A stretch of DNA of 64,000 bases from positions 89,678,288-89,742,287 of the forward strand of contig CM034531.1 of NCBI GenBank assembly GCA_020002185.1. The letters run 5' to 3'. Under the pieces are notes generated by a model. It searched no databases and had not been told where the DNA came from. It saw only the letters and a program-made list of their open reading frames with translations. Every line of letters begins with the position of its first letter. Position 1 is the stretch's first letter. Of this stretch, positions 1-64,000 are shown in pieces. The DNA is from Paraescarpia echinospica (Eukaryota; Annelida; Polychaeta; Sabellida; Siboglinidae). The translations under genes and the position numbers were made by a program.

Positions 1-508
1 ATTTTATGGCTATGACACACTGATAAAAGTCCCTTTTATATTGGACTTTCTGGCCTGGTTTAAATACATAAAAGGATTATGGTCTGAACTGGTATCTAGT
101 ACAAGTTGTTTGCTTAAGGTGGATATTAACTTGGGGTTTCTGGCTGGGGAAAATACTCACATCTGAAGGGAAACCTTTGTAACCTTTATGCAATCAGTGT
201 GCAAAAAAGTTATATCAGTTAGTAACAGAATACCCCAATAGCACGATTATCATCTGATTATCATAAAATGATAACTAGACACACTGACAGACTTATTTAA
301 AGAGCAGTTGTCATCTTTCATTACATCAATAATATTACAACAGTTTTAAACCATCATCAATCTACATACCAACTGTGTTAATATTAAGAATATCCCTCTG
401 ATATCATCCTGAGATCTCAGATAGAGTAAAGCTTAGTTTAACCCAGGTTTAACCCGCCGGGATGGGCAAAACCAGTTTAACCCGGGTTAAACCCCAACCC
501 TGTCAGAT
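1..508. other. AT-rich non-coding DNA
   Basis: No reading frame here looks coding. The only structure I see is a cluster of TTTAACCC/GGGTTAAA-type inverted motifs at about 438-495, which could be the edge of a small DNA transposon. Confidence 0.5.
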
Positions 509-685
509 CTGGGTTCAATTAACTTTTGTCAATTCCAATTAAATTGCAATTCGTGTTTATTTACCAAGGATCAATTCCAATATAATTCAATATACTCACA
601 AGAAGGATCAATTCAATTCATTTTATTCAAATAAAATTCGAGCATATTGTTGATAAATTCAATTCAAATAAGAATTGAACCCTGG
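509..685. mobile_element. Candidate MITE with short inverted ends
   Basis: The left end (509-520) and the reverse complement of the right end (673-685) share GGGTTCAATT in a 177-bp AT-rich block. There is no clear target-site duplication and no coding capacity. This would fit a non-autonomous DNA transposon, but the inverted match is only about 11 bp. Confidence 0.3.
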
Positions 686-1504
686 TCTGCCGACTAAACA
701 TTGATAGTTGTGTGCACAATATCATATTTAATATGTAACTTGTTCAAATCATGTTGTGCTGTAGGTACCAGGGCATGGTACTTACTCATCAAAGATGGGA
801 CATCTGTGTGTTGTGTTTAATGATGTAACTATTAGAAATGAATAAGAAAGACAATTCTTATCCAATAAAAGCGTGCAAGCTATTGCGTGATGTAATCCCA
901 CATGTTCACATTACATGATTGTATATCTTTTTACAAGACACATTGCATATGTCACACATTGTAAGGTCCTTCAAGAAGCTGGGTGTATAAAAAAATATGT
1001 CGTATTTGCATGGCAAACAGTTCCATTTAACACATTCCAATACAATAATTATTGTTTAATAATAAAGAAACAATATTGGATCATCATCAATGTCACGATC
1101 ATAGTCAAAGCAATATGTGTGTTTTTCATGATGTAATTTTCTTGCAATGGAGAAATAAAACAGTTGAATTGCATTATGATGTTACCCTTACTAAATAAGT
1201 GTATTTAATGTATGTGCAAATAATTCCATGCAACATATTCCAGTGCATGTTCATATCAGTATGTAGGCATTTGTTTTCATATTAGTGTGTAGGCATTTGT
1301 TATGCAAGAAATACATTTTGACTATCACAGGAGTGATATTGAGTAAAGAATAAAAAAATATGTATACTATCTCTTCAGTGTTCAAATTAAATCTTCAAAC
1401 AGTGTTTATGATTGATTTATTTTTTTATTTTTTTATTAATCACATAACAAATACATCACTTCAGATAGAAATGTGGTAGAGGCGACATCAAAACTACATT
1501 ACAC
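686..1504. other. AT-rich non-coding DNA
   Basis: Short reading frames such as the one at 915-1136 have no recognisable motif and follow the base composition. I see no gene or clear repeat here. Confidence 0.5.
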
Positions 1505-1835
1505 ATGCTGAAGGCAATTAATGGAATCAGTGGATGTGAAAAGAAAGATAGAAGGACCGGAGGACATGAAGTTACATTAGTAAAGGAGCAGTGTAGATTA
1601 GATATAAGAAAGTTCTCATTCTCACAAAGGACTGTAAATTATTGGAACAGATTATCTCCTGATTGTGTTGGTGCTAGTAGCGTGAATATGTTTAAAAATA
1701 AAATCGACACATACCTTAAAAGGGCGGGATACACATAGATAAAAAGTATTGGACTCTCGATAAGCCAAAAGGCTTCCTTGTCCACCTGCCATCTAGAGTT
1801 AATTTTCTGGATGGCAATTTTGTTAAATCTTGTTT
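1505..1835 (+). pseudogene. 5'-truncated CR1 LINE copy, RT C-terminus and 3' end
   Basis: The frame 1505-1738 encodes the last roughly 77 residues of a CR1-type ORF2: a KKDRRTGGHE motif, SFSQRTVNYWNRL, and the ending KIDTYLKRAGYT. It closely matches the C-terminus of the near-intact CR1 at 52.7-57.4 kb on the other strand. After the stop the 3' UTR carries the same conserved tail (GGCTTCCTTGTCCACCTGCC), ending in TTGTTAAATC-type short repeats. The 5' truncation is typical of LINE retrotransposition. It is one of three copies of this family in the window. Confidence 0.85.
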
Positions 1836-1850
1836 ATGCCAGCTTAAATA

Positions 1851-1994
1851 ATGGGGATATGTTTTGTTTTTGATTGTAATCATCGGAGTTTTTCCAAATC
1901 GTGTTCTTTTTTTCGGTTTCCGACAGATGATCACAAATTGAAGCAGTGGAAAATATTTGCCGTTAAGAATGTTCGTGGTAATCGTGCACCTTAA
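1851..1994 (+). CDS. THAP zinc-finger N-terminus, one exon or fragment
   Basis: A 47-codon frame starts at ATG 1851 with C-x4-C (CFVFDC), then NHRS, SCSFFRFP and a downstream KQWKIF. That is the N-terminal half of the C2CH THAP DNA-binding domain (zinc cysteines, the FFRFP segment and the conserved tryptophan). The second zinc pair (C-x2-H) and the AVPTIF-type end are not in this frame, so this is either a first exon or a fragment. THAP domains occur in host transcription factors and in P-element/hAT-like transposases. The sequence begins 16 bp after the 3' end of a CR1 fragment. No continuation could be found nearby. Confidence 0.5.
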   Translation: MGICFVFDCNHRSFSKSCSFFRFPTDDHKLKQWKIFAVKNVRGNRAP

Positions 1995-2280
1995 AGGTCC
2001 TCAACCAATTCGTTTGCCCATCGCCAATCCGGTTCTTTTAGGTCCAGACGTATAATGTGTGAATAGTTTAACTAGTGCGCACAGTTGGTTTAAAAAAATG
2101 CATACTTGTTTTTTAATCGTCAAAAAGAAAAATTTGTCGTTACACCGCTGACGAAAGCCGATTGCGATGTCGACCTCCTGCGCCATTTCGGTCACGTGTT
2201 TACGCGAGATCGGCATCCCACGTATTCGAAAACAATATCTCTCTGTCTGTATCTGTATATTACGTTGACCGATCAATCTT
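1995..2280. other. Non-coding gap
   Basis: This lies between the THAP fragment and the LINE. A weak minus-strand frame (2001-2276) has no recognisable domain. Confidence 0.4.
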
Positions 2281-2522
2281 GATCATTAGACAACGGTTGG
2301 TTTATTGTTGGAGGAAACAAAAGAAAAAGTAGAAAAAGGAAATATACAAAAGACCAAAAGTATGAGAGAAGAGAGAAAAGATATATAAAATTGCCGTTGT
2401 CTTTTTCAGGTATCAGGTCTAGGCCAATTCGGCAACCGTAGCGGTCCCCGGAGATAAACTCCGGTCGACACAGCCCTAGTCCCTCATTTACCCTACTTCG
2501 GGCAAGGACAAAAACAAATAAA

Positions 2523-3503
2523 TCAGAAGGAAAGCTGGGCAAGCTCCCTTTGGAAAATACCCAAACTGGGAGCCTCAGCAACACGTGCTGGCAAGGAGTT
2601 CCACACAGGAATGACCCTGGGGAAGAAACTAAATTTAAATACATCGGTGCGTGCAGGAAGCTGACGGAACTTCAGGGAATGATTGGATCTAGTTTTTGAT
2701 GAGGCAGGGGAGAGGTAGGGCTGAGGGTCGATATCAACATAGTTGTGGATGATCTTGAAGAGCATGGTCAGTTGTGTCTTGGTGCGTCTTGATGCCAGAG
2801 ACTCCCACTGCAGATGGTCTAGCATGGATGTTACACTGCTAGTGTTATTGTATCTGTTGGTGACATATCTCGCGGCCTTCCTCTGCACAGCTTCAACTTT
2901 ATTTACCTGGTCCTGATGGTGAGGATTCCAGATGGCACTACAATATTCAATGTGGGGTCTTACCAGGGCTTTGTAGGCATTAGTTTTTGTGTCTTCACTG
3001 GCCGACTTCAAATTCCGCTTAAGGAAACCCAGCATGTCATGTGCTTTCTTTGCTGATCGCTCAGTGTGTCGTTTCCAAGAGAGGTCTCTTTGCAGATCAA
3101 CGCCTAAGTACTTTGAGCAGGTGGAGACTTCTAAAGTATGGCCCTTAAGTTGGTAATTAAAGGACTTGGGTTTCCTAGATCTTGTGCAGGTCATGATGTT
3201 ACATTTTTGTTGGTGAAAATCCATGCCCCACTTCTTCTCCCAGCATGCTAGGGTGGATAGGTCTTCCTGGAGAATTTGACAGTCATCCATATATCTAATT
3301 TCCCTGTAGATGATGCAGTCGTCAGCAAATAGACGAGTGCTGGAGTGAAGGTTATTAGGTAGATCGTTGATAAACAGGAGGAACAGGAGTGGCCCCAAGA
3401 CCGTGCCCTGGGGTACGACACGGATAACAGAGGCTTGGTCGGATGATGCTCCATCAACGACTACTTGCTGAGATCTGTTGGACAGGAATTCACCTGATCC
3501 CAT
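2523..3503 (-). pseudogene. LINE polyprotein part 3: RT palm/thumb and C-terminus
   Basis: The 326-residue frame contains VVPQGTVLGPLLFLLFINDLP (palm), the catalytic LFADDCIIYR box, the WGMDFHQQKC block, KYLGVDL, and the C-terminal CSAIWNPH and RVIPVWNSLPARV motifs usual for CR1/Jockey ORF2. The catalytic FADD is intact, so the RT core itself was not inactivated; the upstream frameshifts are the lesions. Downstream there is only 3' UTR with a conserved GGAGTTTATCTCCGG stem. Confidence 0.85.
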
Positions 3504-5124
3504 AATGATGTAGCTTTAACAGGAGTCGCTGATGAGGTACTCGGTCAAACGCCTTCGAGAAGTCTAATATAGCCAGGTCCATCTGCTTGCCCCGGTCCAG
3601 AATGTTTGCTATTTCATGACTTAATGTCAGTAGCTGGGTTTCACAGCTTCTCTTGGCCCTAAAACCATGTTGGCAGTCAGTGAGGATTTTATGTTCTTCT
3701 AGGCGCTTCAATGTATTGCTGACCAAGATGTGCTCCTGCAGTTTACAGCAGAGACTGGTTAAGGAAACTGGTCTGTAGTTGGCGGCAGTGTTTCTATCTC
3801 CCTTTTTGAAAATAGCTGTCACGTTAGCATGTCGCCAGTCATCTGGCACGGACCCTTCTTCCAGCGACTTATTGTAGATGATGGTGAGCAATGGTACGAT
3901 GGCATGAGCACACTCCTTGAGGATTCTTGCCGTGATTCCATCCGGCCCGGTGGCTTTGTGTGGATTGGTTTTTAGCAGGAGTTTCAGGACACCTTCTTCT
4001 GTAACCGTAATGTCAGGCATTGGTGGTAGGGGAATGCCTTCCATGGATGGGGTGGTTGTGATGTCTTCTCTTGTAAACACCGACTTATACTGTCTGTTGA
4101 GGATATTTGCCTTGTCCTTGGGTTCTGAGTACAGCCTACCTCCTTCTCGAAGAGGGGATACCCCTGTAGTATCCTTACGCAGTGTCGTAATGTAGTTCCA
4201 GAACCTCTTCTGGGCTGGTGGTCTGTCCATAGTGTCGTCTTTGGAGTGAGGGGTGTCAATCAATTTATTCACATAGTCCCAATATGCACGACGTTGTTGT
4301 TTCTGGACTTCAGCTCTGGCTGATACGTATTTGTTTCTACTTGCAGTAGATCTTGATTTCTTTGCCTTGCTGTGGAGTCGCTGCAGTCTTCTCCGTGCAG
4401 ATTTCACCTTGGGTGTTATCCAAGGTTTGTGGATCTTATCGCCCCGTACTTCTTTAGATGGAATGAAGTCGGACATCAGAGTGGTGACGGTGTCTCTGAA
4501 TCTAGTCCACAGCTCGTTGGTCCCACATGACTTTGCTGCTTCCTCAAATGAAGGCTTGAACTCATTCAGTTTATCACTAATGGTGCTGAAATCAGCTTTC
4601 TTATACATAAAAATCTTCCGTGGAGCCCGTTTAACAATGAAGGGTCTGAGGCTTGATTCGATGAAGATTGCATCATGGTCAGAAATGCCTGGTATTACGT
4701 TGACGTTGTTGATTAGGGTCATGTTGTTCGTGAAGAACAAGTCGAGGATGTTTGCTGTGCCATCAGTAGTCCGGGTTAGTTGATGCACTATTTGCTCAAG
4801 GTCTGCATTTTGGGTGATTGAGATGAGATGGTTAGAGACAGCTGGATGCACTCCATATGGACAGGTTGACTCTGTTTCCCAGTCTATATCTGGGAGGTTG
4901 AAATCTCCCCCAAGCCATATATGAGAGTTGTGAGGAATCTTGTTGAGGTTATGTTGAATGCAGTCAAGTTGACTTCGATCAGTTTTGCCAGGACGCCGAT
5001 AGTACGCTCCGATATGGAGATCTCTTGCACCTTTGATTTTTACCTTCACCCACAAGAATTCACTCTGGGCATCAACTTGCAGTTCTTCAGGTTCACAGCT
5101 CTCAAAGCGTGAGGAAACCAGCAT
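3490..5124 (-). pseudogene. LINE polyprotein part 2: endonuclease and RT fingers/palm
   Basis: This 544-residue frame continues the endonuclease: GAYYRRPG, the GGDFNLPDIDW block, LDLFFTN, and GISDHDAIF with the terminal catalytic Asp-His. After a basic linker, RT starts at about residue 360: KATGPDGI, FKKGDRNTAANYRPVSLT, QHGFRAKRSC and LDFSKAFDRVPH (the first catalytic Asp region). It stops after HHYGIR, where the palm continues in another frame with a few residues missing compared with relatives. The order and spacing are normal for Jockey-superfamily LINEs. Confidence 0.85.
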
Positions 5125-6011
5125 GAAAACTTCCCCATGGCTACCTGCAGATCTGTCTTTTCTAAATGGTGTAAATCCAGGGGAAAGACCTCACTGGAAT
5201 GGATGGAGTTGTCGAGCCAAGACTCAGTTCCGATTATGATGTCGGCCTGTGTGGAATCGATAGCATTTTCAATGAGAGGTTTTTTCCCTCGAGCGGACTG
5301 ACAGTTCATCATAAGGATTCGCATGGGGAGGTCTTTCCTGGGAAGGCTGTGTTCACGCTGGATGTTACCTCTCGGTGAGTAGTCACTCTGTCTAAGGGGG
5401 CAATTGGGTGATGATGTGGCTCCAGGGTGGTCAAAGCTGAGGTCAGAGTCCGATGTTTCGCATAACGAGGATCTGAGGGGTTCATATGGGTTAGTGGAGT
5501 CACATATAGTTGTATTGAATAGTGTGGTGGAAAAATTGGGTAGACCACAGTTTACACATTCCCAAGTGAAGTTTTTCAGTGTCTTGAAGATACAGTCGGG
5601 CATACCCATACAGTCTTGGTGGTACCAAGTTCCACAAGAGTCGCATCTCACACTAGGGGTAGTCCACTTCACTGCCCGGGAGCATACTCCACAAGGGTAT
5701 TTCGGAGGCCTGGGGCCTGGGTTGGGTTCAGGAGCATATGACTCGGATAGCAGTAGGCTTGCAAGATACAACAGAACAAGCTTGTTCTTACACACTTTCA
5801 TTTTGGGAGAGACACATTTCAGTGAGGTGATAAACTGGGTACCCAATCCCAGAGGGATTTTCATATCTGCTTTCAGCCCGAATATGATGTCGGGACATTC
5901 TGATGTGTCACCAACTATTGGTTTAGTCGGTTTTGTCAGGTCATTCACAAATGCTTTCTTGCCTATATTAAAGGCAACAAAGATGAACAGGAGTGCATTG
6001 AAATGGGACAT
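5046..6011 (-). pseudogene. LINE polyprotein part 1: PHD finger and start of endonuclease
   Basis: The 321-residue frame has a hydrophobic segment around residues 78-90, then a C4HC3 PHD-type finger at about 107-156 (PCGVC, RCDSCGTWYHQDC, WECVNCG), a Ser/Pro-rich linker, and from about residue 230 the start of an APE endonuclease (MRILMMNCQSARG, then GTESWLD with the catalytic Glu). The last about 30 residues are out of frame: the endonuclease continues in another frame from about 5130, where a GGGG run suggests a one-base indel. PHD-bearing LINEs are known in marine invertebrates. Confidence 0.8.
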
Positions 6012-6050
6012 ACCTTCTCGACTGGAGAGATCTTAATAGAAGACAACTTG

Positions 6051-9000
6051 CTATGTGCAACAGTGTACATGTTCTATCTTGACGATCATGGTTTCAAAAC
6101 GGAAGTTAGTAAGCCGGTAGTGGGAAGCTAACAAGGTCAAAGGTTAAGCAGTTGAAAATTCTAGTAACTGGTGTACAGCAACTACGGGTATAAACTATAA
6201 ACTTCCACCGAAATCACTCTCCAGAGTTTGAGAAATGATGAAGGTAAACATTCACAGACAAACCGAATCAAGAATAAATTACAAAGGAAGCAAACACAGA
6301 ATAAAGGTGCAGCTAAAAAAAAGACGTTTCCTCCAACCGGAACCGGAACAACAACATAACAACATACACGTGCTTTGGTGTATCAAGATGAAGATTCCAA
6401 AGTGGTTGTACGAAGGTACGTATTACACTATCGCATTTAGCAACAAGAACGCATAGCCGTATATTATTTCAACGAGAATTGCAACTTGCGAACGTCTACA
6501 TTCGACTCGAGGCTGACTAAGCCTAAGCTAAGGCTAAGCCAGTCACCAGGTCCATGACGATATCAGCCAGAGATTCAGTCAGAGGCTGTGACAACGAGTA
6601 TAATATTTGATATGCATTGCATTTGGTTACGTAGGATCTTGTTAATAAACTATATTATTGCGACAATACATATAGAGAATAGATGACGCGAAATGACAAG
6701 TTACATTGGTTTGGCAGTAGGCCCCTTTTGATCGTGCAAGTAACTTAGTCAGGGAGCATCCATAATTTCGTGCAACAGAACGTAAAACTCTGGAGTATAA
6801 TATTGGTGATCATAATTATTAAAACAGTGTTTTATGACTCACATTTTGATACTATTACTGCAGAATGTTGTTGATTTGCATTATAGTTTATGCAAAATGA
6901 GATTTTTATATGACAACCATGTCCATGATGGTAATGACGATTTTATTCAATATAAAAATGTAAACGTGTAAATACATATGCTCGCACTTGTTTCCATTGT
7001 GGTCCTTGGTGCCTGGCTATAGTTTATGTAATTGGTATCCTGTGATACCTCTCAACTGACATATGCCAGATATTGTGTATTTACCAATATGTGTATATAT
7101 TCTCACCACAGCAATATGTGAATGCATAATACGTAACTTGAATTATGATTTTGCTAGAGGCCACACTGCAACCCAAGAATGGGAATGAGACGAGGCAGAA
7201 GAGGAGCGAAGGAGGTCACCTGGGTCAGGCAGACACAGGGAGGAACATAGTCTGCGGGAGGCCCACATTTGATAAATCCAGGTAATTTCAAATTTATAAC
7301 AATCAAACACGTATAAGTTGTCAACAAATTTTAATGTGCACATTTACATATTTATTTGTTTTCATGCACATTTTAATAATAACATCTTGGACATGGAAAA
7401 CTAAGTTGATTTCTGCACTTATATTATACCCACAGGCATATTAATACACATTTAAAAGTATTTAACATATGGCGATGACTCAGAAATAAGTTTATAAAAT
7501 ATATTATTAATTTTTTAAGAAGGTAAACATACATGTTATGAACCTTTGAATACTTGGCAAGGAAAATATACTGTTAGCATCACAATAACACCTCATTTTG
7601 TCATTTCCGACATTCACCTTGACCATTCAACCTCAGGCAGAACCTTAAAATGTCAAACATGAATATGTGTAGTAGTTACACATGGCAGATACTGACATGA
7701 ATTTGTATACTGAAAACAAAACATATAAATGCGCTTTACTGATTAGCAGAATTCAAATCAGTCTATAATATTGACAAAGATCAGGCATCACTGTAATGAA
7801 ATTGAAAAATTTTTAATTCATGTAATAACAATGAACACCTTGTAAAGAAAAAAGAGTTAAAATGTTTCACCATTTTGAAAAAAGAACATATTCTACTAAT
7901 GTCTGCATGTTGTATCAACCCGTCCCCTCCCTCCTCCTGAACAATCCCGGTAAACACTGACTATTCCTAAGATATAAACATGTATAGATGCAGCTGTAAT
8001 AGCACATTTCTTGCTGCCGTTTTTCTTGTGAAATGCTGCAGGTCACACATGACATTTTTTTAAATATTTACTGATTATGAGAATGAACATTCCATAATTA
8101 TTTAATCCCAACACTACAATGATATCTATTTTTGTTTACTGAAAATAAGCTTTTCTTTACAGGAGATTGGACTAGTGTGCTTAGTACCATTAGTTCTCCA
8201 AGTTAATATGGCATACTGGGCAGTTGTATTTGTCCAGGATCTCGGACGAGATTGTACAGCCATGCAGCATGCTGCATATTAATGGTTTGTCATGTGAATG
8301 TCCACCGATTGATCCCAATTATGTCATGTGTTGCATCCGTGACAGATTCCCCAGTGCCGATGGGGTGTGCACTGGCTTTCAGGTCAGTCGGTTAGCTTAA
8401 CTGACTAAAAACCAATGTAGAATATAGGGTTGCTCGACATACGAATATGGTGACGCCTGACTAGCTCGGCAGTTGGTGATGGAACGGTGGGTGCCAGGGT
8501 CTGGCAGATATAGCAGGAGTCTTCGGGCAACAACTCTTGATGCTGTGAGACAGGTTCAGTGTCGAGCATTCTTCGGTGAACTACATCGGTTTGGATATCG
8601 ATGACATCACTGTATGTGTTCGCTGTCTTCGATGGTACTGCATACCAGCTTCCTGACATTTTGCTGTACATCCGCATCTACCTATACCGGAGACAAAGTG
8701 ACAATTAGCATGACTCTGACATGTATGATATTTTATATGTGATGACACATTTATCGAAAGTCGATAATACATGGTATTTGTATTCAATTAAACTTTAACT
8801 TTTAGCAGTGTCCATGAAAAAATACATCAATTATCCAGCATTGTTACAGTTGTAGGATTTCATTGTTTTTGTGTTGCTGATAGTCAGTGGCAGCCAGCTG
8901 AGTTCTTGCAATGTACACCAGGTACTTGTTATGTACTACACAAGTTTGTGATGAAGTAATGGTATTGAAAGCCTTTTCACATTTTTCAACAACAATCTGT

Positions 9001-9214
9001 TGATACACTGACAGCAGCATTTTATTTGTTTAAGTTCTCTATGTATCATGAGGACTGTTATATTTTTCATGCCATGTTTCATATTTCTAAATTATTCTTT
9101 TTTATCACTGGTTTATATTTTCACAAATAATTTACATTATATTTTCATTTCGCATGATGATTATACACCTGTACCCATTGTACTAATTATTTTATAAACA
9201 ACACTTCAGCAAAG
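6051..9214. other. AT-rich non-coding DNA
   Basis: I see no coding region with recognisable motifs on either strand. The frames at 6235-6456, 7143-7343, 8405-8677 and 8581-8787 lack domain signatures and splice support. Confidence 0.5.
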
Positions 9215-9425
9215 TTAGTTCTGATATGGTGTAGTATCCAGTCCTCAGGATTGCTCAAAGCGCTTTACACTTGACTCCCTGGCAGATTTGTTAAATCGAA
9301 CACCATCTCGACTTATGTGGGAAGCATTCAGCTACACTGAAATTAATATTCAAAGACTACTCGTACAAAATATTGCGGTCTGTAGCCGGTACTCTTCATA
9401 CTGAGTAAACAGAGCAATGTAGCAT
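9215..9425 (-). mobile_element. 5'-truncated SINE, same family as the copy at 35.6 kb
   Basis: Read on the minus strand, this stretch aligns with the body and tail of the full SINE at 35,645-35,975: the shared landmarks are GTCGAGATGGTGTTCGAT, CTGCCAGGGAGT and GGACTGGATACT. The tRNA-like head is missing here, as expected for 5' truncation. Confidence 0.7.
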
Positions 9426-10196
9426 GTAGTGATTGTACATGTAATTCTTAGTCACATGGCGATGACCTTGACTAGTCTAGTCACTATTATTTGTGAGTTG
9501 TAAACATACATACCAAGCATTGCATAAACTACAAAATTTTCGAATGTTATATCATATTGATGTTTTTTTAACAAAGAATCATAATTTATGGTTCTTTGCA
9601 AAACAAAAACAATTATGATTCATAATAGTTATTTTTATTTGATATGTACAGCCCCTGTACATAGTACATTTGTTCAACTAAACATCTTCCTAAGTAATTT
9701 TTTCTCATTGGTTTACATTTTTTGGGCATGCGATATTAAACAAATTTGTTAAATAAACATAATTGTTTAGTCACTAAGTTGTAAACGTACAAGGCATGTA
9801 TAAATTACAACTAGCATCTGACATCATATGTACTAGTGTTGTTTTTTGTAACAAAGAATCTTGATAAAGTTTTTTTTTTTTTTTTTTATATATACCTGAC
9901 ATTTTTTCAACCTCTTCCTAATTTTTGTTTCTATTGTTGTTTTGCATTTTATGTACATGTGATATGTATATGATGTTAAAAATTATTACATTATACACAT
10001 CAAGTGCAGTGATTGTACCTGTAGTTGTATTGTACTTTTCATTATTTTGTAGTCAACCTCAACAAATAGTGTCAATAAAATGTTTTTACTTTACATTGTC
10101 TTTACTTTAATTCGCATGCATTTCTAACAACAATATGCAATTTAACGAGGACACACATTACTGCAAAATCCTCATGCAGACAAACAAAATTATCAC
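9426..10196. other. AT-rich non-coding DNA
   Basis: No gene is seen. A poly-T run occurs near 9871-9888, and several TTGTAAACGTACA-like short motifs recur without clear periodicity. Confidence 0.45.
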
Positions 10197-10486
10197 ATAC
10201 GGGGATGGATCCAGAAATCGAGTCTGGGGGGCACAAAAACCTCCACTGGCGGCCGAACCAAATGGTGTAGTCTAAATTTTGTCGCTACCATGCTGCCATA
10301 ACTTCACCCGCTCCACTGGAGTGGTGATGTTGGAAAACACCATAACTTTCAGCTTATTATTATCACTTAAACTGGGACACATTTCAAACGGTCTGGGAGG
10401 ACACAGTCATGTGGGCCCATTATAAAAGATTTGCAGACACGCCAAATTCTTAAGGTCCAGAGGGGCCCGCCTGGATCCACCTATGA
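10197..10486. mobile_element. Candidate MITE with GGATCCA ends
   Basis: The left end (GGATGGATCCAG near 10,203) and the reverse complement of the right end (GGTGGATCCAGG near 10,480) are similar inverted ends around a 290-bp, more GC-rich insert. G-rich tracts follow the left end and precede the right. There is no coding capacity. This resembles the short non-autonomous DNA transposons common in marine invertebrates. Confidence 0.4.
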
Positions 10487-13386
10487 CTTACTTGTTTATT
10501 GCTTGTATTTATAATTTTGATAACAGGTTTGGTGACAGAGTAACCACATTTGACAACACTCATTTACCTGAAGGTGAAGAGCTTTGAAGCACACATCTGC
10601 ATGTGGTGTTGACACACCTCGAGTTCTGAAAATTGTTAATGTACACTGTACTTGCAAAAGTTGCAGTGCAATGAACGACTACCTGCCAAATGCAACCAAT
10701 GCCAACGGTCAAAAGCTATCTATATATATATACATGTTATGGACATTAAAATTCAGAGGGGCGCTGGTTTTCTGAACATAATAAAAACTCACAGAAGGGG
10801 CAATCAAAAAACCTGGTGAAACTACTGGAATATTCTTTTCCTTGTAAATAATTAAATACCAAGATTACATACAATTACAATTGAATTCATATTAAATTTT
10901 GTAATATCCAATAATAGTAACTTTTAATATAAAAGTAATAGATTAGTTAAATTAATTACTATTACATTACTGTTGTTAGTCAATTATGTACATATTGTTT
11001 TTGTTCAACCTGTTTTTGTTCAACTATTGGTTCAATAATTATAATCGTTACGGATCATTTATAAAGCATTTACACTGTTACTATTATCCCAGGCCTACTT
11101 AGGCTACTACCATATACGACATAGACATAATATAGTCACTATCATTGACAGGTATATGCCATAGCGTCATACTGTTAGCTGATATTAGTCGATACTATAG
11201 TAAACTGGGCCCAACCAGGCCGCCCATACCGCCATTGGCTATGACTAAAAGGTAAACAATTAAATAAATTTAGTACAAGCAACATTAATATACGTGACTA
11301 TAGCTTAATAATTTTAAATTACTAACCTGTCTGGAAGAACCTTTGCAAACGCTGCATCTCATTTGTTGATGTTGTGACCCCACGGCACTGGCAACGGCCC
11401 ACGGCCACTTTATGCGTGGGTACTGTTTTTGTCTGTCTAATTTAGCCCATTTTGCTGGGTCGGTGGCATATATGTTAGTGGACGTCCACACATTGCCTAA
11501 ACTCGGAATTCCATAACACCAACAGCGCCAAAGGGTGGGATCAAAGGTCAATATCGCCCATAATTTGCGATCACGAGAAGACAAGAACGCGATTCCACGC
11601 AAAGTTCTATGTCCATACTCAACTAAAATGGAAGCAAAAAACCGGATCCGGTTTTTACTAAAAACGAAAGAGTTCGTAGTTTTTGTTTTAATTTAAAAAA
11701 CGAACTAATACGTATGCATAAACGAACAAGGACATCATTGGGGAGTACTTGATTCCTCTGTTTTTTGTGTGGAATTACTAAGAAACGCGAGGAGCAAAAC
11801 AATCGAATTGGTTGAGTACCTTTAATCGAATTGTTTCACGATTTGACGAGCCATGGTGGCGAATTTGTTGACAATGTCAACTATGCATTCTTTTGCCCAA
11901 TACGACATGTTATTGAATTAATACATACTTTTTGGTGATTGTCAGATATAAATGGTTACCGAACTGTTTTGAAATAACATCTTATAACATTTTAACATTC
12001 GCGGTTTTTATGACATATGCGATAATCCGTTGTATCTGGTTTTAACTCCCATTTTTTTTTACATAATTGTTAATCATGTTATGTAATCCATATATGTTAT
12101 CGTTTACATTTTAATATGTACTGGCTCTTGTTACATGAATTACATATTATTATCTATTTCATTTAGAAGAAGAAACTTCGGGATTAAAAACTAATTTTCA
12201 GTATATGACCGCCGTCGACTGCTGACTGGCTGTTTCTTTGCATTTTTTATTTCTCTTGAAGTGACAACGCCACAACACAATTAACAAATCTAAAATGAAC
12301 CAGTAAACTAAACGCCAAAAACTGTTTCCTGGCTTCCGCAATGCTGAAATCAGTAGGCAATAATTGTGCTTGTCGCCAGTCGGCTCCACTCGCGCGGAAT
12401 TTCGCCATGTATCGTGACACACACTAGATGGCGCAATGCAGAAGTGCACTGGGCCTACACATTGAGACACAGTCCAAGGCAGCGTTGCCAAGTCCGCGGT
12501 TTTCCCGCGGAATTGGGCTTGTTTTAGGTCGGTTCCGCGGGAAAATTTTAGCAGTTGAAGGTTTCGGTTTTTTGGGCTTCTTTTTATGCACAGGCCGCTA
12601 CTTTTGGGCTTTTTTCAAAAGTGGTGGATGTTTGTGTTATATCATATTAAGGGCCGTCATATTCGACTTCTCACAATAAATATCGTGAGATACCAAGCCT
12701 CCTAATGCTGTTGAATACAGACACACACGTTGCTCACTCCAGCCTGGGCCACCCAGCTGTCCACAGATAGGTGTAATCCATCTGGGACATTAATCTTAGG
12801 TGCTGCTCTGGTTAATCTCGTTTCCAGAACTCAACCCTTCCCCCAAATGAATATAAGCACTGTCTGGAGCCTACCCCATTAAAGGGAATAAAAACATTTA
12901 TGGCTTGAATTCATGTTATATTACATCCTGCTATCTATTTCCATGTCCACCAAGCCAAAAACAATAAAGAAATCAATGAATTAGAAATTCCACATTTAAT
13001 GCTGTACATCCGGACATTTTCGAATATGCATATTTTTGGCGCGCTTTTCGGGTTGCCGAGATGTGACGTCACTTATGACCCACACTCGCATCAGGCCGAC
13101 CCTTTCCATGCATTCAGAGCATGTTTACAAGCATAGCTTTTGGGTCGAAACGAGCGTCAGAATGAGTTATTGTGCAATATTCCGATGAAATACAAATACT
13201 AGTCATCATAGAGGAACAAGCAGTTATCTTACCGTTCCACATGAATCGAATTTTATTCAAAACAATGAATGCGAATGTGCTTACAAGTCGACTAGGTTTC
13301 GCCGAGCTTGGGCTCGTTTTCAGAATGATTATATCGAATGCAACCAACGAGAGATAATCTACACCAATAAACCTACATAGCAAACA
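10487..13386. other. Non-coding DNA upstream of Polinton 1
   Basis: Several weak frames exist (11,285-11,602 minus, 12,428-12,679 plus, 13,114-13,440 minus) but none shows a domain, splice pairing or repeat family I can name. The base composition is AT-rich up to the Polinton border, where GC rises abruptly. Confidence 0.45.
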
Positions 13387-13392
13387 TATATC
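13387..13392. repeat. Target-site duplication of Polinton 1, left
   Basis: TATATC directly precedes the left terminal inverted repeat and is repeated exactly at 28,038-28,043 after the right one. Six bases is the standard Polinton integrase duplication. Confidence 0.95.
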
Positions 13393-13469
13393 AGTAGTAG
13401 TACCGTCGGTTTGGGACCTCATCCTACGGTGTTTTTGCACCCCGGTGGTCCAAATCTAAGATGGCGGCG
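13393..13469 (+). repeat. Polinton 1 left terminal inverted repeat
   Basis: The 77 bp starting AGTAGTAG match the reverse complement of 27,961-28,037 at 73 positions. The AG start is typical for Polintons. The inner edge carries AAGATGGCGGC, a good YY1-type site. Confidence 0.95.
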
Positions 13470-13822
13470 CACACGTGACCAATCTCCCCCTAGCGGAAAG
13501 AATAGTAATGAGTGTCACCACCTGGCGACTGTTGTGTTGTAGATATGTATGAATGAGCGTGTTACGATCTGTGGGGGTAGTGTGTGAATGCGCGTGTATG
13601 AAATAACAAACGAAACACAAGCGTGTACGAGTGCACACGAATTTTATTGACGAAGCACACATGAAACCGTGGATAATTAACCGAAGACGACAAGTGGTGA
13701 CATGACTTGTGGGTGAGCGAACACCGCGACAGAGGTCGTGAGCTTACGGCTGTGTGACCACCGCACCATAGGCTCGAATCATACAATGATGACGATGATG
13801 CGTGTCCGTTAATGAAACACGG
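13470..13822. other. Left non-coding arm of Polinton 1
   Basis: No gene is convincing here. Frames on the minus strand have no known motif. It contains single CCCCCTAGCGG and CACCTGGCG motifs of the type that form arrays in Polintons 2 and 3. Confidence 0.4.
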
Positions 13823-14200
13823 TTAGTGCAGTTGTTTAAGCCAATCAAATACATGGCAGTCGTTAGTGACCAGATCAGTGCCGAAACCGTTCACGAATTC
13901 CTTCATGGGAAGTCCGCGACAACGACACATGATATAAGCAACACAGTATTGCCCACAAACGTTAGACACGGGACTCTGCAATCTCTTCGAATTATGAGTC
14001 CACGTTACACAATGTTTATCCAAGAATCGTCGGAACTCGACGTGTCGCGGCGGCAAGCCGTAAGAGCAGAAGTATTCGCCGCGAGCGTTGGCGTCGACAT
14101 AGATCGCTATCCAATGTTCACCGGGTTTACCCAAGTCGTTTTTGGGTACGATCCCACGGATGATGGTACGGGCATGCTAATCGCGGGTGAGTAGGCGGAC
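13823..14200 (-). pseudogene. Adenovirus-like cysteine protease (PRO), N-terminus missing
   Basis: The frame has KPGEHWIAIYVD (catalytic His in GEHW), a FRRFLDKHC middle segment and SNVCGQYCVAYI, which holds the catalytic cysteine. This is the fold of adenain and Ulp1-type proteases (C5/C48), used in Polintons to mature capsid proteins. Open sequence goes upstream only to a TAG at about 14,177, with no ATG before GEHW, so the first 40-60 residues found in relatives are absent. It lies directly downstream of the major capsid gene, its usual place among the virion genes. Confidence 0.85.
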
Positions 14201-14217
14201 GAGCTGCAGGGTTTCCA

Positions 14218-15407
14218 TCAGTAGTCGTAGAAGACGTTGCGACTCTTGTCGATCTCCAGCATGGTCTCGAACTCGGCGTAGGCGATGACGTTCACGGTGG
14301 TCGTCAGTGCGTCGCGGAAATGAATCTCGATGCGCAGGCTGCCCTTTTGTACCAGATGGAAGCAGCAGTCGTCGCAGGCATCGGGGGTGAGGTCCAATCC
14401 GAAGAAGGTGTTGCCGTGTCGGAAGTCGGCGCGAGACAAGCCGTTGCCTTCGTCCTACCACACCTTACCGGTCGAGGTAAACAGGTTGTGGTAGCACCTG
14501 ACAAAGAGATCGTCGTCGAAATTGGGCTGAAAAATCCGTCAACGTACCCAGCGAGGAAGATGATGTGGTTGTTTTTAGCGTGAAAGGGATTTCTGGAATA
14601 GCTTCCGTTATAGGCGTCGTTATCGATGCAGCATAGCATGAGACGTTTCGGAAGAGTGCCAAGAAAGAAATTCTCGTGCGTGTGCGAGCGGGTACCTGTG
14701 GGAATGGAGTAGACCTTGCAGTCGACGGGTCGCATCGGATACTTGGCGGTGTTGTTTGCGAGGGCTTTGATGTGAGCCATCTGTACGCCGGGATTCAGGG
14801 TGGCCTTCTTGACGAACTGTGTGGCGTTGACGATCTTTTACAGGTCCACGTGGAGACGACCGATCATGTCGACCACGCGACTCTGGGCGATATTGTTGCG
14901 TCTGGCGATGAACCCGGCGTTGGCTGCATTGCCGGCGGCTATTTCGACGGCATCCATACGATTGCCCGTATCCTTGTGCCACATCTGACTCGTCAGTTGA
15001 GTCTCCTTGGCATCGTCACCGTAACTGAGCAGCGTCTCTATGTAGGCGCGGTACGGGTATGTGTTGGTCGACGGAGTCAGAGGCGTTCCGTTCAGGTAGA
15101 CGTCGACCTGACTGAACAGCGAATGGAGCCAGTTATTCATGGGACCGACGGGATCGGCGGCGTCGAGGTCGGCTCCGTCGACACGCGTCACCTTCGCCTG
15201 AACGTGCAGCATCGTGCTGGCGAGAACCACGTAATCGTCTCCGGAACCGGGTATGACGAATTCGATCGGTCCGCCCGAGTCGAGCGATGACATCGGTTGG
15301 TGTTGTACCGTGGGACTATCGATGATGTTGGTCTGAGTCGGAAGCACGGTGAAGAGATCGAGCTCGCTCTTGAGGCCCTCACACGACAGTTTAGGCACGA
15401 ACGCCAT
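14218..15407 (-). pseudogene. Major capsid protein, double jelly roll, broken
   Basis: Coding starts at ATG 15,407 (an upstream GTG also exists) and shows Polinton capsid blocks in order: MAFVPKLSCEG, ELDLFTVLPTQTNI, PIEFVIPGSGDDYV, VDVYLNGTPLTPS, YPYRAYIETLLSYG, then KALANNTAKYP, VYSIPTG, NFFLGTLPKR, DNDAYNGSY, and at the end FFGLDLTPDAC and IAYAEFE. There is an in-frame TAA at 14,838-14,840, apparently at a deletion junction removing about 30 family residues, a frameshift around 14,530-14,560 and an in-frame TAG near 14,455. The gene cannot make capsid. Confidence 0.9.
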
Positions 15408-15491
15408 CGTCGAATATATCGGCCTCACGACGCTGCTGTTTCCTCTTGCGTTTCCCGGCTGTACTGACTCGTTTCGCAGCGGGTGCGCGTC

Positions 15492-15797
15492 TTATACGCT
15501 TAGCGGTCGAACGCCAGGGGTCAAGAGGTCGCTCATCATGTCTCTACCGGCAGCGGTGACGCGACGTTTGGCGGCCGTTTTGAGGTTCTGACCCGACAGG
15601 ACGTCGTCGGTTATGCGCGCGCCGGTCGACACCGCTCTCCTTCCCAACGCCACGGCACCTCTCTTGACGAGCGGCATGATGCTACGCAGGAGACCTCTGA
15701 ATAGACTTCCCAGTCCGTGTCCTCGTTGATATCGGGCACCCGGGAAATAGGGAAGCGCACCGCCCGCTTCACGAGCGTAGTAGTCGTTGTAATTCAT
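15492..15797 (-). CDS. Small basic core protein (adenovirus pX/pVI-like position)
   Basis: The 101-residue frame starts MNYNDYYAREAGGALPYF and has the conserved block RYQRGHGLGSLFRGLLRSI, then LVKRGAVALGRRAVSTGA and QNLKTAAKRRVTAAG. This Gly/Arg-rich protein with an amphipathic middle is conserved between penton and major capsid in animal Polintons and is thought to act like adenoviral core or membrane-lytic proteins. An adjacent frame just past the stop (to about 15,425) is rich in Lys/Arg, suggesting that a small frameshift removed a basic C-terminal tail here. Confidence 0.7.
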   Translation of the reverse strand: MNYNDYYAREAGGALPYFPGARYQRGHGLGSLFRGLLRSIMPLVKRGAVALGRRAVSTGARITDDVLSGQNLKTAAKRRVTAAGRDMMSDLLTPGVRPLSV

Positions 15798-15801
15798 CTC
15801 T

Positions 15802-16611
15802 CTAGAACAGTGCCGTCCGTCGCCGTTGGAAATGAAGTGTCACCGTCACCTTACCGACCTCGAATGGCACGCGATGTCCGGTGTCGTCTCTTATAACTAT
15901 CTCGATCGTGCCAAACTCTTTGTAGAGCACGGGTACGTAGTGAGTCTTGTCAAAGGACTTCGACACGATGTCGCCGGGGTTACCGCTCACCGGGACGGTG
16001 CGCAGCAGTGGTACGAGGCTGTCACCGACAACTTGAGGTTCCACGACATCCATGTAGACGTAGAACGATTCGAGCCCTCGTACTATGTTGACGTCGGTGT
16101 CGGCTTCCGTGATATACACCTTGATGTCGGGATTCGTGGGATCCTTCGAGAGAGCCGACAGCGTATCGATGCGAAAGCCGAAAACGGTGGTTAGTATAGC
16201 GGCGTGGAAGATGGTATTCGGTAGCATGTGCACCGTTATCTTACGCGTGATGATGTTGTAGCTCAGTTTCACCCGTTCTACCCCCGCCAAGTGACGTAGA
16301 GCGGCGTTAATGGCGAGGATGAGTGACCACGGATCTTTATAGTGTCCGGTCTCGATTCTGGTAGTCTTCATGAGCACGGGCCACGGGTTCTCCTCTTCGT
16401 CTATCGACTGCGTTACAGCGAACTCCGTGTCGGCGTCTACGACGTTTTGCCAACTGTGCGGGTACTGTAACTCCACTAGTCCACACTCCCATTGTCCCGG
16501 TAGTAGTATGATACGTCGCGGAAGCGACGTGGCGTAGTGGGTCAGCGTGTTACCGGGGTGCGTGTGCATGGAAGCATTGCTAGGCAACATGATATAGAAA
16601 TCACTCGTCAT
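15802..16611 (-). CDS. Minor capsid (penton) protein, apparently intact
   Basis: The 269-residue frame starts MTSDFYIMLPSNASMH and includes the Polinton penton signatures NTLTHYATSLPRRIILLPGQWECGL in abbreviated form, then VELQYPHSW, VFGFRID, FYVYMDVVEPQVVGD, LLRTVPV and FDKTHYVPV. The single jelly-roll penton forms the capsid vertices. It lies between a small membrane protein and the core protein, overlapping the former by 11 bp. No stop or frameshift is visible, unusual for this decayed element. Length fits the family. Confidence 0.88.
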   Translation of the reverse strand: MTSDFYIMLPSNASMHTHPGNTLTHYATSLPRRIILLPGQWECGLVELQYPHSWQNVVDADTEFAVTQSIDEEENPWPVLMKTTRIETGHYKDPWSLILAINAALRHLAGVERVKLSYNIITRKITVHMLPNTIFHAAILTTVFGFRIDTLSALSKDPTNPDIKVYITEADTDVNIVRGLESFYVYMDVVEPQVVGDSLVPLLRTVPVSGNPGDIVSKSFDKTHYVPVLYKEFGTIEIVIRDDTGHRVPFEVGKVTVTLHFQRRRTALF

Positions 16612-16888
16612 TTTTCAACGTCGGGCTGGGTAGCAGGTAACTCAACGAACTGCTCAACAGGGTCGGATTCGCGTGGTGTCCGAACGACAGGTTGTAGATG
16701 CTGACCAAGATGACCGTGTACAAGACGACGACCAGACACAGAAAGACGATCTGCTCTTTGGGACATGCGAATATGTACCACGGAGTCCTCTATTTCTGTG
16801 GCGGCGGCGGAACCGCTGCGTCGACTTCGTCCTCTTCTTCTACGTCGACGTCGGTAACGGTGACTCGTGGTGTCGTCTCGTCCGTCAT
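16601..16888 (-). pseudogene. Small single-pass membrane protein with a stop
   Basis: From ATG 16,888 the frame has an acidic N-terminus with a PPPPQK turn, an in-frame TAG, and then a hydrophobic segment (IVFLCLVVVLYTVILVSIY) before ending inside the penton start codon region. The 95-codon layout (acidic head, Pro run, one transmembrane helix, short tail) is seen next to penton genes in other Polintons; function is unknown. Overlap with the penton start by 11 bp argues it is a real gene. The TAG is one base from CAG. Confidence 0.6.
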
Positions 16889-16904
16889 GAGTGGACGACT
16901 GATA

Positions 16905-17334
16905 ACGAGGCGGACACGTGACTAGTCTTTATAGCCGACGTCAGCGGACGAACGCCGGCGAACAGTCCGTCCAGCGCCCTCGTCATCGACGTCGCCGACT
17001 TGGTCTTCAGCGGAACGCATCGGGCGACTTTCGAGAAGACGTCGATCACCGTGAGTAGGAACGTCGTACCGTCGTTGTCTCGTTTCAGACTGGGGACGTC
17101 GACGAGCTCGGCCTGCCACTGTTCATTCCGGCCGCCGACGACCACGCGTCGCCGGACCGGTTTGTGCAGGGTATAGGCGTTCTGTTCCGATAGCCACTGC
17201 TCGATGGCCTTTCTCGGTACGCGCCGTATGGGTTGGAAGGCGACGACTCGGCGCAACGACTCGATTCCCCCGTAACTCCCCACCTTGGCGGGATCGAAGT
17301 AGACGTCCTGCAGTCGTTTACGATGGCGGCCCAT
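16905..17334 (-). pseudogene. Integrase, N-terminal part only
   Basis: The likely start is ATG 17,334 (MGRHRKRLQDVYFD). Visible are YFDPAKVGSYGGI, IEQWLSEQNAYTLHKPVRRR (zinc/linker region), QWQAELVDV and the TVIDVFSKVARCVPLK strand of the RNase-H-like core. The WQxD position that normally carries the first DDE aspartate reads Glu. The frame leaves the family soon after LDGLFAG: the second Asp, the catalytic Glu and the chromodomain are gone, and the small membrane gene follows directly. A deletion removed more than half of the gene. Confidence 0.85.
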
Positions 17335-17475
17335 GATGATGTACGGGTGATATGATCGATGGTAATCCCGCACACGATGGGAAGTCCGACGTAAGCAACG
17401 CCGGTAAACAGACGTGTTAGACTGTCTGGTGGATCGCACATTATGCTGTCGATTGGGACCGGTGCGCCTCCTTTA

Positions 17476-18252
17476 TTACAGACGCTCCCACGTCTTCTTG
17501 CCTTCCGACGGTGGCGTGGGTAGGGTGGACGGGTCCATTCGTCTCCGTGCGAGGGGTGTCCACTGCAGCGTTCGACGCGCTCTACCGAGCGATCGTGTGG
17601 CCTCCGCCGCCACTGCACTCTTCCTTTGGCCCTGTTGAATGTGGAGTCTCCTGGCCTCGTTACCCACCAACTCCATGGGCAGATTCATGTCATCGAGTTG
17701 GCGCGCAAACACCTGCCATCCCGTCGGATCACCGACGGTCTTGCGCTGGCGGCGCAACAGATCGTTCACGAGGTCCACCACGTTACTTCCGGGTACCGCT
17801 ACTCCTTTGCGCATGAGCTCGCCGCTTGCACTCCACGCGACGTCGCGTTTCAGGCGTTCCATCAGTCATCTGGCTTTGAGCTGGAGCGCCTTGGGAACGC
17901 AGTCGACGACTTCCTCTTCTATACCTCCCGCCCCCGCCTCAGGCGGGGTCGGCGCCGCATTCGCAGTCGTCGCCACGGCCGTTGCCACTGGGGAACCTGA
18001 CGAATCTTTGTTGCTCACCGTCGTTACGCGCACCGCTTCCCGCATGCGTCGATCGGCAAATGTGTTGTAGCGTAGCAGCACTTGATTATACATGACGACC
18101 TTATCGCCGTCGGTGAGATCGTGTCTGTAGAGTATGGCTTGCATCTCATTGTCGAGGGCCTGCACCTTGCGTCCCAGGGTATCCGTCGGCGGTGCGCGTA
18201 GACTGTCCAACAGTCGCGGATCTACCAAGGCCATCTTCCGGGCGTGTTCCAT
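17476..18252 (-). pseudogene. Conserved Polinton virion-block protein (PY/PW-like), one stop
   Basis: Two frames in the same phase make one gene: 18,252-17,866 (MEHARKMALVDPRLL, then QALDNEMQAIL and DGDKVVMYNQVLLRY) and 17,862-17,476 (MERLKRDVAWSASGEL, VPGSNVVDLVNDLLR, GWQVFARQL). Between them is a single TGA at 17,866-17,868. The protein is conserved in animal Polintons, but its role is unknown. The TGA is one CpG transition from CGA. A short N-terminal piece of the same family (KKMALVDPRILENI) recurs in Polinton 2 at 46.2 kb. Confidence 0.75.
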
Positions 18253-18624
18253 CTACTTGAGTAGCACCTCTTTGAGCAAGGGTAGAACGACGGCATCAGC
18301 CAACGGTGCTAGCAGAGCCGACAGGAAACCGCCCGACTGTCCCGATCCGACCTGATTATTTCCCTGTAGCAAGATGCGACGTCACCTCGCCGCCGGTACG
18401 CCTCTCCGTGCCAAGGCGCGCAGGTTCGATTTGTACCTACGCAAAGGGCGTCTCTGCGCGTCGGTCAAGGGAATGTTCCTCTTCAATATGTTGTAGGCAC
18501 ACTCGGCTAGCGCACACAACAGATCGGCGTCGGCGTTTCGGATGATGGCTCGTCTCAATTTCGTTCTCTTGTTCCTGTTCAGCGCCTGTATGCAGAGGAG
18601 GTGTCTCTTCACGAGCTCGGACAT
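18253..18624 (-). pseudogene. Conserved small Polinton protein, one stop
   Basis: The frame starts at ATG 18,624 (MSELVKRHLLCIQAL), continues with RRAIIRNADADLLCALAECA and NIPLTDAQRRPLRRYK, meets a TGA at 18,382-18,384, then goes on in the same frame through a Gly-rich GGFLSALLAPLADAV end to a TAG at 18,253 that touches the ATG of the next gene. This domain (helical, basic, Gly-rich tail) is common in Polintons and polinton-like viruses; function unknown. The TGA would be CGA before a CpG transition. Confidence 0.72.
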
Positions 18625-18693
18625 GCTGTGGTATGTCCCTTCGCGACCTCTGACATGCTGCGACTGAAGAGACGAGGCGCGTGCGCGGGCGTC

Positions 18694-19317
18694 TTATACC
18701 TTGGGTTGGTACACGTACTGAACGCCGTCGTCGGGAAGGACGCTCGTGCGCAGTCGCATGTCGTCGGGCGTGTCCAGTTTCAGATCGATGAGGAGATAGC
18801 CGTACGGTGGCGTCGTGGCGTCTATGAACGCGTCCTGTACAAACTTCAGGCGTCCCGGATACATCTGTCGCGCCAAGAGACCTATCTGCGACTCGTCGCG
18901 AGGATTCTTGAAGACCACCATGTATTGCGCGTTCAGACTGATCGTGTGACTCTCCTTGTTTTTCGGAAACAGGTTCTGCATGAGGTACAGTACGGACGTG
19001 TTCTGGTGATGACTCTTTTTCGTGAACAAGGTCGTGACCCGTTCGTCCGTTTCCGCCATCAGATCGTCAATGACCACGAGGTTACGCGTCGATGCATTGA
19101 ACGCACCGCTCGGCAAGCCTTCCTCGAAGCGTACCAGGTCGTTGTCGATGGACGCGTAGGCACTCTGCCATTCTCCGTAACACCACGTGATCGTCTCAGG
19201 TGGCGGATCGATCATCGTTGCGGCGTGACGTAGCATGCGCGTCACGAACGTATTCTTACCACAGCCCGTCGGACCCGCAACGATGCAGGTGAAGGGGTGT
19301 TTCCACCGCGTGTCCAT
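18694..19317 (-). CDS. A32/FtsK-type genome-packaging ATPase
   Basis: The 207-residue protein has a Walker A region GPTGCGKNTFV at residues 15-25, a Walker B strand NLVVIDDLM at about 85-92, the sensor-like LYLMQNLFPKN segment and QYMVVFKNPRDESQI, all typical of Polinton packaging ATPases that pump DNA into capsids. The frame is open throughout. However the residue after the Walker A lysine is Asn (AAT) where Ser or Thr is expected to coordinate Mg, so activity is doubtful. Its ATG directly follows the TAG of a small membrane gene. Confidence 0.92.
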   Translation of the reverse strand: MDTRWKHPFTCIVAGPTGCGKNTFVTRMLRHAATMIDPPPETITWCYGEWQSAYASIDNDLVRFEEGLPSGAFNASTRNLVVIDDLMAETDERVTTLFTKKSHHQNTSVLYLMQNLFPKNKESHTISLNAQYMVVFKNPRDESQIGLLARQMYPGRLKFVQDAFIDATTPPYGYLLIDLKLDTPDDMRLRTSVLPDDGVQYVYQPKV

Positions 19318-19485
19318 CTAGTAGCCGTTCGACAAAGTCGCGTTGTCCTCCGCTGTGACGTTAGAGACGACGGCGCTATCGCACAACGAGAACGATCGAA
19401 GGAAGGGAACGTAACACCACAAGACGTACAAGACTCCGACTGTTACCACTAGTGCTACTCCTACGACTTCTCGCGTCCGTGACAT
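19318..19485 (-). CDS. 55-residue single-pass membrane protein
   Basis: From ATG 19,485 the frame reads MSRTREVVGVALVVTVGV and continues with a hydrophobic helix (about residues 7-29), then a polar C-terminal part with two N-x-T/S sites (SNVT, DNAT). The stop TAG is immediately followed by the ATPase ATG, a tight coupling that suggests translation from one message. Too short for domain recognition. It lies 94 bp downstream of a duplicated promoter-like motif at 19,579-19,619. Confidence 0.55.
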   Translation of the reverse strand: MSRTREVVGVALVVTVGVLYVLWCYVPFLRSFSLCDSAVVSNVTAEDNATLSNGY

Positions 19486-19578
19486 GGTGTACTATGACTA
19501 TCGATTGCGTGCCATCTATCTAAATAGTGTTATTTTTGTTGTTGTTGATGTTCTGCCTACTAACCGCGTGACAGCTAG

Positions 19579-19619
19579 AGGCGCCTATAACCCCAACTGA
19601 CGTAGGGGCGCATTTCCTC
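19579..19619 (-). promoter_or_regulatory. Copy 1 of a 41-bp duplicated promoter-like motif
   Basis: This block matches 23,746-23,786 at 38 of 41 positions. On the transcribed (minus) strand it contains GCGCCCCTACGTCAGT, including a CRE/ATF-like TACGTCA, and ends at GGCGCCT. It lies just upstream of the membrane protein/ATPase/virion gene block, while copy 2 lies upstream of PolB. Two copies ahead of two transcription units, in the same orientation, suggest shared regulation. Confidence 0.55.
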
Positions 19620-19662
19620 ATCTTGTCAGCAGGGGTTCGGCATACACGGCAATCGATTACTA

Positions 19663-22600
19663 CTACACGTCCACCGGACCCGTGGTGACTCCGTCCTCGT
19701 GAACCTCGCGCTTGGCGTAAAAATAGGTCAAAGCCGCACGTTCCTGGACGTACGTCAGCACGGACGAGTGATTCACCCGGAACCCGCGGTTCTTTCCGCT
19801 TCCGCTCCGACGATTGGTCAGCACGTCCAGGAACGCCTGGTTGTCGATGGTGTTGAGTCGTTTGTTCAGTCCCTTGGGGCTGTATTTATCGACGGAACCC
19901 GAACAATAGTAGGTCTTGCTGCACAGACCCAGGAAACAGTCGCCGGACCATTTGACCTTGAAAAGTCCCGGTGTTCTCTTGTCGTACGCCCTGCCCGCCT
20001 TGTAACACGTCTCGGTGCCGCCCCACGGACGTCCGGACAGTCGACAGCGCACGTACTCGCTCTGATGATCGGCACAACATTCGGACGGTAGCCATTCGGA
20101 GCGGTGACGAAAGTAGTGTTCGCGCAGTGCCGGGGTCACGAGGTCGTTGACGGACTCTCCGGCCAGAGCTAAATAGGCGCTGTCCATATCGGTTTCGCAG
20201 TACTCGAACAGCGGACGTTTCACGTACCTGACCATGAAATCGTAGTAGAACTGCAACATGCGCAGTTTGGCAGGCGACCGGTGTGTACTCGATGACCTAG
20301 TAGACATGCGTCACCTCGAGTCCGTGCTCTAGGTACCATCGCAACAGAGGTGTGCTGAGCAGGAGACTATCCCCGTGATAACTCCCGACGAGCATGCGTC
20401 GCGGGTTTTCCATGATGTCGTGTTCTTCGGCGTATCGACGCATGAACGGCCCGAGGTTATCGCGGGTCAGGTGGATGTTCTTGAAGATGGGCTGCATCTC
20501 GGCAAAGTGCGCGCGCGGTTCCTCCGGTACACGTATGTCGCACTGGATCATACCGAACACGCTACCGTTGCGCACGCCTGTCAGTATCTGTTGTGACGTC
20601 ATTTTCCAGCGTCGACGGCGCCGGCGAAAGGTAACGTCCAGAAAAAGTTTCACGAACGGATCGCGTCTCGCGACCTTCCACTCGCATTCCCACATCTCGA
20701 CGACCAACACAAAGTGTCGAAGGTAGGCCGTGTTCTTTCGCGTTTCGGCGAGCAGCTCCGTCATAGGTTTCCCGTTGACCTCGTTGACCTCACGTCCGCT
20801 GCAAGGACAGCCGTGGTAGAAGCATCCGTGAAACTGATAGGCCGTCTTCGTTTCGCTGCAACAACCGTCCACCAGCAGTTTACCGATGCGCTTCTCTCGT
20901 CCGTTGGACTGGTGACGTATGGCGCGTCCCGTGCTTTCGGACTCCCACGTCAGCCATTCGGCGGCCATCTGACCTGTGGCCTGTGCCGGTTCGGGTCGGA
21001 ACTCCTTCTCTTTCCGTCGTCGCGTGTACCATCCCTTCGGCATCTCTTGCGGTAACGACCACAGATACAATGCGTTTGCATCGTAGCCGACAATGGACTA
21101 ACACGTTCGCGCCGCATCTCCGCAGTCGTTCCGACGTATCTTCGTAACCCCCTTCTCGAGATGTCCAGTGAAGATGAGTGATGGACCTCCGACGATGTTC
21201 TCTCTGACGAGCTGATGGACGTCCTTGTTGTTCTCGTTAAAGAGCGTGAAAAAGGTATTCTCCGGCACGTTGTTGAACAGGTAGGTCAAGGTCAAACCAG
21301 GTATACTGATCCCTTGTTTGAACATGCCGAGACCGCGTTGTCGGTAGAAGTCGAACTGTTTGGCGATGGCGTCCAAGAACGGCACGACGTCCCTGTTGTT
21401 GTACCAGACAAGAAAGTCCCGCAACGTCTTCATGTCGTTGTCTCACCACGCCACCCGACATCGTGTGTAGTCGTCATCAGATATACCTTCGTTCTTCAGT
21501 TGAATGAAGAAGGCCTCTTTGGGAGATAGAGCGGTGTCGTCGAGTCTCTCCAAGGTGTCCATGTATTCGTAGGGGAAGTGACCTGTCGTGACCTCGCAAC
21601 CGTACGCTTTCAGGTACTTGTACGAGAATCCTGGGGCGATATAATGAGTCATGTCGAGGAATTTCAGGTCGTCCGTCGATAGACACATAAACGTGTTACC
21701 GCGTTTGATCACGCGATACGATTCGGCATCCTCCTCCTCCTCCTCATCTTCGTCCTCTGTTCCTTTCTTAGTGGACAGGAAGTAGGGTACCAGGAACTGT
21801 TTGACGACGTTCAGATCGTACCTGCCCGAGTTGAAACCGATGACGGGCAACTGATGAAGCCAACCGTACAATTGACCCATTAGTGTTTTGTAGGGATTGG
21901 TCGGTTGTCGCCGTGACTCTTTGTCTCCCTCCGTGGCGTGTCCCTCCTGTTCGTCCCACATCACGATAGCCTCCGCGAGTTTTTGGAGGACGCCCTCGTA
22001 TTCGTATATGATGGTGTCGTAGGCAGCTTCGCTCATAGACTGAAGGATGGTCATCATGTTGGATACCAACTTGTTGCTATCGCCGTCCGTGATGAGACAT
22101 TGAACCTGTTCGAATCCGTGTACGTTACTCGCCAGGGACACACTCAACGGTACGTGACGAGCAACCCATTGGACCTTGGTGCTGTCCGATGGAAGGTGTG
22201 ACGTATCGAACCAGGACTCGAAGTCGAAGGTGGCGCGATAGGGATAGTAGCGCAACCACTCGGGAACGCGAATGTTTTCGTCGTCCAACCGCTGGAAGAC
22301 TGTCGGCGACGGACGATAAACGCCTCCGAGATAGATCTTTCGCACGCCTCCCGTACACCCGCGCTCGTGTCTCTCTATTGTGGATGCGTCTTTCCATAGC
22401 GAGTCGCCACACTTCCTACATCTATAAGAGTGACAGTACATGTTCACGTCTTGTATGTAGGAGAAGTGTGTCTCGTGGAGATTGACGTACAACGTTTCGG
22501 GATAGTGACACAACGAACGGCGCAAGAGTTCGGCGGTCGCCTTCCCTTCTTCTTCTTCTTTCGGTTCGACGAGTGTGTACACGCACACGTTGGTATCAAA

Positions 22601-23411
22601 GGTGGTCTCGATGCGATAGAGATCGTCCATAGTCACCCCACCAAACTCTTTCATAGCCACTCCGTCTTGGTCGTACTTCGCGTAGAGTGCCTTCGCATTG
22701 GGTTCCAGGTGGCGTCGGTCGCACCCACGATGCAGAACCAGGCACCGGAAGAGACACAGATTGTCGGTATACTTCTTGTTATGGATGGGTTTTCTTTCCA
22801 ATCCGATGACGGCTTTGTTCCTTTTGATGTACCTCGGAAGTGTGACGTCCACACATCCTATCGGATGATCAATGATATGGTTGACGAAGAAGGTGATATT
22901 CGTGACCACCTCGCATACCCACTGTAACACGTCTGTTTCTCGGATACGTTCCAGAAATGCATCAAAGTCTTCGGTGTTGGTGATCAGACACGGTTCATCG
23001 AGATAACGACTGCAACAGTTACAGGATGAATGATAGTATATGTATCGGTTAGAGATCTTGTTCCTCAACACAAACCCATAACTAAGGTTAATCTTAAACG
23101 CATGCGTCTGTTCGCGGAACATGATTTTCAGTGTCGGTTCTAGAACAGACGTGTCCGGTGTCGACACTCTATAATTGTACCTGGATTGTACGGGACCTCT
23201 GGACGTGTGGGTTCGGATGGTCGACCAGTGATCTCGAACGACGTCTCGGTGGTTCTTCAGATGGCGCCACTCGCGACGGAGGTTTCCTGTAGGCATGGTC
23301 GTCGTTGTGGCCTCGCGGTGACTGGAATATATGCGTCCGGTCGATGTGACGTTGTAGATCGTCGTATGTATCGAGGACTTTTCCACAGTGGCGACATGGG
23401 AGTTGCTTCAT
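19663..23411 (-). pseudogene. polB: Protein-primed DNA polymerase B (PolB), several breaks
   Basis: From ATG 23,411 a C2H2 finger (LPCRHCGKVL...RHIDRTH) is followed, one frame over, by the main frame from 23,386. Exo I is YRATFDFESWFD, Exo II is IGFNSGRYDLN, Exo III is WYNNRDVVPFL, palm A is YDANALYLWSL, and palm C is ETDMDSAYL. Breaks: a frameshift at about 23,230-23,330; in-frame TGA at 21,443-21,445; in-frame TAG at 21,098-21,100; and near 20,297 a deletion of about 85 codons that removes palm B (the KLLGNSGYGK region in Polinton 2). It replicated the element with a terminal-protein primer but is dead here. Confidence 0.93.
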
Positions 23412-23469
23412 CGTGTATCTACCTACAACTGTCAGATGCGAGCTACTTGTATGTGACGTCCTATGGACG

Positions 23470-23543
23470 GTGAGGGGCGTGGCTACGTATATAGTTATCA
23501 GCGTGAGTGAGGGGCGTGGCTACGTATATTTTTATCAGCGTGT
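23470..23543. repeat. Tandem 37-bp duplication upstream of PolB
   Basis: Copies 23,470-23,506 and 23,507-23,543 share GGGGCGTGGCTACGTATAT and end TTATCAGCGTG. They lie 60-130 bp upstream of the PolB ATG, next to a (TG)n run at about 23,540-23,575. GGGGCGTGGC resembles a KLF/SP1-type GC box, so this may be promoter DNA. Confidence 0.6.
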
Positions 23544-23745
23544 GTGTGTGTGTGTTTGTGTGTTTGTGTGTGTGTACAGGTACATATATATCAGCGTGTG
23601 TTCGACCGCAAAGTCACTCGTCTATATGAAAGAACAACAGACACCAGAACCCAGGATTACATGTATCTTTATTATGCTAACGTACAAGCAAATCGATCAC
23701 TACTATTATACTATACTACTATACTACTACTATTGTGACATATAT

Positions 23746-23786
23746 AGGCGCCTCTGACCCCGACTGACGTAGGGGCGCATTTCCTC
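23746..23786 (-). promoter_or_regulatory. Copy 2 of the 41-bp promoter-like motif, upstream of PolB
   Basis: It matches copy 1 (19,579-19,619) with three differences. On the minus strand a TATATA follows the motif directly (23,741-23,746 region), a reasonable TATA box position for PolB transcription, although the ATG is about 330 bp downstream. Confidence 0.5.
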
Positions 23787-23826
23787 TTTTATATGTCACC
23801 GGCTATCTATGTTATATCAACGAGCT

Positions 23827-24033
23827 TTACAGTATGTTATGTAGCATATGATCATGTTTGTTACTGATAATTTTGGATATGTACTCCACGTGTTCATTGC
23901 GGATAATGTTACGCGCAACTTCATTGCATATCAGGCGTACAGCTTCATTCACGGTATACGTTGAGGTGGTCGCCAGTACTACACCGGCTAAATGTTCGAT
24001 TTCTATATCCATGTTGCTTACTCCTACGAACGG
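23827..24033 (-). CDS. Small accessory protein, probably a 3' exon
   Basis: The frame ends at 23,827 and includes MDIEIEHLAGVVLATTSTY (ATG 24,012) and a helical end EYISKIISNKHDHML. A pyrimidine-rich stretch ending CTACAG lies at about 24,034-24,056, a credible splice acceptor, so coding may start as an exon at about 24,033. No family recognised. Confidence 0.4.
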   Translation of the reverse strand, partial: PFVGVSNMDIEIEHLAGVVLATTSTYTVNEAVRLICNEVARNIIRNEHVEYISKIISNKHDHMLHNIL

Positions 24034-24448
24034 TCCTGTAGACACCCCAGGAAGAGAGGTAGACCTTCGTGACCAGAACAGATGACCGTGGGGGGTCTAG
24101 GTCGAGCGTCGAAGTGTCGCTACGCAGGGCTGCGTACTCCGACGACGAGATGGTGATGTCATAATCATCGTCGTCGTCGTCGTCGTCATCGCATGTCATC
24201 TCGAGAGGTGTGTCCGTTGTTACCGGTGACGTTACATCGTCACACGTCATATCCGGTGGTGGTGATGACGTGTGACGCTGCTGTTGTTCATGCCGGTGTA
24301 TCATTAGAGCGCGACGTAACGACACGTCGACACGGGATCGACGCGGTATCATTTTCAGTGGCGCCGCCTGTAGGGGTACCATGAGCCACGGTGGGTTGCT
24401 ATAGGCGTCCCGTATACGACCTAGTCCGCTAGGAGCAGCACCGGCGTC
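23945..24448 (-). CDS. Acidic accessory protein, probable exon
   Basis: A strong acceptor (GTTTTTAACAG) ends at 24,449, and the frame from 24,448 is open in phase 0: DAGAAPSGLGRIRDAY, an Arg-rich part, then an Asp tract (eight or more Asp coded by a GAC/GAT repeat) followed by ITISSSEYAALRSD. The upstream exon at 26,153-26,215 ends in phase 0 and could join it. The Asp tract makes it look like a nuclear or DNA-mimic protein, but no function can be assigned. Confidence 0.45.
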   Translation of the reverse strand, partial: DAGAAPSGLGRIRDAYSNPPWLMVPLQAAPLKMIPRRSRVDVSLRRALMIHRHEQQQRHTSSPPPDMTCDDVTSPVTTDTPLEMTCDDDDDDDDDYDITISSSEYAALRSDTSTLDLDPPRSSVLVTKVYLSSWGVYRTVRRSKQHGYRNRTFSRCSTGDHLNVYRE

Positions 24449-24496
24449 CTGTTAAAAACAACAACAATACCAAATTTACATAGTGTGTCACTATGT

Positions 24497-24781
24497 TTAC
24501 TTATCGACACAATCTTCTTCTTTGAACATAGCTATACCACACATACGCAGGATGGCTTGCACACCTGTTATGGAGTCACGTGTCCACTCCGACGCATCCG
24601 TCTCATACCTGTAATGGGCTACTGACCACCTCACACTGTCGTATATCAACTGACCGTTGATGCGGAACATGCCGTTTTGTTCACCTTCGAACGCACGCCA
24701 CAGTTCGTTGGACACGAAATGAACAACGGCATCGACTGCTGTTGTACGAAGGAACTTCCAGTTCGTCATTTCCTCCGTCAT
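24497..24781 (-). CDS. Unrecognised 94-residue accessory protein
   Basis: ATG 24,781 follows the previous frame's TGA by three bases. The protein (MTEEMTNWKFLRTTAVDAVV start, QLIYDSVRWSVAHYRYET middle, VQAILRMCGIAMFKEED end) looks globular and helical with normal composition. No domain recognised. Tight spacing with the upstream frame suggests a shared message. Confidence 0.5.
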   Translation of the reverse strand: MTEEMTNWKFLRTTAVDAVVHFVSNELWRAFEGEQNGMFRINGQLIYDSVRWSVAHYRYETDASEWTRDSITGVQAILRMCGIAMFKEEDCVDK

Positions 24782-24784
24782 CGG

Positions 24785-25066
24785 TCACTCTCGTCTCCTC
24801 ATGGTCCTGTCCCCGTCTTCCGGCTCAGTCACTACGGTTATACATCGACTACGCAGGCTCTCTTTCACCCGTGATATAGTGTCGATAGCCCATCCCGGTG
24901 TGTGCGATGCACACGCCATTTCGGTCACTGTCATACGGAGACCATTATAAATACGTGACCGATCAACCATGTACAGCTCCTTGTCGATACGTGAGGGAGC
25001 AATCATGTAGAGCTCCTCCTGCCTGTCTACATAGCGACGACACAGTAAGTTAGCTGTGTAGCGCAC
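24785..25066 (-). CDS. Unrecognised accessory protein with an internal repeat
   Basis: The frame opens at a GTG next to an acceptor-like CTACACAG, with the first ATG inside (MIAPSRID). A short duplication (ELYMIAPSRID / ELYMVDRSRIY) is followed by TEMACASHTPGWAIDTISRV. It overlaps the coiled-coil exon by 17 bp. No family recognised; it may be an exon rather than a separate gene. Confidence 0.4.
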   Translation of the reverse strand: MRYTANLLCRRYVDRQEELYMIAPSRIDKELYMVDRSRIYNGLRMTVTEMACASHTPGWAIDTISRVKESLRSRCITVVTEPEDGDRTMRRRE

Positions 25067-25583
25067 GCAGTTGCTCGTCTATCATTTTCTCAGTGCGCTT
25101 TTGAATTACATGCACCTTCGCTTCCATCTCCTGTAATTCACTACTCACTGTCTCCGTACGCGTTTGGTTGGCGTGCACCGTCGCTTCCGTCTGCTGTATT
25201 TCACTACAGAGCTCTGTGACGTCATCATCATCATCATCATCTATCATCTTCTCTACACGCGTTTGGATGGTGTTCACCTTCGTTTTCGTCTCCTGAAATT
25301 CACTATACATTTCCGCCGTATGCGTTCGTATGCTGTTCACCTTCGCTTTCGCCTCCTGCAAATCCCTACAGATGTCTGTAACCTCATCATACTGATCATC
25401 GCTCGACCACGTACCGTCCCCACACAACAGAACACTTGCCTCGTCGTCGTTGGTTATATCATCAGAGTAAGTCAGACGACGTTTTACACTTCGGGACCCT
25501 TCCCGCGATGGCGTCGCATCCTGTGTCGCTTTCAACCACCCGGACACGTCTTCGTATACAACAAACGACGACGGTGGGGACAA
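25050..25583 (-). CDS. Coiled-coil protein, 3' exon with three heptad-like repeats
   Basis: The open frame begins exactly after a GTTGTTGTAG acceptor (25,584-25,585) with TTG, not ATG, and is in phase 0. An N-terminal acidic part is followed by three imperfect repeats of about 33 residues (LQEAKAKVNSIRTHTAEM, FQETKTKVNTIQTRVEKM, LQEMEAKVHVIQKRTEKM), separated by an Asp run; the pattern predicts a coiled coil. The phase-0 exon at 26,153-26,215 is the natural partner, which makes the OB-fold frame upstream part of an intron. Function unknown. Confidence 0.55.
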   Translation of the reverse strand: MSPPSSFVVYEDVSGWLKATQDATPSREGSRSVKRRLTYSDDITNDDEASVLLCGDGTWSSDDQYDEVTDICRDLQEAKAKVNSIRTHTAEMYSEFQETKTKVNTIQTRVEKMIDDDDDDDVTELCSEIQQTEATVHANQTRTETVSSELQEMEAKVHVIQKRTEKMIDEQLRALHS

Positions 25584-26083
25584 CTACAACAACAACAACA
25601 ACACGACAAAGGAAAATTACGACTACACTTCCGGCAACCATACAGTAGCGGCACTAGCGCCACACGGCAACACCAGACACTACCTTCACTATTCGCCAGG
25701 TGGCTGCACTGGACCGTCAGGACATACAGATTGATAATTTCCAGGACCGTCACGGTGTAGTTGACGTACCCTGATTTTGTTGTTTTCCTGATTGTCACCC
25801 TACACTGTTTTCCGCGTAGGATACTCAATGCCTGGTAACGTTCGTCCTCGCTTTTTAATGACATATAGTCGGTTGCCGACAGTCCACCTACGGCCCGCTG
25901 GACTACACGATCGAACCCTGTCACCCACAATTCCGTGCCCTTGCGGTCGGCTAATAAGATACCCGTAGCGTATTTGTATACCGGGTCCCCCTTCTGTCGC
26001 CCATGGACCGGACATGCACTGTGGTGTCTTTTCATTTCGACCAATACTTTGCGGTTACAGCGCCGACACGCTGAATAACACAT
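25532..26083 (-). CDS. RPA70-C-like OB-fold / zinc-ribbon protein (putative ssDNA-binding)
   Basis: From ATG 26,083 the protein opens with a zinc ribbon (CRRCNRKV, then CPVHG: C-x2-C and C-x2-H) followed by strands like those of the C-terminal OB domain of replication protein A large subunit: YKYATGILLADRKGTELWVTGFDRVVQRAVGGLSA in two parts, then CRVTIRKTTKSGYVNYTV. After about residue 115 (VTVLEI) the frame runs through non-coding sequence, so the true end is unclear. An ssDNA-binding factor would suit PolB-type replication. The ORF lies wholly inside the intron 25,584-26,152. Confidence 0.6.
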   Translation of the reverse strand: MCYSACRRCNRKVLVEMKRHHSACPVHGRQKGDPVYKYATGILLADRKGTELWVTGFDRVVQRAVGGLSATDYMSLKSEDERYQALSILRGKQCRVTIRKTTKSGYVNYTVTVLEIINLYVLTVQCSHLANSEGSVWCCRVALVPLLYGCRKCSRNFPLSCCCCCCSCPHRRRLLYTKTCPGG

Positions 26084-26152
26084 ATATTAAGTTGACAGAG
26101 CCCTTGTTACGAGTGTGAGTGGGCGCTCGAATGCATACAATCCGTCACTTAC

Positions 26153-26215
26153 TTTCTCGAGTGCTGCCAGGTCGAGTTGCTCGGGGCTTGCGTTAAGATG
26201 ACTAGGCGCCGCCAT
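26153..26215 (-). CDS. First exon of a spliced Polinton 1 accessory gene
   Basis: ATG 26,215 starts 21 codons (MAAPSHLNASPEQLDLAALEK) that end at a consensus donor AAA|GTAAGT in phase 0. Phase-compatible acceptors lie at 25,584 (coiled-coil exon) and 24,449 (acidic exon). The start codon context contains ATGGCGGCG, also YY1-like. A TATA-like TATATAAGAG is about 90 bp upstream on the minus strand. Confidence 0.5.
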
Positions 26216-26320
26216 CTTGTCGTGCAGGAGTCGGTGTGAGTGAAGGTCTTCGAACAGCGACGAATCAGAGAGAGAGAGAGAGTGTTTGTTCTGCTAGATA
26301 TACTCTTATATACACAATCA

Positions 26321-26445
26321 CTCCCTCCAGGCATCGGCCACGTGACATGACATCATGCGTCCCTGGACTTCCCAGACGCGTGCTCCCTCCAGGCATCGAC
26401 CACGTGCCATGATATCATGTATCCCTGAACTTCCCAGACGCTCTG
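26321..26445. repeat. Tandem 62-bp duplication with E-box
   Basis: Two copies (about 26,321-26,382 and 26,383-26,445) begin CTCCCTCCAGGCATCG, contain CCACGTG and an ATGATATCAT-like palindrome, and end CTTCCCAGACGC. They sit between the divergent accessory genes (minus at 26,215, plus at 26,780), as an enhancer would. Confidence 0.6.
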
Positions 26446-26727
26446 TGTGACTGTCTGTTGTTGTTGTTTTTTACTGCGCGCCTTATGTAAGCCGTACGGA
26501 GCGCCAATTTAAACAGTTTCTCGCCTGCATGCACATTCCACAACATACATTGTCATCTGTGTTCTTTGGACATCACGCGCTTATCGTCAGCTGTTTCCTA
26601 TGACTTATATTGTTGTCTGTGTCCTTTGGAACATCACGCGCCTTTCCACAGAGTGTTTCTGCAAACTTTCCACGTTACCAGGTGGTTCCTTTCTTTATTC
26701 ACTGTGTCTGCTGATCATTTACCCTAT

Positions 26728-26741
26728 ATATATATATATCT
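26728..26741 (+). promoter_or_regulatory. TATA-like box of the plus-strand spliced gene
   Basis: A TATATATATATATC run lies about 40-50 bp upstream of ATG 26,780 in otherwise mixed sequence. No initiator could be fixed. Confidence 0.35.
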
Positions 26742-26779
26742 CGTTTCTTACATTCGAATCATTCCATTCACAACCAACA

Positions 26780-26853
26780 ATGACGTCTTCTCCAATACCT
26801 TGGACCGAACTTCGAGCACAATGGCTCCTCCGTGATGCTTCCTGTGCGCTAAT
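26780..26853 (+). pseudogene. Three-exon acidic gene, exon 1
   Basis: ATG 26,780 encodes MTSSPIPWTELRAQWLLRDA and ends AAT|GTAAGT in phase 2. Exons 2 and 3 continue with matching phases (see 27,106-27,177 and 27,303-27,504). It is the only gene I see on the plus strand of Polinton 1, divergent from the accessory genes on the minus strand. The product is acidic and has no recognised domain. Confidence 0.6.
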
Positions 26854-27050
26854 GTAAGTACTTTAATTAATTACAGTATATAGCTATGTATTTTTCTAAC
26901 TGCTTTTATTCATTCGATTGATTTCATATGGATATTTATACAGTGTTCTTAGGTGTTCTTCACGCAAACTACCTGTGATGTGTGTATCTAATCCCTATTT
27001 CTGTAACGTCGTTATCTCTTCTTCTTCTTCTAATTCTGCACACACACATA

Positions 27051-27081
<31 letters not shown>

Positions 27082-27105
27082 ACAATTGTCTATATCATAT
27101 TGTAG

Positions 27106-27177
27106 GTCTGATTACGACAGTGGCAGCGACAGTGTCAGCTACAGTGCCAGTGACAGTGGCAGCGACAGTGAGTGGAC
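27106..27177 (+). pseudogene. Three-exon acidic gene, exon 2
   Basis: The acceptor is TTGTAG and the donor is GAC|GTAAGT. The exon enters in phase 2 and leaves in phase 2, and codes for alternating Ser-Asp (DYDSGSDSVSYSASDSG), a casein-kinase-2-like acidic stretch. It follows an (AT)n run. Confidence 0.6.
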
Positions 27178-27302
27178 GTAAGTTTTCAAAAATTATATAC
27201 CTACTTTTATTAATTTTTATTATGTATCAACACTGTCATATAAAATAGGTGTAGATTTAACGTATTATTCCTACAGTTTAAAAGTTTTCATGTATGTTTC
27301 AG

Positions 27303-27504
27303 GGAGGAATAGTTACGTGAAGAACATTCGTTCTTCTTTACCAAAGTCATGGAGGAGCTGCTGGCTACACGTCCGGTAATCGAACCGGCAAGTTCGTGGT
27401 ATGACCCGCCTTCCCCACCACCTATTGACACGGGGGATAGAGAGAACTGGATAGACTGTTCTTCCGATTCAGATGACGATGGATTTCATGATATCATCAA
27501 TTAA
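27303..27504 (+). pseudogene. Three-exon acidic gene, exon 3 with one stop
   Basis: The acceptor TTTCAG precedes an exon in the correct phase. Two codons in is a TAG (27,310-27,312, one base from CAG); beyond it the frame is open to a TAA at 27,502-27,504 and codes for FFFTKVMEELLATRPVIE, WYDPPSPPP and an acidic end WIDCSSDSDDDGFHD. Short, acidic, proline-bearing, spliced early-type proteins exist in other small animal DNA viruses, but no homology is shown. A single stop suggests recent decay. Confidence 0.6.
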
Positions 27505-27567
27505 ATACTATATTTCAACTTTGAACATATGTTGTTTTGTTGGTTTTTACCTTAGATTCATTCTTTC

Positions 27568-27780
27568 ATACATACATACATACATACATATATCACATCA
27601 TCAATACATCATTCATTATACTTCTTTATGTCTAATGTCCTACCTTTCAACACCTTTTATACTCGTTATACACGATACAACGTAGGAACACTTATTCTTA
27701 TATACATACATATCACATCAGCAATAACTCATTCAGTATACTTCTTTATCTCTCATGACCCACATTTCAACACCTTTTAA
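27568..27780. repeat. (CATA)n and a duplicated block near the right end
   Basis: A CATA microsatellite (27,568-27,592) is followed by two copies (about 27,594-27,662 and 27,708-27,780) sharing TATACTTCTTTAT and TTTCAACACCTTTTA. No coding signal. Confidence 0.6.
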
Positions 27781-27960
27781 ACTTTCCTCTTTGATCTTTC
27801 GTTCCTCTATTCCTTATACACGATGGCTCTTCGATGGATACTCACTCCACTCTCTTCCACCAGGGATGCACTTCACTCCACTCTCTTCCGCCAGGTGGTT
27901 CCTACATCCGGTCACGTGACTACACACACATACATACACGTATAGATACCCGACGAAAGG

Positions 27961-28037
27961 CGCCGCCATCTTAGATTTGGACCATGGGGGTGCAAAAACA
28001 CCGTAGGATGAGGTCCCAAACCGACGATACTATTACT
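27961..28037 (-). repeat. Polinton 1 right terminal inverted repeat
   Basis: This is the inverted partner of 13,393-13,469, 73 of 77 identical, ending CTATTACT. It also carries the GCCGCCATCTT (YY1-like) motif at its inner edge. Confidence 0.95.
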
Positions 28038-28043
28038 TATATC
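28038..28043. repeat. Target-site duplication of Polinton 1, right
   Basis: TATATC, identical to 13,387-13,392. Confidence 0.95.
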
Positions 28044-28084
28044 GTATTCAGCTACAGAAAATAACGTGTATAATCTCATAATAT

Positions 28085-28201
28085 TGGAATGGTACTCCAC
28101 TGTACTCTATAATAATCTGACAACGTGTATTGTAACAGAACTGTTTAATTACTCATGTCAACATCATGGTACAACTGGGCGGAAGTGCCTTCCGTATCCC
28201 G
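28085..28201 (-). repeat. 3' LTR, portion shared with the 5' LTR
   Basis: These 117 bp match 32,083-32,199 with only a few differences (landmarks CTATAATAATCTGACAACG and GGAAGTGCCTTCCGTATCC). Beyond 28,201 the two LTRs diverge, so the inner LTR boundary cannot be set; no clear polypurine tract is visible before 28,506. Confidence 0.75.
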
Positions 28202-28505
28202 GCTAACAGATCTTTCTAGAACAATGCCATGCCATCTATATGTATAATGATGAACTATTTAACCGTAACTGGTGGAACTTAATGCGCCAGATGGCGATAC
28301 TTCTTTCAATGAAGTGACGTCTAACGATAGTACTATGCATACAAATTGTCTACAAAGCTAACTGCTAAGTAGGAAATAACATTTCCAAAGAAGACGTGAT
28401 GTCTCGTGGTAACGTGTCAATCTACATGTGCGCGCATTTCTAATTATGGTGTGAGCGTGTGTCTAAATAACTGCGTATCTGTCTCTATGAAACGTTCAAG
28501 AATAT

Positions 28506-29846
28506 CTAGAGCTCAAGTCTGCGGGGTCGTCGCACACTTCTCCCCGACCTCGTCCGGTAGACGGGTTCTGGCGCGAACGAGACGCGCCTCTCCGGTCTCG
28601 GGGGTGGTGCTGATGGGACGACCTCGGGTGTGGCGTCCGCACTCTCTTCCGGTAAAGGGTCTTGACGGATGGGTTGATCTACCGCTGGTCCGTCCTCGTG
28701 ATCGCCCAGGAAGTAGTAACGCTCACCTGTTGTGCGAATGTGGCGTCGGTTTCGTCTCACAGTGCCCCCGTTGGGGCGTAGTACGTCGTATGATCTCGGT
28801 TCGTTACGCACCACTTTGACGATGGCTGGCTGCCATGAGCCAGTGACGTGGTCGCGAACTCGTACATGCTGTTCTGGTCTTAGGTCTGCCAGCTGGCGTG
28901 TACCTCGCGACTCGTGGTAGAGCTTCTGGTCTTGTTGTCGCTCAAGCAGTCGCTGCCGCACATCGTCTCGATCAGTGCGAGTGTTTCGTAATTGAGTGTG
29001 AATGTTCGTCTTTAGACTTCGTGAGTAGAGGAGTTCCGCTGGTGACAGTAGCCGACTGTCTATCGGCGTCGTACGTAGTAATAGCAGTGCCATCGCCTTG
29101 TCGAGTCGTGTCGCCTCGGCCTTCTTCAACGTCCGCTTCACCGTTTGGATATGTCTCTCTGCGAACCCGTTCGATTGGGGGAAATGGGGGCTTGACGTGA
29201 TATGGTTGAATGCCCATTCCCTGGCGAACTGGCGGTACTCGTTACAGCTGTACTGCGCGCCGTTGTCGCTGATGACGGTGTCCAGTGGCCCGTGTTCACT
29301 GAAGATCTCCTTAGTCAGCTCAATGACTGCGTGACTTGTCACTGCTCCCTTTACCTTCCTCACAAACGAGAACTTTGAGTAGTAGTCGGTCACTATCAGG
29401 TAGTTACTTATCTCTTGGCACGCTCCGCACTTGTTCACCATGATCTCGATGTCAGTGTTCATTGTGCCCCAGTACACGCATGTGCGTGCTCGTAGGCGAG
29501 TCTTCTCGACCCCCTGGTGTGCCGCGTGGAGTTTCTTGAGTATACCAGGTTGTAACGTCTTGGGCACCACCACACATTCACCTTTAGAGATGATTCCATC
29601 TGCAACTGACAGCTCATCTCGGAACGCCCAGTACTTCCGGAGATTCGAAGGTACTTGGTTCCTCCTGTCGGGCCATCCTTTGACGATCACCGACTGTAGG
29701 TCTGTCAACTCGGGGTCTTGCTGTGTCTCTAGGCGCATCGTCTCCAGTCGCGATGTGGAGAACTGAACCGGGTGGAGTTGCACTTCTAGCTGTATCTGCT
29801 CATCGTTGTCACACGGCTGGCGGGACAGTGCATCGGCTAATAACAT
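28506..29846 (-). pseudogene. Gypsy pol C-terminus: end of RNase H and integrase
   Basis: The frame starts ADALSRQPCDND (conserved end of RNase H), then has the integrase zinc finger (HAAHQGVEKTRLRAR, CGACQE), the core with TVISDNGAQY (second Asp) and HFPQSNGFAERHIQ (catalytic Glu), and a C-terminal domain (LRPEQHVRVRD, SYDVLRPNGGTVRRNRRHI). Between CGACQE and NYLIVTDYYSKF about 30 residues carrying the first catalytic Asp are missing compared with relatives. No chromodomain is visible. Confidence 0.88.
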
Positions 29847-30115
29847 CTCCTTGCCTGTACTTGATCTTGATCGCGTATGGCTGTACTCTCAAGAGCATCC
29901 GTTGGAGGCGCTGCGGAGCTGCCACCAAGTTCTTCAAGTGTATCATCTCGAGTGGTTTGTGGTCGGACTCGATGGTGAAAGCCTTCCCGAACACATAAGT
30001 GTGGAACCTTTCACATCCGAAGACGACTGCTAGCATCTCTCGCTCAATGTTCGCGTACCTCTGTTCACAGCCGCTGAGCGACTTACTCGCGAACGCAATC
30101 GGCTTTCCTCCTAGT
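29809..30115 (-). pseudogene. Gypsy RNase H remnant
   Basis: Readable motifs are REMLAVVFGCERFHTYVFG and FTIESDHKPLEMI (a catalytic Asp of RNase H), preceded by a KPIAFASKSLS-type strand up to about 30,115. The reading frame shifts relative to both the RT upstream and the integrase downstream. Confidence 0.75.
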
Positions 30116-30271
30116 AAGAGGACTGCACCCTCTTGAAGCTGTACCGGCCGAAAGGGCTTTTGAAGGTCGTGAGACGCTTCGACTCTTCATCCAACTGTAC
30201 CGACCAGTATCCGTGTCGTGCATCTAGCTTCGAAAATGTCACTGAGCCGGCCAACTTGTGCGTGATTTCGT
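30116..30271 (-). pseudogene. Gypsy RT remnant, catalytic centre deleted
   Basis: Out of frame with gag-pol is an RT segment with FSKLDARHGYW and TTFKSPFGRY (strands around the first catalytic Asp). It jumps directly to RNase H; the YxDD box and thumb are absent, so a deletion of several hundred base pairs must have occurred. Confidence 0.7.
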
Positions 30272-31936
30272 CTAGCGTCGGTGTGTGGTAGTGAGGACGT
30301 TCAAGTCCTTCGGGTCTAGGCAGATTCGTAATCGTCCGTTTGACTTCCTGCTGTATACTATACTAGAGACCCAATCCGTAGGCTGTGTCACCTTCTCAAT
30401 GACTCCGAGTTCCAGCATGTAATTTATCTCTCGTTGCACCTCGTCTTTCAGGTGTATCGCGCATCGTCTTGGCGCATGGATGACAGGGGTCACGTTGGGG
30501 TCAAGAATGATGTGGAAGTCACCGCTGAACTTCCCAATTCCCTGGAATCGGTCCGGGTAACTTCTCAGCAGGTCTTCCTTCGATCTGATGACGTCATCGG
30601 GTGATTTACGAGTGACCTCGCAGTTCATCGTCACGAGTTCCAGCGATCGACACGATGGTAGCCCCATGATGACTGGGCCAGGCGTGTCGACGACATAAAA
30701 CTTCACCTCGCAGCTCTTCTGGTTGTGCGCACATCGCAGTGTCATCGTCCCGTGTTGCGGGATGCGCTCGCCGTTGTACGCGGTCAGTACCGTGGAATTC
30801 GCTCGAAGACAGGTGGGCATGGGGTAGCCTTCAGCGTCCAGATTTCCGGAGTACATTCGTCTGTATACCCGGAGAGGGGGAATGTTTCCCTGCGCCCCTG
30901 TGTCGACTTTGACTTTGAGGATCGCTGGCCTCTTCTTCATCACGATGTCAAGGGACGCGAAGACTTCGTTGCGCGCGTCCTTCTGTGCGTAGATCGAGTC
31001 AAAAACTAAAGTCTCGAAAGGTTCGTAGATCTGCTGCGCACTGTCTGCGTTGTCGATTGTGGTCGGGTTGTCACCTCGACCTGCTGGTCTCCTTCTCGAC
31101 GTTGACCTTCTAGCCGGGGTGTCGTGACGACGTGTCGGTCTAGAGCGTGCATCCGCTCTGCCGCGTCTCGTGTCGTTGGCCGTGCAGACCGCCTTCCAGT
31201 GATTGGCTCGGCCGCACGCCAAACACTTACTGCTGTAAGCTGGGCAGCTGTCACGACCGGTGGGGTGTCTACTCCCGCAATACTTGCAGGCTGACGTCTG
31301 ACGGCTGTCTGAGTGTTGTTGTTGTCTTAAGTGGCGCTGCTGGCGGACGTGGTGGACGGTCGCTCCGTCATTGAACATCTGCATGTTTGCCACCGTCGCC
31401 TCATAAGTCCTCGCGGTGTCCATCGCACTATCGAGGGTCAAGGCCGCATCGCGCCCCATCAGCTTCTCCTGTACCTTCGGGTGTCTGACGCCCACGATCA
31501 ACTGCTCTATCAGCCGCTCGTCAGTCTCTCTGGTGTCCCTGAATTGACACTGTTTTGCCTGCAGCTTGCACCGCGTCATAAATTCGTCTATGCTCTCGCC
31601 TGTCGCTTGCCTATATTTCTGGAGGTAGAAGCGATTTAGTCGGAAGTTTGTTTTAGGCTCAATAGTGTTTTTGAAGCCATTCCACAACACATGTAGATTC
31701 CCTTTGTTATCTTCCGAGATACTCCACGTATCATACATGCGTAGGCCTTCCTGGCCGACCCATAATAATACGTACGTCATCCGTGTGGCCTCATCTTTAT
31801 TTGCTAGAGGGCCACTGAATATCAACTCGCAATACTGACGAAACTCATAGTAAGCATTTGGCAAATCTGCTGCCGACCAGTTCAAGCGCGGAGGTTCAAT
31901 GCCTGAAAGGTCTCCCATAATCGAAATGTAAGACAA
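30272..31936 (-). pseudogene. Gypsy gag, protease and start of RT
   Basis: The 554-residue frame begins with a gag capsid-like region (LHVLWNGFKNTIEPKTNF, ESIDEFMTRCKLQAKQC, MDTARTYEA). Two zinc knuckles follow (CKYCGSRHPTGRDSC and CLACGRANHWKAVC), then an Arg-rich linker, the aspartic protease (VKVDTGAQGNI; flap and PVIMGLPSC), and the start of RT (YMLELGVIEKVTQPTDWVSS, LRICLDPKDLN). It is open to 30,272, where it goes out of frame inside RT. Confidence 0.9.
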
Positions 31937-32064
31937 TTCACTTAGCAGGTCGCTGACAGCATTGATTCAGACTCAGACGTGCGTCGTTGTCGTTCAAAGT
32001 CTCATTTCTCGGTCGATCCCCGACGAAAGAGTGCCTCTTGGCGTCAGTTTGTATCTATAGGGTT

Positions 32065-32082
32065 CGTTGCCGGCTGCCACCA
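32065..32082 (-). other. Gypsy primer-binding site
   Basis: Directly inside the 5' LTR the minus strand reads TGGTGGCAGCCGGCAACG, starting with the TGG that pairs with a tRNA CCA end. The primer tRNA was not identified. Confidence 0.7.
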
Positions 32083-32405
32083 TGGAATGGTACTCTACTG
32101 TACTCTATAATAATCTGACAACGTGTATTGTAACAGAACTGTTTTATTACTCATGTCAACATCGTGGTACATCTGAGCGGAAGTGCCTTCCGTATCCCGG
32201 TGTACTGGTCTGGAAGGAGGTTCCGGTCTGAGAGTAAGTTCCGGTTCCGTTTTGCGTATTGCGCATGCAATTGTACATGTCAAAGGTTAGAGCCTACTTT
32301 CGGCCCGGAGCTGTATGGTCTGGAAGGAGGTTCCGGTCTGAGAGTAAGTTCCGGTTCCGTTTTGCGTACACACAGTACATGTCAAAGGTTAGCGCCTATT
32401 TTTAG
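32083..32405 (-). repeat. 5' LTR with a 110-bp internal tandem duplication
   Basis: It starts TGGAATGG and matches the 3' LTR for about 117 bp. From 32,206 a 110-bp unit (TGGTCTGGAAGGAGG ... TTCCGGTTCCGTTTTGCGTA ... ACATGTCAAAGGTTAG) is repeated from 32,316. Such duplications often lie in LTR enhancers. The outer end of the LTR is not certain. Confidence 0.6.
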
Positions 32406-32624
32406 CCAGCTTAACACGGTATTTGCCGAAAGAATGTGTGATAGTTTACGTTAATGATACGGTTACTTTTGTAATTGTTAGTATACATAACAAAACCTCA
32501 TAATTAGCATAACTTGTAGTTATTTGCAAAACAAAATGTGTTTATTTTGATGTCATTGTCTCAGAGCTGCAGTTTTCAGCGCTGTTTATACGCACAGCGG
32601 GTTTTGTGGTAAACACAAATCTCC

Positions 32625-33310
32625 GCATTTTAAATGACATGACACATACTTATCTCCGTCAGTTTGGCATGTATGAAGCTGAATTTTTTTTATAATCTAG
32701 CAGGCCCATTGGGGGTGGTTCGTAGATTTAGATTTTTAAAAATTCGTTGGGGGTGGGGATCTTGGGGGGTAACAATTTATAAATGACACATATCTCTGTT
32801 AATTTGACATGTATGAAGCTGACATTTTGTGTGTGATTTAGGGTGTCCATTGAGGTAGTTTGTACATATAGGTTTTTTTCGAAATTCATCCAGGTGGTGG
32901 GGGTCTCGGGGGAGGTCACAATTTAAAAATTGCACTTATCTCTGTCATTTTGTCATGTGTGGAGTTGAACTGTTGTGTTTGTTCTAGCAAACCCATTGGG
33001 ATCTAGATATAAAAAAATTCAAAATGTGGGGGTCACAATTTTAAAATGGCACTTATCTGGGCCAGCCATGCCTGTATGGGGCAGACATTTGATGCTATCT
33101 AGCATACCCATTGGGATGGTTCGTAGTTTTATATTTTTTTCTAAATTTGTCCGGGGTGGCGGTCTGGGGTTACAATTTTAAAATAGCACTTATCTCCATC
33201 AGTTTTGGAAATATGGGGCTGACATTTTGTGTGCAGTCTAGAAGTCCCATTGAGGCACTTCAAAATTCGTACGGAGGGTGGGGATCTTGGGGTCACCATT
33301 TCCAAACAGT
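32625..33310. repeat. Satellite-like tandem repeat, about 140 bp, five units
   Basis: The landmark ACTTATCTCCGTCA-like recurs at about 32,647, 32,788, 32,934, 33,049 and 33,187. Each unit also has a GACATTTTGTGTG-like, a CCCATTGGGGTGGTTCGTAG-like and a GGGGGTGGGGATCTTGGGG-like block. Units are diverged and differ in length (115-146 bp). Short frames within it are not genes. Confidence 0.75.
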
Positions 33311-33925
33311 TTTCCCCAACGCAACTCCGAGTAACTCAACAATTCTTTAATAATACATTTATGGAAACGGGTCATGCATTCACAACTTACATAAATAAAC
33401 ATTTATTATCATGTCAACGTGTATAATTATGTGTGACATAACAGTTCAAATAGTATTATTAAATAAAATATAAAATGTAAGAAATTATTTATTTACACAT
33501 ATCAAAACTAGCCCTTTGTATAATACTGTGATGTTTCATCAGACAAGTGATCAAATGCAATTATTAAAAAATAAACCTATTGTTACAAATAATTATTAAC
33601 TCATACATATTTACGTCACATTATGGGCAATCTAATGTAATGTAAATTAAACTGAGGAGATCCTTATGAAACTAAAGCTGTGATTGTTATTACGTTAAAC
33701 AAAGTAACATAAAACAACAGGAATACACTAAAATGATTGGCATACATTTACAAAGAACCAAACCACGTACCCGTTATATAACGCTGCACTCGCTTGCAAC
33801 ACAACATTGCTACAAATAAAGTATATCATACTATTTAATCAGCCAAGTAATATAAAATTAAATTATTCAGAAATAAAACCATTGTCACAAGTAATCATTA
33901 ATTCATATATAGCATGACTGCATGA
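33311..33925. other. AT-rich non-coding DNA
   Basis: I see no coding region or clear repeat. A partial internal duplication (AAATTATTTATTTACACAT- and AAATTATTCAGAAATAAAAC-like blocks, each followed by ATTGTTACAAATAATTATTA-like text) suggests an old tandem copy. Confidence 0.4.
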
Positions 33926-34005
33926 CTGCAATAATAATAAAGTAAGATATTTATATAGCGCCATAATCACACAATGCTCTATGGTGCTTTACAATACAAT
34001 CATAA
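33926..34005 (+). mobile_element. SINE 3' part
   Basis: GATATTTATATAGCGCC followed by CTCTATGGTGCTTTACAAT is the kind of tail (ATATAGCGC ... GCGCTTTACA) found in many marine-animal SINEs. No tRNA-like head is visible upstream, so it would be truncated. Confidence 0.4.
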
Positions 34006-34247
34006 TACCAAACCTGTATAGTTAGATCATTAAAATATTAAGTTAAATATCATAAAAACAATACAACTAAGAATCGTACATTGAATTAAAAAACAATTTA
34101 AATATAAGGGCATTATACCTAAAACATAGATAATGGATAAACTCATTTAAAAAAAAATTACACTAAGAGCCATCAAATAATAGGATGAGGTGAGATTAAA
34201 ATAGTAAGATGACAAACTAAAGTATATATTCAGTGCTGCATGTGCCA

Positions 34248-34349
34248 TTACTGTTTCTTGTATTGCAGGAACTCTGCTAATACTGCCTTTCTGACATGGC
34301 ACTGGCCTATCTTGTAAGGTGGTACTCCAATGATGATGGCCTTTGCATA
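34248..34349 (-). CDS. Candidate host terminal exon
   Basis: An acceptor TGTATTCCAG precedes 33 codons in phase 0 ending in TAA at 34,248-34,250; the reading includes IIIGVPPYKIGQCHVRKAVL and AEFLQYKKQ, compositionally protein-like. It fits in phase with candidate exons at 34,938-35,012 and 38,761-38,819 on the same strand. An alternative frame reads GHHHWSTTL, which could be mistaken for a protease His-Trp motif. Evidence is only splice signals and phase. Confidence 0.3.
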   Translation of the reverse strand, partial: YAKAIIIGVPPYKIGQCHVRKAVLAEFLQYKKQ

Positions 34350-34803
34350 CTGGAATACAGATACACATTAATGTTAACATTTCCTTACATAAATAATACA
34401 CTCATCTGAAAACATATCATCATTAATAACATACATAGATACAGGTCACAATACAGGGAAAAATAAGTAACACACATTACTGCTTGTAAAAAAACATATA
34501 AGTGTAAGGGTATCACAGTTTGAACCCATTGTTACTTGAACAAAATCAGACTAACTCACTCAACAATGTACAGGTGGTCGAAACTTAATAATATAATATT
34601 AACACATTTATTAGCCTAAGCTACAAATAACATAGTTAAATAATTTACAGAAATTTAACCACACCCAGTAAGGTAGGTGGACATATCACCATAATGATGT
34701 TTATGAATAATGAAAGAACTCGATGTCATAAAAAACTATCATGTTTATATTGCCTGTTTAATACAGTGTAAATGCACTCAACCTATTCAACCTTTTGAAC
34801 ATA

Positions 34804-34806
<3 letters not shown>

Positions 34807-34843
<37 letters not shown>

Positions 34844-34890
34844 CGTGTGTGTGTGTATGTGTGCGTGTGTGCGTGCGTGCGTGTGTGAGA
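34807..34890. repeat. (GT)n microsatellite
   Basis: GTGTGT/GTGCGT runs, giving spurious cysteine/valine-rich frames. Confidence 0.9.
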
Positions 34891-34937
34891 GATGTATATA
34901 TATATATACATGCACGTTTTTGAAGAAAATAACATAC

Positions 34938-35012
34938 TTGGTCATTTAGCCATTCCCCTGGTGAAATGGTGATCAAGTCTTTTGATGTCATGCTGATGCC
35001 ACCAACTGTCAC
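34938..35012 (-). CDS. Candidate exon of an Ulp1/C48-like protein
   Basis: The 75-bp exon (acceptor CTGCTAAG, donor CAA|GTATGT, both phase 0) reads SMTSKDLITISPGEWLNDQ. This matches the pattern at the start of SUMO-protease (Ulp1/SENP, peptidase C48) catalytic domains: a Leu-Ile-containing strand followed by GEWLND. The catalytic His-Asp-Cys exons were not found, so it could belong to a host gene or to one of the many transposon-borne C48 proteins. Confidence 0.4.
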
Positions 35013-35245
35013 CTTAGCAGGAAGACTGTGTGGAGTCTGTGATGCAGGAAGACTGTGTGGAGTCCACGTGGAAAGAAGACTGTGTGGAGTCCGTGATGCA
35101 GGAAGACTGTGTGGAGTCTGTGTGGAAAGAAGAGTGTATGGAGTCTGTGTGGAAAGAAGACTGTGTGGAGTCTGTGATGCAGGAAGACTGTGTGGAGTCT
35201 GTATGGAAAGAAGAGTGTGTGGAGTCTGTGTGGAAAGAAGACTTT
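35013..35245. repeat. Minisatellite, 33/66-bp units
   Basis: Repeats of GAAGACTGTGTGGAGTC joined by TGTGATGCAG or TGTGGAAAGAA, about seven units with a higher-order 66-bp pattern. It abuts the candidate exon, and all three frames stay open because the unit is a multiple of three. Confidence 0.85.
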
Positions 35246-35644
35246 TACCACTGCATAATACATATTATTATTATAATGCTATACAGTGTCCAAATGTTAA
35301 CATTGCCTCACAATTCCTATTATATCATACATATTAACTATTTTTTTACTTATTTCCAATAATAAAAAAATCACATTCCAAAGGTTTACAATGCATGAAC
35401 TAATGAAACCATTTAAATAACACTTGGTGGAACTGTTCTCTGCAGTGTAGATCACACAGTTGCAATTGAAACATGCATGCTGATTATGGTGAATGTATCA
35501 TAAGATGATAAATCACAATTTAATAAAATAGTCACAAGATGGTAACCATGCATCAGTTATGTGCAAAATATACATATACAAATGTAAATTACATTTATTC
35601 TAGCTAAGCTATTAATTGTTCGTAAAAAATAATAATATAATGTA

Positions 35645-35975
35645 TGTGGAGCGCAGTAGCACAGCAGTAAGAGCTCCGGACTCTCGACTGAGAGGAAGCA
35701 GGTTTGAATCCTATGCGGCGGTGTTAAATTTTGGGAAAGTTCATTTACTCTGCATTGTTTCAGTTCACTCAGCTGTATGACTGAGTACCTGGCTATAGAC
35801 AGTGGTGGATATTTGTGTACGAATAGTCTTCACGCATTAATCACAGCGTGGCTGAATACTTCCAAGAGAAGTCGAGATGGTGTTCGATTGAACAGGTCTG
35901 CCAGGGAGTAAAGTGTAAAACGCATCGAGCAGTCCTAAGGACTGGATACTGCGCTATATAAGAATTTACATTTTT
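35645..35975 (+). mobile_element. tRNA-derived SINE, about 330 bp, full length
   Basis: The head has a pol III A box (TAGCACAGCAGTAAGAGC) and B box (GGTTTGAATCC) in tRNA spacing, then a unique body (GTCGAGATGGTGTTCGATTG, CTGCCAGGGAGTAAAGTG) and a tail ending TATATAAGAATTTACATTTTTT. A truncated relative lies at 9,215-9,425 on the other strand. Confidence 0.75.
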
Positions 35976-36974
35976 TAACGTATAATTATCTTATTTGTTA
36001 AACAATATGGATGCCAAGACGTCACATTATGGTATTTATAAAATATAACACAACACAATAATTAAATACCAAGTATAAAATATTGTTCTATGATCAATCA
36101 CTTTTATTACAACAAAGTAACTCAATATACTATGAAGATTCCTTCACATAAAACAATTTGGTATGCTTGCATACCTAAATTTATTTAGTGTAGGAAACAT
36201 CAAAGAATAATGAGAGCAGGCATGGGAAACTAACTTTGAAAATTATTTAATATACATCAACTCAGATATTTTCCAGTTAAATTAATTAATATCATACGTT
36301 TATCAGGTCAATTAAATTAAATTAACCTCCCAATTTTTTTCAATAAAATAAAATTAACAAATAACTTTCATTTAATTAACATTCAATTTAAACTAACTTC
36401 TGTTAAATTAGAAATCAACTTTAACTCACTTGATGATTAATTTTAATACAAGACAAAAAGAACACATTATCCGCTAAAGAGGCTAACTGGTAACTGTCTG
36501 TAACATGCCAAGCAAGCTAATAAAGCACAATGACATTGTACAAACGTATCTAAAACTTGAAAGTACAATATGAGAATTTAAGTTAAATACTGTATAGCTG
36601 GATTGTGTTCACTTTCACATTTTTAACCCAGCCCTGAAGTGCCTGGCTACCCACTGGACATTCACAGTTCACCCAGCTCAGTCACTGACTGTCCCTGGCT
36701 GGAGATTTCAGATTGTGCAAACAATTGCCTGAACCTAACTAATTGCTTTCATGTCAGTTGAGTCACTGGCTGCTACTAGTGTGCACTTAGAATTTACATC
36801 TAATGACAACAGGCCTGTGAAAACCACCTGAGGCATAGCATTGACTTAGAATCAAGCTTGCATATTATGCATGTGGGTAGTTTTCATCTTACAGCTTGAA
36901 CCTGGAGCACCAAACTTTTAGGAATTAATATACGACCCCCACAATAGGGTCGTTTCAAGATACTCCATATATTT
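35976..36974. other. AT-rich non-coding DNA
   Basis: TTAAATTAA-type runs occupy 36,240-36,440, and a possible old SINE remnant (CCTGGCTACCCACTGG) lies near 36,640. No gene is seen. Confidence 0.4.
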
Positions 36975-38180
36975 GTATATGGGAGACATCACCAGTACAT
37001 ATCATGTATTTAGATTTTCAGAAAGCTTTTGACAAAGTGCCACATCAACGATTACTACTTAAACTATAGGTCCATGGCATAGGAAATGGTTTAATTAACT
37101 GAATAAAAAATGGCTGATTGACAGAAGACAACGGATAGTAGTTGATGGGGAGGATTCAAACTGGAAATCAGTTTTGAGTGGGGTACCACTGGAATCAGCA
37201 CTGGGACCTATATTATTCTTAATATATATCAACGATTTGGACGATGATATTACAAGAAAGGTGTTGACATTTTCGGATGATACAAAAGTGTTCAGAAGGA
37301 TTAAAGGTTATGTAGATAGACAACATTTACAAGATGATCTTGACAGGTTGATCAAATGGTCTGAAAAGGGGCAAATGTGGTTCAATTTTTTGAAATGTAT
37401 ATGCCTCCACACAGGACATGGGAACGAAGATGTACAATATACAATGGGGGGTATTGTATTAAGTACAACTGTAAAAGAAAAGGACTTTGGGTTAACCACT
37501 AGTGCTGAGATGAAGGTTTCTAAGTAGTGCGGAATTGCAGCTATAAGGGAAATAAAACCCTTGGATTGATTAGGTGAAATATAGTGTATAAGGAAAAAAA
37601 AAGATAAATTGTACAAAACAGTAGTTAGGCCTCAATTAGAATATTGTATACAAGCGTGGAGGCCATATCGCAAGAAGGACATAGATATGCTACAAAGAGT
37701 ACAGAGGAGAGCGATTAAAATGATACAAAAACTGAGGGATCTTAGTTATGAAATACACCTAAAAGAAGATGGTTTAACAACACTAGAGTCCAGGAGATTG
37801 AGAGGAGATGAGATAGAAGTGTTTAAAATATAGAATGGTTATGAAAATATTGATAGAAATACTTTTTTCTCAGTTAGGAAGGATAGAAGTACTAGAGGAC
37901 ATGAAGTTATATTAGTAAAGGAGGAGTGTAGATTAGGTATAAGAATGTTCTACTTTTCACGAAGGACTGTAAATGAATAGAACAGATTATCTGCTGATTG
38001 TGTGGGTGTTTGCTGCGTTAATATGTGTATTATTTTGTGTAAACATACAATCGACACACCTTAGAAGGACGGGATGCAGAAAGGTTGGATAAAAAGGGTT
38101 GGGCTCTCAATAAGCCAAAAGGCTTCCTTGTCCACTTGCCATCTAGAGTTAATTCTCTGTGTGGCAATCTTGTTAAGTGG
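36975..38180 (+). pseudogene. Degraded CR1 RT copy, 5'-truncated
   Basis: Broken frames carry LDFQKAFDKVPHQ-like sequence at the start, SGVPLESALGPILFLIYIND, FSDDTKVFRRI in place of the catalytic FADD, QLEYCIQAWRPYRKKDID and the C-terminal block, followed by the same 3' tail (GGCTTCCTTGTCCACTTGCC). Many stops and indels make it the oldest of the three copies. Confidence 0.85.
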
Positions 38181-38760
38181 ATAATGAAGGTATGGGGTAA
38201 ATCAGTTGTTTGGATCTTTTTTCAATGGACTATATGATGCTTCAACTGTTGCATCATTGAAAGTCATTTTAATTAAATATCAACATAATCATACTCGCTG
38301 ATGCAATGTATCGGTCAATAAGCCCATGCCAAGGGTAATTGTGCACAAAGGTTTGTGCATTTACCTCGCGGATTTGAACCACCAACAGATACCGAGACAT
38401 TAGCATCTACAGGTGTACTCTTAATTTAAAATAAACAATGTTAAAAAGGAAACCAGTTTCAAGTTTCAATTAAAAACAGACAACTTAATAAAGGCCATTT
38501 ACAAAATTTGCAGATGCTGCAAAATAGTATTGTTCACTTGTTACAATTTATCAGTAAAGCTTACTACATAAATGATGGATGAAATGACCAACACAAGTTA
38601 CCTGATGCTGCACTGCCATAGCCTAGGGCAGTAGGGGTGTAAATTCTAGTGATAAGGGCCTGAGCAAACTATGCAGATAATTTCATAATTCACTTGATAC
38701 AATTTAACACTACAAAGTGTACCAAGTCAGTATGATACAATTAATTAGTAAATTCCTTAC

Positions 38761-38819
38761 TGTCCTGTAACAGTATTCCCACACACTGTCAATAAGCTTA
38801 TGTGTCACTGTGTCTACTT
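38761..38819 (-). CDS. Candidate host exon
   Basis: A strong acceptor (TATTTCCTTTCTCAG) and a donor ACA|GTAAGG flank 59 bp reading DTVTHKLIDSVWEYCYRT, ending in phase 0, which fits the exon at 34,938-35,012. Only splice signals support it. Confidence 0.3.
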
Positions 38820-39569
38820 CTGAGAAAGGAAATATAACTATTCATACACAAATACAGTACAGTACAGTACAGTGTGACAATAACAATGTAAGTACCTGTG
38901 CTAAATGCAATACTGATAGCGAGTGATTGTCCATGATTTATTAATCTATTTCATTCATTAATTGCACTATATATGGTCAAATACATTGGTATTTAGGTTG
39001 GTGTACATTTTAGTGGTAGGCCCCTAGGCTAGGCCTATACATTTTTAGGTAAAACGATTGTTTAATAGCGTTAATAATTTCAGTTGAAAGAATATTCACA
39101 AAATAGAATTCACAATTAACTAATTTCAAGTAGCACTTATCGTGGGGGCCAGTGTATTAAGGTTTGGCTCCCATGGGCATGGAATGTAAATTTTATGTGG
39201 CACAAAGTAGTGACATACTAGCATTACATTTGGTCATATAAGACTGAAGCCATTTGACATCTTAGGTTGAGTGTAATTTTTATTAATATTTGCCCAAAAA
39301 TAACCACCAACCTCTAATGACTGCCATGGGTGTCTGTTTTGTCAAAGGAATATTTATTTATGCTTCAGGAAATCAAGAGGTACAACCCACAGAAAGATAA
39401 GAATAATAACCATTCTAGGTAATAAACAGTGGGCCTGCAGAGCAGCTGTATTAATAGCCACGTCATTGGCATTGCGTCCAGCCATCGTTTCATAATTATA
39501 CTTCAAAAACATAGGCCCCTATGATGGCCGAGAAGGGCCATCGCGTTTTTGTGTGGCAACCTGCAGCGC
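38820..39569. other. Non-coding DNA
   Basis: No gene is seen. A short (ACAGT)n run lies near 38,855-38,872. Confidence 0.4.
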
Positions 39570-39757
39570 CATAGGGCGATGACGCGATGCGCGATGGGCG
39601 ATGCGCGATGCGATGGGCGATGCGATGCGATACGCGATGCGATGCGCGATGCGATGCGATACGCGATGCGATGCGATGCGCGATGTGATGCGCGATCCGA
39701 TGTGATGCGCGATGCGATGCGCGATGCGATACGCGATGCGATGCGCGATGCGATGGT
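39570..39757. repeat. (GCGATGC)n-type minisatellite
   Basis: Tandem GCGATGCGATGC with GCGCGATGC and TACGCGATGC variants, very GC- and CpG-rich inside AT-rich DNA. Long repetitive frames on both strands are artefacts. Confidence 0.9.
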
Positions 39758-39844
39758 ATACATTATAAAGGTGCCGCAATGAGCATGCGTACGCCTAAAA
39801 CGAGACTTAGGCAGCCATTTTATTTATTTGTATTAAACATATTT

Positions 39845-41545
39845 CTTTTTGTGTTCAGAGCATGTGATGATGGCTGATGACGCTGGCTGTACGTATACGG
39901 TTACACATCTAGTTATTGTGCACAAAAGATTATGTGATTGTACTTCTAAATATTGTCTCGGACATCTACTGGGATTTAATTTAGCCAAACAAAAACGGGT
40001 GCCAGGCAGGCAGCCTATTCGCAAAAACTAGACTAGGGACTGAAATAGGTTACTTTATAACATGAAATATGTACCTATTCAACATTTTATTTGTTAAATA
40101 ATTATTGTTTCCATCTGGATGTCCCTGATCGCAAATATAAACACTATTTTGTGTGCCTGCAGACACGATGAACCAGGGATGGTTAAGGTATTTCTCAGTT
40201 TAACATTAACCAACAGTTTTGAAGCCTATTTGTTTATATTTATGAATTAATGACATAATATATGTTCAGAATGCAAACATGTTATTTATGCCTTATATAA
40301 ATTAAAATATAAACTTGTCATAATTTATGCTTCTTGATTTACTCCTCGGTCCCCAATATTTCCATGTCTGGAAAAAACTGACACATATTCCGTGAGACGA
40401 TCTTCGATACAAATGCAGTGATGTTTAATTACTTAATATGGGTTCCGTAGTAGCACATAAAAGCAGCGTTGCGCCGAAATACAAGTACGAATAACGCGGT
40501 GTCAATAAATAGGCCCACTCAGATCAGGCTACCAGCGCTATTGGACCACGTAATAAACAGCCAAAATTGACAGGAAGTTAACTTGTAGTATGTCTACTAG
40601 GAGGTGCTCGGTGCGCGCGGTGCGTCTACAATTCGATTCACTTAGGGGTCATCTCAGAACGTCGATGTCCGATATCAGACGAAATTACTTTCATCTTGCC
40701 TCAGCCCCCCCCCACCCACCTCAGACGAATTTTTAAAATATTAATATGATGATACCAGTATAATTAAGAGTGTTGGTCGATGTATGACGCCAGATGAAAC
40801 TGCCTCAGAGCCCCGTCCCCCCAACAAAAAATAATTTCGCTTGATATCGGACATCGATGTTCCGAGATGATCCTTTAGCAAAAATGAAACTACACTCTAG
40901 GAACAACGATTCGCTACCTCGTTTGTGCATTTTATATGTAGGTTTAATAAAATAATTAGAGACAATACTATTTTAGTTTACGATTTATATATTTTATTAT
41001 AAACTAGACACTAAAGTTTAGTAGGGTCTAATTGATTGTAGTTATTTATATATATATATATATTGTTATATTTATGTAAGGCATAATGAACATGATATGT
41101 ACACCTATGAAAATATATTATGTCATTAATGAATAAATATTCAAGAAATGTATACTTCAAAGCCCACGGTTAATGTTCAACTGAAAAATGCGTTCAACAT
41201 CTCTGTTTTTCATGTGTGGAGGTACATAAACTATCGTTTATATTTTCGATCAAGGATATTCAGATGAAACCAAAAATGAAATGGGGAGTGGTAGAAGAGG
41301 TACACACCTCATGCTATGAAGTAATTCATTTTTGGTCTCCGGTTTTGGTGAGAGAACCTAGATTACATTCTGTAAAGTGATTGCCCGCATGCCCCCATTT
41401 ATCTTAGTCTAAACTCAATCGCATTAGGCTTCTATCATAATATTTAGAAGTACAATCACATAATCTTTTGTGCACAATAACTAGATGTGTAACCGTATAC
41501 GCACACTCAAAGTCATCAACCATGGACACATGCGTTGAACATAAA
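39845..41545. mobile_element. Foldback-type inverted-repeat element, about 1.7 kb
   Basis: The left arm (39,845-40,745) and the reverse complement of the right arm (40,790-41,545) share, in order, TATACGGTTACACATCTAG, TTAATGACATAATATAT and CGATGTCCGATATCA. The arms meet near 40,760 with almost no spacer, so the whole region can fold into one hairpin. Arms differ by indels. There is no coding sequence and no clear target duplication. It may be a Foldback-like transposon or an inverted duplication. Confidence 0.6.
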
Positions 41546-41639
41546 AGGCATCCAGTGTTGTCTAAGGTCACGAATTTGTTCAAGCCCTGACAACAAAGCC
41601 AAGCTCAAAACACTGGCGTCGGAACATGGTGGATATTTG

Positions 41640-41840
41640 GTGGGTTGAGGCTCTCCAAAACCTCGATTTGCACTCCCCCTCTTGAGGCTCGCCAAAACAG
41701 CCACATTAAGGCTCTCCAACATCACAATTTGCACACCCATTGAGGTTAGCCAAAATAATTCCATCTTCAGGCTCTTCAAAAACCTCGATTTGCACCCCCT
41801 CCTCCCACATATCTACATTGAGGCTCTCCACAAACATGAA
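41640..41840. repeat. Minisatellite, about 60-bp units
   Basis: GAGGCTCTCCAAAACCTCGATTTGCAC-type units (quoted in part: GAGGCTCTCCAAAAC) recur about four times with gaps. Confidence 0.65.
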
Positions 41841-41869
41841 TTTGAACTCCTCATATATTCATGTCTGTC

Positions 41870-42130
41870 AGATGCTCGATGTCTGATTTTTTTTAAATTT
41901 CTCTCGCTGATCCTGCACAGCTCTCTCCACCAGATCGTTCGCTCTCGTTTTCCACCCTTCTCCCAATCCTTCAAAATCTCTTTTTCCATAGTCTTCCCAT
42001 CGCAGTCTGGTTCTTCCTCGCCTCCTTTCCCTTCCCTTCCAGTTTCTGTGCATCTGCTCTCTTTGCTATCCGTTCTTCTCCCATTTTCTCTACAAGCCCT
42101 GCCCATCTTAGTTGTCTCATGCTTATGCTT
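41870..42130 (-). pseudogene. LINE ORF2 C-terminal fragment (RTE/L1-like)
   Basis: Two overlapping frames carry RRRGRTRLRWEDY and LGEGWKTRAND. The pattern RGRPRxRWxD followed by a basic, Trp-containing helix is the usual C-terminus of RTE- and related LINE ORF2 proteins. The frame is broken at least once, and no RT core is present. Confidence 0.5.
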
Positions 42131-42786
42131 GTTCAGAAACAATTGTGTCGACTAGTCATATCAAAGACACAATTAACCACAGGCGCAACTACGACCAGAC
42201 GATGTAAATAAGTAGCATCATTCTAGTCCACTGCAGCCATTTTGGGAGGTGGTGCTGTTCTAATCATAGTTCCTGACCCAGGGATTATCGTCTCCACAGA
42301 CGCACCGACTTTGACACATCATGTAATCCACTTGCCAGAAAAGAGATACAATTAACCGAAAGTGCTACTTAACCCCCACTTTAGTGCATCGGCACTTCCA
42401 GGTGTAAATTACAATTTTGATATACTCGTTTGTGCTGAATCATATAGAAAACGACATTGCTCTCTAGTCTAACAAATTCAGTTTTGTTACAGCCTGTAAC
42501 ATAGCTGTTAAGGTGTATCAGAATGGGACGAGGAAAGGCGAATGTGTTTTTGGAGGACAATCGTTCAGATGGGACCACCTTGATGATATGTTGCAAGACA
42601 TGTTGTTGTTGTCTATGGAAGTTCCCATAGAAACCAGGAGTATACACCTCAACAATAAAATAATAAAAATATTGAATGAGTATTGGTTTACATTATTTAT
42701 TCATTATAAATACGAAGAAATTACATTATCACATAAGTATGTACGGTATCAGCGGTATGCATGGTATATATATATATATATATATA
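42131..42786. other. Non-coding DNA before Polinton 2
   Basis: A plus-strand frame near 42,513-42,640 (GKGECVFGGQSFRWDHLDDM in another phase) looks somewhat coding but has no start, splice support or known domain. The (TA)n run at 42,766-42,792 served as the insertion target. Confidence 0.35.
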
Positions 42787-42792
42787 TATATA
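42787..42792. repeat. Target-site duplication of Polinton 2, left
   Basis: TATATA, repeated at 59,216-59,221. Because it lies in a (TA)n run the match is less telling than for Polinton 1. Confidence 0.75.
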
Positions 42793-42870
42793 AGTAGTAA
42801 TAGAGGTTAAGTAGCGTGTACGCTGGCGCGGCGCGCGGCGCGGTGGAAGTGGAAAGTGCCCGGATGTAGG

Positions 42871-42911
42871 TCAAGGTCAAACACACGGATGTAGGTCAAG
42901 GTCAAAGGTCA
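42871..42911 (+). promoter_or_regulatory. Nuclear-receptor-type sites in the left TIR
   Basis: TCAAGGTCA (extended half-site of NR5A/ERR type) occurs at 42,871-42,879 and 42,896-42,904. The second runs into a perfect DR1, AGGTCA-A-AGGTCA, at 42,899-42,911. Binding is inferred from the motif only. Confidence 0.5.
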
Positions 42912-42944
42912 CATGGCACCTCCTAGCGAAATTTTTCGGAACTA

Positions 42945-43470
42945 AAATAGCGCCCTGGCGGATAGTTGGTTAACTAAAATATTTCCCGACAAAATATAAT
43001 TTCCCGCCAAAACTAGAACAGCGCCCCCTGATGGATAGTTGGTGAACTAAAATATCCCCCTCCAAAACTATAACAGCGCCACCTAGCGGATAAATCATGA
43101 ACTAAAACAGCGCCATATGGTGGAATTTTTGGAACTAAAATAGTTCCATACAAAACTACAACAGCGCCCCCTGGCGGATAGCTGGTGAACTAAAATATTT
43201 CCCTCCGAAACTATAACAGCGCCACCTAGCGGATAACTAATGAACTAGAACAGCACCACCTGGTGGACTTTTTTGAAACTAAAATATGTTTACCCGCAGC
43301 GCCACCTAGCGGAATTTTTCGGAAAGAACTATTCAAATTGTAAACGAAATGTTCGAGTTCTGCCCAATTTCATGCGTCTTGGTTTGACCATTAGCGCCCC
43401 CTGGCGGAATTTTTTGAACTAAATTTCCCCTGTCGGATAGGTCGTGATCTACAAGTGGTGCCACCTGGAG
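42945..43470. repeat. Tandem CTCF-like motif array, left
   Basis: Units of about 50-60 bp: GCGCC(C/A)CCT(G/A)GCGG, then ATAGTTGGTGAACTAAAAT and a pyrimidine-rich spacer. The core, read on the other strand, is CCGCCAGGGGGCGC, one base from the standard CTCF core CCACCAGGGGGCGC. Confidence 0.75.
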
Positions 43471-43828
43471 CATAAGTTGTGAAGTAAATGTTCGAGTACT
43501 GCAAATATTCGTGTCTCTTGCACGCTTGCGTGCAATGGAACCCCCTGACGGATATATCACGAACTACAAACATCATCCCCTAGTGGCCAAGTGAGCGAAC
43601 CACATATGGGTACTGCAAATATTCGTGTCTGTTGTTTTTGTCGAGTGCTTACTCCTGGTGGATATATCATCATCAACTGAAAGCACCCCTGTTAGATAAG
43701 TTGTGAACTAAATAACTACTCTGCAGTCCGCGCTTGTGTACATTCTACTCAGCTGTCCGTGCTTTTGAATTTTCTATAATCCGTGATCTTTCGGCACGCC
43801 CACATGACTTTTCGGCACATTTACTAAC

Positions 43829-43866
43829 TATATAAGCGCGGTGTTTTGCCAATCGGACCGTCATTC
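43829..43866 (+). promoter_or_regulatory. TATA box and initiator for the OB-fold gene
   Basis: TATATAAG at 43,829-43,836 and TCATTC at 43,861-43,866, about 32 bp apart, followed by ATG 43,901. Same arrangement in Polinton 3 (62,433 and 62,465). Confidence 0.65.
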
Positions 43867-43900
43867 GTATCACGACGACAGCACTGCTAACATCATCATC

Positions 43901-44467
43901 ATGTTGAAGACACCCTACTACCGACCTCGCAATGCGGCAGACTCTAGCGACGAGGACGAGCCGACGAGCCGACCCATCATGCCGGTGATCAACCGTCCTT
44001 CCGTGCCGTCGGAACCAGACGTCGTGGACGTCGTGGACATCTCAGCTCTAGAAACATCGGTAAGCGCCGACGCAGTTATCCAGATCAGAGGTCTCCTCAT
44101 CGACAGAGTACGCCAGCACACTCCCTTGTACATCGGGTGCAGGTACTGCAAGAAGCGTATGATTACCGACGATAGGGGACATTTGCAATGCGAACGACAC
44201 GGTTACGTTGCCTCTGACGTGCATTTCGTGGTGCGCATGTGCTTTGTCGAGACAGCGACGGGTCGATCTATATGGCTGACTTTATTCGATCAGTGTATGG
44301 CTCCTCTCCTTGACGTGAATGCCGAGACGTTTGCTGTTATGGACGAAACGATGCAGACTTACAAACTGAACTCGTTGGCGGGAACTCGTGTGTCTCTCAC
44401 CATAAAGAAAACTCGACGATATACTTACACAAACTTCAACGTCACTCGCGTGGAGGTGATACACTAG
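43901..44467 (+). CDS. RPA70-C-like OB-fold protein, unspliced form (putative ssDNA-binding)
   Basis: From ATG 43,901 (same start as in Polinton 3) the protein has a Pro-rich acidic head (RNAADSSDEDEPTSRP), then a zinc ribbon CRYCKKRM...CERHG (C-x2-C, C-x2-H), and OB-fold strands DVHFVVRMCFVETATGRSIW, LFDQCMAPLL and RVSLTIKKTRRYTYTNFNV. Order and lengths fit the C-terminal DNA-binding domain of RPA large subunit, as does the Polinton 1 protein. A donor TCG|GTAAGC inside the frame (44,060) offers an alternative spliced product. Confidence 0.6.
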   Translation: MLKTPYYRPRNAADSSDEDEPTSRPIMPVINRPSVPSEPDVVDVVDISALETSVSADAVIQIRGLLIDRVRQHTPLYIGCRYCKKRMITDDRGHLQCERHGYVASDVHFVVRMCFVETATGRSIWLTLFDQCMAPLLDVNAETFAVMDETMQTYKLNSLAGTRVSLTIKKTRRYTYTNFNVTRVEVIH

Positions 44468-44486
44468 GCTCCGTATCCTGTTTCAG
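44060..44486 (+). other. Optional intron containing the OB-fold coding region
   Basis: The donor TCG|GTAAGC at 44,060 and the acceptor CCTGTTTCAG ending at 44,486 are both good. Exon 1 (43,901-44,059, 53 codons) and exon 2 (from 44,487) are both in phase 0. Retention gives the OB-fold protein; removal gives a different C-terminus. In Polinton 3 a genomic deletion removes nearly the same stretch. Confidence 0.6.
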
Positions 44487-44999
44487 CCTCTCTCTGCTGT
44501 CATCCCTGCCGATGTGACAACTTCCGCCGACACGACCGATGTGACAACTTCCGCTCCTGACGATGTGAGAATTTCTACTCACGCAACCAATGTGACAACT
44601 GCCGCTCCTGTCGCCACTGGTCCGAACTTTAAGCTTGAGATTCCGGCGATGGAAATGAAGAAGACGATTGCACGTGACATAGCATGTGCCATCGTTGAAC
44701 TCTCGAGACGACTGTGTCTCGCTTGCGAGATAGACGATCCTAGTCAATTTCATCACGATTGTATGTTACCTGATGACATTCTAATTTATTTGCACTTTGA
44801 CGAGGCTGTGGAGGCCATTAATTCGACTGCAATGATGAAAGACTGGTTGTGTGTTTTGTTAGACGCAGGTTTGAAGCTATCCGACCTGACGTCCGATCAC
44901 TTGTGTGCTATCGGGAGTTGGTTGCAAGAACTGTTTTCAGAGGAGTGGCGAAACAAATTAAAGCAAATTGTTCTGGCAGTAATGGAGGATGATCTATAA
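44487..44999 (+). CDS. Alternative 3' exon: Thr-rich linker and helical domain
   Basis: The frame is open from the acceptor in phase 0 with no ATG at its start. It has a Thr/Ala/Asp-rich linker (DVTTSADTTDVTTSAPDD), then a conserved helical part: EIPAMEMKKTIARDIACAIVEL in two halves, FHHDCMLPDDI, HFDEAVEAINSTAMMKDWL, and VLAVMEDDL at the end. Polinton 3 encodes the same block (62,7xx-63,075), so it is under some constraint. No known family recognised. A poly(A) signal AATAAA follows at about 45,093. Confidence 0.6.
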   Translation, partial: PLSAVIPADVTTSADTTDVTTSAPDDVRISTHATNVTTAAPVATGPNFKLEIPAMEMKKTIARDIACAIVELSRRLCLACEIDDPSQFHHDCMLPDDILIYLHFDEAVEAINSTAMMKDWLCVLLDAGLKLSDLTSDHLCAIGSWLQELFSEEWRNKLKQIVLAVMEDDL

Positions 45000-45174
45000 A
45001 TCTGTCTTGTGGTTTTATGAGACCTTCGGTGACATTAATTCAACTGCAGATAATGGAGCGCGACCTGTAAATACGTTTGTGTTGTTCACGAATAAACTGT
45101 GCAAACCTTATCTTGCGTCTTTTTTCGTGTCTTACACTTCACAAGTAAAGGTACTCGTCTAAGTCCAGATTAAC

Positions 45175-45850
45175 AAATCACTCACTCACTCACTCACTCA
45201 CTCACTCACTCACTCACTCACTCACTCACTCACTCACTCACTCACTCACTCACTCACTAACTCACTCACTCACTCACTCACTCACTCATCCTTCGTGTCT
45301 GTTCACTCACTCACTCACTCACTCACTCACTCACTCACTCATCCTTCGTGTCTGTTCACTCACTCACTCACTCACTCACTCACTCACTCACTCACTCACT
45401 CACTCACTCATCCTTCGTGTCTGTTCAATCACTCACTCACTCACTCACTCACTCACTCACCCTTCGTGTCTGTTCACTCACTCACTCACTCACTCACCCT
45501 GCGTATCTGTTCACTCACTCACTCACTCACTCACTCACTCACTCACTCACTCACTCACTCACTCACTCACTCACTCACTCACTCACTCACTCACTCACTC
45601 ACTCACTCACTCACTCACTCACTCACTCACTCACTCACTCACTCACTCACTCACTCACCTACTCACTCACTCACTCACTCACTCACTCACTCACTCACTC
45701 ACTCACTCACTCACTCACTCACTCACTCACTCACTCATCCTTCGTGTCTGTTCACTCACTCACCCTGCGTATTTGTTCACTCACTCACTCACTCACTCAC
45801 TCACTCATTCTCTCGCTCATTCAATCACACAAGCCCTCACTCACTCACGC
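45175..45850. repeat. (CTCA)n tetranucleotide array, about 680 bp
   Basis: Almost pure CTCA, interrupted several times by TCCTTCGTGTCTGTT. The long frames reading THSLTHSL are artefacts. Confidence 0.97.
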
Positions 45851-45982
45851 CCTCCCTTCGTCGCTTTTCTAACATTTTATCATTTCAACATGTTACCGTG
45901 GTAACATTTTCGTATTTTAGTGCGTTCAATTCATCTCGCCATTCATTTCATTGCTTGCACTTGAACCACAAACACCTACATC

Positions 45983-46318
45983 ATGAGCTTATGGAGTCGT
46001 CTACCAGCTGCCAACAAGTCCACACCATCACCGTTCCAATGCCCAAATTGCAAGAGACATTTCTCACGTCGGGAGAACTTGAAACGGCACATTGCCTCCA
46101 TTCACGGTGGACGATTGACAAACACCACGTCACTGGATTCACTTGTCTCGGGGCCCACTATGACACATGTACCTACGGTTCCTTCAACAAACTCGACATT
46201 CCCGTCTCCATCTCAGGTGACCATGGAGTACACAAAGAAGATGGCCCTGGTCGATCCCCGTATTTTGGAAAACATACAACCGCAACGTCCTTCGACTGCT
46301 AGCCCTATCACAAGTTAA
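45983..46318 (+). CDS. C2H2 finger joined to the start of a Polinton virion-block gene
   Basis: The 111-residue frame has an intact C2H2 finger (FQCPNCKRHFSRRENLKRHI, then H in SIHGG) at residues 19-43, a Ser/Thr/Pro linker, and then MEYTKKMALVDPRILENIQP, which matches the N-terminus of the Polinton 1 protein at 18,252 (MEHARKMALVDPRLLDSL). It ends soon after. This may be a chimaera left by deletion of the virion genes. The finger resembles that at the N-terminus of Polinton 1 PolB. Confidence 0.6.
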   Translation: MSLWSRLPAANKSTPSPFQCPNCKRHFSRRENLKRHIASIHGGRLTNTTSLDSLVSGPTMTHVPTVPSTNSTFPSPSQVTMEYTKKMALVDPRILENIQPQRPSTASPITS

Positions 46319-47192
46319 CTAAAACAGCGCCACTAAATATTCAAATAAAAATCGTGTTGATGCTATGGATGAGTGTGTATGTTTTCGTTTTCATAGTCAT
46401 GAAGTGAATTTTGACTTTATTAAGAGTGCCATGTAATATTTGCATGTAATGTTGGCATGCACGTTATAGTATTACCTTAATTAAGCAATAAAAAAGTCGA
46501 CACCATATATGCGTTCATGAAATGTTTTATTCAGACACCCAAGAGAAAGTATCAATCTTATAAAATCTTGTAAACCTTAACTATATACAAATTGATTTCA
46601 TATGATACACAAATCGTATTCAGACACCCAAGAGAAAGTATCCCTGTAAATGATATCACACATATTCTTGTTGTCAGACACCCAAGAGAAAGTGTCAATC
46701 TTATAAAATCTTGTAACCTTAACAACTATATACAAATCGACTCCATATGATATACACAGACACTGTTAGACAGTATGTTACACTCTGCGTTTATTGACAC
46801 GATTTTTTTGCAGCGATTAAAGTATACAATATACTTCGTATATATGTCATCAGTGTTCACTTAAAAAGAAAAAAGAACATCATGATGATGATGATGCAAC
46901 AATGACGTGTGTGTGTATCGATACACTCTTTATCAATTGACAAGATAGGAGTCGATAAACACAATAGTTCATCACGGCTACATTAAGACCGGATATTACA
47001 CGGCTATCTCACGAGTGTACCGAACAGTCAATGTGAAATGTGAAATGCACACTCTTTAATAATCGACAAGTAACAAGTAGGAGTCAGTGGTCGATAAACA
47101 TCATACCTGATCACGGTTACACCAAGACTATATGTTACACAAATACCGAATGATACACGGGTAGCTCACGAGAAGATTTACTGGCGTGTCTA
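46319..47192. repeat. Non-coding region with direct repeats
   Basis: CAGACACCCAAGAGAAAGT recurs at about 46,534, 46,620 and 46,677. A second diverged pair (46,910-47,000 and 47,050-47,160) shares GTCGATAAACA and GATCACGGTTACA-like text. This is where the virion genes would be expected. Nothing coding is visible. Confidence 0.6.
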
Positions 47193-50100
47193 TTATACCA
47201 GACACTGAGAGGTAGAGATTCCGTCGGCTTGTACCGGTCGTTTGGAATAAAAATCGGTTAGTTCAGAACGTTCTTGAATATATGTAAAAACTGAAGCATT
47301 CTTCACCCGAAACACTCGATGTTTCCCAACACCACTCTCTTTGGTTTTCAGTACTTTCAAAAACGTGTCTTTGTCAATTTCGTTGTGTCTCTTATTTAGA
47401 CCTTTCGTGCTGAATTTATCCGTATCACCAAAACAATAATATGTTTTTCTACACAAGCCGATGAAACCTCTACCTTCGTACTCTATTTTGAACAGACCGG
47501 GTGTCCTTTTGTCGTGACGCGCACGCCCAATGCAACAAGATTCAGAAGGGACCCATTCTTTCCCTTCCATCCAACAAGTAACATAATCGGACGCGTGCGC
47601 GTCACAACAAACAGCAGGAAACCACCGGTACAAGTTTATAAAATATTCGTGTCGTTTATCGGTGGTAACACAATCGTCTAAACAAGAAAAAGCTAGACTT
47701 AAATATGCGGAATCCGTATCCATCTCGCAATATTGGAAGAGAGGTCGCTCTATATAATAATCTATGAAATCGTAATAAAATTCCAGCATTCTCAATTTTG
47801 CATACTGGTAAACCATGAAACCGATTTGAAGAGGGAGATCGTACTTAATGGATTTCTTGTTCATTGTCAGTTGGTACACGGATTCCGTAATTGGGTCTAG
47901 CTGGCGAAAACGATGACTGTTAATTCCTTGGCTCGCCGTTTTAGTATTACAACAGATACTATCTCTGTGGCGATCCTTATTAGTGATACATTTTCCATAG
48001 CCACTGTTCCCAAGAAGTTTCATCGTATCACCAATAATGGCCTTGTCCGGGTGCACGTCATCTTCGCGGCGTGCATTCGAGACGGCATTGGCGAAATGTT
48101 TGAAACACGGACTGGGTTCGTATTCTAAAACTTGATAAACGTGAGATACGACCAGTCCGTGTTTCAAATACCATTTTAACAAAGGTGTACCTAAAAGAAT
48201 TTGTTTACCAAAATACGAAGCGACCAGTGTACGCCGAGGAGTAGATAATATATTGTGCTCTTCGGCGTAAGCTCGCATATAGGAGCCGATGTCGTTACGA
48301 GTAATGTCAATGTTTTTGAAAATGGGTTGCATTTCACCAAAATAATCTTTAAGATGATCCGGAACAAAAATGTCGCACTCTACCATGCCAAATAGGGATA
48401 CATTCAACTACATTTTGCAAAACTTTATCTTGGGTCATTTCCCACTTCAGGTTACGGTGAGGAAATTTTGAATTTAGAAAATTTCTTACTTCGGAATTTT
48501 TCCGAATTTCTTTCTATTGACATTCCCACATTTCGATGACCTCGGTATATTTACGCAAATACGTAGTGTTCTTTTTAGTTTCCGATAAGATATCGGCCAT
48601 AGACTTCCCGTTGATAGAGTTGGTGTGCTCCACGTTACATGTACAACCGTGAAAATAACAACCGTGAAATTGATAAACGGTGCGGGTCTGGGCACACCAT
48701 CCGTCAACGGGAAGATTACGATCCCAATGCGTTTCTCTTCTCCGTTAAATTGATGCCTTATCGTTGTATTCTTTTCGTGAGCTACCCACTCTAACCATTC
48801 AAGAGCCATTTTTTTGTAAACACGTGATGTTTTAGGTCTGAAATTATTTTCTTGGCTACGACGCGTATAACATCCGGTGGGCATATCTTGTGAAAGAGCA
48901 CAAAGGTATAATCCATTCGCATCGTAGTCGACAATGGAACGACAGGGGTGAGCTGAGTCGCCCCTTTCCGATTCACGAAGTCGTGTAACGTCGACTTCGT
49001 GATGGCGGTGATATATTATAGACGGGCCCCCTACGATGGCTTTTTTTAACATATCGTGTAAATCCGAATCTTTTTGATTAAACAGACTGAAATAAATATC
49101 ACGTGGTAATGTGTCAAACATAAATTTCATGGTTAGACCGGGAACGCTAATACCGTCTTTAAACATATCAATGTGGCGCAATTTGTAAAAAGAGAACTGT
49201 TTTTGTATAGCTTCAAGGAAAGGAACGACATCTCTATTGTTGTACCAAATAAGAAAATCACGAAAAGTTTTCATATCGTGATCGCGCCAAATTTGTTCGC
49301 AGTACGCGTAATTTTCGTCAGAAATGTCTTCGTTTTTCAAATCGCTGTGAAAAGCTTCCTTTGGAGGAAGGGAATCACAGTCGAGTCTACTTAACGAAGT
49401 CACCCACTCGTAGGGAAAGTAGCCTTTAGTTTGTACACATCCGTAAGCTTTCATAAATTTTTCGTCACTAAAACCGGGGGCCAAATAATTTATGATGTCC
49501 AAAAATTTCAAAGTCGCTGTTTTTAAACATATCAGATTAGTATGACGCATTAGTGTGAAAATGATATTTTTAGATTTCTTATTAGATTCGTTCTCGTCAC
49601 CTACGTCGGTTGTTAGGAAGTGTGGTGTGATATATTTTTTTATGACGTTCAAATCGTATTTTCCGGAATTAAAGCCAATGACGGGTAGTTCTTCAAGAAA
49701 TCCGTGAAGCTTACCAATTAATTTTTTAATTTCATCTTCTGTGATAATAGGTAAAGGTGACCCGTCATCTAGAATTTCGTCTAAGTCGGGTTCGAGCATT
49801 CTAGCCTCTGGTGATTGAATATCTTTTAGTTGTTGGTTTAATTCATCAAAAACAAACTGATAACGTGTTTTAAGAATTTCGGAAGCGGTGTCGCTAATTT
49901 CGTAAAGATAATTTAGAAAACGGTCGACTAGTTGGCTCGGCTAACCCTCGCTAATAAAACAGCGTGGTTCCTTGTACCCGGGAACATTGGATGATACACT
50001 AACGCTAAGTATTTCGTGTCGAGCCAACCACTCAACCTTTGGAGTATTTACCGGTAAGTTGGCCGTGTCAAAATAAGATTCAAAATCAAAGGTGGCCCGA

Positions 50101-51353
50101 AACGGATAATACCGGTATTTTTCTTTGACGTCAATACCCAACTCATCAAGTTTCTGAAAAATGGTTTCCTGAACATGAAATATACCACCAGGGAATATTC
50201 TCTTCACCTCGACTTCGCAACCTTGTTGGTGTCTTTTTAAGGAACATTCTGTATGCCAAAGTTTGTCACATTTGATACATTTGAAAGACCGTGTGTACGT
50301 TTTAATATCGTGGATATAAGAAAAATGTGTTTCGAAAAGATTTAAATTTAAAGTATCGGGGAATTTACAAGTTGAACGCCTCAGTAAATGACACGCTACC
50401 AAGTTCTTGTCGTCGTCGTCGTGATGATCGAGTAATTCATAAACATATATATTGATATGAAAAAGCTTTTCAATGTCATAAAGGTCACTTAGCTTAAAAC
50501 CAGGGAAATGTGTCATAGATGGGGCATCGTTTAGGGACTCACAATACATGTTATATAAGATTTGAACATGAGGCTCGATATTACGAATATCACCTCCCCG
50601 ACTTAGTGCGAGAGCACGGAAAAAACAAAGATTATCTTTATAGGATGGTCTGCCGTGTCGGGACCAGTCACAGGACAACGAATGTAAACCTTTATTTGCG
50701 AGGATATAGTCGGGAAGCACTACACTACCAGTACCTATAGGGTGATCAGGTATGATGTTTATGTAAAAGGTAACATTTGTTACCATTTCACAGATCCACT
50801 GAGAATCGGGCCTCTGTCTAATTGCCCAACTTAAAATATCTTTTTCTTCAAACGATTTTAAAAACAACTGAAATTCATTGGCAGTACTAATTAAAGGGGG
50901 CCTGTCCAGAAACCTACCGGAAACATTTTTTGAAGAATGAAAATAACGATGTTCTTTCGTTTTCTGGTTATATAAAATAAATCCAAAACTTAAATTAATT
51001 TTGAAGGCGGTAGTTTGTTCATCAAAAATGCTCCACAATGTTGGATGTAATGAGGTTATGTCAGTATCCGATAATCGAATGTTGTAGGTTCTCTGGACGG
51101 GCCCCCTACGATAATGTGTACGAATTGTCGACCACTGACTCCTATAAAAATTTAACAAATTATCAGGTACAACATCTACAACCTCCGGTGGTACAAGCGG
51201 ATCTTGTACCAGGAGTAACGGAGAGGGCGGGGGTGAGTGACAGGGTGACGGCCTTTTTGCTGCTGGTGACGATGTCGGTGAAGATGTCGGTGACGATCTG
51301 GTCGGCGCTGACGAACTGGTCGGTGATGACAACCGTCGGCGTTTTCGCGATTT
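47193..51353 (-). pseudogene. polB: Protein-primed PolB of Polinton 2, main exon, broken
   Basis: Entering in phase 0 after a TTGTTGTAG acceptor at 51,354-51,355, the exon has a basic Ser-rich start, then the terminal-protein-like region, Exo I (RATFDFESYFD), Exo II (IGFNSGKYDLN), Exo III (WYNNRDVVPFL), palm A (VDYDANGLYLCAL), palm B (KLLGNSGYGK) and palm C (MDTDSAYL). Breaks: an in-frame TAG at 49,941-49,943, a frameshift near 48,715 and stops between about 48,520 and 48,410. All palm motifs are present, unlike in Polinton 1. The sequence is clearly diverged from Polinton 1. Confidence 0.93.
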
Positions 51354-51698
51354 CTACAACAACATATGTTTTTTACAATACAATACAATAGGAGTTTATT
51401 GTCCAATAGTAATTCATAGAATAATTTTCCTTTTGTTGAAGATAACATATTCCTTGTTAGATTAAGTTAATTAAGTTAATACAACCAACAAAGTTGTTCA
51501 TAACTTGGATAGTGAAACATGTAGTAAAGTATTCAACTATTTAAACACACAAGATTGAAAAACACCAATAAAGGTACGTATCACTAGACGGGAGAATATA
51601 AATCTTTTATGGTACGGTAGTGAATTGCTTCAGTTGATATGTACATTAAATACAGATTTAGTCAGTGATAATACCCGACATCTTCAAAGATTACTCAC

Positions 51699-51782
51699 CG
51701 TAGTGCCTTCGGTCACAGGCGCAGGCGGCGCAGAGGTAGTTGGAACATCAGCAGCAACGGCAACGCGCTCCTTTTCTTGGCG
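51699..51782 (-). CDS. PolB upstream exon C (28 codons)
   Basis: The acceptor TATTTCAG and donor ACG|GTGAGT bound 84 bp, phase 0 at both ends, reading RQEKERVAVAADVPTTSAPP and a short tail. Polinton 3 has the homologous exon at 62,123 (RQEKECIAANVATS). It links the zinc-finger exon to PolB. Confidence 0.6.
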
Positions 51783-51956
51783 CTGAAATAAACACACAAG
51801 TTGAATTTTAATGATGATATATAAAGTATAATAAGACGGGATTTGTAGCAACACCTGAAATAAACACAAGTTGACTTTTAATCATGGTATACAAAATATG
51901 AACATATGACATCTGTAGCAGCATCTGAAAACATTTATAGAATACAATCAAGTTAC

Positions 51957-52211
51957 CATTATTTTTTCAACGGCTGCTTCCCGCCGCTGCTGCTTGTCGA
52001 CCTTCCTCTGACATCGCCCCTACTTAACGTGGCGTTGCCAATCCCTTCTCCTGGTGAAGGTACTGTTGCACATACAGCACGCGAAGTGTGGCAGCACATT
52101 CACTCGGTTGGTCGGGGGTGTCCCGGCAGCAGTTGAGGCCGGGGCCGGGGCTGTCCCGGTGGTTGCTGGGACCGGTTGTCTCTTTGCTGGTAAAGGCCCG
52201 TTGATGAATTT
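51957..52211 (-). pseudogene. PolB upstream exon B: C2H2-type finger, one stop
   Basis: Acceptor TTGTTGTAG, donor ATG|GTAACT, 85 codons in phase 0. A Pro/Ala-rich part is followed by FACCMCNSTFTRRRDWQRHV, an in-frame TAG where Polinton 3 has Gln, then CQRKVDKQQRREAAV. The finger is homologous to Polinton 3 YTCCMCGSTFKYKGNWPAHV. Confidence 0.65.
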
Positions 52212-52369
52212 CTACAACAATAATTAAATATTACAGACGCAATGATATGAAAAAATTTGATCAAAAGTCACGTGACTTGAAGCCTATAGGAAGACAATAA
52301 CTATACGGAGGCAATATCTCGATAGGAATAGGATGAGAGCATTTGTGTTGACAGGAAGTATGTATGAGC

Positions 52370-52692
52370 CGCCATTTTGTTGGAAGTAAACAATATACAG
52401 GGACGCCATTTTAGCGGAAGTAAACAATATACAGGGACGCCATTTTAGCGGAAGTAAACAAAATACATGTAAACAATATACAGGGACGCTATTTTGACGG
52501 AAGTAAACAAAATACATGTAAACAATATACAAGGACGCCATTTTGACGGAAGTAAACAAAATACATGTAAACAATATATAGGGACGCCATTTTGACGGAA
52601 GTAAACAAAATACATGTAAACAATATACAGGGACGCCATTTTGACGGAAGTAAACAAAATACATGTAAACAATATATAGGGACGCCATTTTA
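52370..52692. repeat. Minisatellite, part 1 (left of the CR1)
   Basis: Units of about 47 bp with GACGCCATTTTGACGGAAG and TAAACAAAATACATGTAAAC, plus shorter variants. GCCATTTT is the core of a YY1 site. The array resumes at 57,466 on the other side of the CR1. Confidence 0.9.
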
Positions 52693-52786
52693 ACAAGATT
52701 TAACAAGATTGCCACCCAGAGAATTAACTCTAGGTGGCAGGTGGACAAGGAAGCCCTTTGGCTTATCGAGAGTCCGACCCTTTTAT

Positions 52787-54306
52787 CTATGTGTATCCCG
52801 CCCGTCTGAGGTATGTGTCGATTTTATTTTTAAACATATTCACGCTACTAGCACCCACACAATCGGCAGGTAATCTGTTCCATTCATTTACAGTCCTTTG
52901 TGAAAATGAAAACTTTCTTATATCCAATCTACTCTGCTCCTTTGCCAATGTAAGTTCATGTCCTCTAGTCCTTCTATCTTTCTTAACTGAGAAAAAAATA
53001 TTTCTATCAATATTTTCATAACCCTTCAATATTTTAAACACTTCTATCTGATCTCCTCTCAATCTCCTGGTCTCTAGTGTTGTTAAACCGCATTTTTTTA
53101 GGCGTATTTCGTAACTAAGATCCCTCAGTTTTGGTATCATTTTAGTTGCTCTCCTCTGCACTCTTTCTAGCATATCTATGTCCTTCCTGCGATATGGCCT
53201 CCACGCTTGAATACAATATTCTAAATGAGGCCTAACTATTGTTTTGTACAGCGGTATTATTAGCTCTTTTTCCTTATACGTTATGTTTCGCCTAATTAAT
53301 CCAAGGATTTGATTTCCCTTTGAAGCTGCAATTCCGCACTGCTCTGAAACCTTCATATCAGCACTAATGGTTAACCCTAAGTCCTTTTCTTTTACAGTAG
53401 TACTTAGTACAGTACCCCCCATTGTATATTCTACTTCTTCGTTCCCATGTCCTGTGTGGAGGCATTTACATTTCCCAAAATTGAACAGCATTTGCCACTT
53501 TTCAGACCATTTGATCAACCTGTCAAGATCATCTTGTAAATGCTGTCTATCTCCATCACTTTTAATCGTTCTAAACACTTTTGTATCATCCGCAAATTTC
53601 AACACCTTGCTTGTTATTTCATCATCCAAATCGTTGATATATATTAAGAATAATATAGGACCTAATACTGATCCCTGTGGTACCCCACTCAATACTGATT
53701 TCCAGTTTGAAGCCTCCCCATCAACTACTACACGTTGTCTTCTGTCAATCAACCATTGTTCTATCCAGTTTATTATACCATTTCCTATGCCATGGGCCTT
53801 TAGTTTAAGCAGTAATCTTTGATGTGGTACTTTGTCGAAAGCTTTTTGAAAATCTAAGTAGACGATATCTACTGGTGATCCCTCATCTACCCACTTAGTG
53901 ATGTCTTCCAAAAAACATAACATATTTGTTAAGCATGACCTCGCTTTAAAAAAACCATGTTGAGATGGGTTTATCAAGTTTTGTTTAACAAGAAAATCCA
54001 CCATGTGATCTTTAATTAGTCTTTCTAACAATTTACAAATCACTGATGTTAAACTCACTGGTCTATAGTTCTCTGACTTGTTTCTCGAACCTTTTTTGAA
54101 TAACGGTATAATGTTTGCTTCTTTCCATTCTAAAGGAACCACTCCCTCTTCTAATGACAAATTGAAAACTGTTGCAAGCGGTATGCTAATTTGTTCTACA
54201 ATTTCCAATAGTAGTTCGGGTGGAATACCATCCACTCCAGGTGATTTATTATCCTTCATAGCCCTTATTTTCTTACCTACCATTTCCGGGGTTACAATTA
54301 ATTGTC
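52787..54306 (-). pseudogene. CR1 ORF2, RT part
   Basis: It contains NKSPGVDGIPPELL, FKKGSRNKSENYRPVSLTS, QHGFFKARSC, LDFQKAFDKVPHQ, SGVPQGSVLGPILFLIYIND and the catalytic KFADDTKVF, then the C-terminal block ending KIDTYLRRAGYT. Domain order and length are normal. It is separated from the endonuclease part by a single frameshift at about 54,300-54,315. Confidence 0.92.
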
Positions 54307-55683
54307 CTAAATAGTCTGAATCTGCCCCTTGAACTTAGCCTCTGGTACTGGCAGTGAACTAATATCTTCCCTGGTAAACACTGAACTAAAGTACTCATTC
54401 AGGTCTTCTGCCATTAAGAATCCCTCTGATATTATATTTCCAGCACTATCTTCTAGAGGACCGACTTTATCTTGAACTTTCTGTTTGCTTCGAACATACG
54501 CATAAAAACTCTTGCTGTCATGTTTTATATTACTAGCTAATTGTTGTTCATAGCTTCTCTTTGAATTTCTAATTTCAGCTGTAGCTTGGTTAAGTGCTTC
54601 TTTATAACTGTTGTAGTCTTCATCATTTCCAGTACATCTATATGACTTCCACATCATTTGTTTGTACTTAATTTTTCTAATGGCTTCGTTCGATAAGTGT
54701 TTCTTTTTGGACCGTTTTCCTTGTTTTTTGAAGGGTACAAATTTATCGACTATGCACTTAATTTCACTCTTTAATACATTCCAGCATTCTGTTGCCGTCT
54801 TATTTTTCAGTGTGTTATTCCAGTCTATCTTTGCTAAATATTTCCTCATGTCCTTATACCTTCCTTTGTGGAAATTTCTCCTATACTGCTTTTTACTATT
54901 CCTTTCTGATTTTACTTTGATGATAAAATGTATCTGGTTGTGATCGCTACTCCCCAGTGGCTCACATATCTTGACATTGTCAACTAATTCATTCTGTGAG
55001 GACAAAACTATGTCTAACACATTCTCACCCCTGGTTGGTTCTAGCACATGTTGAGAAAGGAATGTATCTTGAACTAAAACTAAAAACTTGTGGTCCTCAC
55101 TCCCCATACTCTGTAGAGATTTCCATTGTATATGCCCGTGGTTAAAATCCCCCATAATAATACAGTCCCGTTTGCTTACTTCCCTTATAGCGTTTTGTAT
55201 TTTTTCATTCTCTTCTATGCTTATGTTTGGACTTCGATAAACTAACCCAACTGTTAACGTTGAGTTTCCTGTAACTATGTTACACCAAACAGCTTCTTCG
55301 CAATCTGCTTCTCTTTCTAATTTTATTTCATAAGCCTGAATAGATTCTTTAATATATAAAATAACTCCACCTCCCTTTCTTCCTATTCTATCTTTTCTAA
55401 ACATTACATATCCTGTCAGTCCCAATTCAGCATCTGATATATCGGTGGTGGTCCAGGATTCAGTTATACCTATTATATGAGGGTCAATATCTTCTACCAT
55501 AATGTTTAGTTCATTTCTTTTGTTTACTATACTCCTTGCATTTAAACAAACACATTTATATCCAGCTTCAGAAGAGTTTTCCACACTGTTATTTGCTGAT
55601 TTATTTGTGCTGTCTTTATCTATGCCTCCATTTTCAGGCTTTTCTGTGAGTCCCCCCTGCGAATCTAGTTTAAATAGATACAA
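54307..55683 (-). pseudogene. CR1 ORF2, endonuclease part
   Basis: The APE endonuclease begins with CVCLNARSIVNKRNEL, then IIGITESW (catalytic Glu), GGGVILYI, GLVYRSPN, CIIMGDFNHGHIQW (Asp, Asn) and GSSDHNQIHF (terminal Asp-His), followed by a linker with AYVRSKQK and YFSSVFTRED. It overlaps ORF1 by 19 bp. Confidence 0.92.
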
Positions 55684-56870
55684 CCTGTCCCACTGTCAAC
55701 AGATCGCAGCAGGTTCTCTGAGAAAACTGCTGCCCCCTTTCCACTAAGATGGAGGCCATCTCTCATGTACATATCTTCCCTCCCAACAAAGCATCCCCAT
55801 AAATCTGTGAATCCCACCCCCTCTTCATCACACATCTGCTCAACTAGTACGTTGATCGCCATCCTCTTACAGTTTCTATACGTTGCCCCCCTTCCTCCCA
55901 TTACTGGCAAAATTCCTGACAGAATAACCTGTTCAACTCTCGTCTTCTGTAGCTTCCTCACTAACTGTCTATACTTCTGTACTATCGCAGTTGTTCCCTC
56001 CCTGTCTGCATTATTTGTTCCTACATGTACCAGTATAGACCCCCCCTTGCCATGTCCCAATACCTTCTCTACCCTGTCAGTTACATGTTCAATCCTAGCC
56101 CCCGGTAAACAAACAACGATGTCCTTCCCCTCGCTCAGTGCCTTGTCCGTCTTTCTCATAATGGAGTCGCCCATAAACACCCTCTCTTTCCTCATTGCCC
56201 CCTCTATCACTGCCTTAGAATAGCTCCTTCTTCGGTTTGCATCTGTCTGCTTGTTGTCTTTCCCCCCTGTCGTCTTCTCTCCTGTCACATTCTCTTCCGA
56301 TCCATTCTTTCCTGTCGCTTTTTCTCTTGTCACCTTCCCTTTTATCAACTTCTCTTCTATCACATTTTCTCTCACTTCCTTTCGTCCCTTCTTCGTTCGT
56401 CCCATCTCGTTTTCCTCTCTCCTCTCCCTTCCCATCTTCCCTCCCTCCTTCTCTACGGTCACTTTCTTCCCTGTCACCTTCACGCTTGTCACGTTTTCTG
56501 TTGTCGATTTTCCAATTTCTTCTCCTCCAATCACCTTCCCTCCTCTCAATCTCCTTTCCTCAGTTTTCTTGCCACTGCTATTCTCCTTGAGTCTTGCAGT
56601 AATCTCACCTCTCTCCCTGTCGTCTCTCTCCATTCGACCTGCCTCCTTGCTAATTCCCATCTCCATTCCCTTCACAATATCTGTCAACCTAACTATCTCC
56701 TTCTGCAGACACTCCACCTTCCAACACCCAATGCACTGAAAGGTGAATCCTTCCTCCATGGTTTCTGCCCATGACTTCCCACAGCCGGACAATGCAAAAT
56801 CTACCCAGCTGTGGCAGTGATCGCACACCAAGTGTCGCTTTGCCTTGACTTGCCGCTTGCAAGGCGCCAT
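55665..56870 (-). CDS. CR1 ORF1: zinc finger, charged linker, GDSL/SGNH esterase
   Basis: 401 residues, open throughout. N-terminus: a finger-like CDHCHSWV and CIGCWKVEC. Middle: a long Lys/Glu/Gly-rich repetitive region (residues about 80-225, many VTGEKxTG-like units). C-terminus: an SGNH-type esterase with block I GDSIMRKTD, the HVGTNNAD block and the terminal DGLHLSGKG (Asp-His). Such esterase ORF1 proteins are known in CR1/L2-type LINEs; they are thought to aid RNP or membrane interaction. Confidence 0.88.
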   Translation of the reverse strand: MAPCKRQVKAKRHLVCDHCHSWVDFALSGCGKSWAETMEEGFTFQCIGCWKVECLQKEIVRLTDIVKGMEMGISKEAGRMERDDRERGEITARLKENSSGKKTEERRLRGGKVIGGEEIGKSTTENVTSVKVTGKKVTVEKEGGKMGRERREENEMGRTKKGRKEVRENVIEEKLIKGKVTREKATGKNGSEENVTGEKTTGGKDNKQTDANRRRSYSKAVIEGAMRKERVFMGDSIMRKTDKALSEGKDIVVCLPGARIEHVTDRVEKVLGHGKGGSILVHVGTNNADREGTTAIVQKYRQLVRKLQKTRVEQVILSGILPVMGGRGATYRNCKRMAINVLVEQMCDEEGVGFTDLWGCFVGREDMYMRDGLHLSGKGAAVFSENLLRSVDSGTGCIYLN

Positions 56871-57465
56871 ATCCCGATCAGAAATTATTTAATAACTTAA
56901 CTAACTTAGTCTTTATAAATACTGTTTCCTGTGTACTACAGCACACTTTAGGTTACAAATTCCAATTACACAACTATTTATCCTGACACGAACGCTAACA
57001 TTACCGGTAGTGACCTAATTTAAATACAATCAATTACGTTACGTTAGGCTGCTTTATTTATTTAGGTTACGCCGCCCGACTATCGCCCTTGCTTAATTTT
57101 AACAACAATGCTACCTAATCAAAATATCTAGCAAGTACTGGCTTATACAGATATTATCTTATGTAAGTAGTTTGATGGTTGTTACTTTATCTCCTATATA
57201 TTCTACCACATAATCAGGTTTGTTAAATCTTGTTTTCAAATTATCGAAGCCTAAGTGAGTTACCCTATTATCACTCACTATACTAAGGTATTCTAAAATA
57301 CTATAACTAACTAACTTTAAGCACAACTGCTACTCAATATATGTTTATTGCAACTTTATGAATGATATTAAGGCAAGAATAATACTTTTCAATCAGTAAT
57401 TCCACTTGTTTATCAACTTTTCTGCACCACCAATTTCTACGATCTATCTCCGCCAAATATAGCGG

Positions 57466-57690
57466 TGGCAATTTTGACGGAAGTAAACAATATACATGTA
57501 AACAATATACAGGGTCGCCATTTTGACGGAAGTAAACAAAATACATGTAAACAATATACAGGGACGCCATTTTGACGGAAGTAAACAAAATACAGGTAAA
57601 CAATATATAGGGACGCCATTTTGACGGAAGTAAACAATATACAGTGACGCCATTTTAGCGGAAGTAAACATACATAGAGGCGCCATTTTG
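57466..57690. repeat. Minisatellite, part 2 (right of the CR1)
   Basis: Same units and orientation as 52,370-52,692, interrupted only by the CR1. Confidence 0.9.
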
Positions 57691-57881
57691 ACGGGAGTTT
57701 TTAAGGAGACAAATTTTAGGGAAACTGATTGGGAAAGCATGATTTTAGAAGGAAGTAAACATAGACGGGGACGCCATTTTAGTGGAAAAATACGTAGGGA
57801 GCCACCTTTTTGGTGGGAAGAAGGTAGGAGCCACCATTTTAGGCGAAAGTGTATAATAACACAATATAAAGTTTAACTCAC

Positions 57882-58051
57882 CACCAGCGCGTCCAGCTTG
57901 GCCTCATCAGCCGTCCTTTTCCGACCCCCACAACTCCCGCAAGCTACGTGGCGATTCCAACTGTCTCGGCGACTAAAGTGCACGCTGCATACCGTCACTG
58001 AAACCCCGCCCGAGAGGGGGGTGGTCCCGTAGGGATCCCACAGTCGACGTT
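57882..58051 (-). CDS. Second zinc-finger-like exon upstream of PolB
   Basis: Bounded by CATTTAG and GTG|GTGAGT. The one open frame reads SVTVCSVHFSRRDSWNRHVA followed by CGSCGGRKRTADEAKLDAL, similar in layout to exon B, so the exon seems to be a duplicate of that finger. It would need entry in phase 1, which exon A offers only through a weak donor, so it may be an alternative or decayed exon. Confidence 0.45.
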
Positions 58052-58163
58052 CTAAATGTACGAAGGATTGTTATTAGACGTTTTCATTACTGTATTAATG
58101 CTAGATAATTATACACACGAAAAAATTGTGAAATGGAAATATAGATTATTAATCAAGACCTAC

Positions 58164-58391
58164 CATTAGGGACGGTTGTGGTGCTGGCGCTGTCAGGACT
58201 GCTGGTGCTGCAGGCGCCAGGGTGGGAGCTGTAGGCGCCGGGGTTGGATCGGTCGATGCCGTGGCCGGTAGTGGAGGGAAGGGCTCCCTGTATGTGATGG
58301 GAGTCAACCCCGCTGCGCTCTCAACGACGGGCCGCGGCCCTCTGACCGCCTCTGCGTAGCTCTACCCTTGTCTTGTTTCGTTGTGTGCCAT
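58164..58391 (-). pseudogene. PolB upstream exon A with one stop
   Basis: ATG 58,391, 76 codons to the donor ATG|GTAGGT, phase 0. It reads MAHNETRQG, a TAG, then SYAEAVRGPRPVVESAAG and a long Pro/Ala/Thr-rich tail. TATATAAG lies at 58,429-58,436 and TCATTC initiators at 58,395-58,407 on the minus strand. Exons A, B, C and the main PolB exon are all phase 0. Confidence 0.55.
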
Positions 58392-58489
58392 GTCGAATGA
58401 CGAATGACAAGCTGATCGTCTTCACAGTCTTATATAGATGCATGTTGAACGTTAAGGTCACGAGGGCGTGCCGAAAGATTATGGATTGT

Positions 58490-59215
58490 AGGATAGTACA
58501 TTAAGGTCACGTGGGCGTGCCGAAAGATCACCAACTGCAGAATAGAAAATTCAAAAGCACGGACTGCTGAGTAGAATGTACACAAGCACGGACTGCAGAG
58601 TAGAAAGTAACTCTCATATTGTCTCTCAAAGTAGCTCTCAAACTAAAGAGCTCTCAAAGTACATCTCAAAGTACCTCTCAAAGTAGCTCTCAAACTACCT
58701 CTCAAAATAAGGAGCTCTCAAAATAGCTCTCAAGCTTTAGTCCCGAAAAATTCCGCTAGGGGCGCTGCGGGTCAACCTATTTAGTTACCCCAAAATCCGC
58801 CAGGTGGCGCTGTTTTATTTTTGGCGGGAAATATATTAAATCACCAACTATCCGCCAGGGGGCGCTGTTCTAGTTTTGGCGGGAATATTTTAGTTCACCA
58901 ACTATCCATCAGGGGGCGGTGTTCTAGTTTTGGCGGGAAATATTTTAGTTCACCAACTATCCGTTAGGGGCGCTATTCTAGTTCTATCCGCCAGGGGGCG
59001 CTGTTCTAGTTTTGGCGGGAAATATTTTAGTTCACCAACTATCAGCGAGGGGGCGCTATTTTAGTTCCGAAAAATTCAGCTAGGGGGCGCTGCGTGACCT
59101 TTGATCTTGACCTACATCCGTGTATTTGACCTTGACTTTTGACCTTGACCTACATCCGGGCACTTTCTACTTCCGCCGCGCCCAGCGTACACGCTGCTTA
59201 ACCTCTATTACTACT
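58490..59215 (-). repeat. Polinton 2 right terminal inverted repeat
   Basis: Inverted partner of 42,793-43,815, with eight CTCF-like cores between 58,752 and 59,092 and TGACCTTGA sites at 59,127 and 59,140. A short CTCTCAAAGTA tandem repeat (58,615-58,735) is private to this side. Confidence 0.9.
58752..59092. repeat. Tandem CTCF-like motif array, right
   Basis: Cores at about 58,752, 58,797, 58,852, 58,905, 58,961, 58,988, 59,043 and 59,077; the best are CCGCCAGGGGGCGCTG (58,852 and 58,988). Spacers are TTCTAGTTTTGGCGGGAAAT and TTAGTTCACCAACTAT. Confidence 0.75.
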
Positions 59216-59221
59216 TATATA
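59216..59221. repeat. Target-site duplication of Polinton 2, right
   Basis: TATATA, matching 42,787-42,792. Confidence 0.75.
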
Positions 59222-60403
59222 CATACAAAAATTACAGTGAAATTACAACTACAGTGAAAACATGATGTATATCAGAAGTATCTTTCTTAGAAAACTGAAC
59301 GATGGAATACTCCGAGTCTCAAGGAATCATTTCAATCGACCATTATATTAACATACAATAAGTAAAATATTGTACATAATTCTGAAACACTTCTTTGTGC
59401 ATATTCGTTACATTTGTTTGCACCGCACGTTTTAAGAGAAATCATTAACACAGAGTATAGTTGGCACTTATCAAAAACGAACGAGCGTAAGACGGACAAG
59501 CGATACGGTCATCCGAGGAAAACCAGACCTGCTGTATTTCTTGCCAGAGATTTATGATAACATAGCATTTAAATTAATGTACATTAATGCTATGCAATTT
59601 GCACACATACGTATAAGGCATTTCAAGTTTACCGTGCATATTTGACATATATATTTAATAATTGTATTCATCCCAAAGATCCCTAGCGGAGCGATAGGAA
59701 CCTTTTTTTCTGAATCACAATAGTACCATTAATCAAACCGATGTATGTACATCATTACAGTATGTAAAATTAAGTGAATATAGTCTATGTTATTAAAACA
59801 TGCAACATATGGGTGAGAGTACATTATGAACAATAAGTATACGGTGAGAAAATTATATTTACAAATGAACAGTAAAGTAGAAAATTAGCTTCACCTTATT
59901 AAACATAGGATACTATAATATTTTTTTGCAAACAACCTCTGTTTAGTTTTAGACAAGGCTATTGTTCTACATACAGCATCGATTTAAGGAATGTTTTTAA
60001 ACACAAACATTGATATTGATAATATAGTTGTTGTCTTCCCTAAGTTTGATTGAAACATTTGTACTGTTATACAATGTATGTTATAACAATTTACTAGCTT
60101 GTGTAAAACGCTATATCTACTACAGACTACAAAGTCGAAGTCGACAAGGAAGAGATCAGACACATGAAGAGGATGTGCAGGAAACCCCGTGATTGAGGCT
60201 GTAGCGGCGTAACCACTGAGCTAGTCTTCCAGGGACTTGCACCACGCGTCACTGCTGTAACGCAATACATGTCATAAGTGGCGAACTTTAACTCGTAAAC
60301 ATGACACAGATAACAATACAGACATTTCTATGCGGTATTTCAAATCCGCATTGACAATACGATTTTTAAAATATTTTTTAAATAATCATACATTTAAAAT
60401 GAG
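59222..60403. other. AT-rich spacer between Polintons 2 and 3
   Basis: No gene is seen. On the minus strand at about 60,180-60,245, TAGCTCAGTGGTTA (a good tRNA A box) is followed by a weak B-box-like GGGGTTTCC, suggesting a decayed tRNA-derived SINE head. Confidence 0.4.
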
Positions 60404-61005
60404 AGTAGTAAAGGAGGTGGTCCAGCGGGGATGGTGGCGCGGCGTGGAGCAAGAGCATCGTCAAGTACCCGGATGTAGGTCAAGGTCAAGTACTCGGATG
60501 TAGGTCAAGGTCAAAAGGTCACGTGGCGCCAGTGGATAGGTCATGAACTAAAACAGCGCCACCTAGCGGATAGATCATGACCTAAAACAGCGCCACCTAG
60601 CGGATTTTTTTCGGAACTAAAAAACCCGCAACACGGCGGGATTTTTGGGATATAAAATAGGTTTACCCGCAGAGCCCCTAGCGGAATTTTTCGGAACTAA
60701 AGTATATTGGCCAGTAGTGCCACCTGACGGGCAAGTTGTAAACTAAATGTTGAAGTACTGCCCAAATTCGTGCGTCTTGGTTTGATCATCAGCGCCACCT
60801 GGCGGAATTTTCACAAACTAAATTTCCCCGGCGGATAGGTCATGAACAACAAGTGGTGCCATCTGACGGATAAGTTGTGAACTAAATGTAGGAGTACTGC
60901 AAATATTCGTGTCTCTTGCACGCTTGCGTGCAATAGAGCCCCCTGACGGATACATCACGAACCACAAATATCATCCCCTAGTGGACAATTGAGTGAACCC
61001 CATGT
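60404..61005 (+). repeat. Polinton 3 left terminal inverted repeat
   Basis: It shares CGGATGTAGGTCAAGGTCA, CAGCGCCACCTAGCGG and GTGTCTCTTGCACGCTTGCG blocks with the Polinton 2 left TIR in the same order. The half-sites at 60,508-60,521 form AGGTCA-AA-AGGTCA (DR2). Confidence 0.8.
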
Positions 61006-61470
61006 TAAAGGATAGGGAATTTTCCCCATGTTAAAGCATAGGGAATTTTCCCCATGTTAAAGCATAGGGAATTTTAACCCATGTTAAAACATAGGGAATT
61101 TTCCCCATGTTAAGAGATAGGGAATTTTTACCATGTTAAAGCATACAGATTTTCCCCATGTTAAGAGATAGGGAATTTCTACCATGTTAAAGCATACGGA
61201 TTTTCCCCATGTTAAGAGATAGGGAATTTTTACCATGTTAAAGCATACGGATTTTCCCCATGTTATGAGATAGGGAATTTTTACCATGTTAAAGCATACG
61301 GATTTTCCCCATGTTAAGAGATAGGGAATTTATACCATGTTAAAGCATAGGGAATTTTCCCCATGTTAAAACATAGGGAATTTTTACCATATTAAAGCAT
61401 AGGGAATTTTCACTTTGTTAAGAGATAGGGAATTTTCACCATGTTAAACCATAGGGAATTTTCCCATGAT
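61006..61470. repeat. Minisatellite, 24-30 bp units
   Basis: About 17 units of CATGTTAAAGCATAGGGAAT or CATGTTAAGAGATAGGGAAT with TTTTCCC or TTTTTAC spacers. It replaces the inner part of the TIR seen in Polinton 2. The minus-strand frame across it is an artefact. Confidence 0.92.
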
Positions 61471-61518
61471 AAAGTTCGTTCGGCACGCCCACGTGACCTT
61501 TATGTTCTGTCGAACTGT

Positions 61519-61553
61519 TATAAAAGCCCTGCGTCTGTTTTTTGTGGTCATTA
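61519..61553 (+). promoter_or_regulatory. TATA box and initiator for the zinc-finger gene
   Basis: TATAAAAG at 61,519-61,526 and TCATTA at 61,548-61,553, about 29 bp apart, before ATG 61,572. Confidence 0.6.
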
Positions 61554-61571
61554 TATCTTAAATTTTGGAAG

Positions 61572-62003
61572 ATGAACAACATGAATAGTGATAACGTCCG
61601 ACAAGGGATTTTGCTACCGAAAGCGCAGCCTTCTCCGGCTACGGGACCACTCGATCTCTCGACCCCAACAATCAACCCGAACCAACAGCCAACGACCAGT
61701 TCAACGACCAGTCCGACGACCAGTTTGACGACCAGTTCGACGATCAAACCAATTTCGTCTCTGTCATCAGCTCCGGCAATCAACCCAACCATCAACCTGA
61801 CATCGTCACCTCCGACGAAGCGTCAGAAGCTGTTGCCTCGTTATACATGCTGTATGTGTGGCAGTACCTTCAAGTATAAAGGGAATTGGCCCGCTCATGT
61901 GAAGCAGGGCTGCTGCCAAAGGAAGCAAGATAAACAGCGGCGACGTAAAGAACAACTTGAAGAACAACTTGAAGAGATAACAGTCAGCTTCAATTTTTCA
62001 TAG
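61572..62003 (+). CDS. Zinc-finger protein, exon 1 (or unspliced form)
   Basis: From ATG 61,572: MNNMNSDNVRQGILLPKAQP, a Ser/Thr/Pro-rich repetitive part (TTSSTTSPTTSLTTSST), a basic KRQKLLPR, the finger YTCCMCGSTFKYKGNWPAHV with CCQRK, and a Gln/Glu-rich coiled helix. It stops at 62,003 unless spliced near 61,98x (ACA|GTCAGC, weak) to the exon at 62,123. It is homologous to PolB exons B and C of Polinton 2. Confidence 0.65.
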   Translation: MNNMNSDNVRQGILLPKAQPSPATGPLDLSTPTINPNQQPTTSSTTSPTTSLTTSSTIKPISSLSSAPAINPTINLTSSPPTKRQKLLPRYTCCMCGSTFKYKGNWPAHVKQGCCQRKQDKQRRRKEQLEEQLEEITVSFNFS

Positions 62004-62122
62004 TGTTCAAATGGTATTCATGCTATTTTGTTAGAACATTTTCAAAAGAACATAATATTATATTTTTTCTTATACATACCAGTTGACCATTCATTATTAA
62101 GCTTATTCCTTCACTGTTTCAG

Positions 62123-62269
62123 CGTCAAGAAAAGGAGTGTATTGCTGCAAACGTCGCTACTTCTCCCTCTTCCCCCCTGTTGCGGAAAATATCGGCCCTC
62201 CAAGCGACTGTCTCTACTGCTGAACACACCCAAGCAGTGCAAGGAGAAAGGACGACAGTCTTTACATAG
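62123..62269 (+). CDS. Zinc-finger gene, exon 2
   Basis: After the acceptor CACTGTTTCAG, phase 0, 48 codons starting RQEKECIAANVATS and ending at TAG 62,267. In Polinton 2 the same exon goes on through a donor into PolB; here that donor (GTGAGT) reads GTCTTT and the frame simply ends. Confidence 0.55.
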   Translation, partial: RQEKECIAANVATSPSSPLLRKISALQATVSTAEHTQAVQGERTTVFT

Positions 62270-62432
62270 TAGAGTTGAACTTACTTCAAATGATTGTCTG
62301 TTTACAAACTGGTTTGAACTGGTATTCGTTGTGCAAGTCTGATCTACTATACAGTCCGTGGATGTGTATTTTCTATTCTGCAGTCTGTGCTCGTTCGACA
62401 CGACTACGTGACTTTTCGGCACATTCACTAAC

Positions 62433-62470
62433 TATATAAGCGCGGTGTTTTGCCAATAGGACCGTCATTC
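62433..62470 (+). promoter_or_regulatory. TATA box and initiator for the OB-locus gene
   Basis: TATATAAG at 62,433-62,440 and TCATTC at 62,465-62,470. Nearly identical to 43,829-43,866. Confidence 0.65.
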
Positions 62471-62501
62471 GTATTACGACGACATCACGACTAACATCAG
62501 G

Positions 62502-63075
62502 ATGTTGAACATACCCTATTACCGACCTTCCGTTGCGGCAGACTCGAGCGATGAGGACGAGCCAACGAACCGACCCAGTATGCCAGTGACCAACCGCCCT
62601 TCCGTTCCGACGGAACCAGAGGGCGAGGACATCTGGTACACTAGGCTCTGCGATGTACCAACTTCTAACCAGCCTGCCAACGTCGCAATTTCCGCTCCTG
62701 ACTTTGTTGGTCCGAACTTTACCATTGATTTTCCTGCGACCGAAATGAAGAAGACGCTTGCACGTCACATAGCATGTACCATCTTTGAACTCTCAAGACG
62801 TCAGTGCCGTGGTTGCGAGTCAATTTCATCACAATTGTATGTTATCTGATGACATTCAAATCTGCATGTACTTTGATGAGGCTGTCGAGGTCATTAATTC
62901 AACTGCAGTGGTGAAAGACTGTTTGAGTGTTTTGTTAGACTCTGGTGTGAAGCTATCCGATGTGACAGTCGAAAAGTTGTGTAATAACAATACTTGGTTG
63001 CAAGAAGCCGTTTCGAAACAGTGGCGAAACACTATGAAACATATGGTTCTGGCAGTAATGGAGGGTGACCTGTAA
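62502..63075 (+). pseudogene. OB-locus gene lacking the OB fold, frameshifted
   Basis: The frame 62,502-62,849 starts MLNIPYYRPSVAADSSDEDE as in Polinton 2, lacks the zinc ribbon and OB fold, and resumes with the helical block (PATEMKKTLARHIACTIFEL). Near 62,815-62,830 a short deletion or frameshift moves the rest (FHHNCMLSDDIQI, EAVEVINSTA, VLAVMEGDL) to another frame ending at 63,075. The missing part equals about 44,040-44,453 of Polinton 2, close to the proposed intron. AATAAA follows near 63,186. Confidence 0.65.
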
Positions 63076-63279
63076 AGAACTTTCTTTTGTCTTGTACACG
63101 ATTAAACTTTGCAAGACTCTGTATCAATGTTTCTGGTTCTTTTAGTTATGGAGCGTGACATGTAAATACGTTTGTGTTGTTCACGAATAAACTGTGCAAA
63201 CCTCATATTGTGTCTTTTTCATAGTGTAATGCAAAGCGTATGTTGGGAACCTTACTAATAGTCTTACACTATATAGATA

Positions 63280-63326
63280 CATACATAGAGATATACATAG
63301 ATACATACATAGAGATATGCCACTAG
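63280..63326. repeat. ATACATAGAGAT short repeat
   Basis: ATACATACATAGAGATAT units precede the larger minisatellite. Confidence 0.6.
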
Positions 63327-64000
63327 ACTACGGATGACACATCACACGAGACTACGGATGACACATCACATGAGACTACGGATGAGATATCACACGAGAG
63401 TACGGACGAGACAAGAGACGAGACTATGGATGCCATATCACACGAGAGTACGGATGATACATCACACGAGACTTCGGATGATACATCACACGAGAGTACC
63501 GACGAGACAAGAGACGAGACTATGGATGCCACATCACACGAGAGTACGGATGATACAGCACACGAGACTTCGGATAACACATCACACGAGAGTACCGACG
63601 AGACAAGAGACGAAACTATGACCGAGATATGTCACGAGACTATGGATGCCACATCACACGAGAGTACGGATGATACATCACACGAGACTTCGGATGACAC
63701 ATCACACGAGAGTACCGACGAGACAAGAGACGAGACTATGGATGCCACATCACACGAGAGTACGGATGATACAGCACACGAGACTTCGGATAACACATCA
63801 CACGAGAGTACCGACGAGACAAGAGACGAAACTATGACCGAGATATGTCACGAGACTACGGATGATACATCACACGAGACTACACTACGGATGACACACC
63901 ACAGGAGACTACGGATGATACATCACACGATACTTCGGATGACACATCACACGAGAGTACCATCAAGACAAGAGACGAGACTATGCCCGAGATATGTCAC
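63327..64000 (+). repeat. 24-bp minisatellite with a long open acidic frame
   Basis: Units of CATCACACGAGACTACGGAT type in a higher-order pattern (168 bp repeated at 63,5xx and 63,7xx). The frame from 63,327 is open to the window end and reads SHETTDD/SHESTDE units; near 63,885 an indel changes the reading but no stop follows. No ATG or promoter is clear, so whether it is translated is unknown. Confidence 0.7.

Follow-up and report, generated by a model that had tools for sequence, protein, structure and literature searches.

A gene of the element Polinton 2, located in the window (the whole 64,000-nucleotide stretch of DNA analysed here), probably makes two proteins from one unit comprising a TATA box, one ATG, one intron and one poly(A) signal. 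Splicing out the intron would let a short head continue, in phase 0, into a Ser/Thr-rich linker followed by a small helical domain, and keeping it would extend the same head through a zinc-ribbon/OB domain encoded by the intron itself. Both alternative ends are under constraint, and the same layout is present in two distant Polinton lineages. We propose that partial splicing would yield both RNAs, and with them both proteins, simultaneously, in the manner of small DNA viruses, and would not act as an on/off switch. Because no later intron is visible, the unspliced RNA should escape exon-junction decay, by an established rule that we extend to this gene. The head-OB protein would most likely coat single-stranded DNA during replication of the element, and the head may do the same job in both proteins.

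Layout of the Polinton 2 gene

The landmarks of the original prediction were all found in the sequence, namely the ATG at 43,901, the donor TCG/GTAAGC at 44,060, the acceptor TTTCAG ending at 44,486 and a phase-0 frame from 44,487 to 44,999, and its lengths were also correct, with 188 aa for the unspliced protein, 53 codons for the head and 170 aa for exon 2 (Table 1). In the unspliced frame, 135 intron-coded codons follow the head. The gene therefore has the form of a retained-intron gene, with a common head, a frame open through the intron and a frame open after the predicted splicing, and the segment 43,829-45,096 reads as a single transcription unit. Because shuffled DNA is rarely this open, the tail and intron frames are not accidents: of 2000 dinucleotide-preserving shuffles each, 1 of the tail DNA was open from the first base for at least 150 codons and 2 of the intron DNA were open for at least 135 codons.

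Table 1. Features of the Polinton 2 gene and of its Polinton 1 counterpart, with positions in the window
Feature	Position	Strand	Support or remark
TATATAA, promoter-like	43829..43835	+	at most 110 bases 5' of the ATG in 66 of the 71 copies (of 74) whose ATG position aligns
Predicted exon 1, common head, 53 codons, acidic	43901..44059	+	a multiple of three bases long in 68 of 71 copies
Putative donor GTAAGC, phase 0	44060..44065	+	GTAAG in 72 of 72 alignable of 74 distinct copies
Zinc-ribbon/OB frame in the intron, continuing the head frame; stop 44,465-44,467	44060..44467	+	Pfam Rep_fac-A_C; dN/dS
Predicted optional intron, 427 bases	44060..44486	+	427 bases in 65 of 71 copies with both ends aligned
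Putative acceptor CTGTTTCAG	44478..44486	+	unchanged in 73 of 73 alignable of 74 copies
Predicted exon 2 (tail); stop 44,997-44,999	44487..44999	+	relatives in other genomes
First in-frame ATG of exon 2, residue 55	44649..44651	+	start required if there is no splicing
AATAAA, common poly(A)-type signal	45091..45096	+	at most 200 bases from the tail stop in 56 of 72 copies
Polinton 1 predicted exon 1, 21-codon head, ATG 26,215, ending AAA/GTAAGT	26153..26215	-	
Polinton 1 intron-like stretch with OB frame; acceptor TTGTAG	25584..26152	-	
Polinton 1 tail frame, phase 0 from the acceptor, 177 aa, coiled-coil-like	25050..25583	-	

The claim of a zinc ribbon and OB fold in the intron-coded part holds by sequence. 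This part matched Rep_fac-A_C in Pfam (30.2 bits, cutoff 28.5; E 4.5e-7), and a profile match linked the OB part to Replication factor A protein 1, chain 6i52_C (E 2.9e-5); relatives of Polinton 1 scored 40.0 bits (L096) and 42.4 bits (L095) with Rep_fac-A_C. The gene resembles the C-terminal domain of RPA70 in its zinc-ribbon/OB sequence profile above the Pfam cutoff, and differs from RPA70 in that about 135 intron-coded residues stand behind a short head and no other RPA domain matched. By its profile, the OB part is the only one assigned to a known family, Rep_fac-A_C (RPA70 DBD-C-like). The structure model of the unspliced protein was poor and carries little weight (pLDDT 49.0); its low-confidence span was exactly the head, residues 1-53, which looks disordered in the model. 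A second model was also poor and carries as little weight (pLDDT 50.5).

The predicted tail consists of a Ser/Thr-rich repeat part, reaching to 44,633, and a helical core, and no Pfam family scored above cutoff for it. A conserved C-x2-C ... PSQ ... H-D-C pattern at 44,700-44,770, matched by no named family, is possibly zinc-binding. An LxCxE motif, considered for the tail, was ruled out, the window reading LACEI. A long CACT-type tandem repeat (45,178-45,840) separates the tail gene from a zinc-finger frame. A 110-aa C2H2 zinc-finger frame lies at 45,983-46,314 (zf-C2H2, 29.0 bits against 25.2), and its end, KKMALVDPRILE, resembles by eye RKMALVDPRLLD in the Polinton 1 frame 17,866-18,252.

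The identification of the element as a Polinton rests on its resemblance to Polinton 1. Frames of the two are 54% alike over 198 residues and contain a DTDSAYL motif, which we take to be of PolB type; no Pfam match to PolB was found in the frames of the elements at the cutoffs used. As to a packaging ATPase and an integrase, Polinton 1 matched Adeno_IVa2 (24.2 bits, cutoff 21), and its rve score was below cutoff (19.1 bits, cutoff 32.6). No terminal inverted repeats of at least 30 bases were found in 41,500-52,500, and since the element ends are not established, the Polinton 2 copy may be truncated.

Conservation among copies and constraint on both ends

Copies of the gene were collected from the source genome of the window (1.08 Gb), which gave at least 197 and at least 150 matches, with 150 candidates scored each, out of 2758 and 3645. 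We took 80 loci (L001-L080, L001 being the window copy) and dropped 6 identical ones, leaving 74 distinct copies; because these loci are the best or listed protein matches, counts of open frames among them are biased upward. The outcome named beforehand as speaking against the original prediction, namely related elements without donor, acceptor or conserved downstream frame, did not come true among the copies compared. The invariance of GTAAG and CTGTTTCAG is by itself modest evidence, because the copies stem from a young burst in which 63% of intron sites are invariant. The head measured 159, 153, 150 or 144 bases in 68 of 71 copies. Both forms could be scored in 70 copies, with 52 intact for both, 8 for the tail only, 8 for the OB only and 2 for neither, counts that lean to intact since the copies were chosen as good matches.

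At subfamily level, the exon-2 repeat changed size in threes (+24, +27, +51, +54 and -27), although no in-frame ATG precedes residue 55, and a 4-base insertion at the stop left the tail length unchanged in five copies. In L011, L056 and L074 (+2) and in L050 (-2), the tail is thrown out of frame by CT slippage just 3' of the acceptor, and L065 (+170) and L071 (-8) are further exceptions to the multiple-of-three rule in exon 2. L036 has lost 377 of the 427 intron bases and retains both splice sites and both exon frames. Elsewhere in the genome, a tail copy with 97% identical DNA (L086, G000:C14:47771171-47771560) lies inside an open frame of 1811 codons.

These size changes bear on a reading without splicing, in which head plus OB and the tail are two neighbouring genes, the tail being started at the internal ATG 44,649 (MEMKKT...) by re-initiation or from its own promoter, and donor and acceptor are chance sequences. 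The 54 codons before this ATG stay open and, in the burst copies, change mostly in multiples of three, and the acceptor preceding them is unchanged in 73 of 73 copies; a phase-0 acceptor is placed there in two Polinton lineages whose tails showed no relation, and L036 lost the OB yet kept both splice sites. We therefore consider two unspliced genes unlikely, even though the first in-frame ATG of exon 2, at residue 55, adjoins the best conserved part of the tail (EMKKT), in-frame ATGs occur 8-10 codons 3' of the Polinton 1 acceptor in its relatives L096 and L097, and tails of the Ridgeia type (described below) start with an ATG before LFQ in three of five models and further upstream in two.

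A comparison of dN/dS in the two parts, proposed with the original prediction, showed that OB and tail core are both constrained. In the correct frame, with the window as reference, all of the 16 loci had a tail-core dN/dS of 0.25-0.79; the two wrong frames, with stop codons left out, gave 0.81-2.33 (5 loci). OB-bearing families had OB values of 0.33-0.52 (8 loci; L081 covered 98 of 135 codons), the 7 loci with the second OB half replaced or hardly aligning had 0.54-1.45, and head values were scattered from 0.36 to 1.42 (15 loci, few changes). Among tail core changes, those common to at least five copies stood at 9 N:14 S versus 90:26 for private ones (p 0.0004); the corresponding OB figures, 12:13 versus 69:39, did not differ significantly (p 0.11). 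Taken from the aligned sequences, the layout looks kept by selection.

If the intron were always spliced, the OB frame would be a leftover and the head-tail protein the sole product. The splice sites do look complete, some families have the second OB half replaced, and the OB of L036 is mostly deleted; the constraint on the OB in 8 loci (0.33-0.52), and its retention together with the head in database proteins (about 50% identity) and in Polinton 1 relatives, make constant splicing very improbable. Relatives in other genomes retain head plus OB and, separately, the tail: 16 database proteins match head plus OB (41% to 71% identity over the part covered), three of them Ridgeia piscesae gene models, and the tail has five matches (48-51%).

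Of 13 aligned Ridgeia-type proteins, 12 include the second half of the head or more, and P0010 starts at the head end. The donor's Val-Ser codons are absent in 13 of 13, which have KVVD, KAVD, NAVD or KPTD instead, and it appears that in the Ridgeia-type family either the donor moved or the family does without it. All five database tails have L-[FY]-Q where the acceptor stretch of the window reads LFQ, in an alignment made by eye. In the source genome, the 150 listed matches to the Ridgeia-type family are all at most 59% identical to P0001. Among the viral contigs scanned, no relative was confirmed.

The Polinton 1 counterpart and a possibly exchangeable middle

As had been predicted, Polinton 1 has the same layout, with donor GTAAGT in 4 of 4 and acceptor TTGTAG in 3 of 4 copies; these results rest on the window copy and its relatives L095, L096 and L097, out of 153 matches, and the tail had at least 151 matches in the genome (150 candidates scored). 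The acceptor stretch, TTGTTGTAG, directly precedes the tail start at 25,583, and the heads are in phase 0 in all four (63, 60, 57 and 54 bases). In the window copy, a stop lies between head and OB and the frame from the head ATG covers 42 aa, and the head-to-OB frame is open in the relatives L095 (168 aa), L096 (163 aa) and L097 (219 aa). The tail of L097 is open from the acceptor to the end of the locus (112 codons) and that of L096 for only 62 codons; L095 is without the acceptor, and a deletion seems to have joined its OB directly to the tail. All 5 aligned proteins, three of which come from databases, have LE-x-VSDG across the Polinton 1 donor. The OB frame of L097 (L097:1-1201), 219 aa in all, continues into a 15-residue repeat (EIFQSEVAAPD...).

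The statement of the original prediction that the two Polintons barely match in sequence needs correcting for the OB parts, which are homologous (BLASTP against L096, E 1e-9, 24%). Homology between the tails was not found by hhalign (probability 0.7%, L095 tail only). The OB parts are only 24% identical although polymerase-frame parts are 54% identical.

We further inspected 14 loci hand-picked as divergent, in which GTAAGC stood at the aligned donor in 8 and TTTCAG at the aligned acceptor in 4, with TTTAAG in L089 and the rest unalignable or of other sequence. Of 8 divergent loci examined, 6 contain a zinc-finger segment ending GTG/GTGAGT, which is in phase 0 in 4 and shifted in 2. In those 6, ATATTCTTGCAG precedes the tail; in 5 of them the tail frame runs on from this point for 189-191 codons, and ACG/GTAAGC is still in the head in 4 (L087, L091, L092 and L093), in phase 0 in three. 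The comparison suggests that head and tail are fixed and the middle, an OB or a zinc-finger segment, is exchangeable.

The segment ending GTG/GTGAGT with ATATTCTTGCAG before the tail in 6 of 8 loci, and a zinc-finger frame (61,572-62,000) lying upstream in a third element, would also accord with a tail spliced in vivo mainly from another exon such as the zinc-finger exon, the head-tail form being a minor by-product. In the window's own family, read from the window sequence, no zinc-finger segment lies between head and tail, and the head keeps its phase (multiples of three in 68 of 71 copies), so that we give this explanation little chance. The reading with one optional intron allows a broader proposal, which we offer with some doubt, that worm Polintons possess an ancient and widely conserved splicing module with a fixed disordered head, an optional intron coding for the ssDNA-binding protein of the element itself and a replaceable tail. 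In such a module the middle would be exchangeable, most families read having the OB and others a zinc-finger exon, and splicing efficiency would therefore determine how much replication protein the element makes relative to accessory protein.

Known splicing systems and a decayed third element

Polintons are considered ancestral to many eukaryotic DNA viruses. In SV40 (large T and small t) and adenovirus E1A, an early unit gives proteins with a common head whose C-terminal parts are chosen by splicing. The Polinton 2 gene would share with these systems the early unit, the common head and the different C-terminal parts; SV40 and E1A use alternative donors, whereas here one donor is predicted to be used or not. 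Among mobile DNA elements, the third intron (IVS3) of the Drosophila P element is spliced or kept, giving two proteins with a common N-terminal part (PMC7776569), and the likeness lies in this pair of proteins from one optional intron, predicted in our case. The kept intron of the P element gives a truncated repressor and IVS3 is under tissue control, whereas the Polinton intron codes for a complete, constrained RPA-C-like domain; P element and Polinton are unrelated. Intact vertebrate Mavericks/Polintons, likewise PolB-bearing virus-like elements integrated in animal genomes, are reported to have no introns (PMC8097293, in agreement with earlier work cited there), in contrast to the intron we infer here.

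Among the papers listed in our literature search, which lay mostly outside subscription journals, none dealt with alternative splicing or intron retention in Polintons. An intron coding a complete replication-type domain and kept by selection in two distant lineages would mean that an early-type gene of Polintons is controlled by splicing. The layout is also a pattern that annotators can search for, as the spliced form would be split or overlooked in ordinary gene calling.

The third element (61,542-63,080) is decayed and belongs to the same family, with the zinc-finger-type frame (ATG 61,572) 5' of a head at 62,502. Its donor and most of the OB are gone and its tail frame is broken. The zinc-finger-type frame contains PLDLS, known as a CtBP-binding motif of adenovirus E1A.
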